A stretch of DNA of 64,000 nucleotides from a bacterium SCSIO 12643 (lineage in GTDB: Bacteria; Bacteroidota; Bacteroidia; Flavobacteriales_G; Salibacteraceae), in assembly GCA_024398135.1 (NCBI GenBank), contig CP073750.1, positions 2,728,001 through 2,792,000 of the forward strand, in the 5' to 3' direction. The notes beneath the pieces were generated by a model. That model saw only the letters and a list, made by a program, of their open reading frames with translations, was not told the DNA's origin and did not search any database. Position numbers and translations under genes: made by a program. This document shows positions 1 to 64,000 of the stretch, in pieces; the stretch's first letter is position 1; each line of letters opens with the position of its first letter.

Positions 1-416
1 ACTTCTTTTGCATTTAAGTCAAATTCGCGGTGTTCGTTGATCGGACCTAGGACCTGATCTTCCAAAGTCTCGAATTTACCATCGGCCATGAAGTACGGAT
101 GATTTCCAATGTTTGAAAGCGTTGGAGTATTTCTGGTCACATGACGTCCTTTGATGCCTTCTCCAAGCGGTAAGTGATCGGCAAAAGCTTCTGTGATCAA
201 ATGACAGGACTGGCAACTTAGCGTAGAATCCTGGGATAATAAAGTCTCAAAAAATAAGGAACTCCCAAACTCAATACTGGCTTCAGATAATGGATTGTCT
301 TCAGGAAAGATGACCTCTGGTCGTTCCCATTTGACTTGAGTTCCGGTTGTATCCCATAAGGAAGATCTCCATAGAATAGAGATAGCCGTTAATAGTATAG
401 CAAAGGATTTGATCAT
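1..416 (-). CDS. Di-heme cytochrome c peroxidase (MauG/CcpA family), partial
   Basis: The N-terminal 138 residues or so of a periplasmic or surface di-heme peroxidase; the gene runs off the left edge. The ATG lies at 414-416 and is followed by a hydrophobic segment (residues 4-15). Residues 68-72 read CQSCH, a c-type heme attachment motif. The downstream stretch GRHVTRNTPTLSNIG and then EDQVLGPINEHREF match the loop that follows the first heme in this family (substrate-side N-terminal domain). The second CxxCH domain is expected outside the window. Two full-length relatives occur at 45.3 and 46.4 kb on the other strand, so the genome carries at least three. Family assignment is firm; electron donor and substrate (H2O2 or protein) cannot be told. 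Confidence 0.85.
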   Translation of the reverse strand, partial: MIKSFAILLTAISILWRSSLWDTTGTQVKWERPEVIFPEDNPLSEASIEFGSSLFFETLLSQDSTLSCQSCHLITEAFADHLPLGEGIKGRHVTRNTPTLSNIGNHPYFMADGKFETLEDQVLGPINEHREFDLNAKE

Positions 417-471
417 TAATGTTTAGTTAATCATGAGATGTTAAAGATATACCAGATTTAAATGTTATGTA

Positions 472-1089
472 TTATTTGATTCTTCTTCTTTTAAAACGGT
501 AATGTCTGGCTTCAGAACCTGAAATGTCTAGAAGAATCAATTCTTTTTCATTTAAGGCAATTATTTTAAAAGCTCTCGTTTTTGGCGCTTCATAAAGCTG
601 AAAACCATGATGTCTAAATTTTTTGAAGCTAACTATATGATTTAACGTATCTAAATGAAATACAGCAACACAATGACTAAAGAAGATTTTTTCCTGATTT
701 TCAAAATCCCATTCGCATGGGCATGTTGTATCTCCACTATTTAAGTTTTCTTTAAAATTTGTATTCCACCATTCAGCCCTGTTTTGATCAATCACGTAGT
801 AATTGAATTTTAGAATATCGTAATCTCTGGAAATTTTTGGTTTTTGTCGGATAGAATAATGATAGCCCCATTTATTAAGTTTGCCTTTTAATTCATTTTT
901 AAAACCAACTTGAACCAATTGAAAGTCACAAGAATCTAGATTTAAATATTTGTAATCTATTTGTTTTTGACCTAAGGATTGTTCGCTGATAATCAACAAG
1001 AAAATAATGACAAGCTTTTGTAGGTATGGGTTGGATTTAGTAATCGTAAAAGACGTCATAAATGCCATATTCAAATTAACCATTTGCAT
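472..1089 (-). CDS. Secreted hypothetical protein
   Basis: Not recognised. The protein has up to 205 residues. A hydrophobic segment (about residues 26-40, LVIIFLLII) ends in a GQK site, as in Sec signal peptides of this phylum, so the mature chain should be extracytoplasmic. Several in-frame ATGs (residues 1, 3, 8 and 11) precede the segment, and the true start may be as far in as position 1059. The rest is a mixed charged/aromatic chain with four cysteines, including a CPC pair near residue 123, and a basic C-terminus (RFKRRRIK). It is encoded on the same strand as the partial peroxidase and the barrel protein, with gaps of about 50 bases on each side. Confidence 0.55.
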   Translation of the reverse strand: MQMVNLNMAFMTSFTITKSNPYLQKLVIIFLLIISEQSLGQKQIDYKYLNLDSCDFQLVQVGFKNELKGKLNKWGYHYSIRQKPKISRDYDILKFNYYVIDQNRAEWWNTNFKENLNSGDTTCPCEWDFENQEKIFFSHCVAVFHLDTLNHIVSFKKFRHHGFQLYEAPKTRAFKIIALNEKELILLDISGSEARHYRFKRRRIK

Positions 1090-1137
1090 CCTTTTTTTTA
1101 ATGATTCTAAAGTTCCAACTCATCTGTGTTACGACCT

Positions 1138-1755
1138 TTACTTTAGTTTATACGTATACCCGAGCTGAATCAAAGCGCTAATATCTTCACCTCCACGATA
1201 CCAATGATCTGGTCGGAATGTGTTTACCGGGTCAGTCCATAATAGCGAAGGAGTTAGATTTAAACTGGAATTTTCAGAAAGAGAATAAGAAAGAATTCCG
1301 CCTATAGAAATACTCATGAAATTGCGTGTATCAGATCTGCTATTCCATAATTGCAGAGTGGAGTAGTCTTCCCGGGTTATACCCATTCCCCAATTATATC
1401 CAAAGTTTAATTTTTTAGTTTGATTTAGATGTTCTAATAATATGGAGGTGGTCAACGTAGAGACTTCTCCACTATAGGTGTAATTACGTGTGCCATAACC
1501 TGTAAATCGGGTGCTTACGTAGAGTACATTAAATCTAATTCCGAAATAAGCATCGGTAGGAGTGTATTTTAAATTTAACCCTGTTGTGATGGAAGCATTG
1601 TAGTCAATTTGATTTCCTGAATCAAAGTTTTCTCCCATATAAGAGGAACCTGTTCCAAATTCAAATCCTGCAGATAGAGATTGTGCTGTCATATGGGATG
1701 TAAATGCAAGGAGTCCAAAAAGAGTAATGGTTAGATGCGTGAGGATATTTTTCAT
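1138..1755 (-). CDS. Outer-membrane beta-barrel protein (porin-like)
   Basis: This is a 205-residue protein with a clear signal peptide (MKNILTHLTITLFGLLAFTSHMTAQ). The mature part has alternating hydrophobic/polar strands, glycine- and aromatic-rich turns, and a terminal aromatic strand ending LGYTYKLK, all typical of an eight- to ten-stranded outer-membrane barrel of the general Bacteroidota type. The motif FEFGTGSSYMGENFDSGN early in the mature chain resembles the first hairpin of such barrels. No specific substrate can be inferred. It is a single gene, 48 bases from the next upstream stop and about 100 bases from the hydrolase gene. Confidence 0.7.
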   Translation of the reverse strand: MKNILTHLTITLFGLLAFTSHMTAQSLSAGFEFGTGSSYMGENFDSGNQIDYNASITTGLNLKYTPTDAYFGIRFNVLYVSTRFTGYGTRNYTYSGEVSTLTTSILLEHLNQTKKLNFGYNWGMGITREDYSTLQLWNSRSDTRNFMSISIGGILSYSLSENSSLNLTPSLLWTDPVNTFRPDHWYRGGEDISALIQLGYTYKLK

Positions 1756-1861
1756 TTTTTAAGATTTAAGTAATTCGATTTTATATAACGAAAAGTATTG
1801 ATAAGTGTTGTATTCAAATAATGGCCTAAAATACATCAATTGAATGAGATGAATATTTGAA

Positions 1862-2647
1862 TTAAGATACACTATATATGAAATTTTCAAGTGTTTGGTT
1901 AAATAGAACCGGAGCATCCAGATTGGCAAAATGACCTGCTTCTTGTAATTTGGATAGTTTAAAATGACCTCTTTTATTGAACTCGGAAATAGTACTATCA
2001 ATGGACTTATTGATGTCGTGATCTTGTGCTCCTTTAATAATCATGGTAGGTGCGGATGAGTTCTGAATGACAGTCAAATAATTGAAATTAGCTAAATTGG
2101 GAAGTATAGCTCGAATCACTGATTTATCGGATTGACGGATCATTTCCTGAATCTGTTCTTTGGATGATTTGGTTTGACCAGCGACTTTTGACATATGGGC
2201 AATGAAATTTAGACTTAGGAATTTATAAGTGAATTTCATAAGTCCTAAAGTGAGATTTGAGGTGTTTAATTGGGCAGTGGTTCCAAACGTAGTAAATGAT
2301 GAAATAATTTGCGGTTTGGATTTAAGAATTTCGTACCCTACATTACCTCCCATTGAGTTTCCTACATAGTGAATTTTATTGATGTCTAGTTTGTTTAGTA
2401 ACTCAATAATATCATGAGCCATCTTAGAAAGTTTAAAGTCAGAACTGTCGAAATTTCCGGCTAATTTTGAATTCCCATGGCCTCGAAGATTCACAGACAA
2501 AACCTTAAGTTTTTCACTAAAAAAATCATGTTGAAGTTTAAATTGAGAAAGGTTGGCACCTAAACCATGCACGAATACTATCGTTTCTGTATTTTGTTCC
2601 CCGGATAAGTGGTATTCTATATCTAAATCCTTGAGTTGTTTTTTCAT
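1862..2647 (-). CDS. Alpha/beta-fold hydrolase
   Basis: A 261-residue cytoplasmic alpha/beta hydrolase. The oxyanion-hole motif HGLG is at residues 27-30, the nucleophile elbow GNSMGG has Ser98, the acid is probably Asp209 (GAQDHD), and the general base is His239 (EAGHF). Spacing is typical of the esterase / haloperoxidase-like / MenH-like branch. There is no signal peptide and the start MKKQLKDLDIEY is standard. The substrate is unknown. A second, distinct alpha/beta hydrolase lies at 4775-5542. Confidence 0.85.
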   Translation of the reverse strand: MKKQLKDLDIEYHLSGEQNTETIVFVHGLGANLSQFKLQHDFFSEKLKVLSVNLRGHGNSKLAGNFDSSDFKLSKMAHDIIELLNKLDINKIHYVGNSMGGNVGYEILKSKPQIISSFTTFGTTAQLNTSNLTLGLMKFTYKFLSLNFIAHMSKVAGQTKSSKEQIQEMIRQSDKSVIRAILPNLANFNYLTVIQNSSAPTMIIKGAQDHDINKSIDSTISEFNKRGHFKLSKLQEAGHFANLDAPVLFNQTLENFIYSVS

Positions 2648-2722
2648 GAAAACTTTAAATTCTGTAAGCTGTAAAAGGAAGGCAAATCTGGGATTTAAAT
2701 GAATATGTATTGTAGCAGGAAT

Positions 2723-3568
2723 TTAGCTTTGTTGCTCCTTATTATTTAGTTTTCTAATAACTTTTTTCTTTCTTGAAGTTTGGATGTCGCATTGATTTAA
2801 TGACGCTTTCATTTTGCTTAAATCGGCTTCTTCATGGAAATAACCTAGCTTAAGGGTGAAAGTAAAAAAATCTAGTTCATCCAGCTTTTCAACTTCCTGC
2901 AAAAACAATGTAGGTTTATTTAGGATGATAACTTCCAGACTATTAAGGTCATCGCTGCATTCATCAAAGGTAGATAAGAATTCAGAAATGGTTTCAGCAT
3001 TGATAGATTCACTTGCGTTTTTTAATTGATGAAATCGATTTTGTTTGGCTTTTTTGATAGATAATATTTTGGTTGACAATTTTGTTTCTAGAATAGTTTC
3101 ATTGATCAAATAAGCATCAAAGCATAAATTGGATAAATCACTTATCCCATGATAGTCAAGACCATGTTTGTAGGTGTCGAATTCGACATTGTCAGATCCA
3201 ATTTCATTTCTGGCCATTTGATCTATATCGGACATCATTTTCCAATATGAGGCACTGTTTCGAATCAGATTTATGGTAGTATCACAGATTTCATATTTCT
3301 GATAGAACTGTGGTTTTCTTCTTTTATTTTCCTGAAGCCCATTTTCGGTAACATTAAATATCTCTAAGGATAGTGTATCCGTATCAACTAACCAGTATCG
3401 GTTTTTAAAAAAGGAATAGTTTTCTCGAATTCCTAGATCTCCATCCGGATAAATGATATGAAACTCTGAGAACAATCCTGATTTTGTATTCATGAATACG
3501 CTATCTGCTTGGGCAAACAGAGCTTGTGAAAGGAATAACGCAATGATGATTGGAAATAGTTTTTTCAT
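2723..3568 (-). CDS. Secreted hypothetical protein
   Basis: Not recognised. The start is taken at MKKLFPIIIALFLSQALFAQ (ATG at 3566-3568), a clean signal peptide; the longer open frame to 3646 would invade the next gene. The mature part of about 260 residues is acidic and lysine-rich. Its C-terminal half resembles the short helical segments (NLCFDAYLIN, EADLSKMKASLNQ) of all-helical secreted proteins. It ends with a basic tail (SRKKKVIRKLNNKEQ). It follows the deiodinase-like gene on the same strand, 64 bases downstream. Confidence 0.55.
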   Translation of the reverse strand: MKKLFPIIIALFLSQALFAQADSVFMNTKSGLFSEFHIIYPDGDLGIRENYSFFKNRYWLVDTDTLSLEIFNVTENGLQENKRRKPQFYQKYEICDTTINLIRNSASYWKMMSDIDQMARNEIGSDNVEFDTYKHGLDYHGISDLSNLCFDAYLINETILETKLSTKILSIKKAKQNRFHQLKNASESINAETISEFLSTFDECSDDLNSLEVIILNKPTLFLQEVEKLDELDFFTFTLKLGYFHEEADLSKMKASLNQCDIQTSRKKKVIRKLNNKEQQS

Positions 3569-3632
3569 TTTATTAAATGAGGTTAACACGGTGATAAAGA
3601 TAGATTTTTGAATTAACGAAGAAGGGTGCAAT

Positions 3633-4316
3633 TTATTTTTTTGCATCCGCTTCCTGATGTTGTTTGAGAAGTTGTGGCAATCCTTTTAAAAATTCAAATA
3701 GTGCTCTAAATCCACCGATTAAAAGAGTCCGTATTGCAACATATATGGGAGGCTTGACGACACTGTAGTAATCGTTGGTTTCGATTTGATTGGGGTGTTT
3801 CAAAACTTTTTTTAGCGCTTCTATATTGGTCCAGTTTGCTCTGAATTTAATGATACCATCTGTTCCTATCACATAGGTCATATTGGGCATCGCACCGTAT
3901 AGTTTATGAGCTGTACCATCTAATGAATCCACTAAAACCACGCGTTTCTCATGATATAAACGCCACATGGATTTGGCATTTTTCATTTTGTCTTCGAATT
4001 GGGAAATTTCTTTGGTTCTGCCTCCGGGGTGTGCTTCACGTACATACAAGAGCAAAAAGTGCATGTCAGGATATTGTTCTTGTAATTGATTCATAGGACT
4101 TTTTGTATTGGCATACATGGGGCAAGTGATGCTCCCCGTATCCAGAACAATAGTTTGATCCAGGAAATCTGATAATCTAACGGTATTCCCATCTAAAGTT
4201 GTGGTCTCAAAATCAATGAATGATTCTCCCGGTTTGGGACCTTTAAAATCATTAAAGTTATAGTCTGTAGGGTTAAAGTGCTTGTAGTTATAGTTGGAGG
4301 TGTTTTTATCTTTCAT
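3633..4316 (-). CDS. Iodothyronine-deiodinase-like redoxin (T4_deiodinase family)
   Basis: This 227-residue thioredoxin-fold protein lacks a signal peptide. After a redoxin-like opening (PGESFIDFETTTLDG, residues 30-44) comes GSITCPMY (about residues 62-69). It aligns with the selenocysteine motif of animal deiodinases, with Cys where they have Sec and Ile where they often have Cys. YVREAHPGG follows, matching the deiodinase EAH motif, whose His is catalytic in the animal enzymes. VVLVDSLDGTAHKLYGAMP then matches the conserved VVDxxxNxxxxxYxAxPxR region. Bacterial homologues are known but their substrates are not; reductive dehalogenation or peroxide/disulfide reduction are both possible. It overlaps the upstream 155-residue gene by 11 bases, indicating translational coupling. 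Confidence 0.75.
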   Translation of the reverse strand: MKDKNTSNYNYKHFNPTDYNFNDFKGPKPGESFIDFETTTLDGNTVRLSDFLDQTIVLDTGSITCPMYANTKSPMNQLQEQYPDMHFLLLYVREAHPGGRTKEISQFEDKMKNAKSMWRLYHEKRVVLVDSLDGTAHKLYGAMPNMTYVIGTDGIIKFRANWTNIEALKKVLKHPNQIETNDYYSVVKPPIYVAIRTLLIGGFRALFEFLKGLPQLLKQHQEADAKK

Positions 4317-4773
4317 AAGTTGGTCTATTATAATATTCTAATATAACGCCTTCATGATGAATAATGGAAATTAAGTTTTCGTTTGGTTGGATAAATATGA
4401 AATCCAAAGGTTGAACAAAATCCGTTTGGTGAAGATTTGGGTATGTGCTTTCCGCAAATTCGATGAGTTTTTTCCCTTGAACTTTATAACTCATTTGTTC
4501 TTTAAAACACGTATCCGAAATGATAAAAACCGAATCTGTAGTCTCTAAATTAATTGGGGTTAAAGCTATAAATTGTTGAACTGAAAAATCACGTATGCCG
4601 ACTTCAAAATCAGACCAGTTCGGGATTGATTTTCTTTGAAGAAAACAATTTGATTCCTGAGCTAGTTTGAAAATACCGTTAGGTGTTAAATCAAAATCAC
4701 TGGATGATGAATGATTCAAAATATTTTGAATGATTGATTTGGTTTCCTCAAAGGTGATACGCTCAAAGTTCAT
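4306..4773 (-). CDS. Hypothetical protein coupled to the deiodinase-like gene
   Basis: Not recognised. It is a soluble, acidic 155-residue protein without a signal peptide, beginning MNFERITFEETKSI. It contains an early helical segment and then a beta-rich half (DSVFIISDTCF, PLDFIFIQPNENLISIIHHEG). The pattern could fit a small SMI1/KNR4-like or immunity-type fold, but no motif proves that. Its stop overlaps the start of the deiodinase-like gene and its start lies two bases from the alpha/beta hydrolase stop, so the three genes (4775-5542, 4306-4773, 3633-4316) look like one transcript. Confidence 0.6.
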   Translation of the reverse strand: MNFERITFEETKSIIQNILNHSSSSDFDLTPNGIFKLAQESNCFLQRKSIPNWSDFEVGIRDFSVQQFIALTPINLETTDSVFIISDTCFKEQMSYKVQGKKLIEFAESTYPNLHQTDFVQPLDFIFIQPNENLISIIHHEGVILEYYNRPTYER

Positions 4774-4774
4774 C

Positions 4775-5542
4775 TCAAGAGTTTAACTGCTGTACAAATA
4801 CTCCGGCTTTTTCTAAAATCAAATCGGGAACCTCTTTATGAGGTGTATGTTTTACTTCAGGAATGATTAATGGGGTGGCATCTTTAGATTGCGAAACAAT
4901 ATCTTCAACCTGTTTTAAAGTCCCATATTCATCTTTTTCTCCCTGAATGATTAATGCCGGACATTGAATGTTCGGAAGAAACTTCTCGATATTCCAATGT
5001 TTAAATTCATCAGTGGTCCAGGTAGCAGCCCAGGCCCAAAACAGATCTTCTGTTTTAGGCCCGTGATATTTATCCAGTTTCGTTTTTAAGTCTGTGTTTT
5101 TGTATAATTCCTGAGCTTCTTCGATTCCTTTAATAGTCACATCTTCCACAAATATGTGCGCACCTTCGGTAATGACTCCTTTTATTTTGGAAGGATATTT
5201 TCCTGCGGCAATTAAAGCTATGGAACCTCCATCGCTATGACCGAAAAGGATGGCTTCTTTAATATTCCAGTGATCCAATAATTCGGATAAAATATCAGCT
5301 TCCAATTCCATATAATACAAGTCTCTTTGTGCATAGGAAAAACCACAGGATTGACCATAACCTTGTCTATCGTAGATCAGAACGTTACACGATGTAAGTT
5401 CTCCGAGTTTCTCAGGAAAATCTCTCCAGAGTTTAATACAACCCAAAGAGTCATGTAAAAAAATGATGGTACGCTTTCCAGGATAACGGTTTATTCGCTT
5501 TACAGCGATTTCACTTAGATTTAAATTAGTCTTTGTATGCAA
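4775..5542 (-). CDS. Alpha/beta-fold hydrolase
   Basis: A 255-residue alpha/beta hydrolase. LHDSLG around residue 30 gives the oxyanion turn. YDRQGYGQS (58-66) is the conserved strand/turn before helix A, GHSDGG (101-106) is the nucleophile elbow with Ser103, GEKDEYG carries the acid, and VKHTPH carries the catalytic His. The DRxGxGxS and GHSDGG patterns are close to 3-oxoadipate enol-lactonase / BioH-like members, but the substrate is undetermined. It is the first gene of an apparent three-gene operon with the 155-residue protein and the deiodinase-like redoxin. Confidence 0.85.
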   Translation of the reverse strand: MHTKTNLNLSEIAVKRINRYPGKRTIIFLHDSLGCIKLWRDFPEKLGELTSCNVLIYDRQGYGQSCGFSYAQRDLYYMELEADILSELLDHWNIKEAILFGHSDGGSIALIAAGKYPSKIKGVITEGAHIFVEDVTIKGIEEAQELYKNTDLKTKLDKYHGPKTEDLFWAWAATWTTDEFKHWNIEKFLPNIQCPALIIQGEKDEYGTLKQVEDIVSQSKDATPLIIPEVKHTPHKEVPDLILEKAGVFVQQLNS

Positions 5543-5591
5543 ATTGCTCGTTTTTGTTTTGAGACTTGAAAGGGGCTAAAGTATCTATTAT

Positions 5592-6065
5592 TTATTTCCC
5601 AATGGTTGTATTTGGAAGATGTTCAATTTTAAAATTACACGAATTGGCGATGAAACACATTTTATTGGCCTCTTCATGCAGTTCATTGGCTTTAGTGATC
5701 ATATTACCGTCTGTGATTTTTACTATTGGATGAAGAGTTACCTCTGTAAATCTACCACTTCCGCTTTGACTTTCTTCCATTACTCCTGTGGCATTATCAG
5801 AATATTCAGTAACCACGATTTTATGCACTGAACATAAATGTAAATACCAGAGCATATGACATGCAGACAAGGAAGATAAAAACAAATCCTCTGGGTTGAA
5901 TTTGGTTGGATCACCTAAGAATGATGGATCGGAAGAACCTAAAATACTATTATATTTTCCCTTGCTGGTAATGGTATGGTTGCGGTTATAGGATGTATAA
6001 TTCTGTGTGCCATTTCCCTCGTTTCCCGTCCACTCAATTTTGACTTCGTAATTATGTTTTTTCAT
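5592..6065 (-). CDS. OsmC family peroxiredoxin-like protein
   Basis: This 157-residue protein has the OsmC/Ohr signature NPEDLFLSSLSACHMLW, in which Cys69 is the expected peroxidatic residue. A later MCFIANSC contributes cysteines near 136 and 142, one of which should be the resolving partner. The N-terminal part (TSYNRNHTI, GSSDPSFLGDP) matches the YhfA/OsmC-like branch rather than Ohr. Members reduce organic hydroperoxides in the cytoplasm. It stands alone, 49 bases after the hydrolase gene start and on the same strand. Confidence 0.85.
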   Translation of the reverse strand: MKKHNYEVKIEWTGNEGNGTQNYTSYNRNHTITSKGKYNSILGSSDPSFLGDPTKFNPEDLFLSSLSACHMLWYLHLCSVHKIVVTEYSDNATGVMEESQSGSGRFTEVTLHPIVKITDGNMITKANELHEEANKMCFIANSCNFKIEHLPNTTIGK

Positions 6066-6098
6066 ATAGAGCTATCACCTTTTTAAGATGATGTGGTT

Positions 6099-6497
6099 TT
6101 AGTTGAACGCATTCCAAATTTGCTCAGTCGGTTGTAAATTCTCATAAAGTTGTCGGCCATTTGGGAGCTCATTTATTCTATATTTTCTGAATTCGGAATC
6201 ATACCAGGAACCAAATTCTTTTTTGAATTCTAATGAAGCACCAGTGACATAGTACCATTTTTTCTCAGCATCTCCAGGCCTGGCTCCAAAAAATAAAAAG
6301 CCATAATAATCTTGGGCAATGGATAGAGAATCAACATTTTTATATGTCCGTTTTTCTTCTGTTTCCCGGTCAAAAATCAACTCAAATTTTTTAGGGTTGT
6401 TTTTCTTTAAATAAACTCCATCCTTCAACTCAATGGAATCAGAACAGCTTATTATTAAAGTCGAAAGCAATATCCAAACAAAATTTGTTTTCACCAT
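6099..6497 (-). CDS. Hypothetical lipoprotein
   Basis: Not recognised beyond localisation. It has 132 residues with a lipoprotein signal peptide: hydrophobic WILLSTLII followed by the lipobox-like ISC and a Ser-Asp start of the mature chain. The mature part has short beta-type segments (KFELIFDRETEEKRTYKN, WYYVTGASLEF) and no known motif. It is transcribed away from the decarboxylase gene at 6748, with a strong palindrome in the shared upstream region. Confidence 0.6.
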   Translation of the reverse strand: MVKTNFVWILLSTLIISCSDSIELKDGVYLKKNNPKKFELIFDRETEEKRTYKNVDSLSIAQDYYGFLFFGARPGDAEKKWYYVTGASLEFKKEFGSWYDSEFRKYRINELPNGRQLYENLQPTEQIWNAFN

Positions 6498-6560
6498 TTA
6501 TAATTAAATACAATAAATGGCTAAAGATAAATCACCCCGTTAAATTGTCAATCTACTCAG

Positions 6561-6596
6561 GTATAAATACCCGATTTTTAAAACGGGTATTTATAC
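6561..6596. repeat. 36-base palindrome between divergent genes
   Basis: The two arms, GTATAAATACCCG at 6561-6573 and CGGGTATTTATAC at 6584-6596, are perfect inverted repeats of 13 bases around a 10-base AT-only centre. It lies between the divergent lipoprotein (start 6497) and decarboxylase (start 6748) genes. There is no T-run after either arm, so it is unlikely to be a terminator. An operator for a dimeric regulator, or an RNA hairpin in the long 5' leader of the decarboxylase gene, are the likelier readings. Confidence 0.7.
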
Positions 6597-6747
6597 TATT
6601 AAAATTATTCAGCATTAATCAGAGATTTGGAATGCAATCAAGAGCAAGAATTTATAAGAGTAGCTACGATCACTTTTGGATTGCGGGGGCAAAACCTGAA
6701 AACCCTGTTAAAAACAGAGTAGGGAATAACAATTTAATTAAAACATC

Positions 6748-8010
6748 ATGAGTGAAATTACACCCATTCAACTTCCAACACCTATAGATTGGAATACAAA
6801 AAAAGAAGCTGCAGAACAACATATTGCTGCGCTTGATCTGATCTTTGCGAATTCAAGAAACCTTTTGTTATATCTGGATGCATTGTCGCAAGTATGTTCA
6901 GAGCAAAACATCCAAAGTAGAGGTAAGACGGCTTCTTACTGGTTACCGTACCTGCATCGTGAAAAAAACTTGAAGGACTTTTTTACAGAGTGGTTGACAT
7001 TTACGCCACCACCATCAACTCCAGAGACACCGGAAGGTCCTGGGAAGTATATTGTATACTGGGATTACTTCGTAAATACAGACTCAGGTTTAATATTGGT
7101 GAATGATACAGATTTCAAACCCTGGTTCCGTTCGTTCTTAAATTTCCATGGAGACTGGATCAACAGTACATCTTCTACAGGGACTTTAAGCCAATGGATG
7201 ACCTATTCAGGTACAAATGCACATCCTTTTAATATCAATGATTATGAAGTTCCTGAAGGAGGATTTGCATCTTTTAACCAGTTTTTCTTACGTAATTTAA
7301 AAGAGGGTCAAAGACCATTGTGTACTGCTGGACCGGATGCTGATGTAATTGCAGCGCCATGTGACGGTGGAATCTTTTACTTAACGCGTGGCAATATCAT
7401 AGAGAATGTTGCGGATGCTGCTCAGGTAGCGAGCAAAACATATGATTTACCGGGTAAGTCAGATCGTTTTGATTTATTACAGGCGATCCCTGGATATGGA
7501 CGAAATTTCCTGGGTGGACCATTGTTAGATATTCTACTTTGGTTTACGGATTATCACCATTTCCATGCACCGATTTCAGGTAGAGTTATCGAGCAGGGCT
7601 TATATGAAGGTTCGTATAATTATGATTTTGGAGATTATGATCCAAAAGATCATTATGCACCAAATTTACCGCCTGATAGCGATCGTGTAGGTTGGTACGA
7701 AAAATTAGGGAAACATCAGCGTTATGTTTGGGTGATTCAAACTGAAAATCTGGGGCTCGTAGCTATGATAGCGATTGGCTTCTGGGGTGTTGGAAGTATT
7801 GAAAATGCAATCGAAACTAATGCGGTCATTGAAAAAGGACAATACATGGGACACTTCGGTTATGGAGGTTCATCTATTGTATTAGCCTTTGAACCAGGAA
7901 TGGATTTACAGTTTAAAGTAGGTGAAAAACCTGTTGAAGACCCTGACCATCCGGTACTCATGAAGGTGAGACAATGTCTGGGAAAACGCACAGATGTAAT
8001 TAACTGGTAG
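6748..8010 (+). CDS. Phosphatidylserine decarboxylase-family pyruvoyl enzyme (PsiD-like architecture)
   Basis: A 420-residue protein. The C-terminal half is a PSD catalytic domain: FNQFFLRNLKEGQRPL (around 178), APCDGG (about 207), DYHHFHAPISG (about 270, the HxxHxP-type motif), and GGSS (about 373-376). In GGSS the enzyme would self-cleave between Gly and Ser to form a pyruvoyl group. The N-terminal ~150 residues are not part of classical Psd. They resemble the accessory domain found in fungal PsiD-type decarboxylases that act on amino acids such as tryptophan. No transmembrane segment is visible, unlike membrane-bound Psd. A soluble decarboxylase of a free amino acid or related metabolite is therefore an alternative to phospholipid synthesis. 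The gene converges on the glycosyltransferase operon and shares a terminator with it. Confidence 0.8.
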   Translation: MSEITPIQLPTPIDWNTKKEAAEQHIAALDLIFANSRNLLLYLDALSQVCSEQNIQSRGKTASYWLPYLHREKNLKDFFTEWLTFTPPPSTPETPEGPGKYIVYWDYFVNTDSGLILVNDTDFKPWFRSFLNFHGDWINSTSSTGTLSQWMTYSGTNAHPFNINDYEVPEGGFASFNQFFLRNLKEGQRPLCTAGPDADVIAAPCDGGIFYLTRGNIIENVADAAQVASKTYDLPGKSDRFDLLQAIPGYGRNFLGGPLLDILLWFTDYHHFHAPISGRVIEQGLYEGSYNYDFGDYDPKDHYAPNLPPDSDRVGWYEKLGKHQRYVWVIQTENLGLVAMIAIGFWGVGSIENAIETNAVIEKGQYMGHFGYGGSSIVLAFEPGMDLQFKVGEKPVEDPDHPVLMKVRQCLGKRTDVINW

Positions 8011-8020
8011 TTAAAAACTA

Positions 8021-8053
8021 AAAGTCCTGAAGAATGCTTCAGGACTTTTTTTA
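8021..8053. terminator. Bidirectional rho-independent terminator
   Basis: A perfect 12-base stem (AAAGTCCTGAAG at 8021-8032 and CTTCAGGACTTT at 8037-8048) has a 4-base loop and a T-run to 8052. The A-run on the left allows it to work for the minus strand as well. It sits between the convergent decarboxylase gene (end 8010) and the last gene of the minus-strand operon (end 8063). Confidence 0.9.
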
Positions 8054-8062
8054 TGTTTTGTT

Positions 8063-9031
8063 TTACTCCTGAGCTACCAGGTATCGATCTGCTATGATTT
8101 TCTGCTGGAGGAGTTCAATGTCCAGATTCCCATGATCATCTGTCGCGATATAGTTGGGCTCCGGTAAATATCTCAATTGAAGATGTGGATGATATACCGT
8201 TTTTCTACCTTTTCGGAAATACGCGCACATCACCGAGAAACTACTGTTGGAGCATACCAGAATATCAGCTTCCACAAAGGCCTTAAAAATGGAATGAATC
8301 TGGTCGTAATTCTTTTCTTCTCGATTTGAACCAATATGTACGGAGGTATGATTTCTTGTACTAAATCGATCTACGATATCTTCTGAGTTTTCTTTTTCTG
8401 TGTAGATGTTGAAATACACATTCCCGATTCCATATGCCTTTTCGATATGTAGAAGGATATTTTCATAGTAATCCATGTCAAACATGTATCTCACTGCAAA
8501 CGGTGTGGTAAAATGATGGGGAAATTTTTCTTTATCGTAATCGGTTCCCCGGTTAATATGCATGGCCACTTCGATGGGCGATTTGAAATCTGTAACACTT
8601 AAAGAATGCAAATCATTGAATTTGCTGGATGCTTCTTCTTGAATTTCAGAAAAGATATTCCGATCTGTTTTTCCTTCCAGATACCAGGGAATCGTTTGGA
8701 AAGGGTGGATTCTTAGCGCATTTTCAAATACGACTAAAGTATCATCATTCCTTTCTGGGAGAGCTTTGTCAAAATATTCTAAGAGTTCATCATAGTCATC
8801 TATACCACACCAAAGTGGGCCTTCTACGCGTACCACGCGTTTATATTTTGATAATCGTTCGGATTTCTCTACAATCGGACATTGGTACCCAAATCCGAAA
8901 TAATCCAGATATTCATATGGGGTATGGACAAAGTTTAGGTTCATTAATTTGCCAATGGTTAAGCCTCCCAATGCATCTTTAAGTTGATGTCCGTGATTTC
9001 CTCCTGATGTAAATTCTATTGTAAAATCCAT
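8063..9031 (-). CDS. Fucosyltransferase-like glycosyltransferase (GT-B type)
   Basis: A 322-residue cytoplasmic protein. It opens with FTSGGNHGHQLKDALGGL, a G-N-x-G-x-Q-type loop seen in GT11/GT23-like fucosyltransferases. The HINRGTD segment (about 174-180) corresponds to their HxRxGD motif, which binds GDP-fucose. Near the C-terminus, IHSIFKAFVEADILVCSNSSFSVMCAY gives the conserved region of sugar-nucleotide binding in which the SNSSFS motif is typical. The exact donor sugar is inferred, not proven. It is the last gene of the six-gene operon 8063-14009, 12 bases after its upstream neighbour. Confidence 0.65.
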   Translation of the reverse strand: MDFTIEFTSGGNHGHQLKDALGGLTIGKLMNLNFVHTPYEYLDYFGFGYQCPIVEKSERLSKYKRVVRVEGPLWCGIDDYDELLEYFDKALPERNDDTLVVFENALRIHPFQTIPWYLEGKTDRNIFSEIQEEASSKFNDLHSLSVTDFKSPIEVAMHINRGTDYDKEKFPHHFTTPFAVRYMFDMDYYENILLHIEKAYGIGNVYFNIYTEKENSEDIVDRFSTRNHTSVHIGSNREEKNYDQIHSIFKAFVEADILVCSNSSFSVMCAYFRKGRKTVYHPHLQLRYLPEPNYIATDDHGNLDIELLQQKIIADRYLVAQE

Positions 9032-9043
9032 AGTATTGATGGG

Positions 9044-9817
9044 TTAATTAATGATTTGGGTGAGATGATTGGATGAATCGAAAACCTGATCCACATGATC
9101 ATTTCCGTCCAGGTATTCGTATCCATGTCTTTTTTCTCTACTGATGTCACTCATACGATGCACATACCCTTTATGTTTTTGGTATAAATAATCTCGTCCG
9201 AGATATTTAAAATGCAATAGTTTTAGTTCTATTAACGGTTCTACAATAATGCCTTCGTAAAACTCTGGATAGCAGATATGGGCTCCCGGACGGTAGTTTA
9301 TTTCTTTAATTCTTTTAGGATCAAATATGATGTTCTTGTCAAAGCGACATGATTTAACTCCTCGCTTCACTTGTTCGGTAATGAGTTGATCATAGTCTAC
9401 AGGAAATTCCGGATGCATCATATTGTAACCCGTAATCATAGGCATTGCTATATGTTTTTCTTTTGCGAGCTGAAGTTTTTCTATGAGATGGTCATCATAT
9501 AAAAACTCATCCATATCACAAACAATGACGTAATCAGCTGTACTTCCTTTCCAACAATTGTTTCTGGATTCGGTTAAAACATCTTCAATAAATTCATTAC
9601 CCGAGTCCAGTGTTTTAATCTCTACCTTTTTGAATCTACGCGCGAATTGGATAGATTGATCAGTGCTTTGATTATCTATAACGGTGATTTTAGAACAGAA
9701 TTTAGAGTAATAGTTCAATGTATGCCGTATCATTTTGGCTTCATTAAAACAAAGCACATAAAGTTCAATATGGAGATCTGTATTTGAAGTCATATGTTTA
9801 CTCTCTGGAATCAACAA
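9044..9817 (-). CDS. Glycosyltransferase family 2 (Glyco_tranf_2_4 type)
   Basis: A 257-residue GT-A enzyme. LYVLCFNEAKMIRHTLNYY (about 17-35) is the nucleotide-binding start. VIDNQSTDQS (46-55) and CDMDEFL (about 100-106, a DxD-type metal-binding motif) follow, and the later HFKYLGRD region is typical of the PF13704 class, often found in polysaccharide or glycoprotein glycan loci. Its start overlaps the adenylating enzyme gene by 20 bases, so the two are translationally coupled. The start at MLIPESKH could be at Met9 instead. Confidence 0.8.
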   Translation of the reverse strand: MLIPESKHMTSNTDLHIELYVLCFNEAKMIRHTLNYYSKFCSKITVIDNQSTDQSIQFARRFKKVEIKTLDSGNEFIEDVLTESRNNCWKGSTADYVIVCDMDEFLYDDHLIEKLQLAKEKHIAMPMITGYNMMHPEFPVDYDQLITEQVKRGVKSCRFDKNIIFDPKRIKEINYRPGAHICYPEFYEGIIVEPLIELKLLHFKYLGRDYLYQKHKGYVHRMSDISREKRHGYEYLDGNDHVDQVFDSSNHLTQIIN

Positions 9818-10973
9818 TCAGAGGTGTTTTTGAAGTAGTTGGATTGGCGTATAGCTCGGATTCGGAAACCAGTTCTACCTCTAGTTTTAGAAATGCAGGA
9901 TTCATATCTAAGGTTTGATGCAAAGCATCAGTGACTTGTTGGACGATTTGATGTGATTCTTCTTTTTTGCAATCTGATTTAATGACTAAGAATTTTAATT
10001 GGGTCAATACACTAGAAATCATAGAAAGCTGAATTTGAAAACGATCTACAATATCTAAAAGCTCATCAAAGTCATTTAGAAAATAGGAGTTGGCTTCAAT
10101 GGAAAATGATTTGGGTGCTCTGGATTTCAATACCAGAAATCGTTTGTCATTTTTATATTCCAATTTACCGACATCGCCCATGGCATATCTAAAAACAGGA
10201 AAACGCTTTCGTAATAAGTTGGTAACTATTATAGTGCCGTTACCTTCCAGGTCAGGATTTTCTATTTCTACAATGATGTCGTCAAGAATTTCAAAAGAGG
10301 TGGTATTACCCGTATATGTGGACCATCCCCAAATTCCGGTTTCAGCAGAGCCGTATAGTGAGTAGATACATTTTGTATTGAATACCTTTTGAAAAAGTTC
10401 TACCTGGGACTCCAGAACATATTCTCCTGCAAACATCAAATTATCGACAGAAACACTTAGGTCATTGTCAGATAGATATTTGGCAAATAAGGTTAGAACG
10501 GATGGGGTCCCAATCAACATATTGGGTTTGAACTTGATGCAGGTGGTGTGCATAAAATCAAATGAAGATTTAGACCCAAGAGGAATCGTAGTTGCCTGAC
10601 AGCGTTCCAAAATATCATCCAAAATTCCGGCTGAACGATACATATCACAATAGCTAAATAAATTTAAGGCAATGGTTTTGGAATTAAACATTCCATATCG
10701 GATCAGTTCTTTTGCTAGTAATTCTCTCTGGTATAGATTCTCTTTGATGTCAACCGGAAAGATTAAGGGTTTGTCTGTGGAGCCCCCGGAACGTACTAAA
10801 TAGACCCCTTTAGTTTCGGATTGGAGATCAAATTGATCCTCCAATACATCTCGAAGTATATGTTTCTCCATCACTGGTGGAGTTGAAGTATAACCCACGT
10901 GTTGGTAATAGTTCTTGAATAAAGGAGATTCCCTGACGATGGAAAAATGATCATGTAATCGTTTATCTATCAT
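9798..10973 (-). CDS. PaaK/CapK-like adenylate-forming enzyme
   Basis: A 391-residue ANL-superfamily enzyme close to phenylacetate-CoA ligase / CapK. The P-loop-like motif is YLVRSGGSTDKP (about 58-69). PNMLIGTPSVL (about 152-162) and YSLYGSAETG (about 203-212) give the adenine-binding loop, and FRYAMGDVGKLE (about 260) carries the conserved Asp for ribose. A small C-terminal domain follows. Such enzymes activate carboxylic acids as acyl-adenylates, then pass them to CoA or another nucleophile. No carrier protein gene is visible in the cluster, so the acceptor may be CoA, an amine or a sugar. It is one base from the upstream GT2 gene. Confidence 0.8.
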   Translation of the reverse strand: MIDKRLHDHFSIVRESPLFKNYYQHVGYTSTPPVMEKHILRDVLEDQFDLQSETKGVYLVRSGGSTDKPLIFPVDIKENLYQRELLAKELIRYGMFNSKTIALNLFSYCDMYRSAGILDDILERCQATTIPLGSKSSFDFMHTTCIKFKPNMLIGTPSVLTLFAKYLSDNDLSVSVDNLMFAGEYVLESQVELFQKVFNTKCIYSLYGSAETGIWGWSTYTGNTTSFEILDDIIVEIENPDLEGNGTIIVTNLLRKRFPVFRYAMGDVGKLEYKNDKRFLVLKSRAPKSFSIEANSYFLNDFDELLDIVDRFQIQLSMISSVLTQLKFLVIKSDCKKEESHQIVQQVTDALHQTLDMNPAFLKLEVELVSESELYANPTTSKTPLIVDSRE

Positions 10974-10974
10974 G

Positions 10975-11910
10975 TTATGAAGTTATTTGGAGAAAATTTC
11001 TGAGTAGGAAGTATCTGAATTGATTCCAAAACAGGTATTTGTATTTATAGATGAAAATAAGCTTCTGTTGCATGGTATTGAGATTGCGAATGCAGTAGCG
11101 TAACCACCGTTTACCAACGACCCCCATCATCAGTTTATCGTAAGTGTCATTGCTTCCTTTAAATGTGATCAGTAGAGGAGGGTAGTAGGCTTCCTTCCAA
11201 TGCTGGAACCTCTTACGAGATGCGCTACCTGGAACTTCACGAACTTTAAGTCGGTCGCCCATTAAAAGTCCGATACTGTCGCTTTTGTGTTTGAGAATAT
11301 GTTTTAAAACACGATACCAATAATCAATACCTTCGTAGAAATTAGGCTTTTCATAGAATTTGAACGCCTCCATCCATTTTCTTTTGACGATCAGATTACT
11401 CCCTACGCCCATTAAAAATTCCATTGATGTGACCACTTTTAAAGGTTCTTCCATGCGATATGCATCCGGAATAATGGTGGCTAATTTTTGATTGAGTTTT
11501 CTTAGGTCTGGAGAGACTTCATTACTTGGAAATAAATGAATCCCTACGACTAAAAAATCAATCCCTTGAGATGACATGAGTTCATCTGTTGTTTCTAATA
11601 AATCCGGAGCGTAAATATCATCAGCGTCTAAAAAACTGACGGCATCTCCTGTGGTTTTTTCAAAACCTATATTTCGGGCACGACCAACCCCTCCGTTTTT
11701 TTCAAGTTCAATGATTTCAATTCGTACTTCATTAAACTTTGAAGGGAGACGATCTAAAAAAGCTTTTGCTTTTTGGAGACTACCATCGGTACTTTGATCA
11801 TCTACAATAATCAGTTCATGAGGCAGTTTCGTTTGGTCAAATACGGATTGCAATGTTTCTTCAACATAATTCACTTTATTGTATAACGGAACGACTATAG
11901 AAAACTTCAT
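10975..11910 (-). CDS. Glycosyltransferase family 2
   Basis: A 311-residue canonical GT2 enzyme. FSIVVPLYNKVNYVEETLQS (3-22) is the nucleotide-sugar binding start. IIVDDQSTDGS (34-44), GGVGRARNIG (74-83) and FLDADD (93-98) give the DxD metal site. The C-terminal part is basic and aromatic (FRYFLLRNFLQ), perhaps associating with the membrane. Its start overlaps the stop of the ATP-grasp-like gene by four bases (ATGA), a sign of coupled translation. Confidence 0.9.
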   Translation of the reverse strand: MKFSIVVPLYNKVNYVEETLQSVFDQTKLPHELIIVDDQSTDGSLQKAKAFLDRLPSKFNEVRIEIIELEKNGGVGRARNIGFEKTTGDAVSFLDADDIYAPDLLETTDELMSSQGIDFLVVGIHLFPSNEVSPDLRKLNQKLATIIPDAYRMEEPLKVVTSMEFLMGVGSNLIVKRKWMEAFKFYEKPNFYEGIDYWYRVLKHILKHKSDSIGLLMGDRLKVREVPGSASRKRFQHWKEAYYPPLLITFKGSNDTYDKLMMGVVGKRWLRYCIRNLNTMQQKLIFIYKYKYLFWNQFRYFLLRNFLQITS

Positions 11911-13172
11911 GATGGATCTGATGTTGCGCTGGGTAAAATATAGCCTCCACTGTGTACATTGATTACACTTTTGGACGAACCTCTGAAGATTCCCGTCCCA
12001 AAGAATCGATCGTTATGGCATAATAACATTCCAACGATATTTATGGATTCGTTTTGATCATGGTTATTGAGTTCAAATTCCTGTTGATCCACATATTCCT
12101 GAACCATGTATTGAGACCATTCGTTGGTAATGACGTCAGTCCATTCTTGAGATGTACAATCATCTTTAACATAAATATCGATCCCACGACCACCACTGTT
12201 TTTTTTGAGGGCCCAATTGGATGAAGAATGTATAAGTCGGTGTCTTATTTGTTCCGAATCGAGGGTATATGAAGGAATCAGAAAACGTCTTAAAAAAGCA
12301 TAGTCTTCTGGCCTTAGATAATCAGACATAATGGATTGATTATACAGCACCGAAAGGATTCGTTTATCATGAACGAGAATAAGCGTACGTACATCGTTTA
12401 AACATTTTTTTGATTGAACGAGTGCTTTGATCACTTCCGGTTTGATACGTTTCAATTCTTCCCGATCCAGTTCAAGAATGAGCTGTTCAGCGATTTCTCC
12501 ATTTACTGTAAGTTCTCCATGAGTAACTTCTAGTTTTTGAGTTGAAATATCTGCAATTGAAAAACCATGTTTATTGATTTCATCAAAAAATTGATAAGCT
12601 TCCGTTCCTTTTTCATCTTCATGTACATAGTACAATGGGGCATTAGAATCTAAACTGCCGGCAAGTACAGATACGAATTCAGTCTGTTTGGGAATAGCAT
12701 GCCAATCGTGGTTTATGGTTGGAGAGAGTTCGTCCAGAATTAAATTCATATAATAGCTCAACATCCATCCATTCAAAGGATATCTACAACCGATCTCGCA
12801 AATTTTGGATTGTCCATTTTTATCGATGACAAAATCCGGACGATAAAGCCCCACTTCATATGGAGTAGGGGCTGCGATTTTTAATATGGATTCCAATTCG
12901 GAATCTAATTGATAGATGTTACGTATTCTCTCATCTTCAAAATAATGCGTTACGACCTGATGAAGCGCACGTTCCAATATGCTGCATAATTTGCTATACG
13001 CATTTAGTTGAGTGGATTCTACCTCCACGGGAACATTCATAAACGTATTCTTACCATTGAAAGGAATATCTTTAAAGTATTTCCTAAGCTCTGGTAATAA
13101 ATCTGAATAATCTAGATGCGTTTTGGAAAGCGAAATGGCATATGTGTCTTCAATTTGTTTTGGGGTATTCAT
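11907..13172 (-). CDS. Circularly permuted ATP-grasp-like ligase
   Basis: A 421-residue protein with features of permuted ATP-grasp folds such as the glutathionylspermidine-synthase-like group. RPDFVIDKNGQSKICEIGCR (about 114-133) matches the R-x-D-(x)n-E metal/substrate strand, which comes before the nucleotide-binding lobe. Later WALKKNSGGRGIDIYV (about 312-327) supplies the lysine and glycine-rich loop, and YMVQEYVDQQEFE (about 349) the second ATP strand. Known members ligate amines to carboxylates through acyl-phosphates. It is the second gene of the operon, 18 bases after the helical protein. The fold call is moderately sure; the substrates are unknown. Confidence 0.6.
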   Translation of the reverse strand: MNTPKQIEDTYAISLSKTHLDYSDLLPELRKYFKDIPFNGKNTFMNVPVEVESTQLNAYSKLCSILERALHQVVTHYFEDERIRNIYQLDSELESILKIAAPTPYEVGLYRPDFVIDKNGQSKICEIGCRYPLNGWMLSYYMNLILDELSPTINHDWHAIPKQTEFVSVLAGSLDSNAPLYYVHEDEKGTEAYQFFDEINKHGFSIADISTQKLEVTHGELTVNGEIAEQLILELDREELKRIKPEVIKALVQSKKCLNDVRTLILVHDKRILSVLYNQSIMSDYLRPEDYAFLRRFLIPSYTLDSEQIRHRLIHSSSNWALKKNSGGRGIDIYVKDDCTSQEWTDVITNEWSQYMVQEYVDQQEFELNNHDQNESINIVGMLLCHNDRFFGTGIFRGSSKSVINVHSGGYILPSATSDPS

Positions 13173-13190
13173 GTGTGGTTTATTTGAAGA

Positions 13191-14009
13191 TTATACGAAA
13201 CTTTCCTCAGCAATTTGAGCGTTTAAAGTCGCCATCACTTTAGACTTTAAATCCAGATAATCGGTAATAATTTCTTTTAAATCATAATCCTGAATGTTGA
13301 TGTCAAATGCTTTGGAGAATGAATTCACTGCATCTACTGCATGGAAGAAATGGTTTTTCTCTGTTGGTCCGCAGTGTACACTGATCCATGCTAATGACTT
13401 TTTGATTTCAGAATCAGAGAAATCCGTTTCAGCTTTTAACCAGTTTTCAAATAATGGAATAATAAATTCCACTTCACCATGTGTATAGATTTCGTGTACG
13501 AGTGTGGTCAACAGTCCAATCATGATGTCTTTATTTCTTAAAGAGTTTTTATCCTTCCAGGCTTTGAAGTTGATCGCTTCTGTATTTAAATATTTATTTG
13601 ATAGCCAGGAATCATCACCGGAGATATTGGTCGCCATCGTGTAAAATAATTTTGAGTGTAGCACGTGTCCCACTACAGCCAAATCTTCATCTACAATTCG
13701 ATTCAAGCTCGCCACGGATTTAAACAGGTCGTGTTCGCTTCCTACGGGTTGATCTTTATGTACGATCATAGTCATTCGGTTACTTAAGCCGGCAACGGTT
13801 ACCGCACTGTTGTTGGTTTGGCTCCAGCTTTTAAAGAATGATCTAAGCGTGTCAGGGTCTTGCTTTCCTGATGTAAGTGCTCTAAATGCATTTTCGATGG
13901 TTTCAAACTGGACCTTTTGTAAAGGGAAATAGGTTAATAATTGTGATTTGATATGTGAATCCTCCATTTGATCAATCACAGGTGTGATAATTGAAATTAA
14001 GTTGTTCAT
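13191..14009 (-). CDS. All-helical protein, possible heme-oxygenase-like di-iron enzyme
   Basis: Not recognised by a single strong motif. The 272-residue sequence is almost wholly helical and has a ligand pattern like heme-oxygenase-like di-iron oxidases: Glu and His seven apart in EDLAVVGH (about 113-120), Glu/His pairs in LVHEIYTHGEVE (about 171-182), and HCGPTEKNHFFHAVDA (about 213-228) with Glu and His three apart. Members of that fold do oxygen-dependent N-oxygenation, decarboxylation or desaturation on amino or fatty acids. The spacing of the first His in the last motif differs by one from CADD-like enzymes, so the call is tentative. It is the first gene of the six-gene operon, so it may also be the product's defining tailoring enzyme. 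Confidence 0.45.
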   Translation of the reverse strand: MNNLISIITPVIDQMEDSHIKSQLLTYFPLQKVQFETIENAFRALTSGKQDPDTLRSFFKSWSQTNNSAVTVAGLSNRMTMIVHKDQPVGSEHDLFKSVASLNRIVDEDLAVVGHVLHSKLFYTMATNISGDDSWLSNKYLNTEAINFKAWKDKNSLRNKDIMIGLLTTLVHEIYTHGEVEFIIPLFENWLKAETDFSDSEIKKSLAWISVHCGPTEKNHFFHAVDAVNSFSKAFDINIQDYDLKEIITDYLDLKSKVMATLNAQIAEESFV

Positions 14010-14227
14010 AGTGTTTGTTTATAATTGTTTTAGTTCGATTCAGTGTTATGAATGCTTGCTTGTGGAGAGTCGCAAACAAGAGCATATTTGACAGCTATAA
14101 ACGTAACGGGGTTATACAAGAAATAAAACGAGGTAATTACCTGTTTTAAGAAACTGGTGGAAATTACTTGATTAAGGGGAATGAGTTGTTTCCTTTTTAG
14201 TTTAAGGTTAGATTACCTGAATTGAAT

Positions 14228-14262
14228 AAAAAAAGCCAATCATTTTGATTGGCTTTTTTTAG
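14228..14262 (-). terminator. Rho-independent terminator after the outer-membrane protein gene
   Basis: The stem AAAGCCAATCA / TGATTGGCTTT has a TTT-type loop and runs of A and T on both sides. It lies about 20 bases past the stop at 14280 and ends that minus-strand transcript before the biosynthetic operon. The 220 bases between it and the start at 14009 hold no gene; they should contain the operon promoter, which I could not place. Confidence 0.85.
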
Positions 14263-14279
14263 ATTTTAAATAATAAATG

Positions 14280-15365
14280 TTATTTGGTTTTATTGTTATT
14301 CGAATGATTATTTATCACCCAATTCACTCTAAAACTATAAGAAGTGAAGTTATCCCAATCTGTGTTGATTTTCGAATAACTGGGTTGAGGTAAAGAGGTA
14401 TAATCAAAAGCAATGTTCAGTGGGATTTTAGTGAGTTTACTCAATGGAATCTGAATTCCAAATCCGTAAGTGATTTCGCTAAGATGATCCACATTGCTAT
14501 CCGGGAAACCATAATCATTATGATTTTCATAATAGTATCCCATACGTAGAAATAGCATTTCTAAGAATCCTACTTCTAATCCGGAATGGAAACCTGTTTG
14601 GTATTTAGAGTTTAATAAGAATTTATATTCAGCCTGAGCTAGAAAGCTAAAAGTATGAAGCGTGTCAAATAAATAGTTTCGGTCTAGAAATACATTGTAA
14701 TTTGCACCAATACGTGAAATTACTGGCAGGGTATCTATATGGGTATTGTTATTATAATTCAATTCAATTTTTGCGAAGTTTAAGTTGGTGATACTTGTTC
14801 CAATATTGAGTGATTGGTTCTCAGAGTCTCCAATTTCAAATTTCTTAATTATCCCAAAATCCAGAAACAGAGTATTAAAGGACTGGTCGATAGGCTCCCA
14901 AATCATGTAGTTGGTGTTTAATCCAATAAACCAATTTTTTATAGGTTCTGATGAAAGATTTAGCGTGTAAAATGTGTTTTGGGGCCTTGATGTTTTTGAA
15001 TTGCCGTTTTCATCTGTAAAGAGAATATCTGTCTCCAGTGAAAGATGATTTCTACTGAATCCAACGGTAAGGTATTTATTGAAGTTATACCCTGCACTAA
15101 TGAAGTTGAAATATGCATCTTCGGCAGTGTATAATGGACTCGCAAATGAAGAATATAACTCAAGCCCTTTTAAGGTAGCGGTACCCGCAGGATTGTAGAA
15201 TATAGAGGATAGGTCACCCTCAATGGAAGCATAGGCTTTACCCAATGCTTCTGATCTGGTACTGGGTTGTCGGACAAAAAAAGATTCTTTTAAAAATCCA
15301 TCATCGTATTGCGCAAGAGTTATGAATGGGAGAATAAAGATTAAAATTACAATTGATTTTTTCAT
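14280..15365 (-). CDS. PorV/PorQ-family outer-membrane barrel
   Basis: A 361-residue protein with signal peptide MKKSIVILIFILPFITLAQ. Then FFVRQPSTRSEALGKAYAS and SIFYNPAGTATL (about 56-67) match the N-terminal plug region of FadL-like PorV/PorQ proteins, in which R-x-x-ALG and NPAG are conserved. The remainder is a regular barrel with aromatic girdles, ending SFRVNWVINN. PorV-type proteins deliver T9SS cargo to the sortase, but close paralogues have unknown roles. It is monocistronic with its own terminator. Cargo carrying a T9SS tail occurs at 44371. Confidence 0.7.
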   Translation of the reverse strand: MKKSIVILIFILPFITLAQYDDGFLKESFFVRQPSTRSEALGKAYASIEGDLSSIFYNPAGTATLKGLELYSSFASPLYTAEDAYFNFISAGYNFNKYLTVGFSRNHLSLETDILFTDENGNSKTSRPQNTFYTLNLSSEPIKNWFIGLNTNYMIWEPIDQSFNTLFLDFGIIKKFEIGDSENQSLNIGTSITNLNFAKIELNYNNNTHIDTLPVISRIGANYNVFLDRNYLFDTLHTFSFLAQAEYKFLLNSKYQTGFHSGLEVGFLEMLFLRMGYYYENHNDYGFPDSNVDHLSEITYGFGIQIPLSKLTKIPLNIAFDYTSLPQPSYSKINTDWDNFTSYSFRVNWVINNHSNNNKTK

Positions 15366-15493
15366 AGAAATATTGTGTTAAAGTTATACCTCAAATGTAA
15401 CGGCATACTTGTTCAATATTTTCACTTAGTTTATGAACATCCGTGATCACTTCATAAATGATAGCCCTGATTTCATAAACGATATTTGGCCAT

Positions 15494-16408
15494 TTAATTT
15501 AAGCTCAGTCTAAATGCTTTTGGACTCATAGAGGTTTTCTTTTTGAATATTTTGCTGAAATACTGTGAATATTCAAACCCCAAAGAATGGGCTATTTCAC
15601 TAGCGCTTTTATTTGAGTTAAGTAGAAGCGTTTTTGCTTTTTCAATGATGTATTGATGAATATGGTCTTGTGCTCCACTTCCGGTTTCTTTACGAAGAAG
15701 ATCACTAAGATATTGGGGGGATATATGCATAAAATCCGCGCAGTATTGAACCGTTGGGATTCCTAGCTCTAGTTGTTTTTCTTCCTCGTAATACTGTTTC
15801 AATAACTGTTCAAATTGAATAACGATATCCTTGTTCAGGTTTGTGCGGGTATAAAATTGTCTATCATAAAAACGAATGCAATAATTGAGCAGCAATTCTA
15901 AATTGGAAATGATGAGTGTCTGACTATGCGAATCTATATTATTACTGTATTCCCTTTCAATTTTATAAGTGATATCGGTAATTGTTTTTCGCTCCTCGTC
16001 TGATAAATGGAGTGCTTCGTTTGAAGCATAAGAAAAGAAAGAGTAGTGGTCAATGTTTTTTCCAAGTGCCGATTTGCGAATAAGGTCAGGATGAAAAACA
16101 AGTGTCCAACAATTCGTATCATCAGTTTTGTAATCTGCATGAAATTCCAAAACCTGATTTGGAGCAGTAAAGATCATGGAACATTCCTGAAAGTCGTAAG
16201 AGTTCCTTCCATATTTGGTGATCATAAGTGGACAGTTTCCCTTTAAACTTATTTGAAATAAATCCATCGAATATTTAAAGTTCCCCGTTACCTGACCTTG
16301 CTGGTTGCTATTATATGGAAATACTGAAATTAAAGGGTGTTTGGGTTTTCCAAGATCTAAAAACTGATGTAGCTCCGAGATGCTTTTTACACGAATAATG
16401 TCTTTCAT
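15494..16408 (-). CDS. AraC family transcriptional regulator
   Basis: A 304-residue regulator. The C-terminal ~100 residues carry the two helix-turn-helix units of AraC/XylS proteins: CADFMHISPQYLSDLLRKETG (about 213-233) and ASEIAHSLGFEYSQYFSKIFKKKTSMSP (about 265-292). The N-terminal half is a cupin-like sensor of the type found in AraC proteins with unknown ligands. It lies nine bases after the SRPBCC gene, so the regulator is likely co-transcribed with it and may control that pair. Confidence 0.9.
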   Translation of the reverse strand: MKDIIRVKSISELHQFLDLGKPKHPLISVFPYNSNQQGQVTGNFKYSMDLFQISLKGNCPLMITKYGRNSYDFQECSMIFTAPNQVLEFHADYKTDDTNCWTLVFHPDLIRKSALGKNIDHYSFFSYASNEALHLSDEERKTITDITYKIEREYSNNIDSHSQTLIISNLELLLNYCIRFYDRQFYTRTNLNKDIVIQFEQLLKQYYEEEKQLELGIPTVQYCADFMHISPQYLSDLLRKETGSGAQDHIHQYIIEKAKTLLLNSNKSASEIAHSLGFEYSQYFSKIFKKKTSMSPKAFRLSLN

Positions 16409-16417
16409 CCTGTAATA

Positions 16418-16903
16418 TTACTTATTTAATTCAAACCTAAATTCAGCTTCCTTTTTTAATTGACGATTGAAAGCCTGATAGCCTTTAACATACACTTTGG
16501 ATAAGTATCCGCCTAAAAGCCAGGTGGCCCCTTTTGTAAGCTCATCATTCTGAATAAATCTTGAGGTTTTATTATCGATAGCTTCCACCTTGAAGTGGTG
16601 ATTGTCACAAATCCCCATAGGTCCCTTTTCTGCCCAATAAAACTCTTCACCATCTCTTACCTGAATGGTATGTTTAATCGTGTTGAATTTTTCCTTTTTA
16701 GGATCTAATTGGAATCTGGCAGTGATTTCCCGGCCGTTGATTAATTCGCCTTCGATATCAACTAAGAAGGCTGCCCATTTTTGATAGGATTTTGTGTCTT
16801 TAAGTACTTCCCATACTTGTGCTGCGGGTGCATCGATAACAATATCTGTGTAGATTTTTCGGTGTGAGGATTTTAGTTTTTTTACCTGAATTTGTTCTTG
16901 CAT
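16418..16903 (-). CDS. SRPBCC (START/Bet v1-like) domain protein
   Basis: A 161-residue SRPBCC protein. IVIDAPAAQVWEVLKDTKSYQKW (about 22-44) is the first strand-helix of the fold in polyketide-cyclase/AHSA1-like proteins. NGREITARFQL, EEFYWAEKGPMGICDNHHFKVE and the long C-terminal helix (LSKVYVKGYQAFNRQLKKEAE) follow. It binds a hydrophobic ligand in a cavity, probably in the cytoplasm; the ligand is unknown. The following AraC gene is its operon partner. Confidence 0.85.
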   Translation of the reverse strand: MQEQIQVKKLKSSHRKIYTDIVIDAPAAQVWEVLKDTKSYQKWAAFLVDIEGELINGREITARFQLDPKKEKFNTIKHTIQVRDGEEFYWAEKGPMGICDNHHFKVEAIDNKTSRFIQNDELTKGATWLLGGYLSKVYVKGYQAFNRQLKKEAEFRFELNK

Positions 16904-17045
16904 ATGACTATTCGTTATTTGATTTATACGAATAGCAAAATTTGAAAAAGTCTAACCGGGAGATGTATACTAATTGCGGATTGTTGTATGCTTTTTTCGA
17001 GAAATTAAATGTAGTAATTTATACTTTGGAAGGTATACACTCTAA

Positions 17046-17546
17046 TTAAAAACTAATGGTAGTTTGAAAACTAAATGATTCTTTATTAGCTGTCATTTCA
17101 TGCTCGAAGTCAATAGATATAAGTCCTTTTATTTTATAGGATTTTTCGTCAGTTTTTTGAAAGGATAGCTGTAAAATGTCAAAAGGGTTATGCACGTTTC
17201 CGACATATATTGAACCTTCAACGCTTGGATATTTATTACTTGTGATTATCATTCCATGCAAATCAGAAGGATTCGTTAGATTTAAGTCCAACCAGTCTAT
17301 TAATAGACAAGTTTCTAAAGGTTGAGATTCGTATTCAAAGCCAGAGTTAAATGGATTTAAAGGAATTGTAATTTTATGGAATAGTGTTTTCTTTAGGCCC
17401 AGATGTTCATTTTCGAACCAGTATGTTTCAATTGTCCCGTTTTTAGTTTGTGTTTTCTTCTGTAAATCAATAGTTATTTTTTTATAGAGAGGAAGGTCTT
17501 GTTTTGAAGATTTCTTCTTGTTTTTAAAAAAGTCAAATATGCCCAT
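17046..17546 (-). CDS. Hypothetical protein
   Basis: Not recognised. It is a 166-residue soluble protein beginning MGIFDFFKNKKKSSKQD, an amphipathic basic start common in small Bacteroidota proteins. A beta-rich core with the segments TYWFENEHLGLKKTLFHK and CLLIDWLDLNLTNPSDLHG follows. No signal peptide, membrane segment or catalytic motif is visible. It is a single gene on the minus strand. Its pattern may fit a DUF-type carbohydrate or phage-like domain, but that is not supported. Confidence 0.5.
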   Translation of the reverse strand: MGIFDFFKNKKKSSKQDLPLYKKITIDLQKKTQTKNGTIETYWFENEHLGLKKTLFHKITIPLNPFNSGFEYESQPLETCLLIDWLDLNLTNPSDLHGMIITSNKYPSVEGSIYVGNVHNPFDILQLSFQKTDEKSYKIKGLISIDFEHEMTANKESFSFQTTISF

Positions 17547-17602
17547 TTTTAGTCTTTAGGAGGATAAAGGGAATTGTAATAAATTTTGCAAAGGGTAGCT
17601 AT

Positions 17603-18094
17603 TTACAGCATATCATTTTTCGCTTTCTTTTTTCGTTTTTTCTCTTTTTTACCTCGAATAAAGAAGTACCCAGAAGTATTTCCACATGGACCTATTCTGA
17701 GTCTATGGCTTTTAAATTCTTGTTCTGAGATTTGTTCTCCTTTTGAGTCGAAATAGCTGGTCGAGAGCAATGTGCCATACTCATATTTTTCTACCTTGAA
17801 TTCTCCAGTGTTAAGGTATGAAGTTCTGGTTCCGTGAAAGACAATACTGTCGACTTCAATTTCTGTAGTAAATACATTTCTTAGAATTCTATACTTTGGA
17901 AATTCTAGTATGGTAGGGTAGAGATAAGCCTGTGCTTCTTCTGTTAATACCGAGTCAGAAAAGGTTTTATATTCAACAAAGGCCTTGTTTGGAAATCGTT
18001 CGATAGTATCTATTTCGGTTCTTGTAGTTTGTTTTTGGGCCAGTAAAATCTGTCCAACTAAAGTCAAGATAATTATAGTAAGGATTCTTTTCAT
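17603..18094 (-). CDS. Secreted hypothetical protein with lysine-rich tail
   Basis: Not recognised. A signal peptide (MKRILTIIILTLVGQILLAQ) opens a 163-residue protein. The mature chain has short beta-type repeats like those of MORN or toxin-immunity hypotheticals (VDSIVFHGTRTSYLNTGEFKV, LLSTSYFDSKGEQ). It ends with a lysine-rich tail (GKKEKKRKKKAKN). Its start is 12 bases from the stop of the M28 peptidase, suggesting one transcript. Confidence 0.55.
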   Translation of the reverse strand: MKRILTIIILTLVGQILLAQKQTTRTEIDTIERFPNKAFVEYKTFSDSVLTEEAQAYLYPTILEFPKYRILRNVFTTEIEVDSIVFHGTRTSYLNTGEFKVEKYEYGTLLSTSYFDSKGEQISEQEFKSHRLRIGPCGNTSGYFFIRGKKEKKRKKKAKNDML

Positions 18095-18106
18095 TTTAAA
18101 GGGGCT

Positions 18107-19024
18107 TTATTTCATTGACAATAACGTATGATAAACAGATTCAATTACTTTACTCATTCTTATTAAATCTAGAGTTTCTATGGTATCTGTAGTTTCATGA
18201 TAGTTCTTATTGCGATAAAATGCAGTATCCGTAATCATCAGTGCACTATAATCAAACGCCCAATAATTTAAATGGTCAGAAAAATCAATGCCCGGGAGTT
18301 TAGCCGGAGCAGTAAACTTTTTGGTTTTGACTAATCGCTGATTTTTAAATCGAGCATTAAACTTTCTGGAGAATTTACCTTTAGAAAGTTTGTTGACTAA
18401 AGTAATATAATTACCTCTGTTTCCATATATCAATGAAAGCGGTTTGATCGGATAATCCTGAGATTTTTTTGAGTCATCAAAATAGCCAATCATTTCTAAA
18501 CAAAACATCCCATAAACATCGGTTTGATTCTCATACAAGGATTTTGCATGAATATAACTTCCCATATTTTCTGTCCTGAAATATGGAGGCTCTTCCAGCG
18601 TATAAGCGACTAATTCTATCCGGTATTTTAACTTTTTACCTTGTAACAATTTTGCTAGTTCTAGTAGCCCAACAACACCGCTCGCATTATCATCGGCTCC
18701 ATCCTGATCTCCACAAACGTCATAGTGCGCTCCAACAACAATGGTTTGTGCATTCTGGCTACCAAATACACAGACTACATTTTTGTATTCTGTTTGGCCA
18801 ATTACATAAGGTTGATAATACACACTATCGGCATATTTATTAAAATCATTAAAGATGTAATCTGCCACGTAATTGAGTGTTTCAATGTTTTGATGATTTC
18901 GAGGGTGTTCTGTGTTTATGATTTGATTGAGGTGTTTTCTGATGCTAAGTGTATCTATCGGATTGGCATGCACACTATTTGCGAACAAAGCGATGATGGT
19001 AAGAATTAAGGTATACGTTTTCAT
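18107..19024 (-). CDS. M28 family metallopeptidase, secreted
   Basis: A 305-residue zinc aminopeptidase-type protein with signal peptide MKTYTLILTIIALFANSVHA. Metal ligands are visible in order: GAHYDV (about 95, His and Asp), DGADDNASG (about 106-114, bridging Asp), EEPP (the catalytic and ligand Glu), GIDFSDHLNYW (Asp) and NYHETTDTIETL (His). This is the complete M28 set. The substrate should be peptides or amino-acyl groups outside the cell. It precedes a secreted hypothetical by 12 bases on the same strand. Confidence 0.9.
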   Translation of the reverse strand: MKTYTLILTIIALFANSVHANPIDTLSIRKHLNQIINTEHPRNHQNIETLNYVADYIFNDFNKYADSVYYQPYVIGQTEYKNVVCVFGSQNAQTIVVGAHYDVCGDQDGADDNASGVVGLLELAKLLQGKKLKYRIELVAYTLEEPPYFRTENMGSYIHAKSLYENQTDVYGMFCLEMIGYFDDSKKSQDYPIKPLSLIYGNRGNYITLVNKLSKGKFSRKFNARFKNQRLVKTKKFTAPAKLPGIDFSDHLNYWAFDYSALMITDTAFYRNKNYHETTDTIETLDLIRMSKVIESVYHTLLSMK

Positions 19025-19101
19025 AGTAAATATTGGTAATCACTAAGAGGTAACGGTTAAAGGTACATTTTTATTTTTCTGAATGACGAAGTTGAAGGGG
19101 A

Positions 19102-20358
19102 CTATTTTTCCCAGTTTATTTTACTGGTGTTGTTTAGATAAATTAACCCATCAAAAGCTTTACCAATATCATTAGTCACCGTCTTATGAGTTCTCACCTG
19201 AGCACCTGCACCACTCATTGTTGTTAATTCGCTGTTGAGATATGTAATTAGCGTTTTATCTTTTCTGGCCTTTCTCAAATTTAAAAATGTATTGGGCTTT
19301 CCCATTGTTTGTAAGCAGTATGAAAATGTGCCTTTTAAAACTTCTTGATGACTAAAAGTTTCAAATCGCCAATTCCCGGTCTGCCCCGCATCAGCTGGAT
19401 ATGCAATAAACTCTCCAGTTCCGAAATCCGTTGCAATGTTAAAATAGGAGTCTCCGTATATTTTACGTAATTGGTGTCCTGTAACATCGACATTCCCATT
19501 ATTTACCCAATCTCCAACATGTGCATTGTGTGCCCAATAAAGCGCTTTGGCTTGATTTTCATGAAAGTTCATAATCCACTCAATATTTTCGCCCATGTAG
19601 ATATCTCGAAAATCTCCTTTTCTTCGTTGATTCGTTTGGTTAATTGTAGTTGCAAACTGTCCTAATACTTCTACCTGGTGATAAGCAATTTGAAAATCTT
19701 TTTCAGACGTTTTGTTTATGAAAAACTCTTGATTATCGATAAAATACTTTTTTAGATTGGCATATGAATTAAAACAATCTGTTTTTTCATTCTCTTCGAA
19801 ACCTTGCCATAAATTGTGTTTTTGGAATCCGCTTATTTCATACTCCGATCCTACCTGATTCAAATAACCCTGAATTCTGTTTAAGTCGGAAACTATATAC
19901 TGCATTTCACAACCATAGATGTATATTTTATCAGAGTGATTTTGATTGTATTCTTTGAGACGATTCATCATATGGTAGAACTCTTTGGTTCGATATCTCC
20001 ATGTTTGATTACGTTCATTCATAATGAATTTTAAGTCATCATTTTTACCTTGAATAAAATCATTTAAATATTGACCTTCACCAAATCCTGTTTCCAAAAT
20101 GAGAACCTTGAATCCATGCTTTCGCGATAGATACATCATTAATTCTTCTGCCAGGATGGTGAATTCAGCTGTTCCGTGGGTATCTTCTCCATATCCGACA
20201 ATTTGAATATCATCTAATTCATTATCCAGGAAAGAGAATGAACCGGCCTTTATACCTTCAAATCCGGTAGCATATTTTTCTAATTCGGAGTTACATGGTT
20301 CAACCGATGTACTACTTAACAAAAACAGGGATAGAAAAAGTGTCCATATTATTTTCAT
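19102..20358 (-). CDS. Erythromycin-esterase family protein
   Basis: A 418-residue secreted protein with signal segment MKIIWTLFLSLFLLSS. GEDTHGTAEF (about 55-64, with the conserved Glu and His) and KVLILETGFGEGQYLNDF follow, then NERNQTWRYRTKEFYHMM and KIYIYGCEMQ, which match conserved segments of the PF05139 hydrolases. The later ALYWAHNAHVGD carries the His of the active site. Antibiotic macrolide hydrolysis is only one activity in the family, and most members, including secreted ones in Bacteroidota, have unknown substrates. It is a single gene. Confidence 0.8.
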   Translation of the reverse strand: MKIIWTLFLSLFLLSSTSVEPCNSELEKYATGFEGIKAGSFSFLDNELDDIQIVGYGEDTHGTAEFTILAEELMMYLSRKHGFKVLILETGFGEGQYLNDFIQGKNDDLKFIMNERNQTWRYRTKEFYHMMNRLKEYNQNHSDKIYIYGCEMQYIVSDLNRIQGYLNQVGSEYEISGFQKHNLWQGFEENEKTDCFNSYANLKKYFIDNQEFFINKTSEKDFQIAYHQVEVLGQFATTINQTNQRRKGDFRDIYMGENIEWIMNFHENQAKALYWAHNAHVGDWVNNGNVDVTGHQLRKIYGDSYFNIATDFGTGEFIAYPADAGQTGNWRFETFSHQEVLKGTFSYCLQTMGKPNTFLNLRKARKDKTLITYLNSELTTMSGAGAQVRTHKTVTNDIGKAFDGLIYLNNTSKINWEK

Positions 20359-20507
20359 AGGTTCTTAAATGCATTACGATTAGCGGCTAAAAATAAGTCT
20401 TTGTGTTTTCAAATTCGAGTATTAAGAGGTTAGATTGTATGGTTCACTTTTGGTATTAGAGATCAGTCTATTTTCTTAATTGTAAAAGCCAATACTAGAC
20501 ATGGAGT

Positions 20508-21380
20508 TTATTCGATTCCATATTTTGTTTTAACTTCTTTTCGCGTTTTATCATCAGTTATTTTTGTGTTTCCTTGACTTCCAAATATCTGATAATTATA
20601 TTTTTCAGAATAAATTCTATCAATCAGATATTTCAAAGCTTCCTGACCCAATTCCTCATTTTCTACAGCAGTAACTACTACCGGCAGATATTTTTCCATG
20701 TAAGTCAAATTAGAATGTTGAATTACCTGCCACATTACGCTATTAAATTGATTCCCAACCAGTGTTCTGCCTATATAGGTTTGATACTTGTTGTAAAGGG
20801 AATCTATTTTTTGTTGGTTTATTAGGTCAAGTTTGTTTTGTACTTCATCATTGTATCTGTCTTTTTGGTCGGCTATACCAATCTGATTGATTACAGCTAT
20901 CAGAGATTTATCTAATCCATTTTTATTCGCATATTCCTGAATGTTAAAGGCTTCTTTTTTTACACTCTGAGGATCATTATTACAAACTTCAAGTTGTTTT
21001 CTGAATTTAGACTCTATGTAATCATTGTATTTTTCGAATAAAGCTTCACAAGAGATTAAATATGCACAACTTCCTTCGGTTTGTATAAATTTATTGAAAG
21101 CAATATCTATGTACTTGTTAGATTCATTCACATTGTTGAATACCGTAAGAATATTCCAATAATCAGCTCTATCGGCCTTTTTGTTTTTTCTTATTCGATT
21201 TTGGGTTTCGTTCAAAAACAGCAATGCATCTTTATATAAACTTTCGGAAGCACCATTTTGCTCGGGTTCATAGTTTAGAATCTGCTGATCAAAGTTTTCA
21301 TATGTCAATTCACTTTGTTTTTCCTGGGCTTTACAAGAAGTGATTAAAAGAATTGATCCTATTAAAAATAGATTTTTCAT
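20508..21380 (-). CDS. Hypothetical lipoprotein
   Basis: Not recognised. It has 290 residues with a lipoprotein signal (MKNLFLIGSILLITSC, lipobox ITSC). The mature part is helical and charged with many asparagine and lysine residues. A conserved-looking cysteine pair lies in EGSCAYLISCEALFEKYND (about 118-136), and it ends DDKTRKEVKTKYGIE. No enzyme motif is evident. It is on the same strand as its neighbours, with 120-150-base gaps. Confidence 0.55.
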   Translation of the reverse strand: MKNLFLIGSILLITSCKAQEKQSELTYENFDQQILNYEPEQNGASESLYKDALLFLNETQNRIRKNKKADRADYWNILTVFNNVNESNKYIDIAFNKFIQTEGSCAYLISCEALFEKYNDYIESKFRKQLEVCNNDPQSVKKEAFNIQEYANKNGLDKSLIAVINQIGIADQKDRYNDEVQNKLDLINQQKIDSLYNKYQTYIGRTLVGNQFNSVMWQVIQHSNLTYMEKYLPVVVTAVENEELGQEALKYLIDRIYSEKYNYQIFGSQGNTKITDDKTRKEVKTKYGIE

Positions 21381-21464
21381 GTTGCATTGAATATTGTGCT
21401 TAGTAATTGGTTAAAACTTAGTTTTATGCTATTTTAGGTATTGTTATATATTGTTTATTCTTGA

Positions 21465-21857
21465 TCAATCAAGATATGTGTTCTGTTTGATGACTAGTAT
21501 TTTTTGGTCATTGATATAATAAATATGAGCTATAATCATTCTTAGTCCGATTCTAATTCTTATCCGGGTAACGTTTTCTTCGGTTTGTTCTTTGAAGTAG
21601 AATAATTCACCAGGATTATTTTGCTCAATATTCGAACTACAAATAAGTTTTCGTGATTTATCGGAATCTGAATCGAATTTCTTAAAGTAGAAAAAATTCT
21701 GGTTAGGTTTAATACAAGAATAAATGGTATCATTCAACTGAAGTTCAGAGACCTCTTTCTCAAAACACCAATTTAGATTGTTAGACTGGCCAAGCCCATC
21801 AAAATAGAATAGGGCTAGAAAACAACAAAGTACTAATATGAATCTAGATCTTCCCAA
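21465..21857 (-). CDS. Secreted hypothetical protein
   Basis: Not recognised. This 130-residue protein has a signal segment (MGRSRFILVLCCFLALFYFDGLGQ). The mature chain has cysteines at CFEKE, SCIK and LICSS, which may form disulfides, and ends with beta-type segments (RIRIGLRMIIAHIYYIN). It has no close motif. It is on the same strand as the lipoprotein gene, 84 bases upstream of it. Confidence 0.5.
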   Translation of the reverse strand: MGRSRFILVLCCFLALFYFDGLGQSNNLNWCFEKEVSELQLNDTIYSCIKPNQNFFYFKKFDSDSDKSRKLICSSNIEQNNPGELFYFKEQTEENVTRIRIRIGLRMIIAHIYYINDQKILVIKQNTYLD

Positions 21858-22008
21858 AGTCCATTAAATATAACAACTGGCTAAAGTTACATCTTTATTG
21901 GTTTAATTATGCCTGTGAAACATAGAATTAAAATATTGAAGAACTAGTCCTTAATTCCCGATGTTTGTAGATAAAACGGACTTTTATAATTTCTGAAGCA
22001 GGAGGGAT

Positions 22009-22464
22009 TTATGTCTGGTCAATTATTTGCTTTGTATGATGTTCGAAATGTTTAACATAATCCTCAATCAAGTATTTCAAGTCCAACTTTTTATTGTTAG
22101 AAGTTATAATTTCATAATTAAGAGTTTCATCGGTTTGAAGTCTTACCACATCAATTATTCTTTTGTTAATCGCGATTAATAAATCCAGGATATCTTTTGT
22201 CTCAGCACCTTGATAATTATTTGCTTGTACTAATTCGTCTTGTCTATAAGATTTTAACTGGTAGGGTTTTTCTTCAAATTGAATTTCAGTGAATCTTTGA
22301 AGGTTATTAATACCTGAATCTACCAGGTGACCAAGTATTTCCTTTTTAGACCATTTTTTAGGATTCAATTTTAAGGAAAGTTCATCTTCCGAATACTTAT
22401 TGATGTAATCCGCAGATTGATTAATTAATCGCTCAATTTTTCTGATGACTTTGATTTTTACCAT
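22009..22464 (-). CDS. DinB family protein
   Basis: A 151-residue DinB-like four-helix protein. KPKKWSKKEILGHLVDSGINNLQR carries the first metal His. HFEHHTKQI near the C-terminus carries the two others, and their spacing is that of DinB/YfiT metal proteins. The function may be a thiol transferase or metal-dependent hydrolase. It overlaps the SDR gene by seven bases and closes a group of four genes (22009-24134). Confidence 0.8.
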   Translation of the reverse strand: MVKIKVIRKIERLINQSADYINKYSEDELSLKLNPKKWSKKEILGHLVDSGINNLQRFTEIQFEEKPYQLKSYRQDELVQANNYQGAETKDILDLLIAINKRIIDVVRLQTDETLNYEIITSNNKKLDLKYLIEDYVKHFEHHTKQIIDQT

Positions 22465-23171
22465 TCGATTATTTCTTTATCTAATTCAATAATCCCGTTT
22501 TCTTCGTTTAATCTTCCATTTTCATAAAACTCAAGGATTCTATTCGCAACTACACTTGGCACCGTATCGGCATCAACCTGGGCAATTTTTGTTTTCATTT
22601 TTCCTGGATGAACACTTAAGAACTTAATTTCATCTTTAAATTCGTTTCTCAGACAGACGGTTAGCATATTTTGAGCAGCTTTTGCAATTCTATATGAGTA
22701 GCTAACCGTTATGTTTTCATATGTACCATTATTTTGTCTTGTAATAGAACCTAATCTGCTATTAAGATTCAATACAATTGGTGCTTTAGCTTTTAAAAGG
22801 TTTTCTTTTACAGCTTTGGTTGTTCTGAAAACACCAAGACAATGAATATTAAAGAGAGTTGAAATCTCTTCTGATGTTACGTGGTCTATTAAATGTGATT
22901 TACCACCAATACCTGCATTATTGATCAGTAAGTCAATCGGATTCTGTCCTATAGTTTTCTGAATGGAGTGAATAGATTGGTCAGACGATAAATCCGTAAG
23001 GATAATTCTTCCGTTTTTTGGTAGTTTAGGTTTTAACTTTTCGGCTTCTGATTTATTTCTTAGAATGCCATAAACAGTATATCCTTTTGAAATTAAAAGC
23101 TCAAATAACTCTTTGCCAAGTCCTCGATTAATCCCTGTAATCAGAACATTATTTTGCTTTTTCAAAGCCAT
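22458..23171 (-). CDS. Short-chain dehydrogenase/reductase (SDR)
   Basis: An NAD(P)-dependent oxidoreductase. The start at MALKKQNNVLITG (ATG 23169-23171) is chosen because an earlier ATG would extend deep into the ABM gene. TGINRGLG is the nucleotide loop, LLINNAG gives the NNAG motif, LNLNSRLGS carries the catalytic Ser, and SYRIAK gives YxxxK. At about 237 residues from this start it is a typical classical SDR. Members of this branch often act on small carbonyls. It overlaps the ABM-domain gene by 23 bases. Confidence 0.85.
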   Translation of the reverse strand: MALKKQNNVLITGINRGLGKELFELLISKGYTVYGILRNKSEAEKLKPKLPKNGRIILTDLSSDQSIHSIQKTIGQNPIDLLINNAGIGGKSHLIDHVTSEEISTLFNIHCLGVFRTTKAVKENLLKAKAPIVLNLNSRLGSITRQNNGTYENITVSYSYRIAKAAQNMLTVCLRNEFKDEIKFLSVHPGKMKTKIAQVDADTVPSVVANRILEFYENGRLNEENGIIELDKEIIEW

Positions 23172-23472
23172 AGTCTCTTTCAACTTTTGCAATTCTTGTT
23201 TTGTAGGATTGATACCACTTTTTTCTACCTTGTTCCCGAGCAAAGGAATGTTCCGCATTTTCCTTCCAGTTTTTAATAGCGGTCAAATCCTTCCAATAGG
23301 AGACCGTAATACCGACTTCGTTTCTTGCACTTTCTACTCCAAGAAACCCCTCTTGTTTACTTGCCAATTCAACCATTCGTTCCGCCATTTCTGAGTAATC
23401 CTCTACGTCTTCGGTATTGGTTGAAGTAAAAATAACAGCGTAGTATGGTGCTTCAGGTGTATTTGCTATCAT
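23149..23472 (-). CDS. Antibiotic-biosynthesis-monooxygenase (ABM) domain protein
   Basis: A ferredoxin-like dimeric ABM protein of about 107 residues from Met at 23472; a start at 23514 would overlap the upstream gene by 25 bases. YYAVIFTSTNTED, MVELASKQEGFLGVESAR and ISYW-type segments (GITVSYWKDL) with NWKENAEHSFAREQGRKKWYQSYKTRIAKVE match the PF03992 pattern. Such proteins are cofactor-free monooxygenases, heme-degrading enzymes or simple ligand binders. It is between the hydrolase-type lipoprotein and the SDR. Confidence 0.8.
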   Translation of the reverse strand: MIANTPEAPYYAVIFTSTNTEDVEDYSEMAERMVELASKQEGFLGVESARNEVGITVSYWKDLTAIKNWKENAEHSFAREQGRKKWYQSYKTRIAKVERDYGFEKAK

Positions 23473-23489
23473 AATGTTGTTTTTTTCTT

Positions 23490-24134
23490 TTATAATTCTT
23501 GAGTTGATATCCATTTTCTTGTGGGTTCAATCCAATCATTTAATGGTTTGTATAGAAAACCATGTCCTAAATGCGTTTTTAATTCTATTTGCTCAAATTT
23601 TGTAGTATAATTATCTTTATTTTTCCAATAATCGTAATTGCTTCCTGCAATGCTATCCGAGAGGTCATAGAAACACAAGACTTGCCCATGAAATTTCCAA
23701 TTGTTATTCTTTTCTTGATATTCGTTATTTCCTGCAAGAAGGACATAATTAATTGGGTTCAGGTTAATATTTGAAATATGACTTGCGATTATTGCTCCTT
23801 TAGAAGCGCCAATTATGGTTATGTCTATTGGCTTAACACCCATGTTGATTAAACTATCAATTTCTGTAGAAACTTTATTGGAATAGGTTAGATAGTCTAC
23901 ATTTTCAGTCCTTACTTCAGCAATTACTATATGCTCCCTGGCTCTTAAAGCCATTACGATGCTGTCAAATTCGTACTTCCCATATTCAGGGCTGACGGCA
24001 TCTTTTCCTTGAATTTCAATTATTCTACCGTGGAGATAATAAACGTACTTTTTTTTGTTTTGGACACTTGTACTACAAGCAATTAATAGTGTAAAAAGTA
24101 TCCCAGAGATTAAGTATAATTTTTTCACTTTCAA
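23490..24134 (-). CDS. Alpha/beta-hydrolase-like lipoprotein
   Basis: A 214-residue protein with a lipoprotein signal ending at LIACS. The core has YYLHGRIIE (oxyanion-type turn) and ITIIGASKGAIIASH (about 108-122), a nucleophile elbow GASKG with Ser. A C-terminal HLGHGFLY supplies a possible catalytic His. This is a short alpha/beta fold like small esterases of Bacteroidota. It is the first gene of a four-gene set with ABM, SDR and DinB proteins. The substrate is unknown. Confidence 0.65.
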   Translation of the reverse strand: MKVKKLYLISGILFTLLIACSTSVQNKKKYVYYLHGRIIEIQGKDAVSPEYGKYEFDSIVMALRAREHIVIAEVRTENVDYLTYSNKVSTEIDSLINMGVKPIDITIIGASKGAIIASHISNINLNPINYVLLAGNNEYQEKNNNWKFHGQVLCFYDLSDSIAGSNYDYWKNKDNYTTKFEQIELKTHLGHGFLYKPLNDWIEPTRKWISTQEL

Positions 24135-24186
24135 AACATTATTTTCGGTTGTGTTTGCAATTATTTATGCAGTTTTTCTATTTACT

Positions 24187-24254
24187 GCCAACAAGTGTAT
24201 AAAGGTAATAGTTCCATTTAGATAATTGCAAATGGCGGCAAACATTGTGGTTGG
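24187..24254. repeat. attC-like site C
   Basis: This imperfect inverted repeat of about 68 bases begins GCCAAC (24187-24192) and ends GTTGG (24250-24254). It encloses a six-base hairpin CCATTT/AAATGG around ten unpaired bases. Its outer boxes resemble those of sites A and B nearby. The 316 bases between genes at 24134 and 24450 hold only this and a degenerate copy of the tmRNA 3'-end repeat near 24310-24346. The assignment to integron attC is an inference from shape, end boxes and context. Confidence 0.45.
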
Positions 24255-24309
24255 ATATAAGTGTTGATGATGTTTTAAAGATTTGTAAACTAATATGATA
24301 AGATGCTCT

Positions 24310-24346
24310 CTGATTTGTATGTTCCATTTTGTGGGGTAGGGGGAGA
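24310..24346. repeat. Degenerate copy of the 26311-26347 repeat
   Basis: A 37-base stretch matches 26311-26347 at about 26 of 37 positions: both start CTGATTT, contain TTCC and end in TTTGTGG-GT-GG-GG. The downstream member of the pair holds a 17-base copy of the ssrA 3' end, so this looks like an older, drifted copy. Confidence 0.4.
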
Positions 24347-24449
24347 CTTATGTCGAACCAATTAGGTGAGGTTGGTTTGTTGAAAGAGTGTTTTCAGGAG
24401 TAGGCGAGAACAAGCAATTACTTATAGCCATTATAGTAAATCGTTTTAA

Positions 24450-24887
24450 TTATTGGTTTGCAAAAAATGCTATTTGTATTGGCGGATTTCCGTTTTGATA
24501 AATTAGTATTAACTCGGTCTCATTCAATTTTTTTATAAGATAAGTTTTTGTAAGATCAATTTCACCGTTTTCAGGGTTGTTAATGTATCCTTCAGTATTC
24601 TTAAATAAAAAAGTGATTATATTATTTTGTTGGTCAAGAGTCCAAGTACCTATTCTTTTGGAACCAAAACCACAAGTAAAAGCACTAGCATAAATCACGG
24701 TGCTGTCCTTATTAATAGTCAAAAAATTCCAACCTCCTCTTCGTGTACCTCCATCACTTACATTTTCATTTATATCAATTTCACCTTCTTTCCATTCGTT
24801 AAAAATATGATCGTAATTGTAAGTTTGTCCTTGTGCTAAATTGACGGTGAATATTACGATTGATATGAAAATTAATGTTCTAAGCAT
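24450..24887 (-). CDS. Secreted hypothetical protein in an attC-flanked cassette
   Basis: Not recognised. The start MLRTLIFISIVIFTVNLAQG (ATG 24885-24887) gives a signal peptide and leaves the attC-like site upstream intact; a longer frame to 24989 would run through that site. The mature part of about 125 residues shows the order WKEGEID, GGWNFLTINKDSTVIYAS, RIGTWTLDQQNNIITFLF and KKLNETELILIY. That is the rhythm of lipocalin-like or DUF beta-sheet proteins (Bacteroidota 'lipocalin-like' type). It is a small orphan gene between attC-like sites A and C. Confidence 0.55.
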   Translation of the reverse strand: MLRTLIFISIVIFTVNLAQGQTYNYDHIFNEWKEGEIDINENVSDGGTRRGGWNFLTINKDSTVIYASAFTCGFGSKRIGTWTLDQQNNIITFLFKNTEGYINNPENGEIDLTKTYLIKKLNETELILIYQNGNPPIQIAFFANQ

Positions 24888-24907
24888 GGAGTTTATTTTA
24901 AATGTTT

Positions 24908-25020
24908 GCCAACGATTTAAATAAAAATTGTACCGATTAGATAACTTAAACCGTGTCATTTTCAAATACAGCAGTCTGTTTGAAATCATACCATGCCCGT
25001 ATTTTTTATTTTTTGTTAGC
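24908..25020. repeat. attC-like site A
   Basis: This imperfect palindrome of 113 bases has ends GCCAAC (24908-24913) and GTTAGC (25015-25020). Its arms of about 28 bases match as GCCAACGATTTAAATAAAAA against GCTAACAAAAAATAAAAAAT (the latter read on the minus strand). The centre is unpaired. It starts four bases after the stop of the 25022-25693 gene and ends just before the start of the next gene, as in integron cassette arrays. No integrase is seen in the window. Confidence 0.5.
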
Positions 25021-25021
25021 C

Positions 25022-25693
25022 TTAGTTTTTTACCAATTCATTTAATTCTATTAAATACTTTAATAGAATATCTTCATTCTGTTTATCGACCTCTTTATCA
25101 AATCTATTTTTAAGTTCTGTATGGTTTTCCAGAAGTTTTGATAAATTATGATCTGTCAATAGCATTTTATTACCTGTTTCCAATTCATATATAAGAGGGA
25201 TCCTTAACATAGCTAACGTAGCCCCTTGTATAGCTCCTCCAACTGCTCCAAACATATAACCCAGTTCCTTATTATTCAATCCTAGTTCTTCCTTTATCTT
25301 TGGATTAGAAGGGTAAGCTGGCCTTAAAAAACAATATTTTCCATAATGTTCTACTTTTGCATACCACATTAATCCAGTTATTGGAATTCCGTTTAAATAC
25401 AAAACATTATCACTGACAACTCCCCAAATCTCTTTTTTAATTATTTTCTTTGAAACTTGTTCGGATTCAATATAATAATCATTACCTCCAATAGCTTTGA
25501 TTTGCCCAGTTGTTCTTTCAATAATTTTAAAGCTAGAATCATATGTAGGTTTGGATAGGTTAATTTCATTGAAATTCATATATCCTCCATTCTTTAGTTC
25601 TTGTGCATTACCGGATACAATTACAAAAAGAAATAATGTTATAAATAGAATTCTATTCCCCATAATTCTTGATTTAATTTTGTTTGATTTCAT
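25022..25693 (-). CDS. Secreted hypothetical protein in an attC-flanked cassette
   Basis: Not recognised. It has 223 residues. A basic start followed by ILFITLFLFVIVSGNAQ makes a signal peptide, with Met11 as an alternative start. The mature part has beta-type N-terminal strands and a glycine/alanine-rich segment (GYMFGAVGGAIQGATLAMLR, about 143-162) that could be a membrane-active helix or a lipid-facing turn. A charged helical tail follows. The stop lies four bases before attC-like site A, and site B lies upstream, so the gene fits a mobile cassette. Confidence 0.5.
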   Translation of the reverse strand: MKSNKIKSRIMGNRILFITLFLFVIVSGNAQELKNGGYMNFNEINLSKPTYDSSFKIIERTTGQIKAIGGNDYYIESEQVSKKIIKKEIWGVVSDNVLYLNGIPITGLMWYAKVEHYGKYCFLRPAYPSNPKIKEELGLNNKELGYMFGAVGGAIQGATLAMLRIPLIYELETGNKMLLTDHNLSKLLENHTELKNRFDKEVDKQNEDILLKYLIELNELVKN

Positions 25694-25742
25694 AGTTTAC
25701 AAATGGTATAATTTAATTCATGGCTTAATCTAGCAAATTAAG

Positions 25743-25885
25743 GCTAACGTTTAGTATATGGCAAGTAGGGCATTAGAAAGTAATATACTATCAATTTTGC
25801 GCTGAGTCAAAGCGTTGTATTTTGTTTTTAATATCACGAATTTTTGTAAACCACCGAACGCCCTATATACTATATGCAGTTTTGT
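25743..25885. repeat. attC-like site B
   Basis: Inverted repeats bound the region: GCTAACGTTTAGTATATGG at 25743 pairs loosely with the far arm ending CTATATGCAGTTTTG near 25881. The paired cores are TAGTATAT (25752-25759) and ATATACTA (25865-25872), plus GGGC and GCCC. The stop codon of the 25870-26262 gene lies inside the far arm, a feature common in integron cassettes. It resembles sites A and C by its GCYAAC end. Confidence 0.45.
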
Positions 25886-26262
25886 GTGTAGCTATTTTTT
25901 TCCAATTTCTGTTCTGATTCTGCTACTACATTCAATATATGGTTTTCACTTAGGAAGACATAATGCCTAAAATCTCCTGGAGAATCTATGAAGGTAAAAG
26001 TATCTGCTTTTATGTAGTCTAAGAAATTTGAGCTAGAGTAAATTCTCAGGTTATTTCCAGTAAAATTATCTCCTAGTTTGTCAGTGTAACTTTCGTCCAA
26101 TACTGAATAACCGATATAACTATCAAACTTAATTTTATACCTATAATCCTTATTCATTAGAATCGGATGGGTAGGATCGAGATTTTGATTTCCAACATAT
26201 ACGTCTTCCTCTTTTTCAGAAACGACTCCACAAATCAGTTCAAATTCTAAAGAATTATCCAC
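25870..26262 (-). CDS. Hypothetical protein in an attC-flanked cassette
   Basis: Not recognised. It is a soluble, acidic 130-residue protein without a signal peptide (MDNSLEFELICGVV). It has strands with DVYVGNQNLDPTHP, SYIGYSVLDESYTD and YVFLSENHILNVV. The C-terminal YTQNCI is encoded within attC-like site B, so the cassette's reading frame ends in the recombination site. AT-richness matches the neighbouring orphan genes. Confidence 0.5.
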   Translation of the reverse strand: MDNSLEFELICGVVSEKEEDVYVGNQNLDPTHPILMNKDYRYKIKFDSYIGYSVLDESYTDKLGDNFTGNNLRIYSSSNFLDYIKADTFTFIDSPGDFRHYVFLSENHILNVVAESEQKLEKNSYTQNCI

Positions 26263-26330
26263 AGGTTTGTTAATTCAAGTTATAAAATAGTATTTAATAA
26301 GATAATTATTCTGATTTACATATTCCTATT

Positions 26331-26347
26331 TGTGGAGTCGGAGGGAT
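26331..26347. repeat. Copy of the ssrA 3' end (att-like)
   Basis: TGTGGAGTCGGAGGGAT at 26331-26347 is identical to 26957-26973, which is the 3' terminus of ssrA on the minus strand. The sequences on both sides differ, so the identity has sharp limits of 17 bases, as expected for an attachment-site core. The segment between the copies is about 626 bases and carries a single small gene. A tRNA/tmRNA-type integration relic is the simplest reading. Confidence 0.55.
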
Positions 26348-26363
26348 CCCATTCGTTGGTTAT
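26345..26363. repeat. Direct repeat, left copy
   Basis: GATCCCATTCGTTGGTTAT occurs at 26345-26363 and again at 26805-26823. On the minus strand the left copy begins with the stop of the 109-residue gene, and its CCAACG box resembles the outer box of the attC-like sites. Confidence 0.6.
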
Positions 26364-26689
26364 TTACAAGCATAATATGAACCTTGGTTGAATAACCTTA
26401 CTAAATTAGAATCAGATACCCATGGATACTTATTTTTAAAATTATTACAAAACTCATTTTCAATTTTTTTCCCATCCACTTTCCACGTATTTTTTGAATA
26501 TAGATCGTAAATTAAGTTTAATCCATAATCTCTAGCACAAGAGCATTCACTATTGTACATTTCTAGTTGCGAGTTTGAAAGATTTGGAAATAACTTGATC
26601 AATCTATTATTTATAGGCTGACGTAGATTTTTTCCAAATTCCATAGAAAGATTCAGACCACTGTTTAGGATTTCATCAAGGAGTGCCAT
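26360..26689 (-). CDS. Hypothetical protein between ssrA-related repeats
   Basis: Not recognised. It is a 109-residue helical protein, with cysteines in YNSECSCARDYG (about 45-56) and near the C-terminus (SYYACK). Its stop codon overlaps the left copy of the 19-base direct repeat and it is bounded on the other side by the right copy. It is therefore probably the payload of the same mobile cassette or relic element. Confidence 0.45.
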   Translation of the reverse strand: MALLDEILNSGLNLSMEFGKNLRQPINNRLIKLFPNLSNSQLEMYNSECSCARDYGLNLIYDLYSKNTWKVDGKKIENEFCNNFKNKYPWVSDSNLVRLFNQGSYYACK

Positions 26690-26804
26690 TTTCTTTTACA
26701 TTTTAGTTAAGAATCAGATTCTAAAAATACTTTGAAACAATTATTTGAAGAAATAAAAGGACGTTAAGATTTTAGTGCTTTATAGGATTATTCCCTCCGG
26801 TCGT

Positions 26805-26823
26805 GATCCCATTCGTTGGTTAT
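26805..26823. repeat. Direct repeat, right copy
   Basis: The second copy of the 19-base sequence at 26345-26363. It is followed by 26829-26845, which is an inverted copy of the sequence right after ssrA (see the inverted repeat with 26944-26960). The surrounding 26690-26915 holds no gene that I can support. Confidence 0.6.
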
Positions 26824-26828
26824 AATTC

Positions 26829-26960
26829 ACAGATTTTGAAAGCCAAAATGCGATGCATTTTAGTGCTTTTTTATTCCCACTCCTCATTGGAGCACGCTTC
26901 ATTCGGATGGAAATAAAAAAGCCGATTCATCAATTGATGAATCGGCTTTCAAAATCTGTG
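26829..26960. repeat. Inverted repeat flanking the ssrA terminator
   Basis: CACAGATTTTGAAAGCC occurs on the plus strand near 26828-26844, and its reverse complement GGCTTTCAAAATCTGTG at 26944-26960 overlaps the last bases of ssrA. Both arms are followed, reading outward from the shared motif, by a hairpin and a run of T ending in TTTTTTATT-CC. So the 3' flank of ssrA has an inverted, partly drifted duplicate. Confidence 0.55.
26918..26950 (-). terminator. ssrA terminator
   Basis: A perfect palindrome AAAGCCGATTCATC / GATGAATCGGCTTT around AATT, followed on the minus strand by a T-run. It starts about ten bases beyond the ssrA 3' end. Confidence 0.9.
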
Positions 26961-27352
26961 GAGTCGGAGGGATTCGAACCCTCGTCCAAACAAGCAAACA
27001 TTGAGCTTTCTACAAGTTTAGTCAGTGCTTAATTTTCGAAAATAAGCTGGCCACTAACAGCCCACTTAAAACTTAGCTTCGTTAATCTCGAATTTGAACA
27101 GAAGCCGAACAAATCCTAACCCAACTTTAATGGTACCCTGGGTGAAATAAACCGCTAGGCAGGGTCTATCTCAGGGCATCTCGTCCCCCTACCTTGTAGA
27201 GTGGATGAAGCGTAATTCACTTGGTGAATTAGGCAGCAAGAGCGTAATTATTTTCGCCTGTTAAAATTTGCAGTATTGAATTAAAGAGCCATACCACAAG
27301 GCTCCACTTGCTTACAAAACGGTTGACCTCGCTGTCAAAACCAGTCGACCCC
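26957..27352 (-). ncRNA. ssrA: Transfer-messenger RNA (tmRNA)
   Basis: This RNA rescues stalled ribosomes. The 5' end starts GGGGTCG at 27352 and pairs over seven bases (one G-U) with CGACTCC of the 3' end, followed by A; the terminal CCA is not encoded. The T-arm is the GGTTCGAATCC region (26970-26982). The tag frame at 27229-27258 reads GGC (resume codon) and then ENNYALAA and a stop: GENNYALAA is the usual flavobacterial tag. The RNA is a single-piece (not permuted) molecule of about 394 bases. Its 3' end is duplicated downstream, so it has served as an integration target. Confidence 0.95.
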
Positions 27353-27362
27353 GATATTGCTG

Positions 27363-27394
27363 CAAATTAAATTGAATTGCAGTGACAAATACAA
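27363..27394 (-). promoter_or_regulatory. Possible ssrA promoter
   Basis: On the minus strand a TTAATTTG box (27363-27370, one mismatch to TAnnTTTG) lies ten bases before the 5' end of ssrA, and a TTG (27392-27394) lies 21 bases further upstream. This fits the Bacteroidota housekeeping promoter, but both boxes are short. Confidence 0.4.
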
Positions 27395-27465
27395 TGAATA
27401 GATTAAAAAAAACTTAAAAAATGCATATATACCGCCTAATACAGCTAAAATGTGCTCATTTTGAT

Positions 27466-28629
27466 CTATTTCCTCAAACCAAATCGATACGCAAGACCTG
27501 CGAGAATTAGTGTTTGTTCTTTGGAAGCTCCAATCTCTGACCTGATCGCCCAGTGGTCACTTAAGTTATAAGAGGCACCAAATTCAAACGTCCAGTTTTG
27601 CAACATCGTTTTTTTGATTTCATATTTGATTTCCGTATCAAATACTCCCGATTCGCTGAGACCTTCAGAAACTTCGGTTAATGCCGCATTTTTAATAGTA
27701 AGTACGCGATTTTCTGCGCGTAAGTCTGCAATTTGTTCTCTATCGTCAATTGGGTGTAAACTATTGATTAAATCCGTGTTGTCAGAAATGGTTTGTTGAT
27801 TCGTTTCAATTCTGTTGTTAATCCCATTATTCACATTGGTTTCTAAATCTGGAAAAACTTCCGATAAATTGATTTGTCCACGGGTTCCTTTTGAATTGGT
27901 GAAATTTCGGTACATAAATCCTACATAGACCGCTAACTTTTTGTCTTTTCTTTTTCCCAGATTCCAATGTTCTCCCACGCGACCTGAAGCCGTTACCACT
28001 CCCACATTGTCTTCCAATAAGTCTGAAACAGTCCAACTGTAATTTGCATCAGCACTCACAAAATAGTTTCTGCCAAAACCATATACGAAAGTTCCACCTA
28101 GTCCATAGGCATTGGCTTTGAAGTTCACTTTAGATCCAAACGAAGGTAGTTGAAGTATATCGTTTCCGTCTCCATATGGTATTCTGGGAGCCAGTTCAAC
28201 TTCAGTGGCTCCGGCACCGGTGGTGATGATTCCGTAAACGTTTAAAAAAGGAAATATCCAGGCATCCGGTCTAAAATTAAATCCGTTAAAGTATGCACGT
28301 ACTTTTGTGAAGTTAAGCGTATTCACATTTATTTTCTCATCTATAAAATCTTGATGTGAACCATCTCCAACTGTGAGTTTGAATTGACTGATATCCAATC
28401 CGACAATAGTATTTACATACATTGCATTGATTCCGTATGGGAGTTGTAACTTATATCCACGTTCAGCGGCTTTTTGACCCCAGATGGGTAATTTATATTT
28501 CCATACCAGAGAATCTTGAGTTGGTTCTTGCTGCGCATAGGAAAAAGTACTTCCTGATATCAGAAGGCCTAAAACAAATAGTATGCGAATGGATTGTGGA
28601 TAGTATAGTTGATTTCTCATGTTGGTCAA
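27466..28629 (-). CDS. Outer-membrane protein, beta-barrel type
   Basis: A 387-residue protein. The signal peptide ends at ...STFSYAQ after MRNQLYYPQSIRILFVLGLL; the start may be the fourth codon. The central region has barrel strands typical of 'hypothetical outer-membrane protein' families (YGINAMYVNTIVGLDISQF, AYFNGFNFRPDAWIFPFLNVYG). Residues about 270-320 form a charged helical insert (IETNQQTISDNTDL, REQIADLRAENRVLTIK). The last strands (WTFEFGASYNLSDHWAIRSEIG, ILAGLAYRFGLRK) resemble a C-terminal OmpA-like porin signal. Function is not known. Confidence 0.65.
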   Translation of the reverse strand: MTNMRNQLYYPQSIRILFVLGLLISGSTFSYAQQEPTQDSLVWKYKLPIWGQKAAERGYKLQLPYGINAMYVNTIVGLDISQFKLTVGDGSHQDFIDEKINVNTLNFTKVRAYFNGFNFRPDAWIFPFLNVYGIITTGAGATEVELAPRIPYGDGNDILQLPSFGSKVNFKANAYGLGGTFVYGFGRNYFVSADANYSWTVSDLLEDNVGVVTASGRVGEHWNLGKRKDKKLAVYVGFMYRNFTNSKGTRGQINLSEVFPDLETNVNNGINNRIETNQQTISDNTDLINSLHPIDDREQIADLRAENRVLTIKNAALTEVSEGLSESGVFDTEIKYEIKKTMLQNWTFEFGASYNLSDHWAIRSEIGASKEQTLILAGLAYRFGLRK

Positions 28630-28804
28630 TTAATTGTAAACTAAAAGTAATTAGACTTCGGACGAAAAACAAACAACCCATGGAATTTTATATTTCGGAG
28701 ATATCGCATATGATGGTAATTTAAAGATGTTTAACACGATTTTTTACTGGATTTAAATTGATTTTCTCATTGAAAAATAAAGGATTGGTTGTAAAATTGC
28801 AATT

Positions 28805-30019
28805 ATGAATAAGGACCTAAAACTTGCTATAATAAAGGAAGGGAAAACACCACCGGATATGCGTGTTCCATTGACACCTAAACAATGTGTTGAGGTGCAA
28901 GAAAAATTTCCACATATTGATTTATCGGTACAATCTTCCCAGGTACGTATATTTAAAGATGCTGAATATGCTGATCTGGGTTTACCTGTTAAAGAAGAGG
29001 TAAATGATGCGGATGTATTGATTGGGGTAAAAGAAGTTCCTATTGATATGTTGGTAGCGAATAAAACATATTTTTTCTTCTCGCATACCACTAAAGAACA
29101 ACCTTATAACCGTGATCTTTTGAGAGCGATACTGGATAAAAATATTCGTATGATTGATTACGAAGGATTAACCAATGCGGCTGGAACACGATTAATTGGT
29201 TTTGGATATTATGCAGGTATCGTAGGGGCTTATAACGGAATTATGGCCTGGGGAAAAAGACATAAAAGTTTTGATTTATGTCCAGCTTTAGAATTGACCT
29301 CATTGGAGGATATGGCTAATGAATTAAAGAAAGCAAAATTACCTGCCATAAAAATTGCTTTAACCGGAGGAGGTCGTGTAGCGAAAGGTGTTTTGGACGT
29401 GATGGGTATGATGGGTTTAAAGAAAGTTTCAGCTGACGATTATTTAACTGAAACTTATGATGAGCCTGTGTATACGCAGCTGTTTGTTGATGATTACAAT
29501 AAACGTAAGGATGGAGCTGTGAAACCTCGTTCTGATTTCTATACGAATTACAAGGAATACGATTCAGATTTTTTCAGATTTGCACGTGTAACAGATTTAT
29601 ACATTGCAGGGCATTTTTATGCAGAAGAATCTCCATTTATTTTCACCAGAGAAGAGGCCAAGCATCCGGAGTTTAAAATTCAGGTGGTGGCAGATATTAG
29701 TTGTGATATTGATGGACCAGTAGCATCTACGTTGAGACCCTCAACTATTGCAGATCCGTTATATGGATATATGGCATCTTCTGAGTCTGAAACGAATTAT
29801 GATAATATGGACGCCATCACAGTAATGGCTGTGGACAATTTACCTTGCGAACTTCCATCAGCAGCTTCCGAAGGTTTTGGAAACGAAATGATTCAGCATA
29901 TTTTGCCTCAATTATTGAATAATGATGCGGAAGGAATATTAGAGCGAGCGACTATTGCTAAAGATGGTCAGTTGACTGAGCATCATCAATATTTACAGAA
30001 TTACGTAGACGGAAAGTAA
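28805..30019 (+). CDS. Saccharopine/alanine dehydrogenase-like NAD(P)-dependent enzyme
   Basis: A 404-residue protein of the AlaDH/PNT-LYS1 superfamily. The N-terminal KEGKTPPDMRVPLTP (residues 11-25) has the substrate Arg and Lys loop. FFSHTTKEQPYNRDLL (about 98-113) and MIDYEGLTNAAGTRLIGFGYYAG (about 120-142) match yeast-type saccharopine dehydrogenase (lysine-forming). ALTGGGRVAKG (about 187-197) is the Rossmann glycine loop. Bacteroidota have many such proteins annotated as alanine dehydrogenase, and the exact amino acid is unproven. It converges on tag with two bases between the stops. Confidence 0.8.
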   Translation: MNKDLKLAIIKEGKTPPDMRVPLTPKQCVEVQEKFPHIDLSVQSSQVRIFKDAEYADLGLPVKEEVNDADVLIGVKEVPIDMLVANKTYFFFSHTTKEQPYNRDLLRAILDKNIRMIDYEGLTNAAGTRLIGFGYYAGIVGAYNGIMAWGKRHKSFDLCPALELTSLEDMANELKKAKLPAIKIALTGGGRVAKGVLDVMGMMGLKKVSADDYLTETYDEPVYTQLFVDDYNKRKDGAVKPRSDFYTNYKEYDSDFFRFARVTDLYIAGHFYAEESPFIFTREEAKHPEFKIQVVADISCDIDGPVASTLRPSTIADPLYGYMASSESETNYDNMDAITVMAVDNLPCELPSAASEGFGNEMIQHILPQLLNNDAEGILERATIAKDGQLTEHHQYLQNYVDGK

Positions 30020-30021
30020 AT

Positions 30022-30585
30022 TTATACTTCCTGATATCGGAAACAATCTACAGTATGGTCATTGATAAGCCCGCATGCTTGCATGTGGGCATACATAATT
30101 GTGCTACCACAAAACTTAAACCCTCTATTTTTCATGTCTTTGCTTAGTGCATCGCTTTCCGGTGAAGTTGCAGGTACTTCATTCATAGTTTTCCATTGAT
30201 TAACAATAGGGGAGTGGTGGACAAAGCTCCATATATACTGGTCAAATGATCCAAATTCTTTTTGGACTTCAATAAATTTTTGAGCGTTAGTAACAGCTCC
30301 TCTGACTTTGAGTTTATTTCTGATGACTCCAGGATCCTGGAGAATGCTTTGGATTTTTTCCTCAGTAAATTGAGCTACTTTATGGACGTCAAATTCAGCA
30401 AAGGCTTTTCGGTAACCTGATCTGCGTTTTAGAATTGTGGCCCAGCTGAGTCCGGCTTGCGCACCTTCTAATATGAGAAATTCAAAATGGGTACGATCAT
30501 TATGAACGGGAACGCCCCATTCTTCATCGTGATATTTTTCGTAAGCTTCAAATTGATTTAGACACCAGTCACATTTTTTCTTCAT
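30022..30585 (-). CDS. tag: DNA-3-methyladenine glycosylase I
   Basis: A 187-residue base-excision repair enzyme that removes 3-methyladenine from DNA. KKKCDWCLNQFEAYEKYHDEEWG has the first zinc ligands (Cys4, His18). GAQAGLSWATILKRR is the helix with conserved Trp, and the C-terminal MQACGLINDHTVDCF carries the remaining zinc Cys and the His-Cys pair. Length and order are typical of the family. It is convergent with the dehydrogenase and followed upstream by rpoD. Confidence 0.95.
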   Translation of the reverse strand: MKKKCDWCLNQFEAYEKYHDEEWGVPVHNDRTHFEFLILEGAQAGLSWATILKRRSGYRKAFAEFDVHKVAQFTEEKIQSILQDPGVIRNKLKVRGAVTNAQKFIEVQKEFGSFDQYIWSFVHHSPIVNQWKTMNEVPATSPESDALSKDMKNRGFKFCGSTIMYAHMQACGLINDHTVDCFRYQEV

Positions 30586-30630
30586 TTCCGAAAATTATTA
30601 AAATGAACTGAAGTATAGATAGGAGGGGCT

Positions 30631-30680
30631 AAAAAAAGAATAGCCGTCTTTCACAAATCAAAAAAGTAAAGGACGGCTAC
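30631..30680 (-). terminator. rpoD terminator
   Basis: On the minus strand the stem TAGCCGTC-CTTT / AAAG-GACGGCTA has a bulge and an AT-rich loop, followed by CTTTTTTT (run at 30631-30637). It lies 20-70 bases past the stop of the sigma factor gene. Confidence 0.8.
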
Positions 30681-30702
30681 TCGTTAAAATATGCGTAAGG
30701 TG

Positions 30703-31572
30703 TTAACCCAAATAAGGACGTAGTTGATGGCATCTTGAAGATGTTTTTAATCTTCTTAATGCTTTTTCTTTAATCTGACGTACACGCTCGCGCGTTAATC
30801 CGTACATCATTCCAATTTCTTCTAGAGTGTGGGGTGGTTTGGTTTCTAATCCAAAGTATAATCTTAATACATCCGATTCACGTTTAGCCAGCGTAGATAA
30901 TGATCTTCTGATTTCTTGTTTAAGTGATTCTGAGATTAGATTTTGATCAGGATGTGCTTCATCATTTTCTTTATACATGTCATACATGCTACGCTCATCA
31001 CCATTATCACTGGATACAGGAGCATCCATGGAAACATGCCTTTGACTTTGACGCAATGAATTTTTAACGTCCGCAATTGGTAAGTCCATAATATCAGCAA
31101 TTTCATCTGCTGTTGGTGGACGTTCCATATCTTGTTCTAATTTGGAAAAGACCTGATTGATTTTGGTGATTGCACCGATTTTATTCAATGGAAGTCTAAC
31201 AATTCTGGATTGTTCTGCCAATGCTTGTAAAATGGATTGACGAATCCACCATACTGCGTAAGAAATAAATTTAAATCCTCTGGTCTCATCAAACTTCTTT
31301 GCAGCTTTAATCAATCCTAAATTACCTTCATTGATTAAATCAGGAAGCGTGAGTCCTTGATTCTGATATTGTTTAGCCACAGAAACCACAAATCTTAGGT
31401 TGGCTCTGGTCATCTTGTCTAAAGCTTCTTTGTTTCCAGCCCTGATTTGTTGTGCCAATTCGACTTCTTCCTCAGCAGTAATCAAACTTAAACGTCCAAT
31501 TTCTTGAAGATACTTCTCTAACGATGCCGTTTCACGGTTCGTGATCTGTTTTGTTATTCGTAATTGTCGCAT
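30703..31572 (-). CDS. rpoD: Primary RNA polymerase sigma factor (RpoD/SigA type, short form)
   Basis: A 289-residue primary sigma factor without region 1.1, the form typical of Bacteroidota. The start is taken at [17 protein letters not shown] (ATG 31570-31572); the frame continues upstream without support. Regions in order: 1.2 ([15 protein letters not shown]), 2 ([48 protein letters not shown]), 3 ([14 protein letters not shown]) and 4 ([39 protein letters not shown]). It recognises the TTTG/TAnnTTTG promoters seen in this window. It is a single gene with its own terminator. Confidence 0.95.
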
Positions 31573-31681
31573 ACCTAGGTAATTTAGTTTTTCTCTATTA
31601 TCAGGGTATAAGAAGTTGATTGAAAAGAGAGGCAAACTGACGTAAACCCAGTTCATTACCTGTATCTAATAGAGGTATACG

Positions 31682-31714
31682 AAAAAAGCCACCAAAAGGT
31701 TTGGTGGCTTTTCA
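31682..31714 (-). terminator. pnp terminator
   Basis: A stem AAAAGCCACCAAA / TTTGGTGGCTTTT with a short loop and T-run on the minus strand; the A-run on the other side makes it nearly symmetrical. It is 24 bases past the pnp stop. Confidence 0.9.
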
Positions 31715-31737
31715 AAAAAAATATATAAAAATGCTAA

Positions 31738-33852
31738 TTAATCATTTTTAGGCTTGTCTAACAGGACTTTACGAGATAATCTTAATTTTCCGGTTTTAGG
31801 ATCCATACCAATTAATTTCACTTCAACTTCCTGTCCAACTTCTAAATGGTCTTCTGTTTTTTCAACTCTTTCCCATGCAATTTCAGAGATATGCAATAAT
31901 CCATCTTTACCTGGGATGATTTCAACAAAAGCACCATAAGGAGCTACCGCTTTTACTTTTCCTTTATAAGTTTCTCCAACTTCAGGAACCGCAACGATAC
32001 CTTTAATTCTAGCCATTGCTTGATTTAATGACTCCGCATTATTTGCAAATACTTCAACTACACCTTTGTTATCTACTTCTTCGATTACAATAGTAGTTTC
32101 AGTCTCAGCTTGAATCTCCTGAATGATTTTTCCACCAGGACCGATTACCGCACCGATCATGTCTTTTGGAATATCAATTGACTCGATACGTGGCGCATTT
32201 GGTTTTAAGTCGGTGTTGTAAGTCGTCATTGTTTTTGCCATTTCACCAGCAATATGTAAACGACCTTCTTTTGCTTGCATCAATGCCTGACGCAATACTT
32301 CCATTTTTAAACCATCTACTTTGATATCCATCTGACAAGCAGTGATACCTTTATCTGTACCGGTTACTTTAAAGTCCATATCTCCAAGAGCATCTTCATC
32401 ACCTAAGATATCGGTCAAAACAGCAAACTTGTCATCTGATTCGTGAATCAATCCCATCGCAATACCAGAAACTGGTTTTTTCATAGGAACTCCGGCATCC
32501 ATTAATGCCAATGATCCGGCACATACAGTAGCCATTGAAGAACTACCATTTGATTCTAAGATATCAGATACGACTCTGATGGTATAAGGGAAATCTTCAG
32601 GAACCATTGGAGTCAATGCTCTTAAAGCTAAATTTCCGTGACCAATTTCTCTACGGCTTACACTTCTGATAGGACGTGCCTCACCAGTTGAGAAAGGAGG
32701 GAAGTTATAGTGTAACATGAACTTCTGAGAACCTTTCATAAAAGCACCATCCACGTTTTGTGCATCTAATTTAGTTCCTAAAGTAACTGTAGTTAAAGAT
32801 TGTGTTTCCCCACGAGTGAAGATAGAAGAACCATGAGTTCCTGGTAAGTAACCGACTTCAGTCCAAATTGGTCTTACTTCATTTGTTGCACGACCATCTA
32901 AACGGGTACCGTTTTGTAAAACAACATCTCTAACCGCTTTTTTCATTACTTTTTTGAAGTACTGATCGATTAGGAAATCATACTCTTCTAAAATTTCTTC
33001 GCTTAAACCTTCTTTAAGTTCTGCTTTAATCGCGCTGAATTTTTCACTTCTTTCAGATTTTGCAGTAGCTGCAGACGCGATTTCAAATATCTTAGAATAA
33101 CACTTATCTTGAATTTCTTTTAAAAGATCTTCGTTTGATTTTTCGTGACAGTATTCACGTTTTTCAGCAGCGCCAGGAACCTGAGCAGCTAAATCAACCT
33201 GAGCCTGACATTGAACTTTGATTGCTTCATGTCCGAATGAAATAGCCTCGATCATTTCATCTTCAGAAATTTCACTCATTTCACCTTCCACCATCATGAT
33301 GTTATCTGAAGTACCAGCTACCATCAAGTCGATATCAGCAAGTTCTAATTCTTCGTTGGTTGGATTGATGACCAATTTACCATCGATACGTGCCACTCTA
33401 CATTCAGAAACAGGAGCCACAAATGGAATATCAGATACAGCAATTGCTGTCGAAGCTGCCAAACATGCTAATGCATCTGGCATTGTTTTTAAATCAGAAG
33501 ATATTAATTGAACAAATACTTGAGTATTTGCATGAAAATCATCAGGGAATAATGGACGTAAAGCACGGTCAATTAATCTTGCAGTTAAGATTTCACTTTC
33601 AGACGGACGAGTTTCTCTTTTGATAAATCCTCCTGGAAATCCTCCTACAGCAGGGTATTTTTCACGGTATTCAACGGTCAATGGTAAGAAGTCCATATCT
33701 TCTTTGACTTCTTTATCGCTTACTACTGTTGCTAAGATCATAGTATCGCCTTGACGAACTACCACAGATCCATCAGCTTGTTTGGCTAATTTGCCAGTTT
33801 CTAAAACGATTTCTTTTCCGGCCGTTTCAAACCTTTGTTCAATAGCTTTCAT
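31738..33852 (-). CDS. pnp: Polyribonucleotide nucleotidyltransferase
   Basis: A 704-residue PNPase, a 3'-5' phosphorolytic exoribonuclease. Two RNase PH-like domains are visible: residues 1-210 ([14 protein letters not shown]) and about 320-545 ([27 protein letters not shown], the [11 protein letters not shown] loop, [16 protein letters not shown]). A KH domain carries GAVIGPGGK (about 567-575) and an S1 domain holds [24 protein letters not shown] (about 637-660). Full length is as expected. rpsO lies immediately upstream, the classic order in which the two are often co-transcribed and regulated together. Confidence 0.98.
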
Positions 33853-33974
33853 ATTTATTTAATTGCGGGCACTAACCCAGTGTTTATAATAGCACGCCCA
33901 ACTCGGACGATTTGTTTTTTGCGTAAAATACGGAATCTCAGAAGGAGTCGCAGTTTTTGCGAAAGGAAGGATAA

Positions 33975-34007
33975 TAAAAAAGGCAATTGAATTTTCAACT
34001 GCCTTTC
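33975..34007 (-). terminator. rpsO terminator
   Basis: On the minus strand GGCAGTTGA pairs with TCAATTGCC (one G-T) around AAAT, followed by TTTTTT. It lies about ten bases past the rpsO stop and separates it from pnp, which would need readthrough or its own promoter. Confidence 0.8.
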
Positions 34008-34014
34008 CTAATTT

Positions 34015-34284
34015 TTACTTTCTTAATCCAAGTTCTTTTACAATTGCTCTGTAACGAAGGATGTCTACTTTAATTAAGTAGTCTAGAAGTCTTCTTCTTT
34101 TACCTACTAAATTGATCAACGCTCTTTGCGTGTTAAAATCTTTACGATTCTTTTTCAAGTGCTCAGTTAAATGTGCAATTCTAAAAGTGAACATTGCAAT
34201 TTGAGCTTCTGTAGATCCTGTGTTTGCTTCAGAACCACCGTGTTTTTTAAAAAACTCTTTTTTCTTTTCTGATGATAAATACAT
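34015..34284 (-). CDS. rpsO: 30S ribosomal protein S15
   Basis: An 89-residue protein: MYLSSEKKKEFFKKHGGSEANTGSTEAQIAMFTFRI matches the S15 start, HLTEHLKKNRKDFNTQRAL the second helix and VGKRRRLLDYLIKVDILRYRAIVKELGLRK the C-terminal helices. It binds 16S rRNA early in assembly of the small subunit. It is directly upstream of pnp. A strong -7 box lies about 50 bases before its start. Confidence 0.98.
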   Translation of the reverse strand: MYLSSEKKKEFFKKHGGSEANTGSTEAQIAMFTFRIAHLTEHLKKNRKDFNTQRALINLVGKRRRLLDYLIKVDILRYRAIVKELGLRK

Positions 34285-34332
34285 GCCAATATTGTTTTAA
34301 TGATTTTTATGTACTCAAAAATTTTGAGGCTG

Positions 34333-34340
34333 CAAATATA
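34333..34340 (-). promoter_or_regulatory. rpsO promoter -7 box
   Basis: TATATTTG on the minus strand is a perfect match to TAnnTTTG; CAGCC follows. The predicted transcript start is about seven bases downstream, leaving a leader of roughly 40 bases. An AGGTATAATACCT palindrome (34340-34352) abuts it on the -33 side and may be an operator. Confidence 0.65.
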
Positions 34341-34368
34341 GGTATAATACCTATTCGATTGACCTCTT

Positions 34369-35211
34369 TTAGTTTTTAAATAATTTTAATACCTGAGTCA
34401 GTTTAGATTTAAGCTCTCTACGGTCAACGATAAAGTCGATAAAGCCTTTTTCTAACAGGAACTCAGAGGTTTGGAACCCTTCCGGTAATTCTTTACCGAT
34501 AGTTTCTTTAATCACACGAGGACCTGCAAAACCGATCAATGCATTTGGCTCTGCAATATTAATGTCTCCTAACATCGCATATGATGCGGTAATACCACCC
34601 GTTGTTGGGTCAGTAAGTAAAGAGATGTATGGTAATTTTGCTTTAGCCAATAACGATAACTTCGCAGAAGTTTTTGCCATTTGCATTAAAGAGAAAGCCG
34701 CTTCCATCATACGCGCACCACCTGATTTTGAAATAATCATAAATGGATGCTTGTGCTCTAAGGCATAATCAATTGCTCTGGAAATTTTTTCCCCAACAAC
34801 TGATCCCATAGACCCACCAATAAAAGAGAAGTCCATTGAAGCAACAACAAGATCTTCACCATTTACTTTTCCGTGAGCAGTACGGATAGCGTCAACCAAT
34901 CCGGTTTTCTTTTGAGCCGCTTTATAACGGTCTTTATATTCTTTTGTATCCTTGAATTTTAAAGGATCGGCAGATGCCAAATCTTTATCTAATTCAGTGA
35001 ATTCATCGTTATCAAAAAGAATAGTGAAATACTCTTGTGACCCGATTCTTTTATGATAATCATCCGCAGGAACAACGTAGTGGTTTTCTTTTAACTCAGA
35101 AGTCTCAATTACGTTTCCGGCAGGAGATTTAAACCAAAGTCCATCAGGAGTTTCCTTTTTTTCTTTGGTTGGAGTTGTAATACCTTTTTTGATTCGTTTA
35201 AACCAACTCAT
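34369..35211 (-). CDS. accD: Acetyl-CoA carboxylase carboxyltransferase subunit beta
   Basis: A 280-residue subunit that transfers the carboxyl group from biotin to acetyl-CoA in the first step of fatty-acid synthesis. The crotonase-like core is clear: [51 protein letters not shown] (about 156-166) and [36 protein letters not shown]. The N-terminal region that holds a four-Cys zinc finger in most bacteria is present ([17 protein letters not shown]) but has no cysteine, as in other Flavobacteriia I know. It lies 31 bases after fbaB on the same strand. Confidence 0.97.
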
Positions 35212-35242
35212 AAATTTTCATTTTAGTGAAACATCAGACGAT

Positions 35243-36304
35243 TTATGCGATCGTTACATCATCACACAAATATACATCTTGAACTGATTGGATGATTTGG
35301 ATACCTTCATCCATTGGTTTTTGGAATGCTTTACGCCCTAAGATCAAACCAGAACCACCTGCACGTTTGTTGATTACAGCAGTTTCAACAGCATCTGCTA
35401 AATCACTATCACCACCTGAAGCTCCACCTGAATTGATTAATCCACGTAACCCCATGTAAGTGTTTGCAATTTGATATCTTGTTAAATCAATTGGGTGATC
35501 TGTTGTCAATTCAGAATAAACTTTAGGACTTGTTTTTCCAAAGTTTACTGCGTTATAACCACCGTTATTTGTTGGTAATTTTTGTTTGATAATATCCGCA
35601 CCAATTGTAACTCCAATGTGGTTTGCTTGTCCAGTTAAATCTGCTGAAGCATGGTAATCCACACCATCCACTTTGAAATCAGAGTTACGTAAATAACACC
35701 ATAAGATCGTAGCCATTCCTAATTCGTGAGCTCTTTCAAAAGCTGCTGCTACTTCTTGAATTTGACGCTCAGACTCAGGAGAACCGAAATAAATAGTTGC
35801 ACCTACTGCGGTCGCTCCCATTTCCCACGCTCTTTCAACTGAACCAAACATGATTTGATTGAAAGTACTTGGGTAGGTCATTAATTCGTTGTGATTGATT
35901 TTAACCACAAATGGAATTTTATGCGCGTATTTTCTCGCTTGAGAAGCTAAAACATCATATGTTGACGCTACTGCGTTACATCCAGCGTTGATTGCTAACT
36001 CTACAATGTTTTTTGGATCAAAATACATTGGGTTAGGCGCAAATGAAGCAGCTCCTGAATGTTCAATGCCCTGGTCAACAGGTAAAATTGACAAATAACC
36101 TGTTCCAGCAAGTCTTCCAGTTCCATATAATGCTTGAAGACTTTTTAAAACTTGAGGACTACGATCTGAGTCACCAAAAGATGTTGTTACAAAGTCAGCA
36201 TGTGGTAAATGCAGCTTCTCTTTTGGAATAGCTGTTGCAACGTGATTTAACAAAGAATCGGCTTTGTCGCCTAGTAGTTTTTCAATTTTATTAATGTCTG
36301 ACAT
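35243..36304 (-). CDS. fbaB: Class I fructose-bisphosphate aldolase (DhnA/FbaB type)
   Basis: A 353-residue Schiff-base aldolase of the archaeal/DhnA kind that cleaves fructose 1,6-bisphosphate in glycolysis. [16 protein letters not shown] (about 69-84) is the N-terminal motif, [14 protein letters not shown] (about 135-148) contains the catalytic Lys, and [20 protein letters not shown], and [24 protein letters not shown] near the C-terminus hold the phosphate sites. Full length. The -7 box lies about 40 bases upstream. It is probably co-transcribed with accD. Confidence 0.95.
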
Positions 36305-36341
36305 ATTGAAATGTTTAGAATTTCTGCTTTTTTAATGCGCG

Positions 36342-36349
36342 CAAATTTA
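36342..36349 (-). promoter_or_regulatory. fbaB promoter -7 box
   Basis: TAAATTTG on the minus strand matches TAnnTTTG exactly, followed by CGCGC; the start codon is about 38 bases downstream. A -33 box could not be assigned with confidence. Confidence 0.6.
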
Positions 36350-36386
36350 ATGAATAATTGTACTGAAAGCGCTAATTTTTTGAATT

Positions 36387-38840
36387 TTAGAAAGGATAGC
36401 CGATTCCGAGATTAAATACGGAATACTGATAGGATTTTCCACCCGTGTAATTCTGATAGTTATTGAGATAATCGCCTCTGTCGATTACCCATCTTTGTCC
36501 TATTGGGAGCGCAGGATCATAGAGTTTTATTCCCCAATCCAAACGCACCAGTAAGAAACCAAAGTTAAAACGGGCTCCGGTTCCGACTGATAGTGCAATT
36601 TCTTTGTAGAAGCGATCAAGATCAAAATCTGCATTTGGACGGGCCTCATCTTTTCGTAATAACCAAATATTTCCTGCATCGGCAAAGAGCGCTCCTTCTA
36701 GAGCTTTGAAGATATTGAATCGATATTCTACACTCACCTGAAGTTTAATATCGGCAACCTGATCAACCCCTACTTTTAAACTGTCAATCATAGATCCCGG
36801 ACCTAAACTCCGCGCCTGCCAGCCACGCATATCATTCGCTCCCCCCCCATAAAAACTTCGGTCATATGGAAGAGACTTGGCATTTCCGTAAGGGACACCG
36901 ACCCCTCCAAGAAAACGGTAAGCTACTGTTTGTGATTGGTTGATTCTGGTATTGTAGTGGAAGTCGTTTTGAATTTTTACAAATTGCGCATAACGAACTT
37001 CTCCCAAAGTATAATACGTATCACCTGAAGCGGTATCCATTACCGGGGTGCTATTTAAAGCTTTGTCTGCAAGATAGAGAAGGTTACCCGCCATTTCAAA
37101 TTGGGCACGGTTCCATGAAAACGATCTTTGCGCTGTAGTTTCTTTATTGGTCCAGGTTTCAATAATCTTGGAACCGGCAATAAACTGATTGTCATAAGTT
37201 GCATCCAGTAATGGGTTGTTCAGTTCTTCCAAACGCTGGGCAAAATCTGCCGATTTGTTGATGCGGATAAAACTCAGATCAATTGGATAAATGAAAAACT
37301 GGTTGGTATTGACATTCTTATTGGTAAAGATGTAGGCCATAGAAGAGTTGACTAAAAAACGTTCAAAATCGGGACGATTCTGGTAGTTCATGATATAGTT
37401 AACACTGGTCTTTGGACGGTTGAATTTTCTTAAGATTTTTTCACTCAAACCGGAAGGAAGGATTAAATCCTGGAAAGTCAGAGAAGACTCGATACCATAT
37501 TCAACAGTATTGAAAATGTTCAATCCATCCGGATTGTTTTCATCACTTACTGAGTTGGTTTGTTGCGCTTCCAGACCACCTTTAATTCTAATTTTAAGTT
37601 GCTCTGCATTGCTGAAAATGTTTCGATGGAGATAACTTAAGTAACCTGAAATTCCCAGGTTGCCAGAAGTATTAGTGCCTTCAACTTCTACACCCACAGA
37701 TTGTGATGGGAATGGAGTCATTAGAATATTGCAGTTAAGCAAATTGGTATCCTGGTCGTCCTTTGAAAAACCGATGTTGATATATTTAAAGTTATTTAAA
37801 CCCGATAAACGTGTATAGGTTCTGGCTTCAGCTTCCTGGCTATAGTATTCTCCCGAACTATAAAAGAGTTTATTTACAAAAGTGTGCGGATCATATTTTA
37901 ATCTGGACAGATTTACGTAAATCAAATTTTCAAAATGGATAGAATCGGTGGGATCATCATTGAATTTTGGATTAAAACTGGTATTCAGCGTTATCGTCCC
38001 AACTCTATATTTTTCGTGTTTGGTAACGGTCAAAGAGTCGTTACTGGTATTGATTTCTGAAGGGTTTTTAAGGATAACTTTAATATTTACTACATTATCT
38101 GCCAACCCACTATCAATTTCATAAACCAGATATTCTTTAGAGAAATAGTAATACCCCTGATTTCGCATTTCGCCTGTGAATCTCATTCGTTCATTGTCAA
38201 TCTTATCCGTGTTATATGGGTCTCCCTTATGTAGTAAAGAATATTTATTGGCGACTTTGACGGCCTCTTTTAGAGCTGTATCATTGATGACCAATGCGAT
38301 TTTATTGATTTTAAATTGCGGACCTTCATCGGCTGTATAGACCACCTGAACTTTATTGCCTTTTTTATTGTATTGAAATTCAGGAGTTACTTTGTTGTGA
38401 AAATATCCCCGGTTAAATAAAGCTTTCTCAAATTGTTCTGCGGTTTCATACGCCAGAGTAGAATCAAAAATCACTGGTTTTTCACCACCTTTTTTGAGTT
38501 TATAGGCCATAGAGGGTTTAAACTCTAAAGTATCTTTCCCGGCCACTATACGTTTCTGGTTTTTGGTCTGGATTTTTTGACGCTTTTTCTCGTTTTTGAT
38601 TTTGACTTTTTCTTCATCAAACATCAAATACTGCTGAAGTTTGACTTTGAAGAACCACAATGCACGTTTGTTATCACGCTGTTTAAGATAAGGGTACAGG
38701 ACATCTTGTTCGATAATTTTACCCGAAATATCTATTTTATTGTTTTGTAAATAGACTTGATTCGGACCTAGATTTTTGGTCGGTTTACAGCTGATGGCGA
38801 GTAATCCAATAACAAGACACACATATATATTTTGAATCAT
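36387..38840 (-). CDS. tamL: TamL-type BamA/TamA lipoprotein
   Basis: An outer-membrane protein of the Omp85 superfamily, 817 residues from Met at 38840. The start MIQNIYVCLVIGLLAISC gives a lipobox (AISC), which distinguishes the Bacteroidota TamL from classical TamA. POTRA-like domains occupy about residues 30-330 (KINKIALVIND, GTITLNTSFNPKF). The barrel takes up the C-terminal 450 residues with FYGGGANDMRGWQARSLGPG (the conserved VRGY-type loop) and FNLGIGYPF as its last strand. It works with TamB in outer-membrane assembly. It is divergent from the methyltransferase gene, with overlapping promoters. Confidence 0.85.
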   Translation of the reverse strand: MIQNIYVCLVIGLLAISCKPTKNLGPNQVYLQNNKIDISGKIIEQDVLYPYLKQRDNKRALWFFKVKLQQYLMFDEEKVKIKNEKKRQKIQTKNQKRIVAGKDTLEFKPSMAYKLKKGGEKPVIFDSTLAYETAEQFEKALFNRGYFHNKVTPEFQYNKKGNKVQVVYTADEGPQFKINKIALVINDTALKEAVKVANKYSLLHKGDPYNTDKIDNERMRFTGEMRNQGYYYFSKEYLVYEIDSGLADNVVNIKVILKNPSEINTSNDSLTVTKHEKYRVGTITLNTSFNPKFNDDPTDSIHFENLIYVNLSRLKYDPHTFVNKLFYSSGEYYSQEAEARTYTRLSGLNNFKYINIGFSKDDQDTNLLNCNILMTPFPSQSVGVEVEGTNTSGNLGISGYLSYLHRNIFSNAEQLKIRIKGGLEAQQTNSVSDENNPDGLNIFNTVEYGIESSLTFQDLILPSGLSEKILRKFNRPKTSVNYIMNYQNRPDFERFLVNSSMAYIFTNKNVNTNQFFIYPIDLSFIRINKSADFAQRLEELNNPLLDATYDNQFIAGSKIIETWTNKETTAQRSFSWNRAQFEMAGNLLYLADKALNSTPVMDTASGDTYYTLGEVRYAQFVKIQNDFHYNTRINQSQTVAYRFLGGVGVPYGNAKSLPYDRSFYGGGANDMRGWQARSLGPGSMIDSLKVGVDQVADIKLQVSVEYRFNIFKALEGALFADAGNIWLLRKDEARPNADFDLDRFYKEIALSVGTGARFNFGFLLVRLDWGIKLYDPALPIGQRWVIDRGDYLNNYQNYTGGKSYQYSVFNLGIGYPF

Positions 38841-38862
38841 CGACTTCAATCCTGCAGAATGG

Positions 38863-38870
38863 TATTTTTG
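38863..38870 (+). promoter_or_regulatory. Methyltransferase promoter -7 box
   Basis: TATTTTTG is an exact TAnnTTTG box, 30 bases before the start at 38901. It abuts the opposite-strand -7 box for tamL (38871-38878). Confidence 0.6.
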
Positions 38871-38878
38871 CAAATCTA
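38871..38878 (-). promoter_or_regulatory. tamL promoter -7 box
   Basis: On the minus strand TAGATTTG is an exact TAnnTTTG box about 30 bases before the tamL start. It touches the plus-strand box, so the two promoters cannot both be occupied at once. Confidence 0.6.
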
Positions 38879-38900
38879 TAAATATACTAGTCAGTAAGAA

Positions 38901-39635
38901 ATGTTATCAAAGAATCAAATAAAATATATCAAGGATTTATCTCGTAAACAGGTGAGAATGCAAGAACGTAAGTTTGTTGTGGAAGGGGAGAAGTTGATTG
39001 CAGAGTTGTTACAAGGTGATGTGTTTATTGAGGAATTGTATGCTTTGGAGCGTTGGGCGGAACAGCATGCCGAATTGGATGTGACCGTGATTTCTGAGAA
39101 GGAACTAAGTCGGATTTCACAGTTGAAAACCCCCAATAAGGTGCTAGCTGTAGTCCCAATGTTTGACGACCAGTTGGAAATAGAATCATGTTCAGGGTTG
39201 ACACTGTTTTTGGATCGGATTAATGACCCTGGAAATTTGGGGACCATTATTCGTATGGCGGATTGGTTTGGAATTGGTCAGATTGTATGCAGTGAAAATT
39301 CTGTCGATGTCTACAATTCAAAGGTGATTCAGAGTAGTATGGGATCTGCATTTAGAATTCCGGTATATTATAGGGAAGGTGTTTCGTTTTTAAAGGAATA
39401 TGCGGAAGTTCATTCTGAGTATTCTATTGTAGGTGCAGCAATGTCGGGGAAATTATTAAATGAATATCCTGTTCCTCAAAATGGGGTATTGGTTATGGGA
39501 AGTGAATCACACGGAATTCATCCGGAGATTGAAAAGTGTCTTCGCGAAACGGTTACCATTCCGAGATTTGGAGAAGCGGAGTCGTTAAACGTGGCGATGG
39601 CGACAGGAATTATATTGTGGGAATGGAATAGGTAG
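38901..39635 (+). CDS. SpoU/TrmH-family RNA 2'-O-methyltransferase
   Basis: A 244-residue SPOUT enzyme. The N-terminal ~70 residues form the RNA-binding L30e-like domain (QERKFVVEGEKLIAELL). The knotted domain has LFLDRINDPGNLGTIIRMADWFG (about 92-114), IQSSMGSAFRIPV, and the cofactor knot VLVMGSESHGIHPEI (about 196-210) followed by IPRFGEAESLNVAMATGIILWE. It methylates ribose 2'-OH in rRNA or tRNA; the exact site is unknown. It is divergent from tamL. Confidence 0.9.
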   Translation: MLSKNQIKYIKDLSRKQVRMQERKFVVEGEKLIAELLQGDVFIEELYALERWAEQHAELDVTVISEKELSRISQLKTPNKVLAVVPMFDDQLEIESCSGLTLFLDRINDPGNLGTIIRMADWFGIGQIVCSENSVDVYNSKVIQSSMGSAFRIPVYYREGVSFLKEYAEVHSEYSIVGAAMSGKLLNEYPVPQNGVLVMGSESHGIHPEIEKCLRETVTIPRFGEAESLNVAMATGIILWEWNR

Positions 39636-39636
39636 A

Positions 39637-40356
39637 CTATCCTTCGAAGTGTAAACTGATCGTAAACATTCTGGGTTCAATACGTTGGATTGGAGTTGCC
39701 CAAAAAGAACCATCATTTACAAAGACATTGTTGATTCCATGACTGTATTTCAGTTCTACCGAAAATTTGAAATACTCCATAAAGAAATCAGCTCCGAAAC
39801 CAATTTCAGCAAACCAGTTTTGACGTTGCACTTTTAAAACCTGTTCTGGGATGATCACTTCATTATTGACATCAAATTGCGAGGATAAATCGTAAGCCAG
39901 ATTTCCACCGCCTACAATGTATGCCGCAAAGTTGTTGTAACGCGCAGATCGGTATTTAAACAATACCGGAAATAAAATATAGGTCGATTCTACAATTTTG
40001 GTAGTGGTGATATTCCGTGGGGTATTTTCAAAAACGTAGTTAAAATTCCTTTGTGCAAAGGCCAACGTAGGTAAAAAACGTAATGTGAAATATCGATTCA
40101 AACGCATGGAAGAAACAATACCGATATTGAATCCCGTTTGTGAACCAACTTGTAGAGATATAAGGGAATCTATAGCTGTTAAATCATAGTCAACTTTAAA
40201 TCCAGCTGAATTTCCACCCAGAGTAAAACCAAAATGAAATTTACTTCTTTCGAAATATGGCAAATTGCTATTTCGTTGCTTATGCACTCTCGATTGTCCG
40301 AAAGCAGGTGCAAAAGCAGTCAGAAGTAAAACGAATATGATGGTCTTTTTTATCAT
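39637..40356 (-). CDS. porT: PorT family protein (type IX secretion)
   Basis: A 239-residue inner/outer-membrane-associated beta protein with signal peptide MIKKTIIFVLLLTAFAPAFGQ. FHFGFTLGGNSAGFKVDYD, RFLPTLAFAQRNFNYVF, KYRSARYNNFAAYIVGGGN and KFSVELKYSHGINNVF match the PorT/SprT proteins required for T9SS function. The location right after the menaquinone methyltransferase is the usual flavobacterial arrangement. It is 29 bases from that gene and overlaps nothing. Confidence 0.85.
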   Translation of the reverse strand: MIKKTIIFVLLLTAFAPAFGQSRVHKQRNSNLPYFERSKFHFGFTLGGNSAGFKVDYDLTAIDSLISLQVGSQTGFNIGIVSSMRLNRYFTLRFLPTLAFAQRNFNYVFENTPRNITTTKIVESTYILFPVLFKYRSARYNNFAAYIVGGGNLAYDLSSQFDVNNEVIIPEQVLKVQRQNWFAEIGFGADFFMEYFKFSVELKYSHGINNVFVNDGSFWATPIQRIEPRMFTISLHFEG

Positions 40357-40385
40357 TTGAATCGTCCAACGTGATAAATCGAACT

Positions 40386-41114
40386 TTATTTTGAAGCAAT
40401 GTATAAAGATGCAGTGCCTAAAGTTAATGGTTCGCAGGTGGCATCTTTGTATCCTACTTTGTGTAAAATGTCAACAAATTCTTGCCCTTGTGCAAAGTGT
40501 GTCACAGATTCCGGTAGATAGGTATATGCTCTGGCATCTTTAGAAACCATCTTTCCAACTGTAGGTAAAATATGTTTGAAATAGATATTGTAAACTTGTT
40601 TTACCGGGAAGCTTTGAGGTTGCGAAATTTCAATGATCGCTACTTGCCCTCCTGGTTTTAGGACCCTCAGCATTTCTCCCAATCCGACTTCTAAATGCGC
40701 AAAATTACGCACACCAAATCCAACTGTAATTGCATCAAATGTGTTGTCTTTAAATGGAAGCGCCTCACTATCGGCTTTGATCATTTCGATCAGTTCATCA
40801 AAACCCTTGTTGTGAATTTTTTTACGTCCCACATTGAGCATTTCTTCAGAAATATCAATTCCCACAATACGCTCAGGATTTAAACTTTTCGCTTCTAAAG
40901 CAAAATCTCCGGTTCCGGTAGCGACATCCAAAATAGCCTTAGGATTCCTTTTACCGATAATACGAATGGCTTTTTTACGCCAGGTAATATCGATTCCCAT
41001 AGACAATAAATGATTTAGGAAATCATACTTAGGAGCAATGTTATCGAACATTTCTTCTACCTGATCCTTTTTGGCTTCAGAGGTATTGTATGGAGTGATT
41101 TTATCGTGCTTCAC
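40386..41114 (-). CDS. ubiE: Demethylmenaquinone methyltransferase
   Basis: A SAM-dependent enzyme of about 242 residues that makes menaquinone from demethylmenaquinone. VEEMFDNIAPKYDFLNHLLSMGIDITWRK is the UbiE signature. ILDVATGTGDFALEA (about 63-77) is SAM motif I, and VGFGVRNFAHLEVGLGEMLRVLKPGG (about 130-155) follows. No ATG is near the start; the third codon of the frame is GTG (41114) and the first TTG (41120), so the start is between these. A strong -7 box lies 18-25 bases upstream. porT follows 29 bases downstream. Confidence 0.95.
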   Translation of the reverse strand: MKHDKITPYNTSEAKKDQVEEMFDNIAPKYDFLNHLLSMGIDITWRKKAIRIIGKRNPKAILDVATGTGDFALEAKSLNPERIVGIDISEEMLNVGRKKIHNKGFDELIEMIKADSEALPFKDNTFDAITVGFGVRNFAHLEVGLGEMLRVLKPGGQVAIIEISQPQSFPVKQVYNIYFKHILPTVGKMVSKDARAYTYLPESVTHFAQGQEFVDILHKVGYKDATCEPLTLGTASLYIASK

Positions 41115-41131
41115 GCTCAAAAATTTGGGTG

Positions 41132-41139
41132 CAAAAGTA
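41132..41139 (-). promoter_or_regulatory. ubiE promoter -7 box
   Basis: TACTTTTG on the minus strand is an exact TAnnTTTG followed by CACCC; it predicts a leader shorter than 20 bases. Confidence 0.6.
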
Positions 41140-41261
41140 AAGTATTGTTCTTATAGGAGGTATAATTTATTATTCCATTGTTTAACCAGAGAAGAATCTA
41201 GATACACGTATAATAGATTTTAAGAATAGTCGTTTATGATCAAACTTTAATTCCTTAAAAA

Positions 41262-41895
41262 ATGAAAACTATAAATGTATTGATTCTAATTCTGAGTATA
41301 TCAGTTTTTGCAAATGCGCAAGACCCCATTGACAAAATGTCCAGAAGATTTATTTGGGGAGGTGGATTTGGCTTTAATTATTCGAACTTAAAAATGAATA
41401 ATCCATCTGAAGATTTAAAATATGATAGTGGTATTCGACTGACTGCAGGGGGCGTTTGCAAATTGGAAACTAAATGATCGATTCACATTATCACCAAAGA
41501 TTGAAATAGCTGCAAATAGAAACAAAATAGAGTATTCGATGTATTCAGCGAATAATGAGCAGTGGCAGCAGGGATATTATGTAATGCCTATTACTTTAAA
41601 TTTTATGACACATCTTCAGATTAACCCTTTTTCGAAGTCCAAAAAAATAGCGCCATATTTTTTGATTGGTCCGAATGTTAAGAAGCCACTTGATGTTGGA
41701 TTTGGTAATAATCAGAGTTCAAATGTGGTGGATGTTGCAATTGATGTTGGCGTAGGTTTTCATAAATCATTCACCCAATTAAACTTGATGCCTGAAATCC
41801 GTTATTCCTATGGTTTACGAAATGTAAATGATAACCCCAGATATGGAACAATGTATTTACATAATATTGTATTGATATTTCAATTTTCAGGGTAG
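41262..41895 (+). pseudogene. Outer-membrane beta-barrel protein, frameshifted at a G5 tract
   Basis: Two frames together make one barrel protein: 41262-41477 (signal peptide MKTINVLILILSISVFANAQ, then FIWGGGFGFNYSNLKM) and, in the next frame, a run that continues through FANWKLNDRFTLSPKIEIAANR and the rest to the stop at 41895. The frame changes at the GGGGG run 41448-41452: one base fewer there restores a continuous frame reading TAGAFANWKLND. The final strands (EIRYSYGLRN, NIVLIFQFSG) match PorT-like barrels. It is a genuine frameshift, a phase-variable tract, or a sequencing error. Confidence 0.7.
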
Positions 41896-41900
41896 ACCGT

Positions 41901-42167
41901 TTACAGGTTTTTAATCCCCGTAATCTTATGTTTCTTAGGATTCTTTGGAACTTCCTGCATTCCGTGTCCTCCCCAGGGATGGCAGGTGCTGAGCCTTTTG
42001 AGTCCCAGCCAGGTGCCTTTGATCGGTCCCCATTCCTGAATGGCTTCGATCATATAATGTGAACAGGTGGGATGATATCTACAATTTGATCCTAAGATGG
42101 GTGAAATGGCTAACTGGTAGAATTTCACCAATCCGATAAGGATCATATTGAAGAATTTGCTGATCAT
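41901..42167 (-). CDS. yidD: Membrane protein insertion efficiency factor YidD
   Basis: An 88-residue protein with [32 protein letters not shown] and [19 protein letters not shown]. The three conserved cysteines and the amphipathic N-terminal helix are those of YidD, which helps insertion of membrane proteins together with YidC/Sec. It overlaps dcd by four bases, suggesting coupled translation. Its end is six bases from the end of the convergent pseudogene. Confidence 0.95.
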
Positions 42168-42682
42168 TTAAAGTCTTTATACAATAAACTTGGTTGGATG
42201 CCTTGATTATTTTGGTATTTACCTGATTTGTATAATTCGTACTCTCCTTCAATGGTATGATAGAAGATTTGGCAAATCTCTACATTAGGATAAATACGAA
42301 TAGGTTGTACACAGAAAATCTCTAACGTCCAGAATCCATTAAAACCAACATCACCAAAACCCGCAGTAACATGGATAAATAAACCTAAACGACCAATCGA
42401 AGATCGACCTTCCAGCATGGGAACAAATTTGTCCGTTGCAGTTCTTTCATTGGTACGTCCCAAATAGAGTTTGTTGGGTTCTAACAAAAGACCTTCTTCA
42501 GGGATGGTAATTCTTGAAGTTGGATTAGGGCTTTTCATATCCAATACATCGTTATCATATACCAACAGTTCATCAAATAAACTCAAGTTGTAGCTATTTG
42601 GATTGAGCTGACTTTCGTTATATGGTTCGATGTGAATCCCTTTGCCCAGTTGATTTTTTATTTCTTTCCCTGATAAAATCAT
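42164..42682 (-). CDS. dcd: dCTP deaminase
   Basis: A 172-residue enzyme that converts dCTP to dUTP for thymidylate synthesis. [17 protein letters not shown] is the N-terminal motif, [26 protein letters not shown] (about 90-115) has the active-site Arg/Ser/Glu loop, and the C-terminal [17 protein letters not shown] closes the site. Length is slightly shorter than the usual ~180. It lies between yidD and the endonuclease gene and is probably in one operon with them. A bifunctional dCTP/dUTPase form cannot be excluded from sequence alone. Confidence 0.92.
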
Positions 42683-42695
42683 AGTTAAATTCCGT

Positions 42696-43751
42696 TTACT
42701 TAAGAAGCTGCAAATCTACAAAAATGGGTAAATGGTCGCTATACCCTCCATTGTATTTGAATCCGATGTAAGTTCTAAATGGTTTCTCACCCGGATATTT
42801 AGTCTCTTTGGTGATTAAAAATGGTGCTCTAAATATAAGCGGACCATCGATTACTTTAAGATTATTTTTCCCCTGATATAACCATTTGCTCACCATAAAC
42901 TGATCCAGCACTCCCCAGGTGCCTCTGTATTTATGGGTGCCATTGTTTCCATGGATATGGCTCATCAAATTATAAAGTTGTGTAAAGTCTTGAAAGGTGC
43001 TATCGCTTTGCGCATTCAGAACATCATGGATGCTTTCATTTTCCGGCTCATCGTTAAAGTCGCCCATTAACAAAATGTTGGCATGAGGTTCTACTTTTAA
43101 GATAGAATCTACATAACTTCTAACCACACGTGCAGCTGCTTTCCTTTTAGGGTCAGATTGCATTTGTCCACCATATCTGGATGGCCAGTGATTCACAAAT
43201 ACATGAAGTCTGGCATCGTTTGGAGTGTGTACTGTTGCATATAAAATATCGCGAGTAGGACGTTGATCTTTACCTAAAAATACCTGAATATACTGAACTG
43301 TGTCTATGGTGATTTTATCACTTCGATATAACAAGGCGACATCAATTCCCCTTTTATCAGGAGATTCCTGATGAAGTATTTTGTAATCCGTTCCTTTTAA
43401 AACTGTTTTTTGCGTAAGGTCTTTAAGAACTTTTAAATTCTCTACCTCACATAAACCAACAATTTCGACCCCTTCCCAGCCGCCAACAGCCAGAATGGTA
43501 CGCCCAAGGTTATTTGACTTTTCGTAGTATTTGTAATTATTCCAATGATGATCTCCGTTTGGTAGGAAGGACTCATCATTTTTTAATGTGTCATCATAGG
43601 TGTCAAAAAGATTTTCCAGGTTGTAGAACATGACCCGAACTGCTGTATTACCTCGGTAGGAGTCGTTGAACCCCTTAAATAAAATACTATCAGATTGAGC
43701 TTGAACTGAACCAAATTGAATGGCCAGGAGACAGAAAATGAAAAATCTCAT
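42696..43751 (-). CDS. Secreted endonuclease/exonuclease/phosphatase family protein
   Basis: About 351 residues from Met at 43751; the start MRFFIFCLLAIQFGSVQAQ gives a signal peptide. The fold motifs are AVRVMFYNLENLFD (the Asn/Glu metal site), VEIVGLCEVENLKVL, VNHWPSRYGG, LLMGDFNDEPENESI (the catalytic Asp-Phe-Asn), and the final SDHLPIFVDL with the Asp-His pair. It is DNase I-like; extracellular phosphodiesterase or nuclease activity is likely. An exact -7 box lies 19-26 bases upstream of the start. Confidence 0.85.
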   Translation of the reverse strand: MRFFIFCLLAIQFGSVQAQSDSILFKGFNDSYRGNTAVRVMFYNLENLFDTYDDTLKNDESFLPNGDHHWNNYKYYEKSNNLGRTILAVGGWEGVEIVGLCEVENLKVLKDLTQKTVLKGTDYKILHQESPDKRGIDVALLYRSDKITIDTVQYIQVFLGKDQRPTRDILYATVHTPNDARLHVFVNHWPSRYGGQMQSDPKRKAAARVVRSYVDSILKVEPHANILLMGDFNDEPENESIHDVLNAQSDSTFQDFTQLYNLMSHIHGNNGTHKYRGTWGVLDQFMVSKWLYQGKNNLKVIDGPLIFRAPFLITKETKYPGEKPFRTYIGFKYNGGYSDHLPIFVDLQLLK

Positions 43752-43769
43752 GATGCAAATTGTTGGTAG

Positions 43770-43777
43770 CAAAAGTA
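43770..43777 (-). promoter_or_regulatory. Promoter -7 box for the endonuclease-dcd-yidD operon
   Basis: TACTTTTG on the minus strand is an exact TAnnTTTG, followed by CTACC. It predicts a transcript start close to the start codon at 43751. Confidence 0.55.
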
Positions 43778-43858
43778 GTATTAACCAAGAAATTAACTGT
43801 TGATAGAATTGCATAAAAAGAATGGAAATTTATTTGGATTTTTTTCTATATTCGCTCG

Positions 43859-44275
43859 GTGAAGAGGTTGTTTTCCAAAATATTAGGTCTGTTTTTGATT
43901 GTGTTGATTACCGTTGGAACTCTAGGTTTAACGGTTTCCAAGCACAATTGTGGGGGGAAAGTGGTAAAAAGAGCCATAGCTTTTTCCAAGTCAGATGTAG
44001 ACTGTGGAATGGCGAAAAAAGCAACCAAATGCCCACGTCATAAAGGAATCACAAAAGGGTGTTGTAGTAATAGCTATCAACTTATCAAGGTATCAGAAGT
44101 ATTTGAAGAAATAAGTTCATTTGAATTAGTTCAGATATCCAAAGTTGTAGTGAGTCCTGTTTTATTGGAGGTCAAGAAAGATGTTGCATTTAACGTCTTT
44201 ATCGTATTTGATAATCATGACTTTAGGCGGGTCCGGCATAGGATCTTCGTTTTGATTTGTTCTTTTTTGGTGTGA
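43859..44275 (+). CDS. HYC_CC_PP family small secreted protein
   Basis: A 138-residue protein starting at GTG 43859, with a hydrophobic N-terminus (SKILGLFLIVLITVGTLGL). SKHNCGGKVVKRAIAFSKSDVDCGMAKK and KGCCSNSYQLIKV match the Bacteroidota Cys-rich family named for its H-Y/N-C and CC motifs. Family members occur next to copper or other metal transport and MbnP genes. Here it precedes the MbnP-domain protein, which supports a role in metal handling at the envelope. The metal is not certain. Confidence 0.65.
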   Translation: MKRLFSKILGLFLIVLITVGTLGLTVSKHNCGGKVVKRAIAFSKSDVDCGMAKKATKCPRHKGITKGCCSNSYQLIKVSEVFEEISSFELVQISKVVVSPVLLEVKKDVAFNVFIVFDNHDFRRVRHRIFVLICSFLV

Positions 44276-44370
44276 TACCCTGATGATGTGGTGGTTGAAT
44301 CACTATTGAAACTTCGAATTGAAGTTGATTAACCCTTTAACTGTATTACACTAAATTAAAAATCAAGAAA

Positions 44371-45324
44371 ATGAAAAGAATTTTATTACTCATATTAATG
44401 TGCATATCTATCCAGATTCATGCACAAACAGATGTTTATTTAAACATCAACCATTTATTGGGAACCCAGCCTTTTATGCTAAATACACAAGCATCTTCAT
44501 CATCAGGAGAGGCTTTTAAAGTCAATCGTCTGGAGTACTATATATCTGAGATTACATTGGTACATGATGGAGGACAGGAAACAATGGTACCTGACTATTG
44601 GATACTGGTAAATGCGTCCAATACGGAAAGTTATTTATTGGGGAGTTTTTCCATTACTACATTGGAAGGAATTAAATTAGGAATTGGAGTGAATGTGGAT
44701 GTAAATCATTTAGATCCTGCAAGCTATCCTATGGCACATCCTTTGGCACCGAAATCTCCATCTATGCACTGGGGATGGTCTTCGGGTTATAGATTTATAG
44801 CACTTGAGGGGAAAAGTGGAAATAATTTTACTCAGACATTTGAAATCCATGGGTTAGGCGATGCCAATTATGCGTATTCATCTACAACATTAGCAGGTGA
44901 AATGGTTAATGGTGATTTACATATAAATCTGGATGCAGATTATACTAAACTATTGGATAATATTTCAGTTGCCTCGGGGCCAATTAGTCATGGCGAAACA
45001 GGGATTGCAAGTACAGCGATTATGAATTTAAATACTATCGTGTTTGCAGAAGCAGCTGCGCCAAATGGGATTAATGATCCGATAGTTAATAATTTGCATT
45101 GTTTCCCAGTTCCGTCAAATGGATCTGTATTCCTAACACCAAGCTGGGATGAAGCTATTGTAACTATTGAAGTGCTGAATGTAAACGGGCAAAAAATAAA
45201 ATCTTTTACAACTGGGAATTCCGGTTTGATTGAAATTGAAGATTTACCTAATGGCGTTTATTTAATTCAGGCTAAATCTGATAATATCGTTCTTGGACAG
45301 GCTAAGGCTTTAGTGGTAAATTAA
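44371..45324 (+). CDS. MbnP-domain protein with T9SS sorting tail
   Basis: A 317-residue secreted protein. Signal peptide MKRILLLILMCISIQIHA, then an MbnP-type domain: VYLNINHLLGTQPF, FKVNRLEYYISEITLVHDG, LGIGVNVDVNHLDPASYPMAHPLAPKSPSMHWGWSSGYRFIALEGK. The MHWGWSSGYRF motif (about 131-141) is the conserved Trp-rich region of MbnP. The last ~75 residues (HCFPVPSNGSVFLTPSW, IEVLNVNGQKIKSFT, LPNGVYLIQAK) form a type A T9SS sorting domain, so the protein should be attached or secreted at the surface. Two MauG-type proteins follow within 8 and 5 bases. Copper or other metal binding is inferred from the family. Confidence 0.8.
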   Translation: MKRILLLILMCISIQIHAQTDVYLNINHLLGTQPFMLNTQASSSSGEAFKVNRLEYYISEITLVHDGGQETMVPDYWILVNASNTESYLLGSFSITTLEGIKLGIGVNVDVNHLDPASYPMAHPLAPKSPSMHWGWSSGYRFIALEGKSGNNFTQTFEIHGLGDANYAYSSTTLAGEMVNGDLHINLDADYTKLLDNISVASGPISHGETGIASTAIMNLNTIVFAEAAAPNGINDPIVNNLHCFPVPSNGSVFLTPSWDEAIVTIEVLNVNGQKIKSFTTGNSGLIEIEDLPNGVYLIQAKSDNIVLGQAKALVVN

Positions 45325-45331
45325 AGAAATC

Positions 45332-46423
45332 ATGAAAGCCTTTTATGTTTGGGGATTAGCATGTATCATGCTATCTCTAGGTTCGTGTAAAAAAGACGTG
45401 GAACCAGCAATATCATCCGTAGTGTATGACAATACGCCTTATGCGCTTCAAATTGGTAACTTGTCAACACCGACTATTGCTCCTGATAATCCGTTAACCA
45501 TTCAGGGTGTAAAACTTGGGAGAATGTTATTCTATGAAGATAAACTTTCTGCTGATGGGTCTTTGAACTGTGCTTCTTGTCACAGGCAACAACATGCATT
45601 TTCCGATTCTAACAGATTCTCTATTGGAGTAAAAGGATTACCGGGAGGCCGTCAGGCTATGGCAGTTTTTAATTTAGCCTGGAATCAAAATCAGTTTTTT
45701 TGGGATGGACGGGCAAATTTGTTGAGAGATCAATCGCTAATGCCTATTCAAGATCATTTGGAAATGAATGAGACATTGGAAAATGTTGTGACTAAACTTA
45801 GTGCAGATCAAACTTATAAAGATCAATTTATAAGAGCATTTGGAACGAATGAAATCACTTCTCATAGAATTTCTCTGGCATTGGAGCAATTTATGAATAG
45901 CATCGTTTCTTATAATAGCAAATATGATCAGTATTTGAGAGGAGATGCAACGTTATCACCAAGCGAAGAAAGAGGTCGCAAATTGTATTTTGCTGAATAC
46001 AATCCATTTTTTCCGGATCAATCTGGAGCAGATTGTGCGCATTGTCATTCTCCTTCAAATTTTGAGAATAATATGTATATGAATAATGGTTTGTATGCAG
46101 AAGCTCAAATTACAGATATTGGTAGGCAAAAAGTAACCAATGATGCTATGGATAAAGGTAAGATGAGAGTACCTTCATTGCGTAATATTGAAGTGACCGG
46201 GCCATATATGCATGATGGGGTGTTTAATACTTTAGAAGAAGTGGTAGAGCACTATAATAGCGGAATCCAATCGTCTTCAACATTAGATCCAACACTTCAA
46301 AATACGCAAGGTACCGGGTTGATGTTGGATGCTCAGGACAAGGCGGATTTGGTGGCTTTTTTGAAAACGTTAACGGATCAGGATTTATTAAATAATCCGG
46401 CATATTCGGATCCGTTTAAGTAA
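45332..46423 (+). CDS. Di-heme cytochrome c peroxidase / MauG-MbnH-like lipoprotein
   Basis: A 363-residue protein with a lipoprotein signal (AFYVWGLACIMLSLGSC). Two CxxCH motifs are CASCH (about 80-84) and CAHCH (about 235-239). LGRMLFYEDKLSADGSLN, FNLAWNQNQFFWDGRA, MPIQDHLEMN and VPSLRNIEVTGPYMHDGVF are the family signature. In MbnP/MbnH pairs the di-heme enzyme oxidises a Trp of MbnP to kynurenine, so this gene or its neighbour is the likely partner. It is seven bases after the MbnP gene. Confidence 0.9.
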   Translation: MKAFYVWGLACIMLSLGSCKKDVEPAISSVVYDNTPYALQIGNLSTPTIAPDNPLTIQGVKLGRMLFYEDKLSADGSLNCASCHRQQHAFSDSNRFSIGVKGLPGGRQAMAVFNLAWNQNQFFWDGRANLLRDQSLMPIQDHLEMNETLENVVTKLSADQTYKDQFIRAFGTNEITSHRISLALEQFMNSIVSYNSKYDQYLRGDATLSPSEERGRKLYFAEYNPFFPDQSGADCAHCHSPSNFENNMYMNNGLYAEAQITDIGRQKVTNDAMDKGKMRVPSLRNIEVTGPYMHDGVFNTLEEVVEHYNSGIQSSSTLDPTLQNTQGTGLMLDAQDKADLVAFLKTLTDQDLLNNPAYSDPFK

Positions 46424-46428
46424 GAACT

Positions 46429-47445
46429 ATGAAAAGAGGGACATATATATGGTTATTGCTCATGATAATAAGTTCTTTTATTTCATGCGATAAGACTAAT
46501 TCCTCTTTGTCAAAAAAACAATTCCCGGAAATTCCACTTGGATTTCCGGGAATTAAATATCCTCAGGATAATATTTACACTCCGGAAAGATGGGCTTTGG
46601 GTAAGATGTTGTTTTATGATCCGGTGATGTCTGTAGATTCTTCTATTAGTTGTGCCACCTGTCATCAGGTCAATATTGCATTTGCAACCAATTCTCCAAC
46701 AAATGAAGGTGTTGAAAATCGTCCTGGAGTGCGGAATGCACCATCATTAGCTAACGTAGCATATTATCCCTATTTTTTGTCTGAAGGGAGTGTGCCCACG
46801 TTGGAAATGCAGGTATTGGTGCCTATACAAGAACATAATGAGTTTGATTACAATATCGTGGATTTAGCAAATAAACTTCAAACCATTCCTCGTTATCAAG
46901 GTCTGGCGGAGGCAGCGTATAACAGGCCGATGGATGCGTTTGTGATTACGCGATCCATTGCCAATTTTGAGCGATCGATTATTAGTGGGAATAGTGCGTA
47001 TGATCAATACAAAAACGGGGCTTCATTTATGTTAACAGAAGAGCAAAAAAAAGGAATGGATTTATTCTTTAGTTCCCGAACAGAATGTTCCAGTTGTCAT
47101 TCCGGCCAGTTGTTTACCAATTTTGAATTTAAGAATAATGGTCTGGCCACTTTGTATGCAGATAGTGGCCGAATTCGATTTACAGGAGATCCTAAAGATA
47201 GAGGACTTTTTAAAACCCCATCATTACGAAATGTAGCAGTAACGTATCCTTATATGCATGATGGAAGTTTGCCAACTCTTGAATCTGTGGTGGCGCATTA
47301 TAATTCAGGAGGTGCTGTACACCCCAATAAATCTCCGAAAGTGAAACCCTTACATTTAACCGAAGAAGAGCAGAGTCAGTTGGTGCGCTTTCTGGAATCA
47401 CTCACCGATCATAGGTTTTTAAATAATGCAGCTATAGGAGAATAG
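46429..47445 (+). CDS. Di-heme cytochrome c peroxidase / MauG-MbnH-like protein
   Basis: A 338-residue protein; the N-terminus has a lipoprotein-like signal (LLLMIISSFISC). CATCH (about 75-79) and CSSCH (about 221-225) bind the two hemes. LGKMLFYDPVMSVDSSIS, VRNAPSLANVAYYPYFLSEG, LVPIQEHNEFD and TPSLRNVAVTYPYMHDGSLPTLE match the same family as the preceding gene. The pair (45332, 46429) is separated by five bases and is probably one transcript with the MbnP protein. Confidence 0.9.
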   Translation: MKRGTYIWLLLMIISSFISCDKTNSSLSKKQFPEIPLGFPGIKYPQDNIYTPERWALGKMLFYDPVMSVDSSISCATCHQVNIAFATNSPTNEGVENRPGVRNAPSLANVAYYPYFLSEGSVPTLEMQVLVPIQEHNEFDYNIVDLANKLQTIPRYQGLAEAAYNRPMDAFVITRSIANFERSIISGNSAYDQYKNGASFMLTEEQKKGMDLFFSSRTECSSCHSGQLFTNFEFKNNGLATLYADSGRIRFTGDPKDRGLFKTPSLRNVAVTYPYMHDGSLPTLESVVAHYNSGGAVHPNKSPKVKPLHLTEEEQSQLVRFLESLTDHRFLNNAAIGE

Positions 47446-47540
47446 AATCTTCAAACTGTAAAGTTTTCCGATGGATGAAATTGAATATGTCAATAGACAA
47501 TTCTTATAGATTCAAACATTTAACTTCACAGGAACCATAT

Positions 47541-47548
47541 TACTTTTG
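47541..47548 (+). promoter_or_regulatory. mnmE promoter -7 box
   Basis: TACTTTTG is an exact TAnnTTTG box followed by CAGCCT and the ATG at 47555. The predicted start of transcription is at or within one or two bases of the start codon. Confidence 0.55.
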
Positions 47549-47554
47549 CAGCCT

Positions 47555-48937
47555 ATGAATTATACATCAGATACCATTTGTGCTTTGTCTACGCCTAACG
47601 GTGTGGGAGCAATTGCGATGATCAGATTGTCAGGAAGCGATTCGTTTGCTATAATGCAAAAGCTGTTTAGAAAAGATTTAAGTACAAAAGAATCTCATAC
47701 AGCGCATTTTGGTTTAATCAAAGATGGCGATAAGCTTATTGATGAGGTGGTAGCGGTGATTTATAAAAATCCCAAGTCATTCACTGGAGAAGATATGGTG
47801 GAAATTTCGTGTCATGCATCTCCATACATCATTCAGGAAATTCTAAGATTGCTCTTGCAAAATGGAGCCAGAATGGCGCGTGAGGGAGAGTTCTCATTAC
47901 GTGCGTATTTGAACGGAAAAGTAGATTTATCTCAAGCGGAAGCTATTGCGGATTTGATTGCTTCTGAGAATAAAGCTTCCCACGATATGGCCATGAATCA
48001 GATGCGTGGTGGATTTGCCAAGGTGATCAATGGATTGCGAGAGCAGTTGATTCACTTTGCATCTATGATAGAATTGGAACTGGATTTTGGAGAAGAGGAT
48101 GTGGAATTTGCGAATCGCGGAGAGCTGGTGGAACTGGTAGCTAAGATTTTAGCAGAAGTCAGAAGGTTATCTAGTTCTTTTGCTCTGGGAAATGTGTTGA
48201 AAAATGGAGTGCCGGTAGCGATTGTAGGAGAACCGAATGTGGGAAAATCCACACTATTAAATCTGTTTTTAAACGAAGATCGTGCGATCGTCTCTAATAT
48301 TGCGGGTACCACCAGAGATGTGATTGAGGATTCGGTAACGTATGATGGAGTAGAATTTCGTTTTATTGATACGGCAGGAATTCGTGAAACAGCTGATGAA
48401 ATTGAAAGCATCGGAATTGAAAAGGCTTTTGAAAAAGTACAGCAAGCTTCGATTATTCTGTATATGGTGGATGCCAGTCATCCGGATTTAGAGAATGCCA
48501 ATTCTGAATTACAAAAGGTGCGTGATGTGATGTCCGATGATAAGGAATTAATCGTGGTCATCAATAAAGTGGATAAGGTATCTGCAATTGATTTAGAAAA
48601 ATTCAAAACGACATTGGCGCATGATCAGGTGGTTCAATTATCCGCCAAGCAGGCAGAGGGTTTAGATACACTAAAGGAGATTTTGGTAAACTATGTTCAA
48701 AGTCAGGGAAATGTAACTGGTCAGGTAATTGTCAGTAATGCGCGTCATTTCAATGCGCTAAAAGAAGCTGAAGAGTCTTTGGATCGCGTGAATTATTCAT
48801 TGAGTAATGACATCCCAACCGATTTAGTGGCTATGGATATTCGTCAGTGCCTGCATCATCTTGGAGAAATCACAGGAAACATTAATACGGAAGACCTGCT
48901 GGATTCCATTTTTAGTAATTTCTGTATCGGGAAGTAA
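47555..48937 (+). CDS. mnmE: tRNA modification GTPase MnmE
   Basis: About 460 residues. It forms, with MnmG, the 5-carboxymethylaminomethyl-uridine modification of wobble U34. The N-terminal formyl-THF-binding domain (MNYTSDTICALSTPNGVGAIAMIRLSGSD), the helical domain, and the inserted G domain (GEPNVGKSTLLN, DTAGIRET, INKVDK) are visible. The C-terminus ends DSIFSNFCIGK with the conserved catalytic Cys. The ATG at 47555 is preferred to an upstream TTG. The -7 box lies 7-14 bases upstream. Confidence 0.97.
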   Translation: MNYTSDTICALSTPNGVGAIAMIRLSGSDSFAIMQKLFRKDLSTKESHTAHFGLIKDGDKLIDEVVAVIYKNPKSFTGEDMVEISCHASPYIIQEILRLLLQNGARMAREGEFSLRAYLNGKVDLSQAEAIADLIASENKASHDMAMNQMRGGFAKVINGLREQLIHFASMIELELDFGEEDVEFANRGELVELVAKILAEVRRLSSSFALGNVLKNGVPVAIVGEPNVGKSTLLNLFLNEDRAIVSNIAGTTRDVIEDSVTYDGVEFRFIDTAGIRETADEIESIGIEKAFEKVQQASIILYMVDASHPDLENANSELQKVRDVMSDDKELIVVINKVDKVSAIDLEKFKTTLAHDQVVQLSAKQAEGLDTLKEILVNYVQSQGNVTGQVIVSNARHFNALKEAEESLDRVNYSLSNDIPTDLVAMDIRQCLHHLGEITGNINTEDLLDSIFSNFCIGK

Positions 48938-49125
48938 AGGTCGGTATTTTATGTTTGTGCAGTGGGTGAAACAAATATTAAAAGGTTTGTGATCTTATAA
49001 TATTTAGATATTTTTTTGGGGCAGTGTTAGTGTTCTGATGCTTGGAATTGCATTCCCAAAGGGAATATAGCATGGAAAGCTAAAAGAACCACGGTCGCTT
49101 GCGAAACACCTTCCCAAAAATCCCC

Positions 49126-49158
49126 TTTTTTTGCTTCGTTTTTTGGGGAAGCAAAAAA
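49126..49158. repeat. Intergenic inverted repeat upstream of a methyltransferase
   Basis: TTTTTTGCTTC and GAAGCAAAAAA form arms near 49126-49136 and 49148-49158, with a G/T-rich centre. It resembles the short dispersed hairpin repeats of this phylum. The rest of 48938-49204 holds no gene that I can support, apart from a 16-codon frame 49158-49208. Confidence 0.5.
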
Positions 49159-49204
49159 TGAAGAAAAGAAAATTATCAGAGAACAAACGAGAGAAGGTCA
49201 AAAT

Positions 49205-49666
49205 ATGAGTTTAGACAATTTTCAAAACGAATACTTCGGGATAGGAATCCAAAACGGTAAAACACCTGAAAACCTGGGAGTATTGTGGCGTACTGCGCAG
49301 AATCTGGGAGCGAGCTTTATTTTTACCATTGGAAACCGATATGAGAGTCAGGCTTGTGATACCCACAATGCGGTCAAAGCGATGCCTTATTTCCATTATC
49401 AAACATTTGACGACTTTTTTGAAAATCTGCCCAAAGGTGCGCGAATTGTTGGGGTGGAATTAACCGATGATTCTGAGAATTTAGAAACATTTCACCATCC
49501 ACGGAGATGTGTGTATTTGCTCGGGGCAGAAGATCACGGATTAAGTAAAAGAGCCATGGAGAAATCACATTTTTTGGTCAAGTTTAAATCCGAGAAAAGT
49601 TTGAATGTCGCTGTGGCCGGAAGTATTGTGATGTATGACCGTCAATTGGCGAAACCTAGGTCTTAG
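49205..49666 (+). CDS. TrmH/SpoU-family RNA methyltransferase, short
   Basis: A 153-residue SPOUT domain without an N-terminal RNA-binding domain. NGKTPENLGVLWRTAQNLGASFIFTIG (about 17-43) and VYLLGAEDHGLSKRAMEKSHFLVKFKSEKSLNVAVAGSIVMYDR (about 104-147) contain the knot. It resembles short tRNA 2'-O-methyltransferases of the TrmL/TrmH branch. Its target is not known. A 16-codon leader frame ending at ATGA overlaps its ATG. It is the last core gene before the defence island. Confidence 0.85.
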   Translation: MSLDNFQNEYFGIGIQNGKTPENLGVLWRTAQNLGASFIFTIGNRYESQACDTHNAVKAMPYFHYQTFDDFFENLPKGARIVGVELTDDSENLETFHHPRRCVYLLGAEDHGLSKRAMEKSHFLVKFKSEKSLNVAVAGSIVMYDRQLAKPRS

Positions 49667-49678
49667 TTCGTATTCGGT

Positions 49679-49748
49679 GCCTTCGAGATATTCAGCCCAA
49701 GGCTGAACCCTCAGGGACCTCCATTTATAGGAAAAGCGTCTCGAAGGC
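49679..49748. repeat. Imperfect inverted repeat at the island border
   Basis: GCCTTCGAGA (49679-49688) and TCTCGAAGGC (49739-49748) are exact inverted repeats with smaller palindromes between them (CAGCC..GGCTG, CCTCAGG). The motif CTTCGAG.. / ..CTCA recurs as pieces at 59545-59568 and near 63280. Such REP-like repeats mark the left edge of the defence island; they may act as terminators for the methyltransferase gene. Confidence 0.55.
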
Positions 49749-49874
49749 CCGATTAAAAATCATCATAAATACCAACTTATACCCATAGTTTGGTTTTAGA
49801 TTAAATATTACTTTTAAAATCTAAGAATCAATTGTTCTCCCCAATGGTTGATTAACCGAAATAGTAAATTATTT

Positions 49875-50495
49875 ATGGCAGAATGTATTGACTGTGGAGC
49901 CTACACCAAGTTTAATGGTGGAAGGTGTTTACCCTGTTACAAAAAGGAGAATGCGAAGCCTATAGAGGAAAAAGCTTTAGCTGAAAAAGAAGAATCTAAC
50001 GGGTTATCTAAACGCGAACATAATTACCGTTACAATATGATCAAAGGGCGGATAGCTGAAACTTTGATTCAAGAGTTGTTTTTGTCTTTAGGCTATAATG
50101 TATTTCGGTACGGAATGGAAAATACTATCCCCGGGATTATGGAATTATTGAAAGGTGTAAAAAGTGAAGTAGCTACCGAAATTCGTAGAATGCCTGATTT
50201 TGTAATTCAAAATCCTAATACCAATGAGGTGTTTTTTATAGAAGTAAAATTTAGAAAAAATGGCACGTATACGCTAAAAGACTTACCCAAAGATTACCCT
50301 TATGGTAATGCATATATGATTGTGGTAAGCAAGAAACATATCAAGTGTATTTCAGTACAAGAACTGGAGGAAGGAAAAGAAATTTTGCCCACCTCCAGAA
50401 ACTATTTGGGGAACCGAAAAGAATTTGAATTAGATAAGCAAGTGATCATTGATTTTTGCGATTTTGCCGTACAATTTTTTGATGGGGTGGAATAA
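49875..50495 (+). CDS. Zinc-ribbon PD-(D/E)xK nuclease-like protein
   Basis: About 206 residues from ATG 49875 (a TTG start at 49848 is possible). CIDCGAYTKFNGGRCLPCYK (about 4-23) is a C-x2-C-x10-C-x2-C ribbon. The later PDFVIQNPNTNEVFFIEVKFRK has Asp, then Glu-Val-Lys spaced as in a PD-(D/E)xK core, preceded by a long helix (GRIAETLIQELFLSLGY). No named family fits surely. It is the first gene of the island, ten bases before the next. A role as accessory nuclease of the type I system or as a separate defence factor is inferred. Confidence 0.6.
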   Translation: MAECIDCGAYTKFNGGRCLPCYKKENAKPIEEKALAEKEESNGLSKREHNYRYNMIKGRIAETLIQELFLSLGYNVFRYGMENTIPGIMELLKGVKSEVATEIRRMPDFVIQNPNTNEVFFIEVKFRKNGTYTLKDLPKDYPYGNAYMIVVSKKHIKCISVQELEEGKEILPTSRNYLGNRKEFELDKQVIIDFCDFAVQFFDGVE

Positions 50496-50505
50496 ATATT
50501 GAGTT

Positions 50506-51171
50506 ATGGAAGACTGGAAGGATTATTTAGTATTGGTGACAGCAGCATCCTCAATTGGATTTGGGTTTTGGTCAAATTTGCAAAATCGAGCGGCACACAA
50601 AGCGAATAGGAAGGATAGAGAGGCTCGTCAAAAACTACTAGAAACAGAAAAGAAAAGAGCCAATCAAAATGAATTGGCGCTTAAAATAGTGGAGCGGATT
50701 GTATCCATTTTTGCGGCTATTAGAAATATCCGAGACCCACGTTACGATATTGGACCGACATATTGGAGAATAACGCAAGAAGACTATCCAATCAAACACT
50801 TTTTAGAAGAATATAAAGAAGCCTTTGATAGTCTGAAATCGGAGCAATTAAATCTAGAGTTAGATAGTCTAAGAGTTCAAGTTTTGTTGGGTGAAAAAGC
50901 CCATAAAGCAATTGATTGGTTCCAATTCTATATCCATGATTTCATTAATGATTTACAAGCGTTGGAATATGAAGAAACCGATGAGGTTCGTAAAAGAGAG
51001 CAGGTAAGTAAATTTAGAAGAACCTTTAATAAAGATCCGGCCTCTGAATTCAATCAAGAGTTAATGAAGCGGATAAAGGGAGTTTTCACCGAATTATCTC
51101 CATTTTTAGATGAAAATCTGGGGAATTTTGAGCATTTTCGTGGATACGGGGTTAAAAAAGAAACAAAATGA
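50506..51171 (+). CDS. Membrane-anchored coiled-coil protein preceding hsdR
   Basis: Not recognised. It is a 221-residue protein with one hydrophobic stretch near the start (about 7-24, DYLVLVTAASSIGFGFWS). A highly charged helical region with coiled-coil character follows (about 25-55, REARQKLLETEKKRANQNELA), then helical segments to a basic tail. It overlaps hsdR by four bases (ATGA), so it is translationally linked to the restriction subunit. Its role is unknown; a membrane-associated accessory or regulator of HsdR is possible. Confidence 0.55.
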   Translation: MEDWKDYLVLVTAASSIGFGFWSNLQNRAAHKANRKDREARQKLLETEKKRANQNELALKIVERIVSIFAAIRNIRDPRYDIGPTYWRITQEDYPIKHFLEEYKEAFDSLKSEQLNLELDSLRVQVLLGEKAHKAIDWFQFYIHDFINDLQALEYEETDEVRKREQVSKFRRTFNKDPASEFNQELMKRIKGVFTELSPFLDENLGNFEHFRGYGVKKETK

Positions 51172-54100
51172 GCCAATCTAACTTTAAATACTTAGAAAAA
51201 GAGTTTTCCCTATTGTACAATATTGGACTCACTGCCGAATACAATTTGTATCAAGATCCGGTGACTACTTTGTTTAAACTACGCTTGTTTGGTGAGAAGC
51301 TAACCGATAAAATTTATGAAGAGCATTACCTAGAGTTTCCCTACGATAGTTCGTTTCATAATAAATTGAAAACACTTCAGTACGAAAACTTACTTCCTGA
51401 TAGAGTAAGAGATTTACTGTTTACCATCAAGAATAAAGGTAATGTAGCCGTACACGATTCAAAGGGAAGTGTGGATGATGCTAAAACCGCCTTGTTTTCT
51501 GCCTTTAAAGTAGCTAAATGGTTTTATAGTACCTATGCCAAAGAGCTTACAGATATTTCAACGATACGATTCTCTTTACCAGAAAACCTAGATGCACGAC
51601 ACGCATTGGCTATGGTAGAAAAGGAATACAAAATTCTGGAAGAAAAGTTTACGGAGTTATTGCAACAGCGTGAAATTAAAGAAGAACCTGCTGCCCAGCG
51701 TAAAGCGGTTATTACACGTTCTGAATCGGCTGCGCGAAATATTGATATGAGCGAGGCCGAAACGCGCGTACTTATTGATGAACAATTAATAAATGCAGGG
51801 TGGGAGGCGAATACCGCTGAATTAAATTATAAAACGAACAAAACTCGTCCGCAAAAAGGCAAAATGATGGCTATTGCCGAATGGCCAATGCAAAACAAAT
51901 GGGCCGATTATGCTTTATTTATTGGGAAGGAACTATACGGTATTGTTGAGGCAAAAAAATATGCCAACGACATTTCTACCGACTTGACTCAAGCCAAGGT
52001 GTATGCCTCTTTAGCAGAAGCCAAGAACGATGCGCAATTAATTGGCGAATGGGATAAGTACAAAGTACCATTTTTATTTGCTACCAACGGGCGACCGTAT
52101 TTAGAACAAATCAAAACCAAAAGCGGTATTTGGTTTTTAGATATCCGTAATAACCGCAATAGAGCAAGGCCTTTAAGAGGCTGGTTTTCGCCCGAAGGGC
52201 TCAAAGAATTATTAGAACAAGATTTGGCGGCTTCTAACAAGCAATTAGAAGATTCGGATATTAGTTATTTAAAAAATAAAAATGGTCTTGGGTTACGCGA
52301 TTATCAAATTCAAGCCATTCAGGCAGTAGAGCAAAAAATTGCCACTCAACCCGATGACCGAAAAGCCTTACTGGCTATGGCTACGGGTACGGGTAAAACT
52401 CGAACCATTATGGGGTTGTGTTACCGCTTAATTAAAGCCAATAGGTTTCGTAGAATTCTATTTTTAGTAGATCGTACGCTGTTAGCCACTCAGGCCATTG
52501 GTTCGTTTAAAGATAATAAGATAGAAGACCTCAACACCTTCTCTGAAACGTACAAGGTAGAAGGACTTAAAGAAATTATTCCTGATTTAGAAACACGCTT
52601 GCATTTTGCTACAGTTCAGGGTATGGTTAAGCGCTTGTTTTACTCCGAAGAAGGAGAAAGCAAATTGTCTATTGATACCTACGATTGCATTATTGTAGAC
52701 GAGGCCCATCGTGGGTACTTGCAAGATAAGGAAATGGATGATGAAGAACTCAACTTCAAAAACCAAAAAGACTATGTAAGCAAATACCGTATGGTATTAG
52801 ATTACTTTGATGCGTATGCCGTGGGTTTAACGGCTACTCCGGCACTGCATACATCTCAAATTTTTGGGCATCCGGTGTTTACCTATTCGTATAGAGAAGC
52901 GGTGATTGATGGTTTTTTAATTGACCACGATCCTCCATACATTATTAAAACCAAACTCAGTGAAGAAGGTATTGTATGGGAAAAAGGAGCAAAGCCTAAG
53001 GTATACGATCAAGAAACCAATTCTATTGTAGAGATGGATGCTATTGAAGATGAATTAAGCATTGATATTTCTGGGTTTAATAAAATGGTGATTACCGAAC
53101 CGTTTAACCGAACGGTGGTAAAGCAACTTGTGCAGGAGCTAGACCCAGAGGGCGAAGAAAAATCGTTGATTTTTGCGGCACGCGATGAACATGCCGATTT
53201 AATTGTAGAATACCTCAAAGAGGAATTTGAAAATATTGGCGTAGATGTACCTGATGAAGCCATTGTGAAAATTACTGGTAAATCTTACGATCCGCAGGGG
53301 TTGTTAACGCAATTCAAAAACGAAAAATACCCCAACATTGCTGTTACGGTTGATTTATTGACCACTGGTGTAGATGTGCCAGCCATTAGTAATTTGGTGT
53401 TTTTGCGCAGAATAAAATCACGGATTTTGTATGAGCAAATGCTGGGTAGAGCTACCCGTAGATGCGATGACATAGGCAAAGAAGTATTTAGAATTTTTGA
53501 TGCGGTTAGAGTATATGAAACCTTAGAAGATTACACCTCTATGAAACCGGTTTCTCCCAACCCGTCTACCACGTTTACCCAGTTGGCCGAAGAAATGGAG
53601 TTGATTGAATCTAACGAACGTGCGCGTAAGCAATTGGAGCAAATTATTGCCAAGTTGCAACGTAAACGTAAAAAGCTAAGTACCGAAGATGAAGAGCGCT
53701 TTAGATATAATGCCGAAGGAAAAGATCCAGATAGTTTCATTGATATGCTTAAGGACCATGTAGCCAATGAATCGCCTGCGCAGGTTATGCAATATGCGCA
53801 GTTATGGAAATTTTTAGACGAATATAAATCAGCTCCTGCGTTGCTGTATTGGGCGGAACAAAAGGATGAATACCTCACCACCGAACGAGGGTATGGGAAA
53901 GGGGAAAAACCAGAAGATTACCTAGATAGTTTTAGTGTGTTCATAAAACAAAACCTCAATAAAATTGCTGCGTTACAAATTATTTGTAGGCGCCCCAAAG
54001 AGTTGGATAGACAGAGTTTGAAAGAACTCAAAATGCTGTTGGATGAAAATGGATTTAATGCCCGTACGTTAAACACCGCTTGGAAGGCTTCTAAAAACGA

Positions 54101-54413
54101 GGATATTGCGGCTGATATTATTTCGTATATCCGTACCCTGGCTATGGGTAATGCCTTGGTAAATCATGAAGATAGAATTTCAAATGCGGTGTCCCAGGTG
54201 CGTAGTATGCGTTCTTGGAACAAAATTCAACTGAAATGGATAGACCGTTTTGAAAAGCAATTACTCCAAGAAAACATTATTCAACCCGGTGATTTAGATA
54301 CCAATCCTTTTCAAGAGGCGGGCGGGTTTAAACGCCTAAATAAAATATTTGATAACCAATTAGATGAGGTGTTAAACACCATTAACGATAATTTATATCC
54401 ACAAATAGCTTAA
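51168..54413 (+). CDS. hsdR: Type I restriction endonuclease subunit R
   Basis: A 1081-residue motor/nuclease subunit. The N-terminal ~150 residues look like the DUF4145/HEPN-like domain often fused to HsdR. The PD-(D/E)xK nuclease is at about 240-265 (WADYALFIGKELYGIVEAKK). Helicase motifs: LLAMATGTGKTRT (about 402-413), IIVDEAHRGY (about 507-516), GLTATPALH, LTTGVDVPAI and GRATRRCDDIGK. The C-terminal domain ends with the typical RLNKIFDNQLDEVLNTIND. It forms R2M2S with the downstream subunits. No inactivating change is visible. Confidence 0.95.
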   Translation: MSQSNFKYLEKEFSLLYNIGLTAEYNLYQDPVTTLFKLRLFGEKLTDKIYEEHYLEFPYDSSFHNKLKTLQYENLLPDRVRDLLFTIKNKGNVAVHDSKGSVDDAKTALFSAFKVAKWFYSTYAKELTDISTIRFSLPENLDARHALAMVEKEYKILEEKFTELLQQREIKEEPAAQRKAVITRSESAARNIDMSEAETRVLIDEQLINAGWEANTAELNYKTNKTRPQKGKMMAIAEWPMQNKWADYALFIGKELYGIVEAKKYANDISTDLTQAKVYASLAEAKNDAQLIGEWDKYKVPFLFATNGRPYLEQIKTKSGIWFLDIRNNRNRARPLRGWFSPEGLKELLEQDLAASNKQLEDSDISYLKNKNGLGLRDYQIQAIQAVEQKIATQPDDRKALLAMATGTGKTRTIMGLCYRLIKANRFRRILFLVDRTLLATQAIGSFKDNKIEDLNTFSETYKVEGLKEIIPDLETRLHFATVQGMVKRLFYSEEGESKLSIDTYDCIIVDEAHRGYLQDKEMDDEELNFKNQKDYVSKYRMVLDYFDAYAVGLTATPALHTSQIFGHPVFTYSYREAVIDGFLIDHDPPYIIKTKLSEEGIVWEKGAKPKVYDQETNSIVEMDAIEDELSIDISGFNKMVITEPFNRTVVKQLVQELDPEGEEKSLIFAARDEHADLIVEYLKEEFENIGVDVPDEAIVKITGKSYDPQGLLTQFKNEKYPNIAVTVDLLTTGVDVPAISNLVFLRRIKSRILYEQMLGRATRRCDDIGKEVFRIFDAVRVYETLEDYTSMKPVSPNPSTTFTQLAEEMELIESNERARKQLEQIIAKLQRKRKKLSTEDEERFRYNAEGKDPDSFIDMLKDHVANESPAQVMQYAQLWKFLDEYKSAPALLYWAEQKDEYLTTERGYGKGEKPEDYLDSFSVFIKQNLNKIAALQIICRRPKELDRQSLKELKMLLDENGFNARTLNTAWKASKNEDIAADIISYIRTLAMGNALVNHEDRISNAVSQVRSMRSWNKIQLKWIDRFEKQLLQENIIQPGDLDTNPFQEAGGFKRLNKIFDNQLDEVLNTINDNLYPQIA

Positions 54414-54469
54414 AAAAAGCGGCTATTTTCTAACCTATTGGCTATTATTACAGAAATAAAATAAGAAGA

Positions 54470-55930
54470 ATGAGCGCGGAAGAAATATCAAATAAACTGT
54501 GGAACTTGTGTAACGTTTTGCGTGATGATGGCGTAACCTATCACCAGTATTTAAATGAGTTAACTTACATTTTATTTTTAAAACTATCTGATGTAAAAAA
54601 CTTTACGGATCAAATACCGCAAGAGTACCAATGGGAAACCTTAAAGGCCATTAAAGATAATAAGCAGCTTTTTGATACGTACCGCGATATGTTGGCAAAT
54701 ATTAGTGCTAAATCTAACAATGCTACCATTAAAGAAATTTACACCAATGCGTCTACTACATTACGTAAGCCAGTAAATCTTCGCACATTGGTTACCCAAA
54801 TAGATTTAATTGATTGGTACGAAGAGCAAGAGCGCGATACCATGGGGCAGATTTATGAAGATCTGTTAGAAAAAAATGCCAACGAAAAGAAAAGTGGTGC
54901 TGGGCAGTACTTTACACCACGCCCGCTTATTGAGGTAATGATTGAACTAATGGCGCCTAAATTGGGGCAAACATGGAACGATCCTGCGTGCGGAACTTTT
55001 GGGTTTATGATATCGTTAGATCAGTATTTAAAAGACCGTTACGATTACGTGTTTGATACCAATGAAAAAGAACGCGATTTCCAAATTAATAAAGCCCTAA
55101 GCGGTGTGGAGTTGGTGCAAGATGCCCACCGTTTGGCATTAATGAATGCCAAACTGCACGGGTTAGATAGCCAAATATATTTGAACGATACGCTTACCGA
55201 GTATGGAAAAACCTTAAAAGGATTTGATGGCGTATTGGCCAACCCACCTTTTGGAACCAAAAAAGGAGGCGAAAAACCTACGCGCGATGATTTAACATTT
55301 TTGAGCAGCAATAAACAGCTCAATTTTTTACAACACATTTACCGTTCGTTGCATAAAAAAGGTACGGCACAAGCCGCTGTGGTATTACCCGATAACGTAT
55401 TGTTTGAAGATGGCGATGGGCAGCGTATCCGTAAAGATTTACTAGATAAATGTAACCTCCATACCATATTACGTTTACCTACAGGTATTTTTTATGCGGC
55501 TGGTGTAAAAACCAATGTGTTGTTTTTTACCCGTGGCAAAACCGAAACGGGTAACACCAAAAACATTTGGTATTACGATATGCGCACCAACGCCCCTAGT
55601 TATGGTAAGCGTACCCCATTTACGCGTAAAGCCTTTGCCGATTTTATTACCGCTTATACAGGTGGCCTAACGGCCGATGCCGTAAAAATGGCATACGATG
55701 GCACCATTGACGAACAAAAACGGGCAGCCATTAAAGACGAACGTTGGCAGAGCATTAGCCGAGAAGAAATTGCTAAAAAGAATGATTCTTTAGATTTAGG
55801 CTTAATAGCCGATGACAGCATTACCAAAGTAGAAGACATTGGCGAACCAATGGATATTGCCAAAGAAGCTTTAACAGCATTGGATGCTATTACCCAAGAG
55901 TTGAACGCAATTATTAAAGAGTTGGCCTAA
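54470..55930 (+). CDS. hsdM: Type I restriction system methyltransferase subunit M
   Basis: A 486-residue N6-adenine methyltransferase. The N-terminal HsdM_N domain starts MSAEEISNKLWNLCNVLRDDG. GAGQYFTPRPLIEVMIELM (about 144-162) precedes SAM motif I DPACGTFGFM (about 170-179). Catalytic motif IV is ANPPFGTKK (about 256-264). It is 56 bases after hsdR, and its stop overlaps the hsdS start (TAATG). Confidence 0.95.
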   Translation: MSAEEISNKLWNLCNVLRDDGVTYHQYLNELTYILFLKLSDVKNFTDQIPQEYQWETLKAIKDNKQLFDTYRDMLANISAKSNNATIKEIYTNASTTLRKPVNLRTLVTQIDLIDWYEEQERDTMGQIYEDLLEKNANEKKSGAGQYFTPRPLIEVMIELMAPKLGQTWNDPACGTFGFMISLDQYLKDRYDYVFDTNEKERDFQINKALSGVELVQDAHRLALMNAKLHGLDSQIYLNDTLTEYGKTLKGFDGVLANPPFGTKKGGEKPTRDDLTFLSSNKQLNFLQHIYRSLHKKGTAQAAVVLPDNVLFEDGDGQRIRKDLLDKCNLHTILRLPTGIFYAAGVKTNVLFFTRGKTETGNTKNIWYYDMRTNAPSYGKRTPFTRKAFADFITAYTGGLTADAVKMAYDGTIDEQKRAAIKDERWQSISREEIAKKNDSLDLGLIADDSITKVEDIGEPMDIAKEALTALDAITQELNAIIKELA

Positions 55931-57393
55931 TGGAGAAGTTACCGAAGAATTGGATTGAGACCTCATTGGGTTATATTTCAGAATGGTCATCTGGAGGAAC
56001 ACCAAAAAGGAATAATGCAGCTTACTATAATGGACACATTCCATGGATTAAAACTGGAGATTTAAATAATGGACTTATAGAAACTGTTTCAGAGTATATA
56101 ACTGAAGAAGGGTTGAATAATTCAAGCGCAAAGGTTTTCCCAAAGGGTTCAGTTGCCATAGCTATGTATGGAGCAACCATTGGTAAAACAGGGTTGTTTG
56201 GTATGGATGCTGCGACAAATCAAGCTTGTGGAGTGGCGCAGCCATATTTAGGAATGAATAAGTTTCTACATTACTACCTAAAGTCTGAAAAACAAGCATT
56301 TATTGATAAGGGGAAAGGAGGGGCCCAACCGAACATATCTCAAACTGTTTTGAAGGCCCATAAAATTGGGTTACCCCCGCTTGCAGAGCAACAACGCATT
56401 GTAGCCAAGTTAGATGGTTTATTTGGGCATTTGGAGCAGGTGAAAACCCGTTTGGATAAAGTGCCTCAATTGCTTAAAAACTTCCGCCAAGCCATCCTTA
56501 CCCAAGCAGTAACCGGTAAGTTAACGGAGGAGTGGCGTAAAGGGAAGGAGTTGGATGAAGCGTATTTTTACGATATTGAAAAATCACATCTGAGTAAAAC
56601 GAAGCCAGTTAAGGTAAGAGGGAAAAAAGGTTTTAATGAAGAGTTAGGCCTATTTGAGATACCAAAAAATTGGAGGTGGATATCAAATTATAAATTGACT
56701 GTTGATGGAGGAAACTCTATTTGTGCGGGACCTTTTGGGACAATTTTTAAAGCTAAAGATTTTAGAACCGAAGGTATTCCAATAATTTTTTTAAGACACG
56801 TAAAGCCTGAAGGGTTTAACCAAAGGAAACCAAACTATATGGATCCGACAGTATGGAAAGAATATCATCAGGAATATTCAATATATGGTGGAGAGTTATT
56901 GATAACTAAGCTTGGGGATCCACCTGGAGATGCAACCATTTTTCCATCTGATTTTGGTGTTGCAATGTTAACACCGGATGTAATGAAGGCTGATTACAAT
57001 CCCGAATTATTTAATGTAAAATATGCGTCATACTACTTTAATTCAAATGTATGTAAGGACATCATTTCAGATGTCTCTTTTGGTATGACTCGATTAAGAA
57101 TTGATTTAACCATGTTTAAATCTTTTCCTATACCAGTTCCTTCGATTCAAGAACAAACCGAAATCGTTCGCAGGGTAGAGCAGTTATTTGCCAAGGCAGA
57201 TAAAATAGAAGCGGCTTATACTCATTTAAAACAAAAAGTAGATAATTTACCCCAAGCCATACTAGCTAAGGCCTTTAAAGGAGAGTTGGTAGAGCAGTTA
57301 CCTACAGACGGTGATGCTAAGGAGTTATTATCGAAGATTGCGGCTTTGAAAGCAGAGGCTGTTAAGGGTAAAAAGAAGGGGAGGAAGAAATAA
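55930..57393 (+). CDS. hsdS: Type I restriction system specificity subunit S
   Basis: A 487-residue DNA-recognition subunit with two target-recognition domains: about 1-150 (WIETSLGYISEWSSGGTPKR, DAATNQACGVAQPY) and about 240-400 (NWRWISNYKLTVDGGNS). Each is followed by the conserved helical spacer (LPPLAEQQRIVAKLDGLFGHLEQVKTRLD near 155-185, and IQEQTEIVRRVEQLFAKADKIEAAYTHLKQK). A full-length two-TRD protein predicts an asymmetrical bipartite recognition site. The TRDs look more AT-rich than hsdM, as is common for exchangeable specificity domains. Confidence 0.95.
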   Translation: MEKLPKNWIETSLGYISEWSSGGTPKRNNAAYYNGHIPWIKTGDLNNGLIETVSEYITEEGLNNSSAKVFPKGSVAIAMYGATIGKTGLFGMDAATNQACGVAQPYLGMNKFLHYYLKSEKQAFIDKGKGGAQPNISQTVLKAHKIGLPPLAEQQRIVAKLDGLFGHLEQVKTRLDKVPQLLKNFRQAILTQAVTGKLTEEWRKGKELDEAYFYDIEKSHLSKTKPVKVRGKKGFNEELGLFEIPKNWRWISNYKLTVDGGNSICAGPFGTIFKAKDFRTEGIPIIFLRHVKPEGFNQRKPNYMDPTVWKEYHQEYSIYGGELLITKLGDPPGDATIFPSDFGVAMLTPDVMKADYNPELFNVKYASYYFNSNVCKDIISDVSFGMTRLRIDLTMFKSFPIPVPSIQEQTEIVRRVEQLFAKADKIEAAYTHLKQKVDNLPQAILAKAFKGELVEQLPTDGDAKELLSKIAALKAEAVKGKKKGRKK

Positions 57394-57510
57394 CTTGATT
57401 CGATTGATTAAAACAAAGATTAGCGGAATTATCAAAACTGTCTTTGATCTTCCACTGTGGTTTTTAATGACCGTATCTTTTATATTAAGCGTCAACTTAA
57501 CTTATTTACT

Positions 57511-58038
57511 ATGGATTTTACTAGGTTAATAAAGGAGATTGAAATAAAAATTAAACGGAATGCAATATTCTTTTCCATTTTATTAGGTATTACGGTTGTT
57601 TCGGCCGCATATTTTGGAGGGTACGAGCCATACCAGGATTGGTGGCAACAATATATTGGGAATAAAACAGGGCAAGGAATAATTACCAATCTGATCGTAA
57701 TTACTACTACTATTTATGCTTTCTCTGTTCCCATCTCTATTACTTTAATAGCTAAAAAATTTGCTCCGTATGATGAAGGTATTTTACGAGAGTTTTTGTT
57801 TGGCACCTGGAATGTTCAGTATCAAGTTATTGGTTTACCTATAATAATTGGACTCTTAGTAATCTTGAATTTTGTCGAAGCATTTAGAGGTTTTAATACA
57901 TTGGTTTTAGGAATTTCAGTTTTATATGCAATTTGGAATACCTATATCTTTTTTAGGTATATAATTGATATTACTATCAACGGAGAGAAGTATATAATTA
58001 AGTGGAGCCTTAAAAGGGCGAAGAAAAATTTACTATGA
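57511..58038 (+). CDS. Four-helix membrane protein, unknown (defence-island module gene A)
   Basis: Not recognised. It is about 175 residues from ATG 57511 (the frame also has a GTG at 57457). A short amphipathic basic start (MDFTRLIKEIEIKIKRN) precedes four hydrophobic segments: IFFSILLGITVVSAAYF, IITNLIVITTTIYAFSVPI, VIGLPIIIGLLVILNFV and TLVLGISVLYAIWNTYIFF. Between TM1 and TM2 is an aromatic loop (YEPYQDWWQQYIG), and a basic tail ends the protein (KRAKKNL). Its stop overlaps the start of the next gene by four bases. No known transporter motif is visible; a pore-like effector is possible. Confidence 0.6.
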   Translation: MDFTRLIKEIEIKIKRNAIFFSILLGITVVSAAYFGGYEPYQDWWQQYIGNKTGQGIITNLIVITTTIYAFSVPISITLIAKKFAPYDEGILREFLFGTWNVQYQVIGLPIIIGLLVILNFVEAFRGFNTLVLGISVLYAIWNTYIFFRYIIDITINGEKYIIKWSLKRAKKNLL

Positions 58039-59495
58039 AATTGAAGGTAGAGCATAAGCAGGTTCACCCTTTTTTTAAAGACGTTAATACCCTTATCATG
58101 GCAGGTAAATTGTCTATAGAACAAAGAGAGGATATTTTGTTTTTTGAAGCTTACAATGGCGTTTTCGAATTAATGGATTTATCTATTGGGTTATTGAATA
58201 GGAATGTGGACAAATTCAATAAAGTTTTTAATACTTCGAAATCGGAATCTATAGATTTGCCCATTGATTGGGAGAATGTTGAAATTGTTAGTGTTTCTGG
58301 TTTTACTCAAACTGATCGGGAATTAAAAGAACAAAAACCTAAGTTCAGTGTTAACAAGCAAATGGATTATGGTTTTTTTACTTACATAAATGGTTTTGAA
58401 ACATGGCGTAATACCGCATACAGTAATCAAAATGAAAAGCTAGTTTCTTTAATAAATGAAGGTATAATTGATTGGATTACTTGGGCTATTGAGGAAATGG
58501 AGACTAAACCTTTAGATATCATTGAGGAAGTAAGGATTTGCATTAGTGGGTTGCTGAACCAATTAGTGCCGGAATCATTGCCAAGTTCATCTTATATTTA
58601 TTGGGAAAAACATTTGCAATGGTACTTTGAGATTCTTATTCACAATGGTATTAATGTGATTGCCTATCAAAACCTTTTTGACGAGTGGTTATTGCGTAGC
58701 ATTGATTTAGCCATCAGAAATAAAAAATTCGCAGTAGTTGAGCGGTTTACAAGAAGAGTTATTGATGGCATAGGTTTGGTGCAATTGGACTCATATGGAT
58801 TGGGAAACTTGATAATTGAAAATTCAGAAATAGAAAAGAGATATTTCGATTTATCTTCAAAAGTTCAGTATATATATTCAATCCATGAATATGAAAAATT
58901 AGCTAATGAGATTGATTTGTTGGTGAACAAAATTTCTGAGCTTGAAATAACAAATGCCAAGGAAATTGGCGAGGGCTATAAAAGTGTTCTTAGGAAAAAC
59001 TTCCAACGTTTAAATTTGGAAAAATTGGCACTTCATTTTGGAGCTAGATTATTATTTGAAAAAGAATTCACCACTTTAAAAAATGTGCTAAATTATAATC
59101 AACCCTATGGAAACCATTCGTTTCAAGGAAATCGTGATGTTTTTCCAAAGACGGTACCTGAAATTTTAGAACATGGTCTTAATTATGAAATTGAAGGACA
59201 ACATTTTTATCAGTTTTGGCCAGGACATATGGATAGTAAATACTGGGTATACCAACTTTTGTATATCTTATTAGCACGATCATTTCTTTTGCCTACTATA
59301 GGTCGAAATAATTTCACAGACGCAATTAGAGATCCAGATCAACTATACTTGTTAAAGGATTTAAAGAAGTATTCATTCCAAAATGAAGACTTATTGTCAG
59401 AGAAAATTTATCCCGGATTTAAGGACTTTAAATTTGAATTTTTTGATGGGCAATTTGATTTATTGATTTCAAATTCTGAAAAAGTACAGAAATAG
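58035..59495 (+). CDS. Large soluble helical protein, unknown (defence-island module gene B)
   Basis: Not recognised. It is a 486-residue protein without signal or transmembrane segments. It is rich in helix and aromatic residues (FFTYINGFETWRN, WEKHLQWYFEILIHNG, GHMDSKYWVYQLLYILLARSFLLP), with no nucleotide-binding or nuclease motif that I can find. The start overlaps the membrane-protein gene by four bases (ATGA), so it is made with it. A sensor or regulator for the membrane protein is one reading. Confidence 0.55.
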   Translation: MKLKVEHKQVHPFFKDVNTLIMAGKLSIEQREDILFFEAYNGVFELMDLSIGLLNRNVDKFNKVFNTSKSESIDLPIDWENVEIVSVSGFTQTDRELKEQKPKFSVNKQMDYGFFTYINGFETWRNTAYSNQNEKLVSLINEGIIDWITWAIEEMETKPLDIIEEVRICISGLLNQLVPESLPSSSYIYWEKHLQWYFEILIHNGINVIAYQNLFDEWLLRSIDLAIRNKKFAVVERFTRRVIDGIGLVQLDSYGLGNLIIENSEIEKRYFDLSSKVQYIYSIHEYEKLANEIDLLVNKISELEITNAKEIGEGYKSVLRKNFQRLNLEKLALHFGARLLFEKEFTTLKNVLNYNQPYGNHSFQGNRDVFPKTVPEILEHGLNYEIEGQHFYQFWPGHMDSKYWVYQLLYILLARSFLLPTIGRNNFTDAIRDPDQLYLLKDLKKYSFQNEDLLSEKIYPGFKDFKFEFFDGQFDLLISNSEKVQK

Positions 59496-59677
59496 CCATC
59501 TAATACATAATTGAATATGCAATCAAAACCCCAAACCACTGGTGCTGAGCGGTAGTCGAAGGGTATAATTGTTCCTCTAAGATGGAGAACTTTCTCAAAG
59601 AAGTGATAGAACAAACCGAAGGTCAGAATAAAGAATGGCCATTGGTAGGGTAGAAAAATTATAAAATAGAAAAAAGA
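59496..59677. other. Gap with dispersed-repeat fragment and 23-codon frame
   Basis: Bases 59539-59568 contain GGTGCTGAGCGGTAGTCGAAG, which matches the TGAGCG..TCGAAG dispersed repeat of Bacteroidota and is related to the 49679 repeat. At 59581-59652 a frame MENFLKEVIEQTEGQNKEWPLVG begins like a real protein but stops after 23 codons; it may be a gene remnant. No other feature is visible in these 182 bases. Confidence 0.4.
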
Positions 59678-61990
59678 ATGACCCCAGAAGAATTTATTTT
59701 AGAATTACGAAAGTTTTTAGATAAACTTTCAAATGGTAGTAAGGTTGGGAAATGGAAGTATAAGGAACAAACAACACTAACTCATACCACACTTAAAGAA
59801 AAATGGGATAGAGAAGAATTCTATGGGTATTTGTTTGAGTTCGAAGAATATCAATTGGTGTTCCGGCCATTGCTTTTAGAAAAGCACAGGTATTTATTGG
59901 TTGATTCCCTTTCCTCCAAATCTGATTTAGTTAATTTCTTATTAGATAGGAACCAGTACTTTGTTAAAGGTGAGGTTTTTTCATTACGTGATAACTATGT
60001 GTTAAATACTGGTGGAAAAAGGAGAAAAAGGGAAACTAAATTAGCCATGTCAAAGGTAATGGCACCGCAAGACGGCTTAATATTTTCTTGTCCAATTGAG
60101 ACCATAGACTTTGAAGATTTAATTGTGAATTTTTTAGATTGGGTTGTGTTAAGAGAGAATGCTAAATCCATAATAAAAGCAGGTGAAGAAAGGTTTAAAC
60201 AAATAGCTGCTGATTTTCAAAATGCTGTTTCAGTGCAGTTAGAAGAGAGTGCTTTCAAATTTGGAAGAATTAATTCAAATTACATGTTTATTAAAGATAA
60301 GCATGGACTAATTGGAGATATAAAAGCACATTACGAACTGGTAATAAATGCTGGTGAATTGGGTATAGAATTACATTTTGAACAAGGGAATAAAAAGGAA
60401 AAGGATCAGTTTCAGAAATTAATTGGGCCTGTACCTGATAGGTTAAAGTGGTTTCCATGGTTTTCTTCGAAAAGCATTTGTTTTAATGAAACCATAAGCT
60501 TTGACAGACCCAATGTTATACCTTTCTTGTTAGACCAATTAAGCTTTTTGGAAAAAGAATTAGGAGATAAAGTGAGAGAAGTATTAAAAAATGGAGGTAA
60601 AGAGATGAATGACGGAGCAAAAAATACTTCCAATAAGAAAGATACCATGAAAAAAGAACCAATAAACCAAATCCTATACGGCCCACCAGGAACAGGGAAG
60701 ACCTATCATACTAAAAATTGCGCTTTATCTATTATTGAGAATAAAACAATTGATCAAATTGATTCAGAAAGCCGTGAATTAGTAAATAAAAAGTATAATG
60801 ATTTATTAATTACGGATTGGGAAGAAGGTAATGGTCAAATAGGTTTTGTGACATTTCATCAAAGTATGAGCTATGAGGATTTTATTGAAGGAATAAAGCC
60901 AGATTTGAGTTCAAAAGGTGAAATTTCTTACGATATTATCCCTGGGATTTTTAAAGGCATTAATTCTCTTGCATTAGATAACTGGAAAGCCTTTAACAAT
61001 AGTTCTGATAATCAATTACCGTTCGAGGAAGCTTTTAATTTAATGAAAGAAGAGTGGGAGGAATACCCAGAAATGGAATTTCCATTGAAAACCAAAGGAA
61101 AGGAATTTACTATTGTAAGTTTTTCTAAAACTTCGATTCGGTTTAAGAAGGCCAGTGGTGGTACGGGGCATACTTTGAGTATAGCCACGTTAAGTGATTA
61201 TTACTATAATAAACGAAGTTTGAAGCTTACTGGAGTTGGCATTTATTATCCGGGCATTTTAGATAAATTGAATTCTTATAAGTCGGTTGAAAAAATTACC
61301 AAGCAGCTAAAGCAATATGTGTTAATTATCGATGAAATTAATCGGGGTAATGTTTCTCAAATATTCGGAGAGTTAATTACTTTGATTGAACATGATAAAC
61401 GACTTGGGGGAACCGAGAGACTAGAGTTGACACTTCCTTATAGTAAAGAACCATTTATTGTGGCACCAAATCTACACATTATTGGCACCATGAACACCGC
61501 AGACCGCAGTGTAGAGGCATTAGATACCGCATTACGTAGACGATTTTCTTTTAAAGAGATGATGCCTGATTCGGATCTAATAAAACAAGAATTAGGAGAT
61601 AAAAATGAGTGGAATGGAATTCAAATTTCAGAAGTATTAAAAACTATAAATAAACGAATTCAAGTATTAGTAGATAGAGATCATACTATTGGACATTCAT
61701 ACTTTTTAGGTCTTAAAGAATCCGAAAAATTTGAAGAAGATTTAAAGGCGGTATTCACCGACAAAATAATTCCGTTATTGCAAGAGTATTTCTTTAATGA
61801 CTATGTAAAGATTGGGATGGTACTTGGAAAAGGATTTATAAAGAGTTATTCTAACAGGGGTATCAAATTTGCGGAAATTGAAAATTCAGTTGGTTCAGAT
61901 TATGAAGATGGAAATGGATATGAAATAATTCCCTCTACAGATATCAAACTGAAAGAAGCTATAGATCAATTAATGCTTAGAAGTGAGTAA
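59678..61990 (+). CDS. mcrB: McrB-like AAA+ GTPase of a modification-dependent restriction system
   Basis: A 770-residue protein. Residues about 330-770 are an McrB-type AAA+ motor: ILYGPPGTGKTYHT (about 333-346, Walker A), FVTFHQSMSYEDFIEGIKP (about 389-407), VLIIDEINRGNVSQIFGEL (about 548-566, Walker B), IIGTMNTADRSVEALDTALRRRFSF (about 604-628, sensor and Arg finger). The first ~320 residues are unlike the EcoKMcrB DNA-binding domain and not recognised; they presumably read the modified DNA. It overlaps mcrC by eight bases. Confidence 0.9.
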   Translation: MTPEEFILELRKFLDKLSNGSKVGKWKYKEQTTLTHTTLKEKWDREEFYGYLFEFEEYQLVFRPLLLEKHRYLLVDSLSSKSDLVNFLLDRNQYFVKGEVFSLRDNYVLNTGGKRRKRETKLAMSKVMAPQDGLIFSCPIETIDFEDLIVNFLDWVVLRENAKSIIKAGEERFKQIAADFQNAVSVQLEESAFKFGRINSNYMFIKDKHGLIGDIKAHYELVINAGELGIELHFEQGNKKEKDQFQKLIGPVPDRLKWFPWFSSKSICFNETISFDRPNVIPFLLDQLSFLEKELGDKVREVLKNGGKEMNDGAKNTSNKKDTMKKEPINQILYGPPGTGKTYHTKNCALSIIENKTIDQIDSESRELVNKKYNDLLITDWEEGNGQIGFVTFHQSMSYEDFIEGIKPDLSSKGEISYDIIPGIFKGINSLALDNWKAFNNSSDNQLPFEEAFNLMKEEWEEYPEMEFPLKTKGKEFTIVSFSKTSIRFKKASGGTGHTLSIATLSDYYYNKRSLKLTGVGIYYPGILDKLNSYKSVEKITKQLKQYVLIIDEINRGNVSQIFGELITLIEHDKRLGGTERLELTLPYSKEPFIVAPNLHIIGTMNTADRSVEALDTALRRRFSFKEMMPDSDLIKQELGDKNEWNGIQISEVLKTINKRIQVLVDRDHTIGHSYFLGLKESEKFEEDLKAVFTDKIIPLLQEYFFNDYVKIGMVLGKGFIKSYSNRGIKFAEIENSVGSDYEDGNGYEIIPSTDIKLKEAIDQLMLRSE

Positions 61991-63221
61991 AATACCACCC
62001 ATACAGGTTTTTGAGTATGAGTCTATAGCATTCAAAGGTCGGCATCATAAAGAAGGGTTTTCTGAAGAGGTCTTCAACGCTTTTGAAAAATACTTTCAAG
62101 CCAATGAGCGTACGCCTTTTTTTGAAATGATTCCTTATGGAGTACGTTTTAAACAGTATGTCGGAGCTATTCAAATAGGAAAACACACCATTGAGGTTTT
62201 ACCCAAAGCAGGTAAAGAAGGCAATGAAAAAGTTTGGCAATCCGTTTTACTGGATATGCTAAAAGCCTGTCATCTATTAACTGCGAAAGAAACGGGTGTT
62301 GCTTCTTTAAAACTTCGTGCCAACTCTATTTTAGATTTATATTTTGAACTGTATGTACAAGAACTAGAGTCTTTATTACATCAAGGGTTAATTAAAAAAT
62401 ATAGACAAAAAAGCGGACAGCAAAAAGCGCTAAAAGGAGCTTTGATTTTTTCAAAGCAAATCTCTCAAAATATAGTGCATAAAGAACGGTTTTATACGCG
62501 CCATACAGTATATGATAAGAACCACTTATTACATCAAATTTTAGCAGAAGCGCTGACCGTAGTTGCACGTTTGTCCAGTTCAGCTAGATTAAAAGACCGT
62601 ATTGGACGTGTTCAACTAGATTTTCCTGAAGTTAGTAAATTGGATGTTTCCGCAAGTCATTTTGTCAAACTAAGAACAGATAGAAAAACAGCCCCCTACC
62701 AGAAAGCCATAGGAATTGCTAAACTGATTATTTTGAATTATCGCCCAGATATATCTGCAGGTAAAAATGATTTATTGGCTTTAATGTTTGATATGAATGT
62801 GCTTTGGGAGGAGTATGTATATCGTATTTTAAAAAAACATGCGCATACCGATTATGAGGTTTTATCGCAAAGGAGATATAAGTTTTGGGAACATAAAATA
62901 GTTCAACCCGACTTGGTTCTTAGAGAAAGAAATACGGATAGAACTTATGTAATTGATACCAAATGGAAGGTGATTGACTCCAAACATCCTGCGGATGATG
63001 ATTTAAAACAGATGTATGTCTATAATCATTACAGCAAAAGTTTTAATAGTATGTTGCTATATCCACGTACCCATGAACAAGATGATGTACAGGGGAAGTT
63101 TAGGCTTTTACAAAATGGAAAAGAACATCACTGTAGTTTGGGTTTTGTGGATGTTATTGATGGAGATGGTTTAAATAAAAAAATGGCATCTGATATTATT
63201 AAGAAACTGGAAGTTGTATAA
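61983..63221 (+). CDS. mcrC: McrC-like nuclease subunit
   Basis: A 412-residue partner of McrB, starting GTG 61983 inside the mcrB end. The N-terminal half is the linker domain that contacts McrB (FEYESIAFKGRHHK, YGVRFKQYVGAIQIGKHTIEVLPKAG). FDMNVLWEEYVYRIL (about 270-284) and PDLVLRE...YVIDTKWKV (about 308-327) form a PD-(D/E)xK active site: Asp, Asp and Lys. The pair cleaves DNA carrying a modified base, usually methylcytosine; specificity here depends on the unknown McrB N-terminal domain. Confidence 0.92.
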   Translation: MSKIPPIQVFEYESIAFKGRHHKEGFSEEVFNAFEKYFQANERTPFFEMIPYGVRFKQYVGAIQIGKHTIEVLPKAGKEGNEKVWQSVLLDMLKACHLLTAKETGVASLKLRANSILDLYFELYVQELESLLHQGLIKKYRQKSGQQKALKGALIFSKQISQNIVHKERFYTRHTVYDKNHLLHQILAEALTVVARLSSSARLKDRIGRVQLDFPEVSKLDVSASHFVKLRTDRKTAPYQKAIGIAKLIILNYRPDISAGKNDLLALMFDMNVLWEEYVYRILKKHAHTDYEVLSQRRYKFWEHKIVQPDLVLRERNTDRTYVIDTKWKVIDSKHPADDDLKQMYVYNHYSKSFNSMLLYPRTHEQDDVQGKFRLLQNGKEHHCSLGFVDVIDGDGLNKKMASDIIKKLEVV

Positions 63222-63361
63222 GGAAGCTCTACTTAAATTATAAGGGAAGTAATAAGAAGGGAATAGGTTGCTGTAGAACTTCGGCTCAGTACAATTATTC
63301 CACCCTCAGAAAACCAGTAGTTTATACTCAGTATTCGTATTATATTTACGCTATCAAAAAA

Positions 63362-64000
63362 ATGGGTATGAAAATAAAACTACTTTTTGCAGCATTATTA
63401 ATTGCCCATTTGGGTTTTACCCAGGAACAGGTGTTACCCAATCAAATGACACCTGATGAAGTTCAAAATATTGAAAGCTATAATCAATCACGTCAGGTAA
63501 CTGGAATTACAACTCCACCAGGTTCATCGGTGCGTACGATGGCGGAGTGGGAAGAAATTCAATCTTTGGTGATCGCATGGGAAGGGTATCCGACCATTTT
63601 AAGTCAAATCACAGATATAGCTCAGGACGAATGTGAGGTCATAATAGTGTGTGACGATTCTAACAATGTAAAAACTGAGTTAACGAATAACGGTGTGCCT
63701 TTACACAATGTGAGTTATATCCAGCAAGCTACAAACTCTATTTGGATGCGCGACTATGGTGGAAATACGGTGTATAAGAATGAAGTAGATTCATTGTATT
63801 TGGTTGATTGGATTTATAATCGACCAAGACCTGCCGATGATAATGTACCAGATGCCGTGGCAGCTTTTAAAAATATCCCATTGTATCAAACGACTGCAGC
63901 GCCTTATTCTTTGGTACATACCGGAGGTAATTTTATGACGGATGGTTTTGGAACTGGATTTTCTTCTAAACTGGTATTAGATGAAAATGCTGCGGGGGGA
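63362..64000 (+). CDS. Agmatine-deiminase/PAD-family protein, partial
   Basis: The first ~213 residues; the gene runs off the right edge. Starts at ATG 63362, or Met3 at 63368, with signal peptide KIKLLFAALLIAHLGFTQ. EWEEIQSLVIAWEG (about 62-75), IWMRDYGGNTVY (about 126-137, the W-x-R-D-Y-G motif of guanidino-modifying enzymes) and HTGGNFMTDG (about 187-196) match the peptidyl-arginine/agmatine deiminase family. Secreted members in this phylum may have C-terminal T9SS tails, which would lie outside the window. Confidence 0.85.
   Translation, partial: MGMKIKLLFAALLIAHLGFTQEQVLPNQMTPDEVQNIESYNQSRQVTGITTPPGSSVRTMAEWEEIQSLVIAWEGYPTILSQITDIAQDECEVIIVCDDSNNVKTELTNNGVPLHNVSYIQQATNSIWMRDYGGNTVYKNEVDSLYLVDWIYNRPRPADDNVPDAVAAFKNIPLYQTTAAPYSLVHTGGNFMTDGFGTGFSSKLVLDENAAGG

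What the first reader, a model, noticed from the sequence alone, without database searches (positions are those of the whole stretch)
8063..14009. Six-gene operon resembling an uncharacterised glycosylated small-molecule pathway
Seen: six same-strand genes with overlaps or gaps under 20 bases: possible di-iron enzyme, permuted ATP-grasp, GT2, PaaK-like adenylating enzyme, GT2, fucosyltransferase-like enzyme. No carrier protein, PKS or NRPS is present. Known: adenylating enzymes and ATP-grasp ligases join acids and amines; the GTs attach sugars. Inference: the operon could make a glycosylated amide or amino-acid conjugate or modify a surface glycan with an acyl/amide group.
Basis: inference. 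Interest (0 to 1): 0.7.

Follow-up and report, generated by a model that had tools for sequence, protein, structure and literature searches.

The report
Carrier-free glycosylated pseudopeptide gene cassette
Six neighbouring genes, four of which recur in the same order in distantly related bacteria, look like a small transferable toolkit for making an unknown sugar-decorated, peptide-like molecule without the usual large peptide-making enzymes.

Summary
In detail: six minus-strand genes (A 13191-14009 down to F 8063-9031) are packed with spacings of -20 to +18 bases, with terminator-like hairpins just outside. Four of them, A-B-C-D, form a conserved cassette, found in that order in 21 of 25 other loci with a close A relative (Bacteroidota, Pseudomonadota, one Eremiobacterota MAG). 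Identities of A-D correlate at 0.90-0.97, flanking synteny is limited to close lineages, and occurrence is patchy (2 of 394 other genomes of the window's phylum). A has no Pfam family but a heme-oxygenase-like fold (pLDDT 92; Z 19-20 to UndA, HrmI, CADD) and keeps Glu/His residues in the order of di-iron HDO ligands. B is a full-length homologue of Cp1B, the ATP-grasp pseudodipeptide ligase of E-64 (profile E 1.4e-31). D is a compact PaaK-type adenylating enzyme; C and E are GT2; F is unassigned. Best reading: carrier-free synthesis of an oxidised, glycosylated pseudopeptide, E-64/mangotoxin logic plus a glycosyltransferase. Substrates and product are unknown. New variant of a known kind.

The parts
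13191..14009 (-). Gene A: heme-oxygenase-like-fold enzyme, probable non-heme di-iron oxidase (HDO type)
   Evidence: no Pfam or PDB sequence match
11907..13172 (-). Gene B: ATP-grasp ligase of Cp1B type
   Evidence: R111, D113 and E126 match Cp1B R139, D141 and E163
10975..11910 (-). Gene C: core GT2 glycosyltransferase
   Evidence: PF00535 5.5e-32
9798..10973 (-). Gene D: PaaK-type adenylating (ANL) enzyme
9044..9817 (-). Gene E: accessory GT2 (PF13704); start may be ATG 9793
   Evidence: also in L004 and L005
8063..9031 (-).
   Evidence: also in L004 and L005
8020..8049 (.). Terminator-like hairpin after F, shared with the convergent gene 6748-8010
   Evidence: both strands
14227..14261 (.). 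Terminator-like hairpin between the upstream gene (14280-15365) and the operon
   Evidence: (listed on the + strand)

Best explanation
The operon is a horizontally spread four-gene core cassette (A-B-C-D) with two accessory genes (E, F) that makes a glycosylated pseudopeptide without carrier proteins. Inferred steps: D adenylates a carboxylic acid and passes it to an amine, a hydroxyl or CoA; B phosphorylates a carboxylate and couples it to the amino group of an amino acid, as Cp1B does in E-64 biosynthesis; A, an HO-fold non-heme iron enzyme, oxidises the amino-acid or pseudopeptide part with O2 (the reaction type cannot be told); C puts a sugar on the scaffold, and in the window and two relatives E, perhaps also F, add more. 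Shown here: gene content, conservation as a unit, predicted fold of A, homology of B, C, D and E. Inferred: metal content and reaction of A, order of steps, substrates, product, and that the product is a small molecule.
For: A-B-C-D in one order and strand in 19 of 23 loci and in both further loci looked at. Identities of the four proteins correlate at 0.90-0.97 over 20 loci. A: HO-like fold; invariant E108, H118, E173, H177, E179, H212, E217, H220 even with two 28-30% relatives, in the order of the ligands reported for MboA. B: only solved relative is Cp1B, near full length, with three of its four tested catalytic residues. D: PaaK-type. C: GT2. A relatives elsewhere overlap an NRPS A-PCP gene (Nostoc) or adjoin transporters with AsnC or GntR regulators. 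No shared small precursor ORF near the cassette.
Against: No biochemical data. Metal-site geometry of A was not seen, and a TenA homologue is within about 1 Z unit of the HDOs (18.5) and is Foldseek's top hit. B lacks one of Cp1B's four catalytic residues (N165 is Gly). D's Pfam and NCBIfam scores are below cut-off, and CoA ligase, ester or amide synthetase cannot be told apart. C's solved relatives include polysaccharide transferases. The GT is absent in L006. No exporter is part of the core. L020 and L022 carry A without B-D.
Confidence: 0.55

Rival explanations
1. A surface-glycan decoration set: B and D activate and attach an acyl or aminoacyl group to a sugar, C, E and F assemble a short glycan, and A oxidises the substituent. 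The product is cell-bound (LPS, capsule or lipid-linked).
For: Three of six window genes are, or may be, glycosyltransferases. C's solved relatives include chondroitin and heparosan synthases and teichoic acid enzymes. No exporter in the core.
Against: No polysaccharide family among the 14 that match two or more of 124 flanking proteins (partial list). The cassette stands alone in unrelated neighbourhoods. HO-fold oxidase plus Cp1B-type ligase is a small-molecule combination in both characterised cases read (PMC12568646, PMC13185094).
Confidence: 0.2
2. A is not an oxidase but a TenA- or PqqC-like hydrolase or cofactor-independent enzyme; the rest still makes a glycosylated amide.
For: Foldseek's top hit is a TenA homologue (3oql, 5.2e-4), at Z 18.5 in VIA-align; PqqC reaches 16.6.
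Against: UndA, HrmI and CADD score 19-20 (differences under 1 are ties), and a Glu/His set in HDO ligand order persists at 28-30% identity.
Confidence: 0.12
3. A RiPP-type or carrier-bound pathway whose precursor peptide or carrier protein is encoded nearby or elsewhere; B and D modify that peptide or load that carrier.
For: ATP-grasp and oxygenase genes also occur in RiPP clusters (recalled), and one A relative overlaps an NRPS A-PCP gene (Nostoc).
Against: No small ATG-started ORF within 600 bases of the cassette is shared outside close lineages; no carrier protein among the six window genes. A precursor or carrier elsewhere in the genomes was not searched for.
Confidence: 0.08

Closest known systems
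E-64 pathway of fungi (Cp1A/Cp1B/Cp1D; PMC12568646: abstract and two sections read)
   Same: Oxygenase + Cp1B-type ATP-grasp + ANL enzyme, no NRPS; B is homologous to Cp1B
   Different: There the oxygenase is Fe/alpha-ketoglutarate dependent, here it has an HO-like fold; here a GT2 belongs to the core; D is PaaK-type and was not compared directly with Cp1D
Mangotoxin cluster mboABCDEF (PMC13185094: parts 1-3 of 6 read)
   Same: HDO plus free-standing ATP-grasp ligase; carrier-free peptide product
   Different: Mangotoxin has two ATP-grasp L-amino-acid ligases, a dedicated reductase MboB and an arginine deiminase, and its published pathway uses no glycosyltransferase or ANL enzyme; the window operon has no reductase or deiminase
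HDO enzymes UndA, HrmI, CADD, BesC, PolF
   Same: Same predicted fold as A
   Different: A matches neither PF14518 nor any solved sequence; its conserved Glu and His in the first pair are ten residues apart (E108, H118) against three in MboA (E86, H89)
PaaK-type ligases (9s3l, 4r1l, AjiA1)
   Same: D's profile matches them (1.2e-20 to 3.1e-6)
   Different: D's acceptor is unknown, and it sits beside different partner genes

Membership tests
HDO (heme-oxygenase-like di-iron oxidases), gene A | Heme-oxygenase-like all-helical fold | tested here: met
   AF2 pLDDT 92.2; UndA Z 19.8, rmsd 3.2, 239 aligned; HrmI 19.4, 3.0, 219; CADD 19.2, 2.7, 212
HDO (heme-oxygenase-like di-iron oxidases), gene A | Six-ligand di-iron site in the order E-H-E-H-[DE]-H | tested here: inconclusive
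HDO (heme-oxygenase-like di-iron oxidases), gene A | O2-dependent iron chemistry | not testable with these tools
   Needs protein
Pfam Haem_oxygenas_2 (PF14518), gene A | Match to the family model | tested here: not met
   No match in the own genome at E 10; none in 24 A proteins at E 1
Cp1B-type ATP-grasp ligases, gene B | Full-length homology | tested here: met
   Profile 32-403 of 412 against 9cjn, E 1.4e-31
Cp1B-type ATP-grasp ligases, gene B | Catalytic R139, D141, E163, N165 | tested here: inconclusive
   First three invariant in B, N165 is Gly (the PDB chain is offset by 15 residues from the paper's numbering, my count)
E-64 biosynthetic cluster | Fe/alpha-ketoglutarate epoxidase with ATP-grasp and ANL enzyme | tested here: not met
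   The oxygenase position is taken by an HO-like fold
Mangotoxin (mbo) cluster | HDO, flavin/Fe2S2 reductase, two ATP-grasp ligases, arginine deiminase | tested here: not met
   The window operon has one ATP-grasp and no Pfam sign of reductase or deiminase
PaaK-type ANL enzymes, gene D | Homology over the adenylation core | tested here: met
   Profile matches 9s3l, 4r1l and others; Pfam score alone is below cut-off
GT11 fucosyltransferases, gene F | Match to PF01531 | tested here: inconclusive
   No match in the own genome at E 10; fold prediction failed, pLDDT 39.6, so remote kinship is not excluded
RiPP cluster | Conserved precursor peptide near the enzymes | tested here: not met
   No ATG-started ORF of 18-120 aa within 600 bases shared outside close lineages at E 1e-3
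O-antigen or capsule locus | Embedded among sugar-nucleotide, flippase or polymerase genes | tested here: inconclusive
   None among the 14 families matching two or more of 124 flanking proteins; only 25 of 128 families shown

The most novel reading that the evidence does not exclude
The cassette defines a new class of carrier-free natural product: a glycosylated pseudopeptide whose reactive group is made by an undescribed branch of HO-fold di-iron enzymes (no Pfam family, first Glu and His ten residues apart, most conserved gene of the set), moved between phyla as a four-gene unit and decorated differently by lineage (GT2 + F; a second ATP-grasp; an AroE-like gene).
Probability: 0.4. Interest if true: 0.75.

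Novelty: new variant of a known kind. Interest (0 to 1): 0.57.

Why it matters
HDO enzymes have brought unusual chemistry (the introduction of PMC13185094 lists O-atom transfer, methine excision, desaturation, nitrile and azetidine formation, and adds alkynes). Carrier-free ligases are easily missed because their clusters lack NRPS signatures. A conserved cross-phylum set that pairs both with a glycosyltransferase is a small pathway that could be rebuilt from four proteins, and a handle for finding more.

Tried and rejected
A by sequence against the PDB and Pfam: nothing usable; only the fold search placed it. F: PDB, Pfam, GT11, plasmid tblastn and fold prediction all gave nothing; F is in 1 of 296 genomes of the phylum, the window's own. 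A in viral contigs: none. B in plasmids: none. B relatives in 9 further genomes of 296 are weak (E 1.5e-7 to 8.1e-5; the two strong ones are the own genome and G337); five of the nine regions were fetched, and none matched any of eight window proteins, B included, by tblastn at 1e-3; not pursued.

The idea that the convergent neighbour 6748-8010, a PsiD-like decarboxylase, supplies the amine was considered. L010 has a decarboxylase of the same superfamily upstream of A, but at 22.6% identity, and none of the other 22 loci has a match at 1e-4, so it was not adopted.

Literature: nine full-text searches. From titles and abstract starts, none listed a paper on this four-gene set; only two papers were opened. 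PMC13185094 states that at least 25 cluster types hold an HDO and an ATP-grasp ligase; that list is in a supplement that I could not read, so this cassette may be in it.

Rows dropped: the flank scan used 124 of 168 listed ORFs (all of L020 and L022, very long ORFs and some doubtful overlapping ORFs left out by hand); L008, L009, L014 and L017 had been left out as near-copies. Profiles A2, A3 and A4 used 16 of 22 B, 16 of 21 D and 15 of 20 C proteins. Several of the 25 loci are near-copies (L007-L009; L012, L014, L017; L023, L024), so 21 of 25 is not a count of independent events. ORF calls in GC-rich loci are mechanical.
Full report
Observation. The six genes are present as described, with spacings of 18, -4, 1, -20 and 12 bases. 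Terminator-like hairpins lie just outside at 14227-14261 and 8020-8049 (as a class they are no commoner than in shuffles), so the set is probably a transcription unit of its own.

Conservation. A scan of named genome contigs with A gave 23 loci. tblastn of the six proteins finds A-B-C-D in one order and strand in 19 of 23. L006 has A-B-D without C, L011 ends at a contig edge in B, and L020 and L022 have A alone. E and F follow D only in L004 and L005. Hosts of the full core are Tenacibaculum, Flavobacterium, an uncultured Flavobacteriales, Glaciecola, Chromobacterium, Sphingomonas, Azospirillum, Nitrospirillum, two Lysobacterales MAGs and an Eremiobacterota MAG. The set is rare: A is in 0 of 99 other genomes among relatives, in 2 of 394 other genomes of the phylum, and only in the centre genome among 299 and 289 genomes around two carriers. 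Pairwise identities of the four proteins correlate at 0.90-0.97 over 20 loci; A is the most conserved (mean 59% against 45-48%). In a tree of the joined core the Glaciecola (Gammaproteobacteria) cassette groups with the window and Tenacibaculum rows at SH-aLRT 100, away from the other Pseudomonadota (quick tree, no bootstrap, uneven amino-acid make-up), which fits transfer. Conserved flanking synteny is seen only within Flavobacterium, within Chromobacterium, within Azospirillaceae, and between L011 and L016.

Gene A. There is no Pfam or PDB sequence match. The AF2 model (24 rows, pLDDT 92.2) is heme-oxygenase-like. Foldseek's best hits are modest (5.2e-4 to a TenA homologue, then BesC, UndA, CADD and PolF). 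VIA-align gives Z 19.8 to UndA, 19.4 to HrmI, 19.2 to CADD and 18.5 to the TenA homologue (rows within 1 are tied, and all-helical models can reach 14 by general similarity). With two relatives of 28-30% identity added, the invariant acidic and His residues are E39, E108, D109, H118, D161, E173, H177, E179, H212, E217 and H220. Their order fits the MboA ligands E86, H89, E143, H172, D176, H181 (PMC13185094), but geometry was not seen. Outside the cassette A relatives adjoin an EamA transporter and an AsnC regulator (L020), an MFS transporter and a GntR regulator (Azospirillum B510), or overlap an NRPS A-PCP gene (Nostoc). That is consistent with amino-acid chemistry but no proof.

Genes B and D. 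B's only solved relative is Cp1B, which joins epoxysuccinate to L-amino acids in E-64 biosynthesis, where an ANL enzyme makes the second amide (PMC12568646; abstract and two sections read). Three of Cp1B's four tested residues are invariant in B; N165 is Gly. D is a PaaK-type adenylating enzyme with conserved blocks down to a C-terminal Lys (which motif is which is recalled). CoA ligase, ester or amide synthetase cannot be told apart from sequence.

Genes C, E and F. C and E are GT2. C's solved relatives include polysaccharide synthases, which does not fix its acceptor. F has no recognised family.

Surroundings. Of 168 flanking ORFs listed, 124 were scanned: 128 families, 25 shown. The 14 that match two or more proteins are hydrolases, peptidases, regulators and the like, none of them a polysaccharide-locus or transporter family. 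Lineage-specific neighbours: an extra ATP-grasp (PF05770) after D in Azospirillaceae followed by a GT2 in L024 (not tested in the others), an AroE-like gene before A in L016 and L011, radical SAM/SPASM and methyltransferase genes before A in Flavobacterium (tested in L007), and an alanine-dehydrogenase-like gene before A in L006. No small precursor ORF is shared outside close lineages.

Interpretation. An oxygenase, a Cp1B-like ligase and an ANL enzyme without carrier proteins mirror the E-64 logic; HO-fold oxidase plus ATP-grasp mirrors mangotoxin. A core GT2 makes a glycosylated pseudopeptide the most economical product. The operon belongs to neither known cluster, because their defining gene sets were tested and not met. 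HDO plus ATP-grasp as such is in print (at least 25 cluster types), so I rate this a new variant of a known kind. None of nine literature searches listed a paper on this four-gene set, but the supplement that enumerates those clusters was not readable.

Noticed in passing
window 6748-8010 (+): Convergent neighbour: PS_Dcarbxylase family (4.4e-28) whose best solved relatives are L-tryptophan decarboxylases of PsiD type (5.2e-10); L010 8113-9450 has a PSDC + PS_Dcarbxylase gene upstream of A.
   Followed up: partly
L020 and L022 (Nitrospirillum), L025 (Azospirillum sp. B510 plasmid): A-type proteins without B-D; in L020 beside an EamA transporter and an AsnC regulator, in L025 beside an MFS transporter and a GntR regulator. 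The genome of L020 carries two A copies, one with the core (L024).
   Followed up: partly
L026 11893-19959 (Nostoc sp. UHCC 0926 plasmid pn1): A 28% relative of A overlaps an NRPS A-PCP gene, followed by a 1664-aa NRPS-like ORF; no features are annotated there in the collection.
   Followed up: partly
L007-L009, about 6400-9800: Upstream of A in Flavobacterium: a 217-258-aa ORF without Pfam match (L007), a radical SAM/SPASM gene and a methyltransferase gene, in three close strains; they may belong to the pathway.
   Followed up: partly
window 26958-27352 (-): tmRNA gene with tag peptide ENNYALAA, the only tRNA or tmRNA gene found in the window.
   Followed up: no
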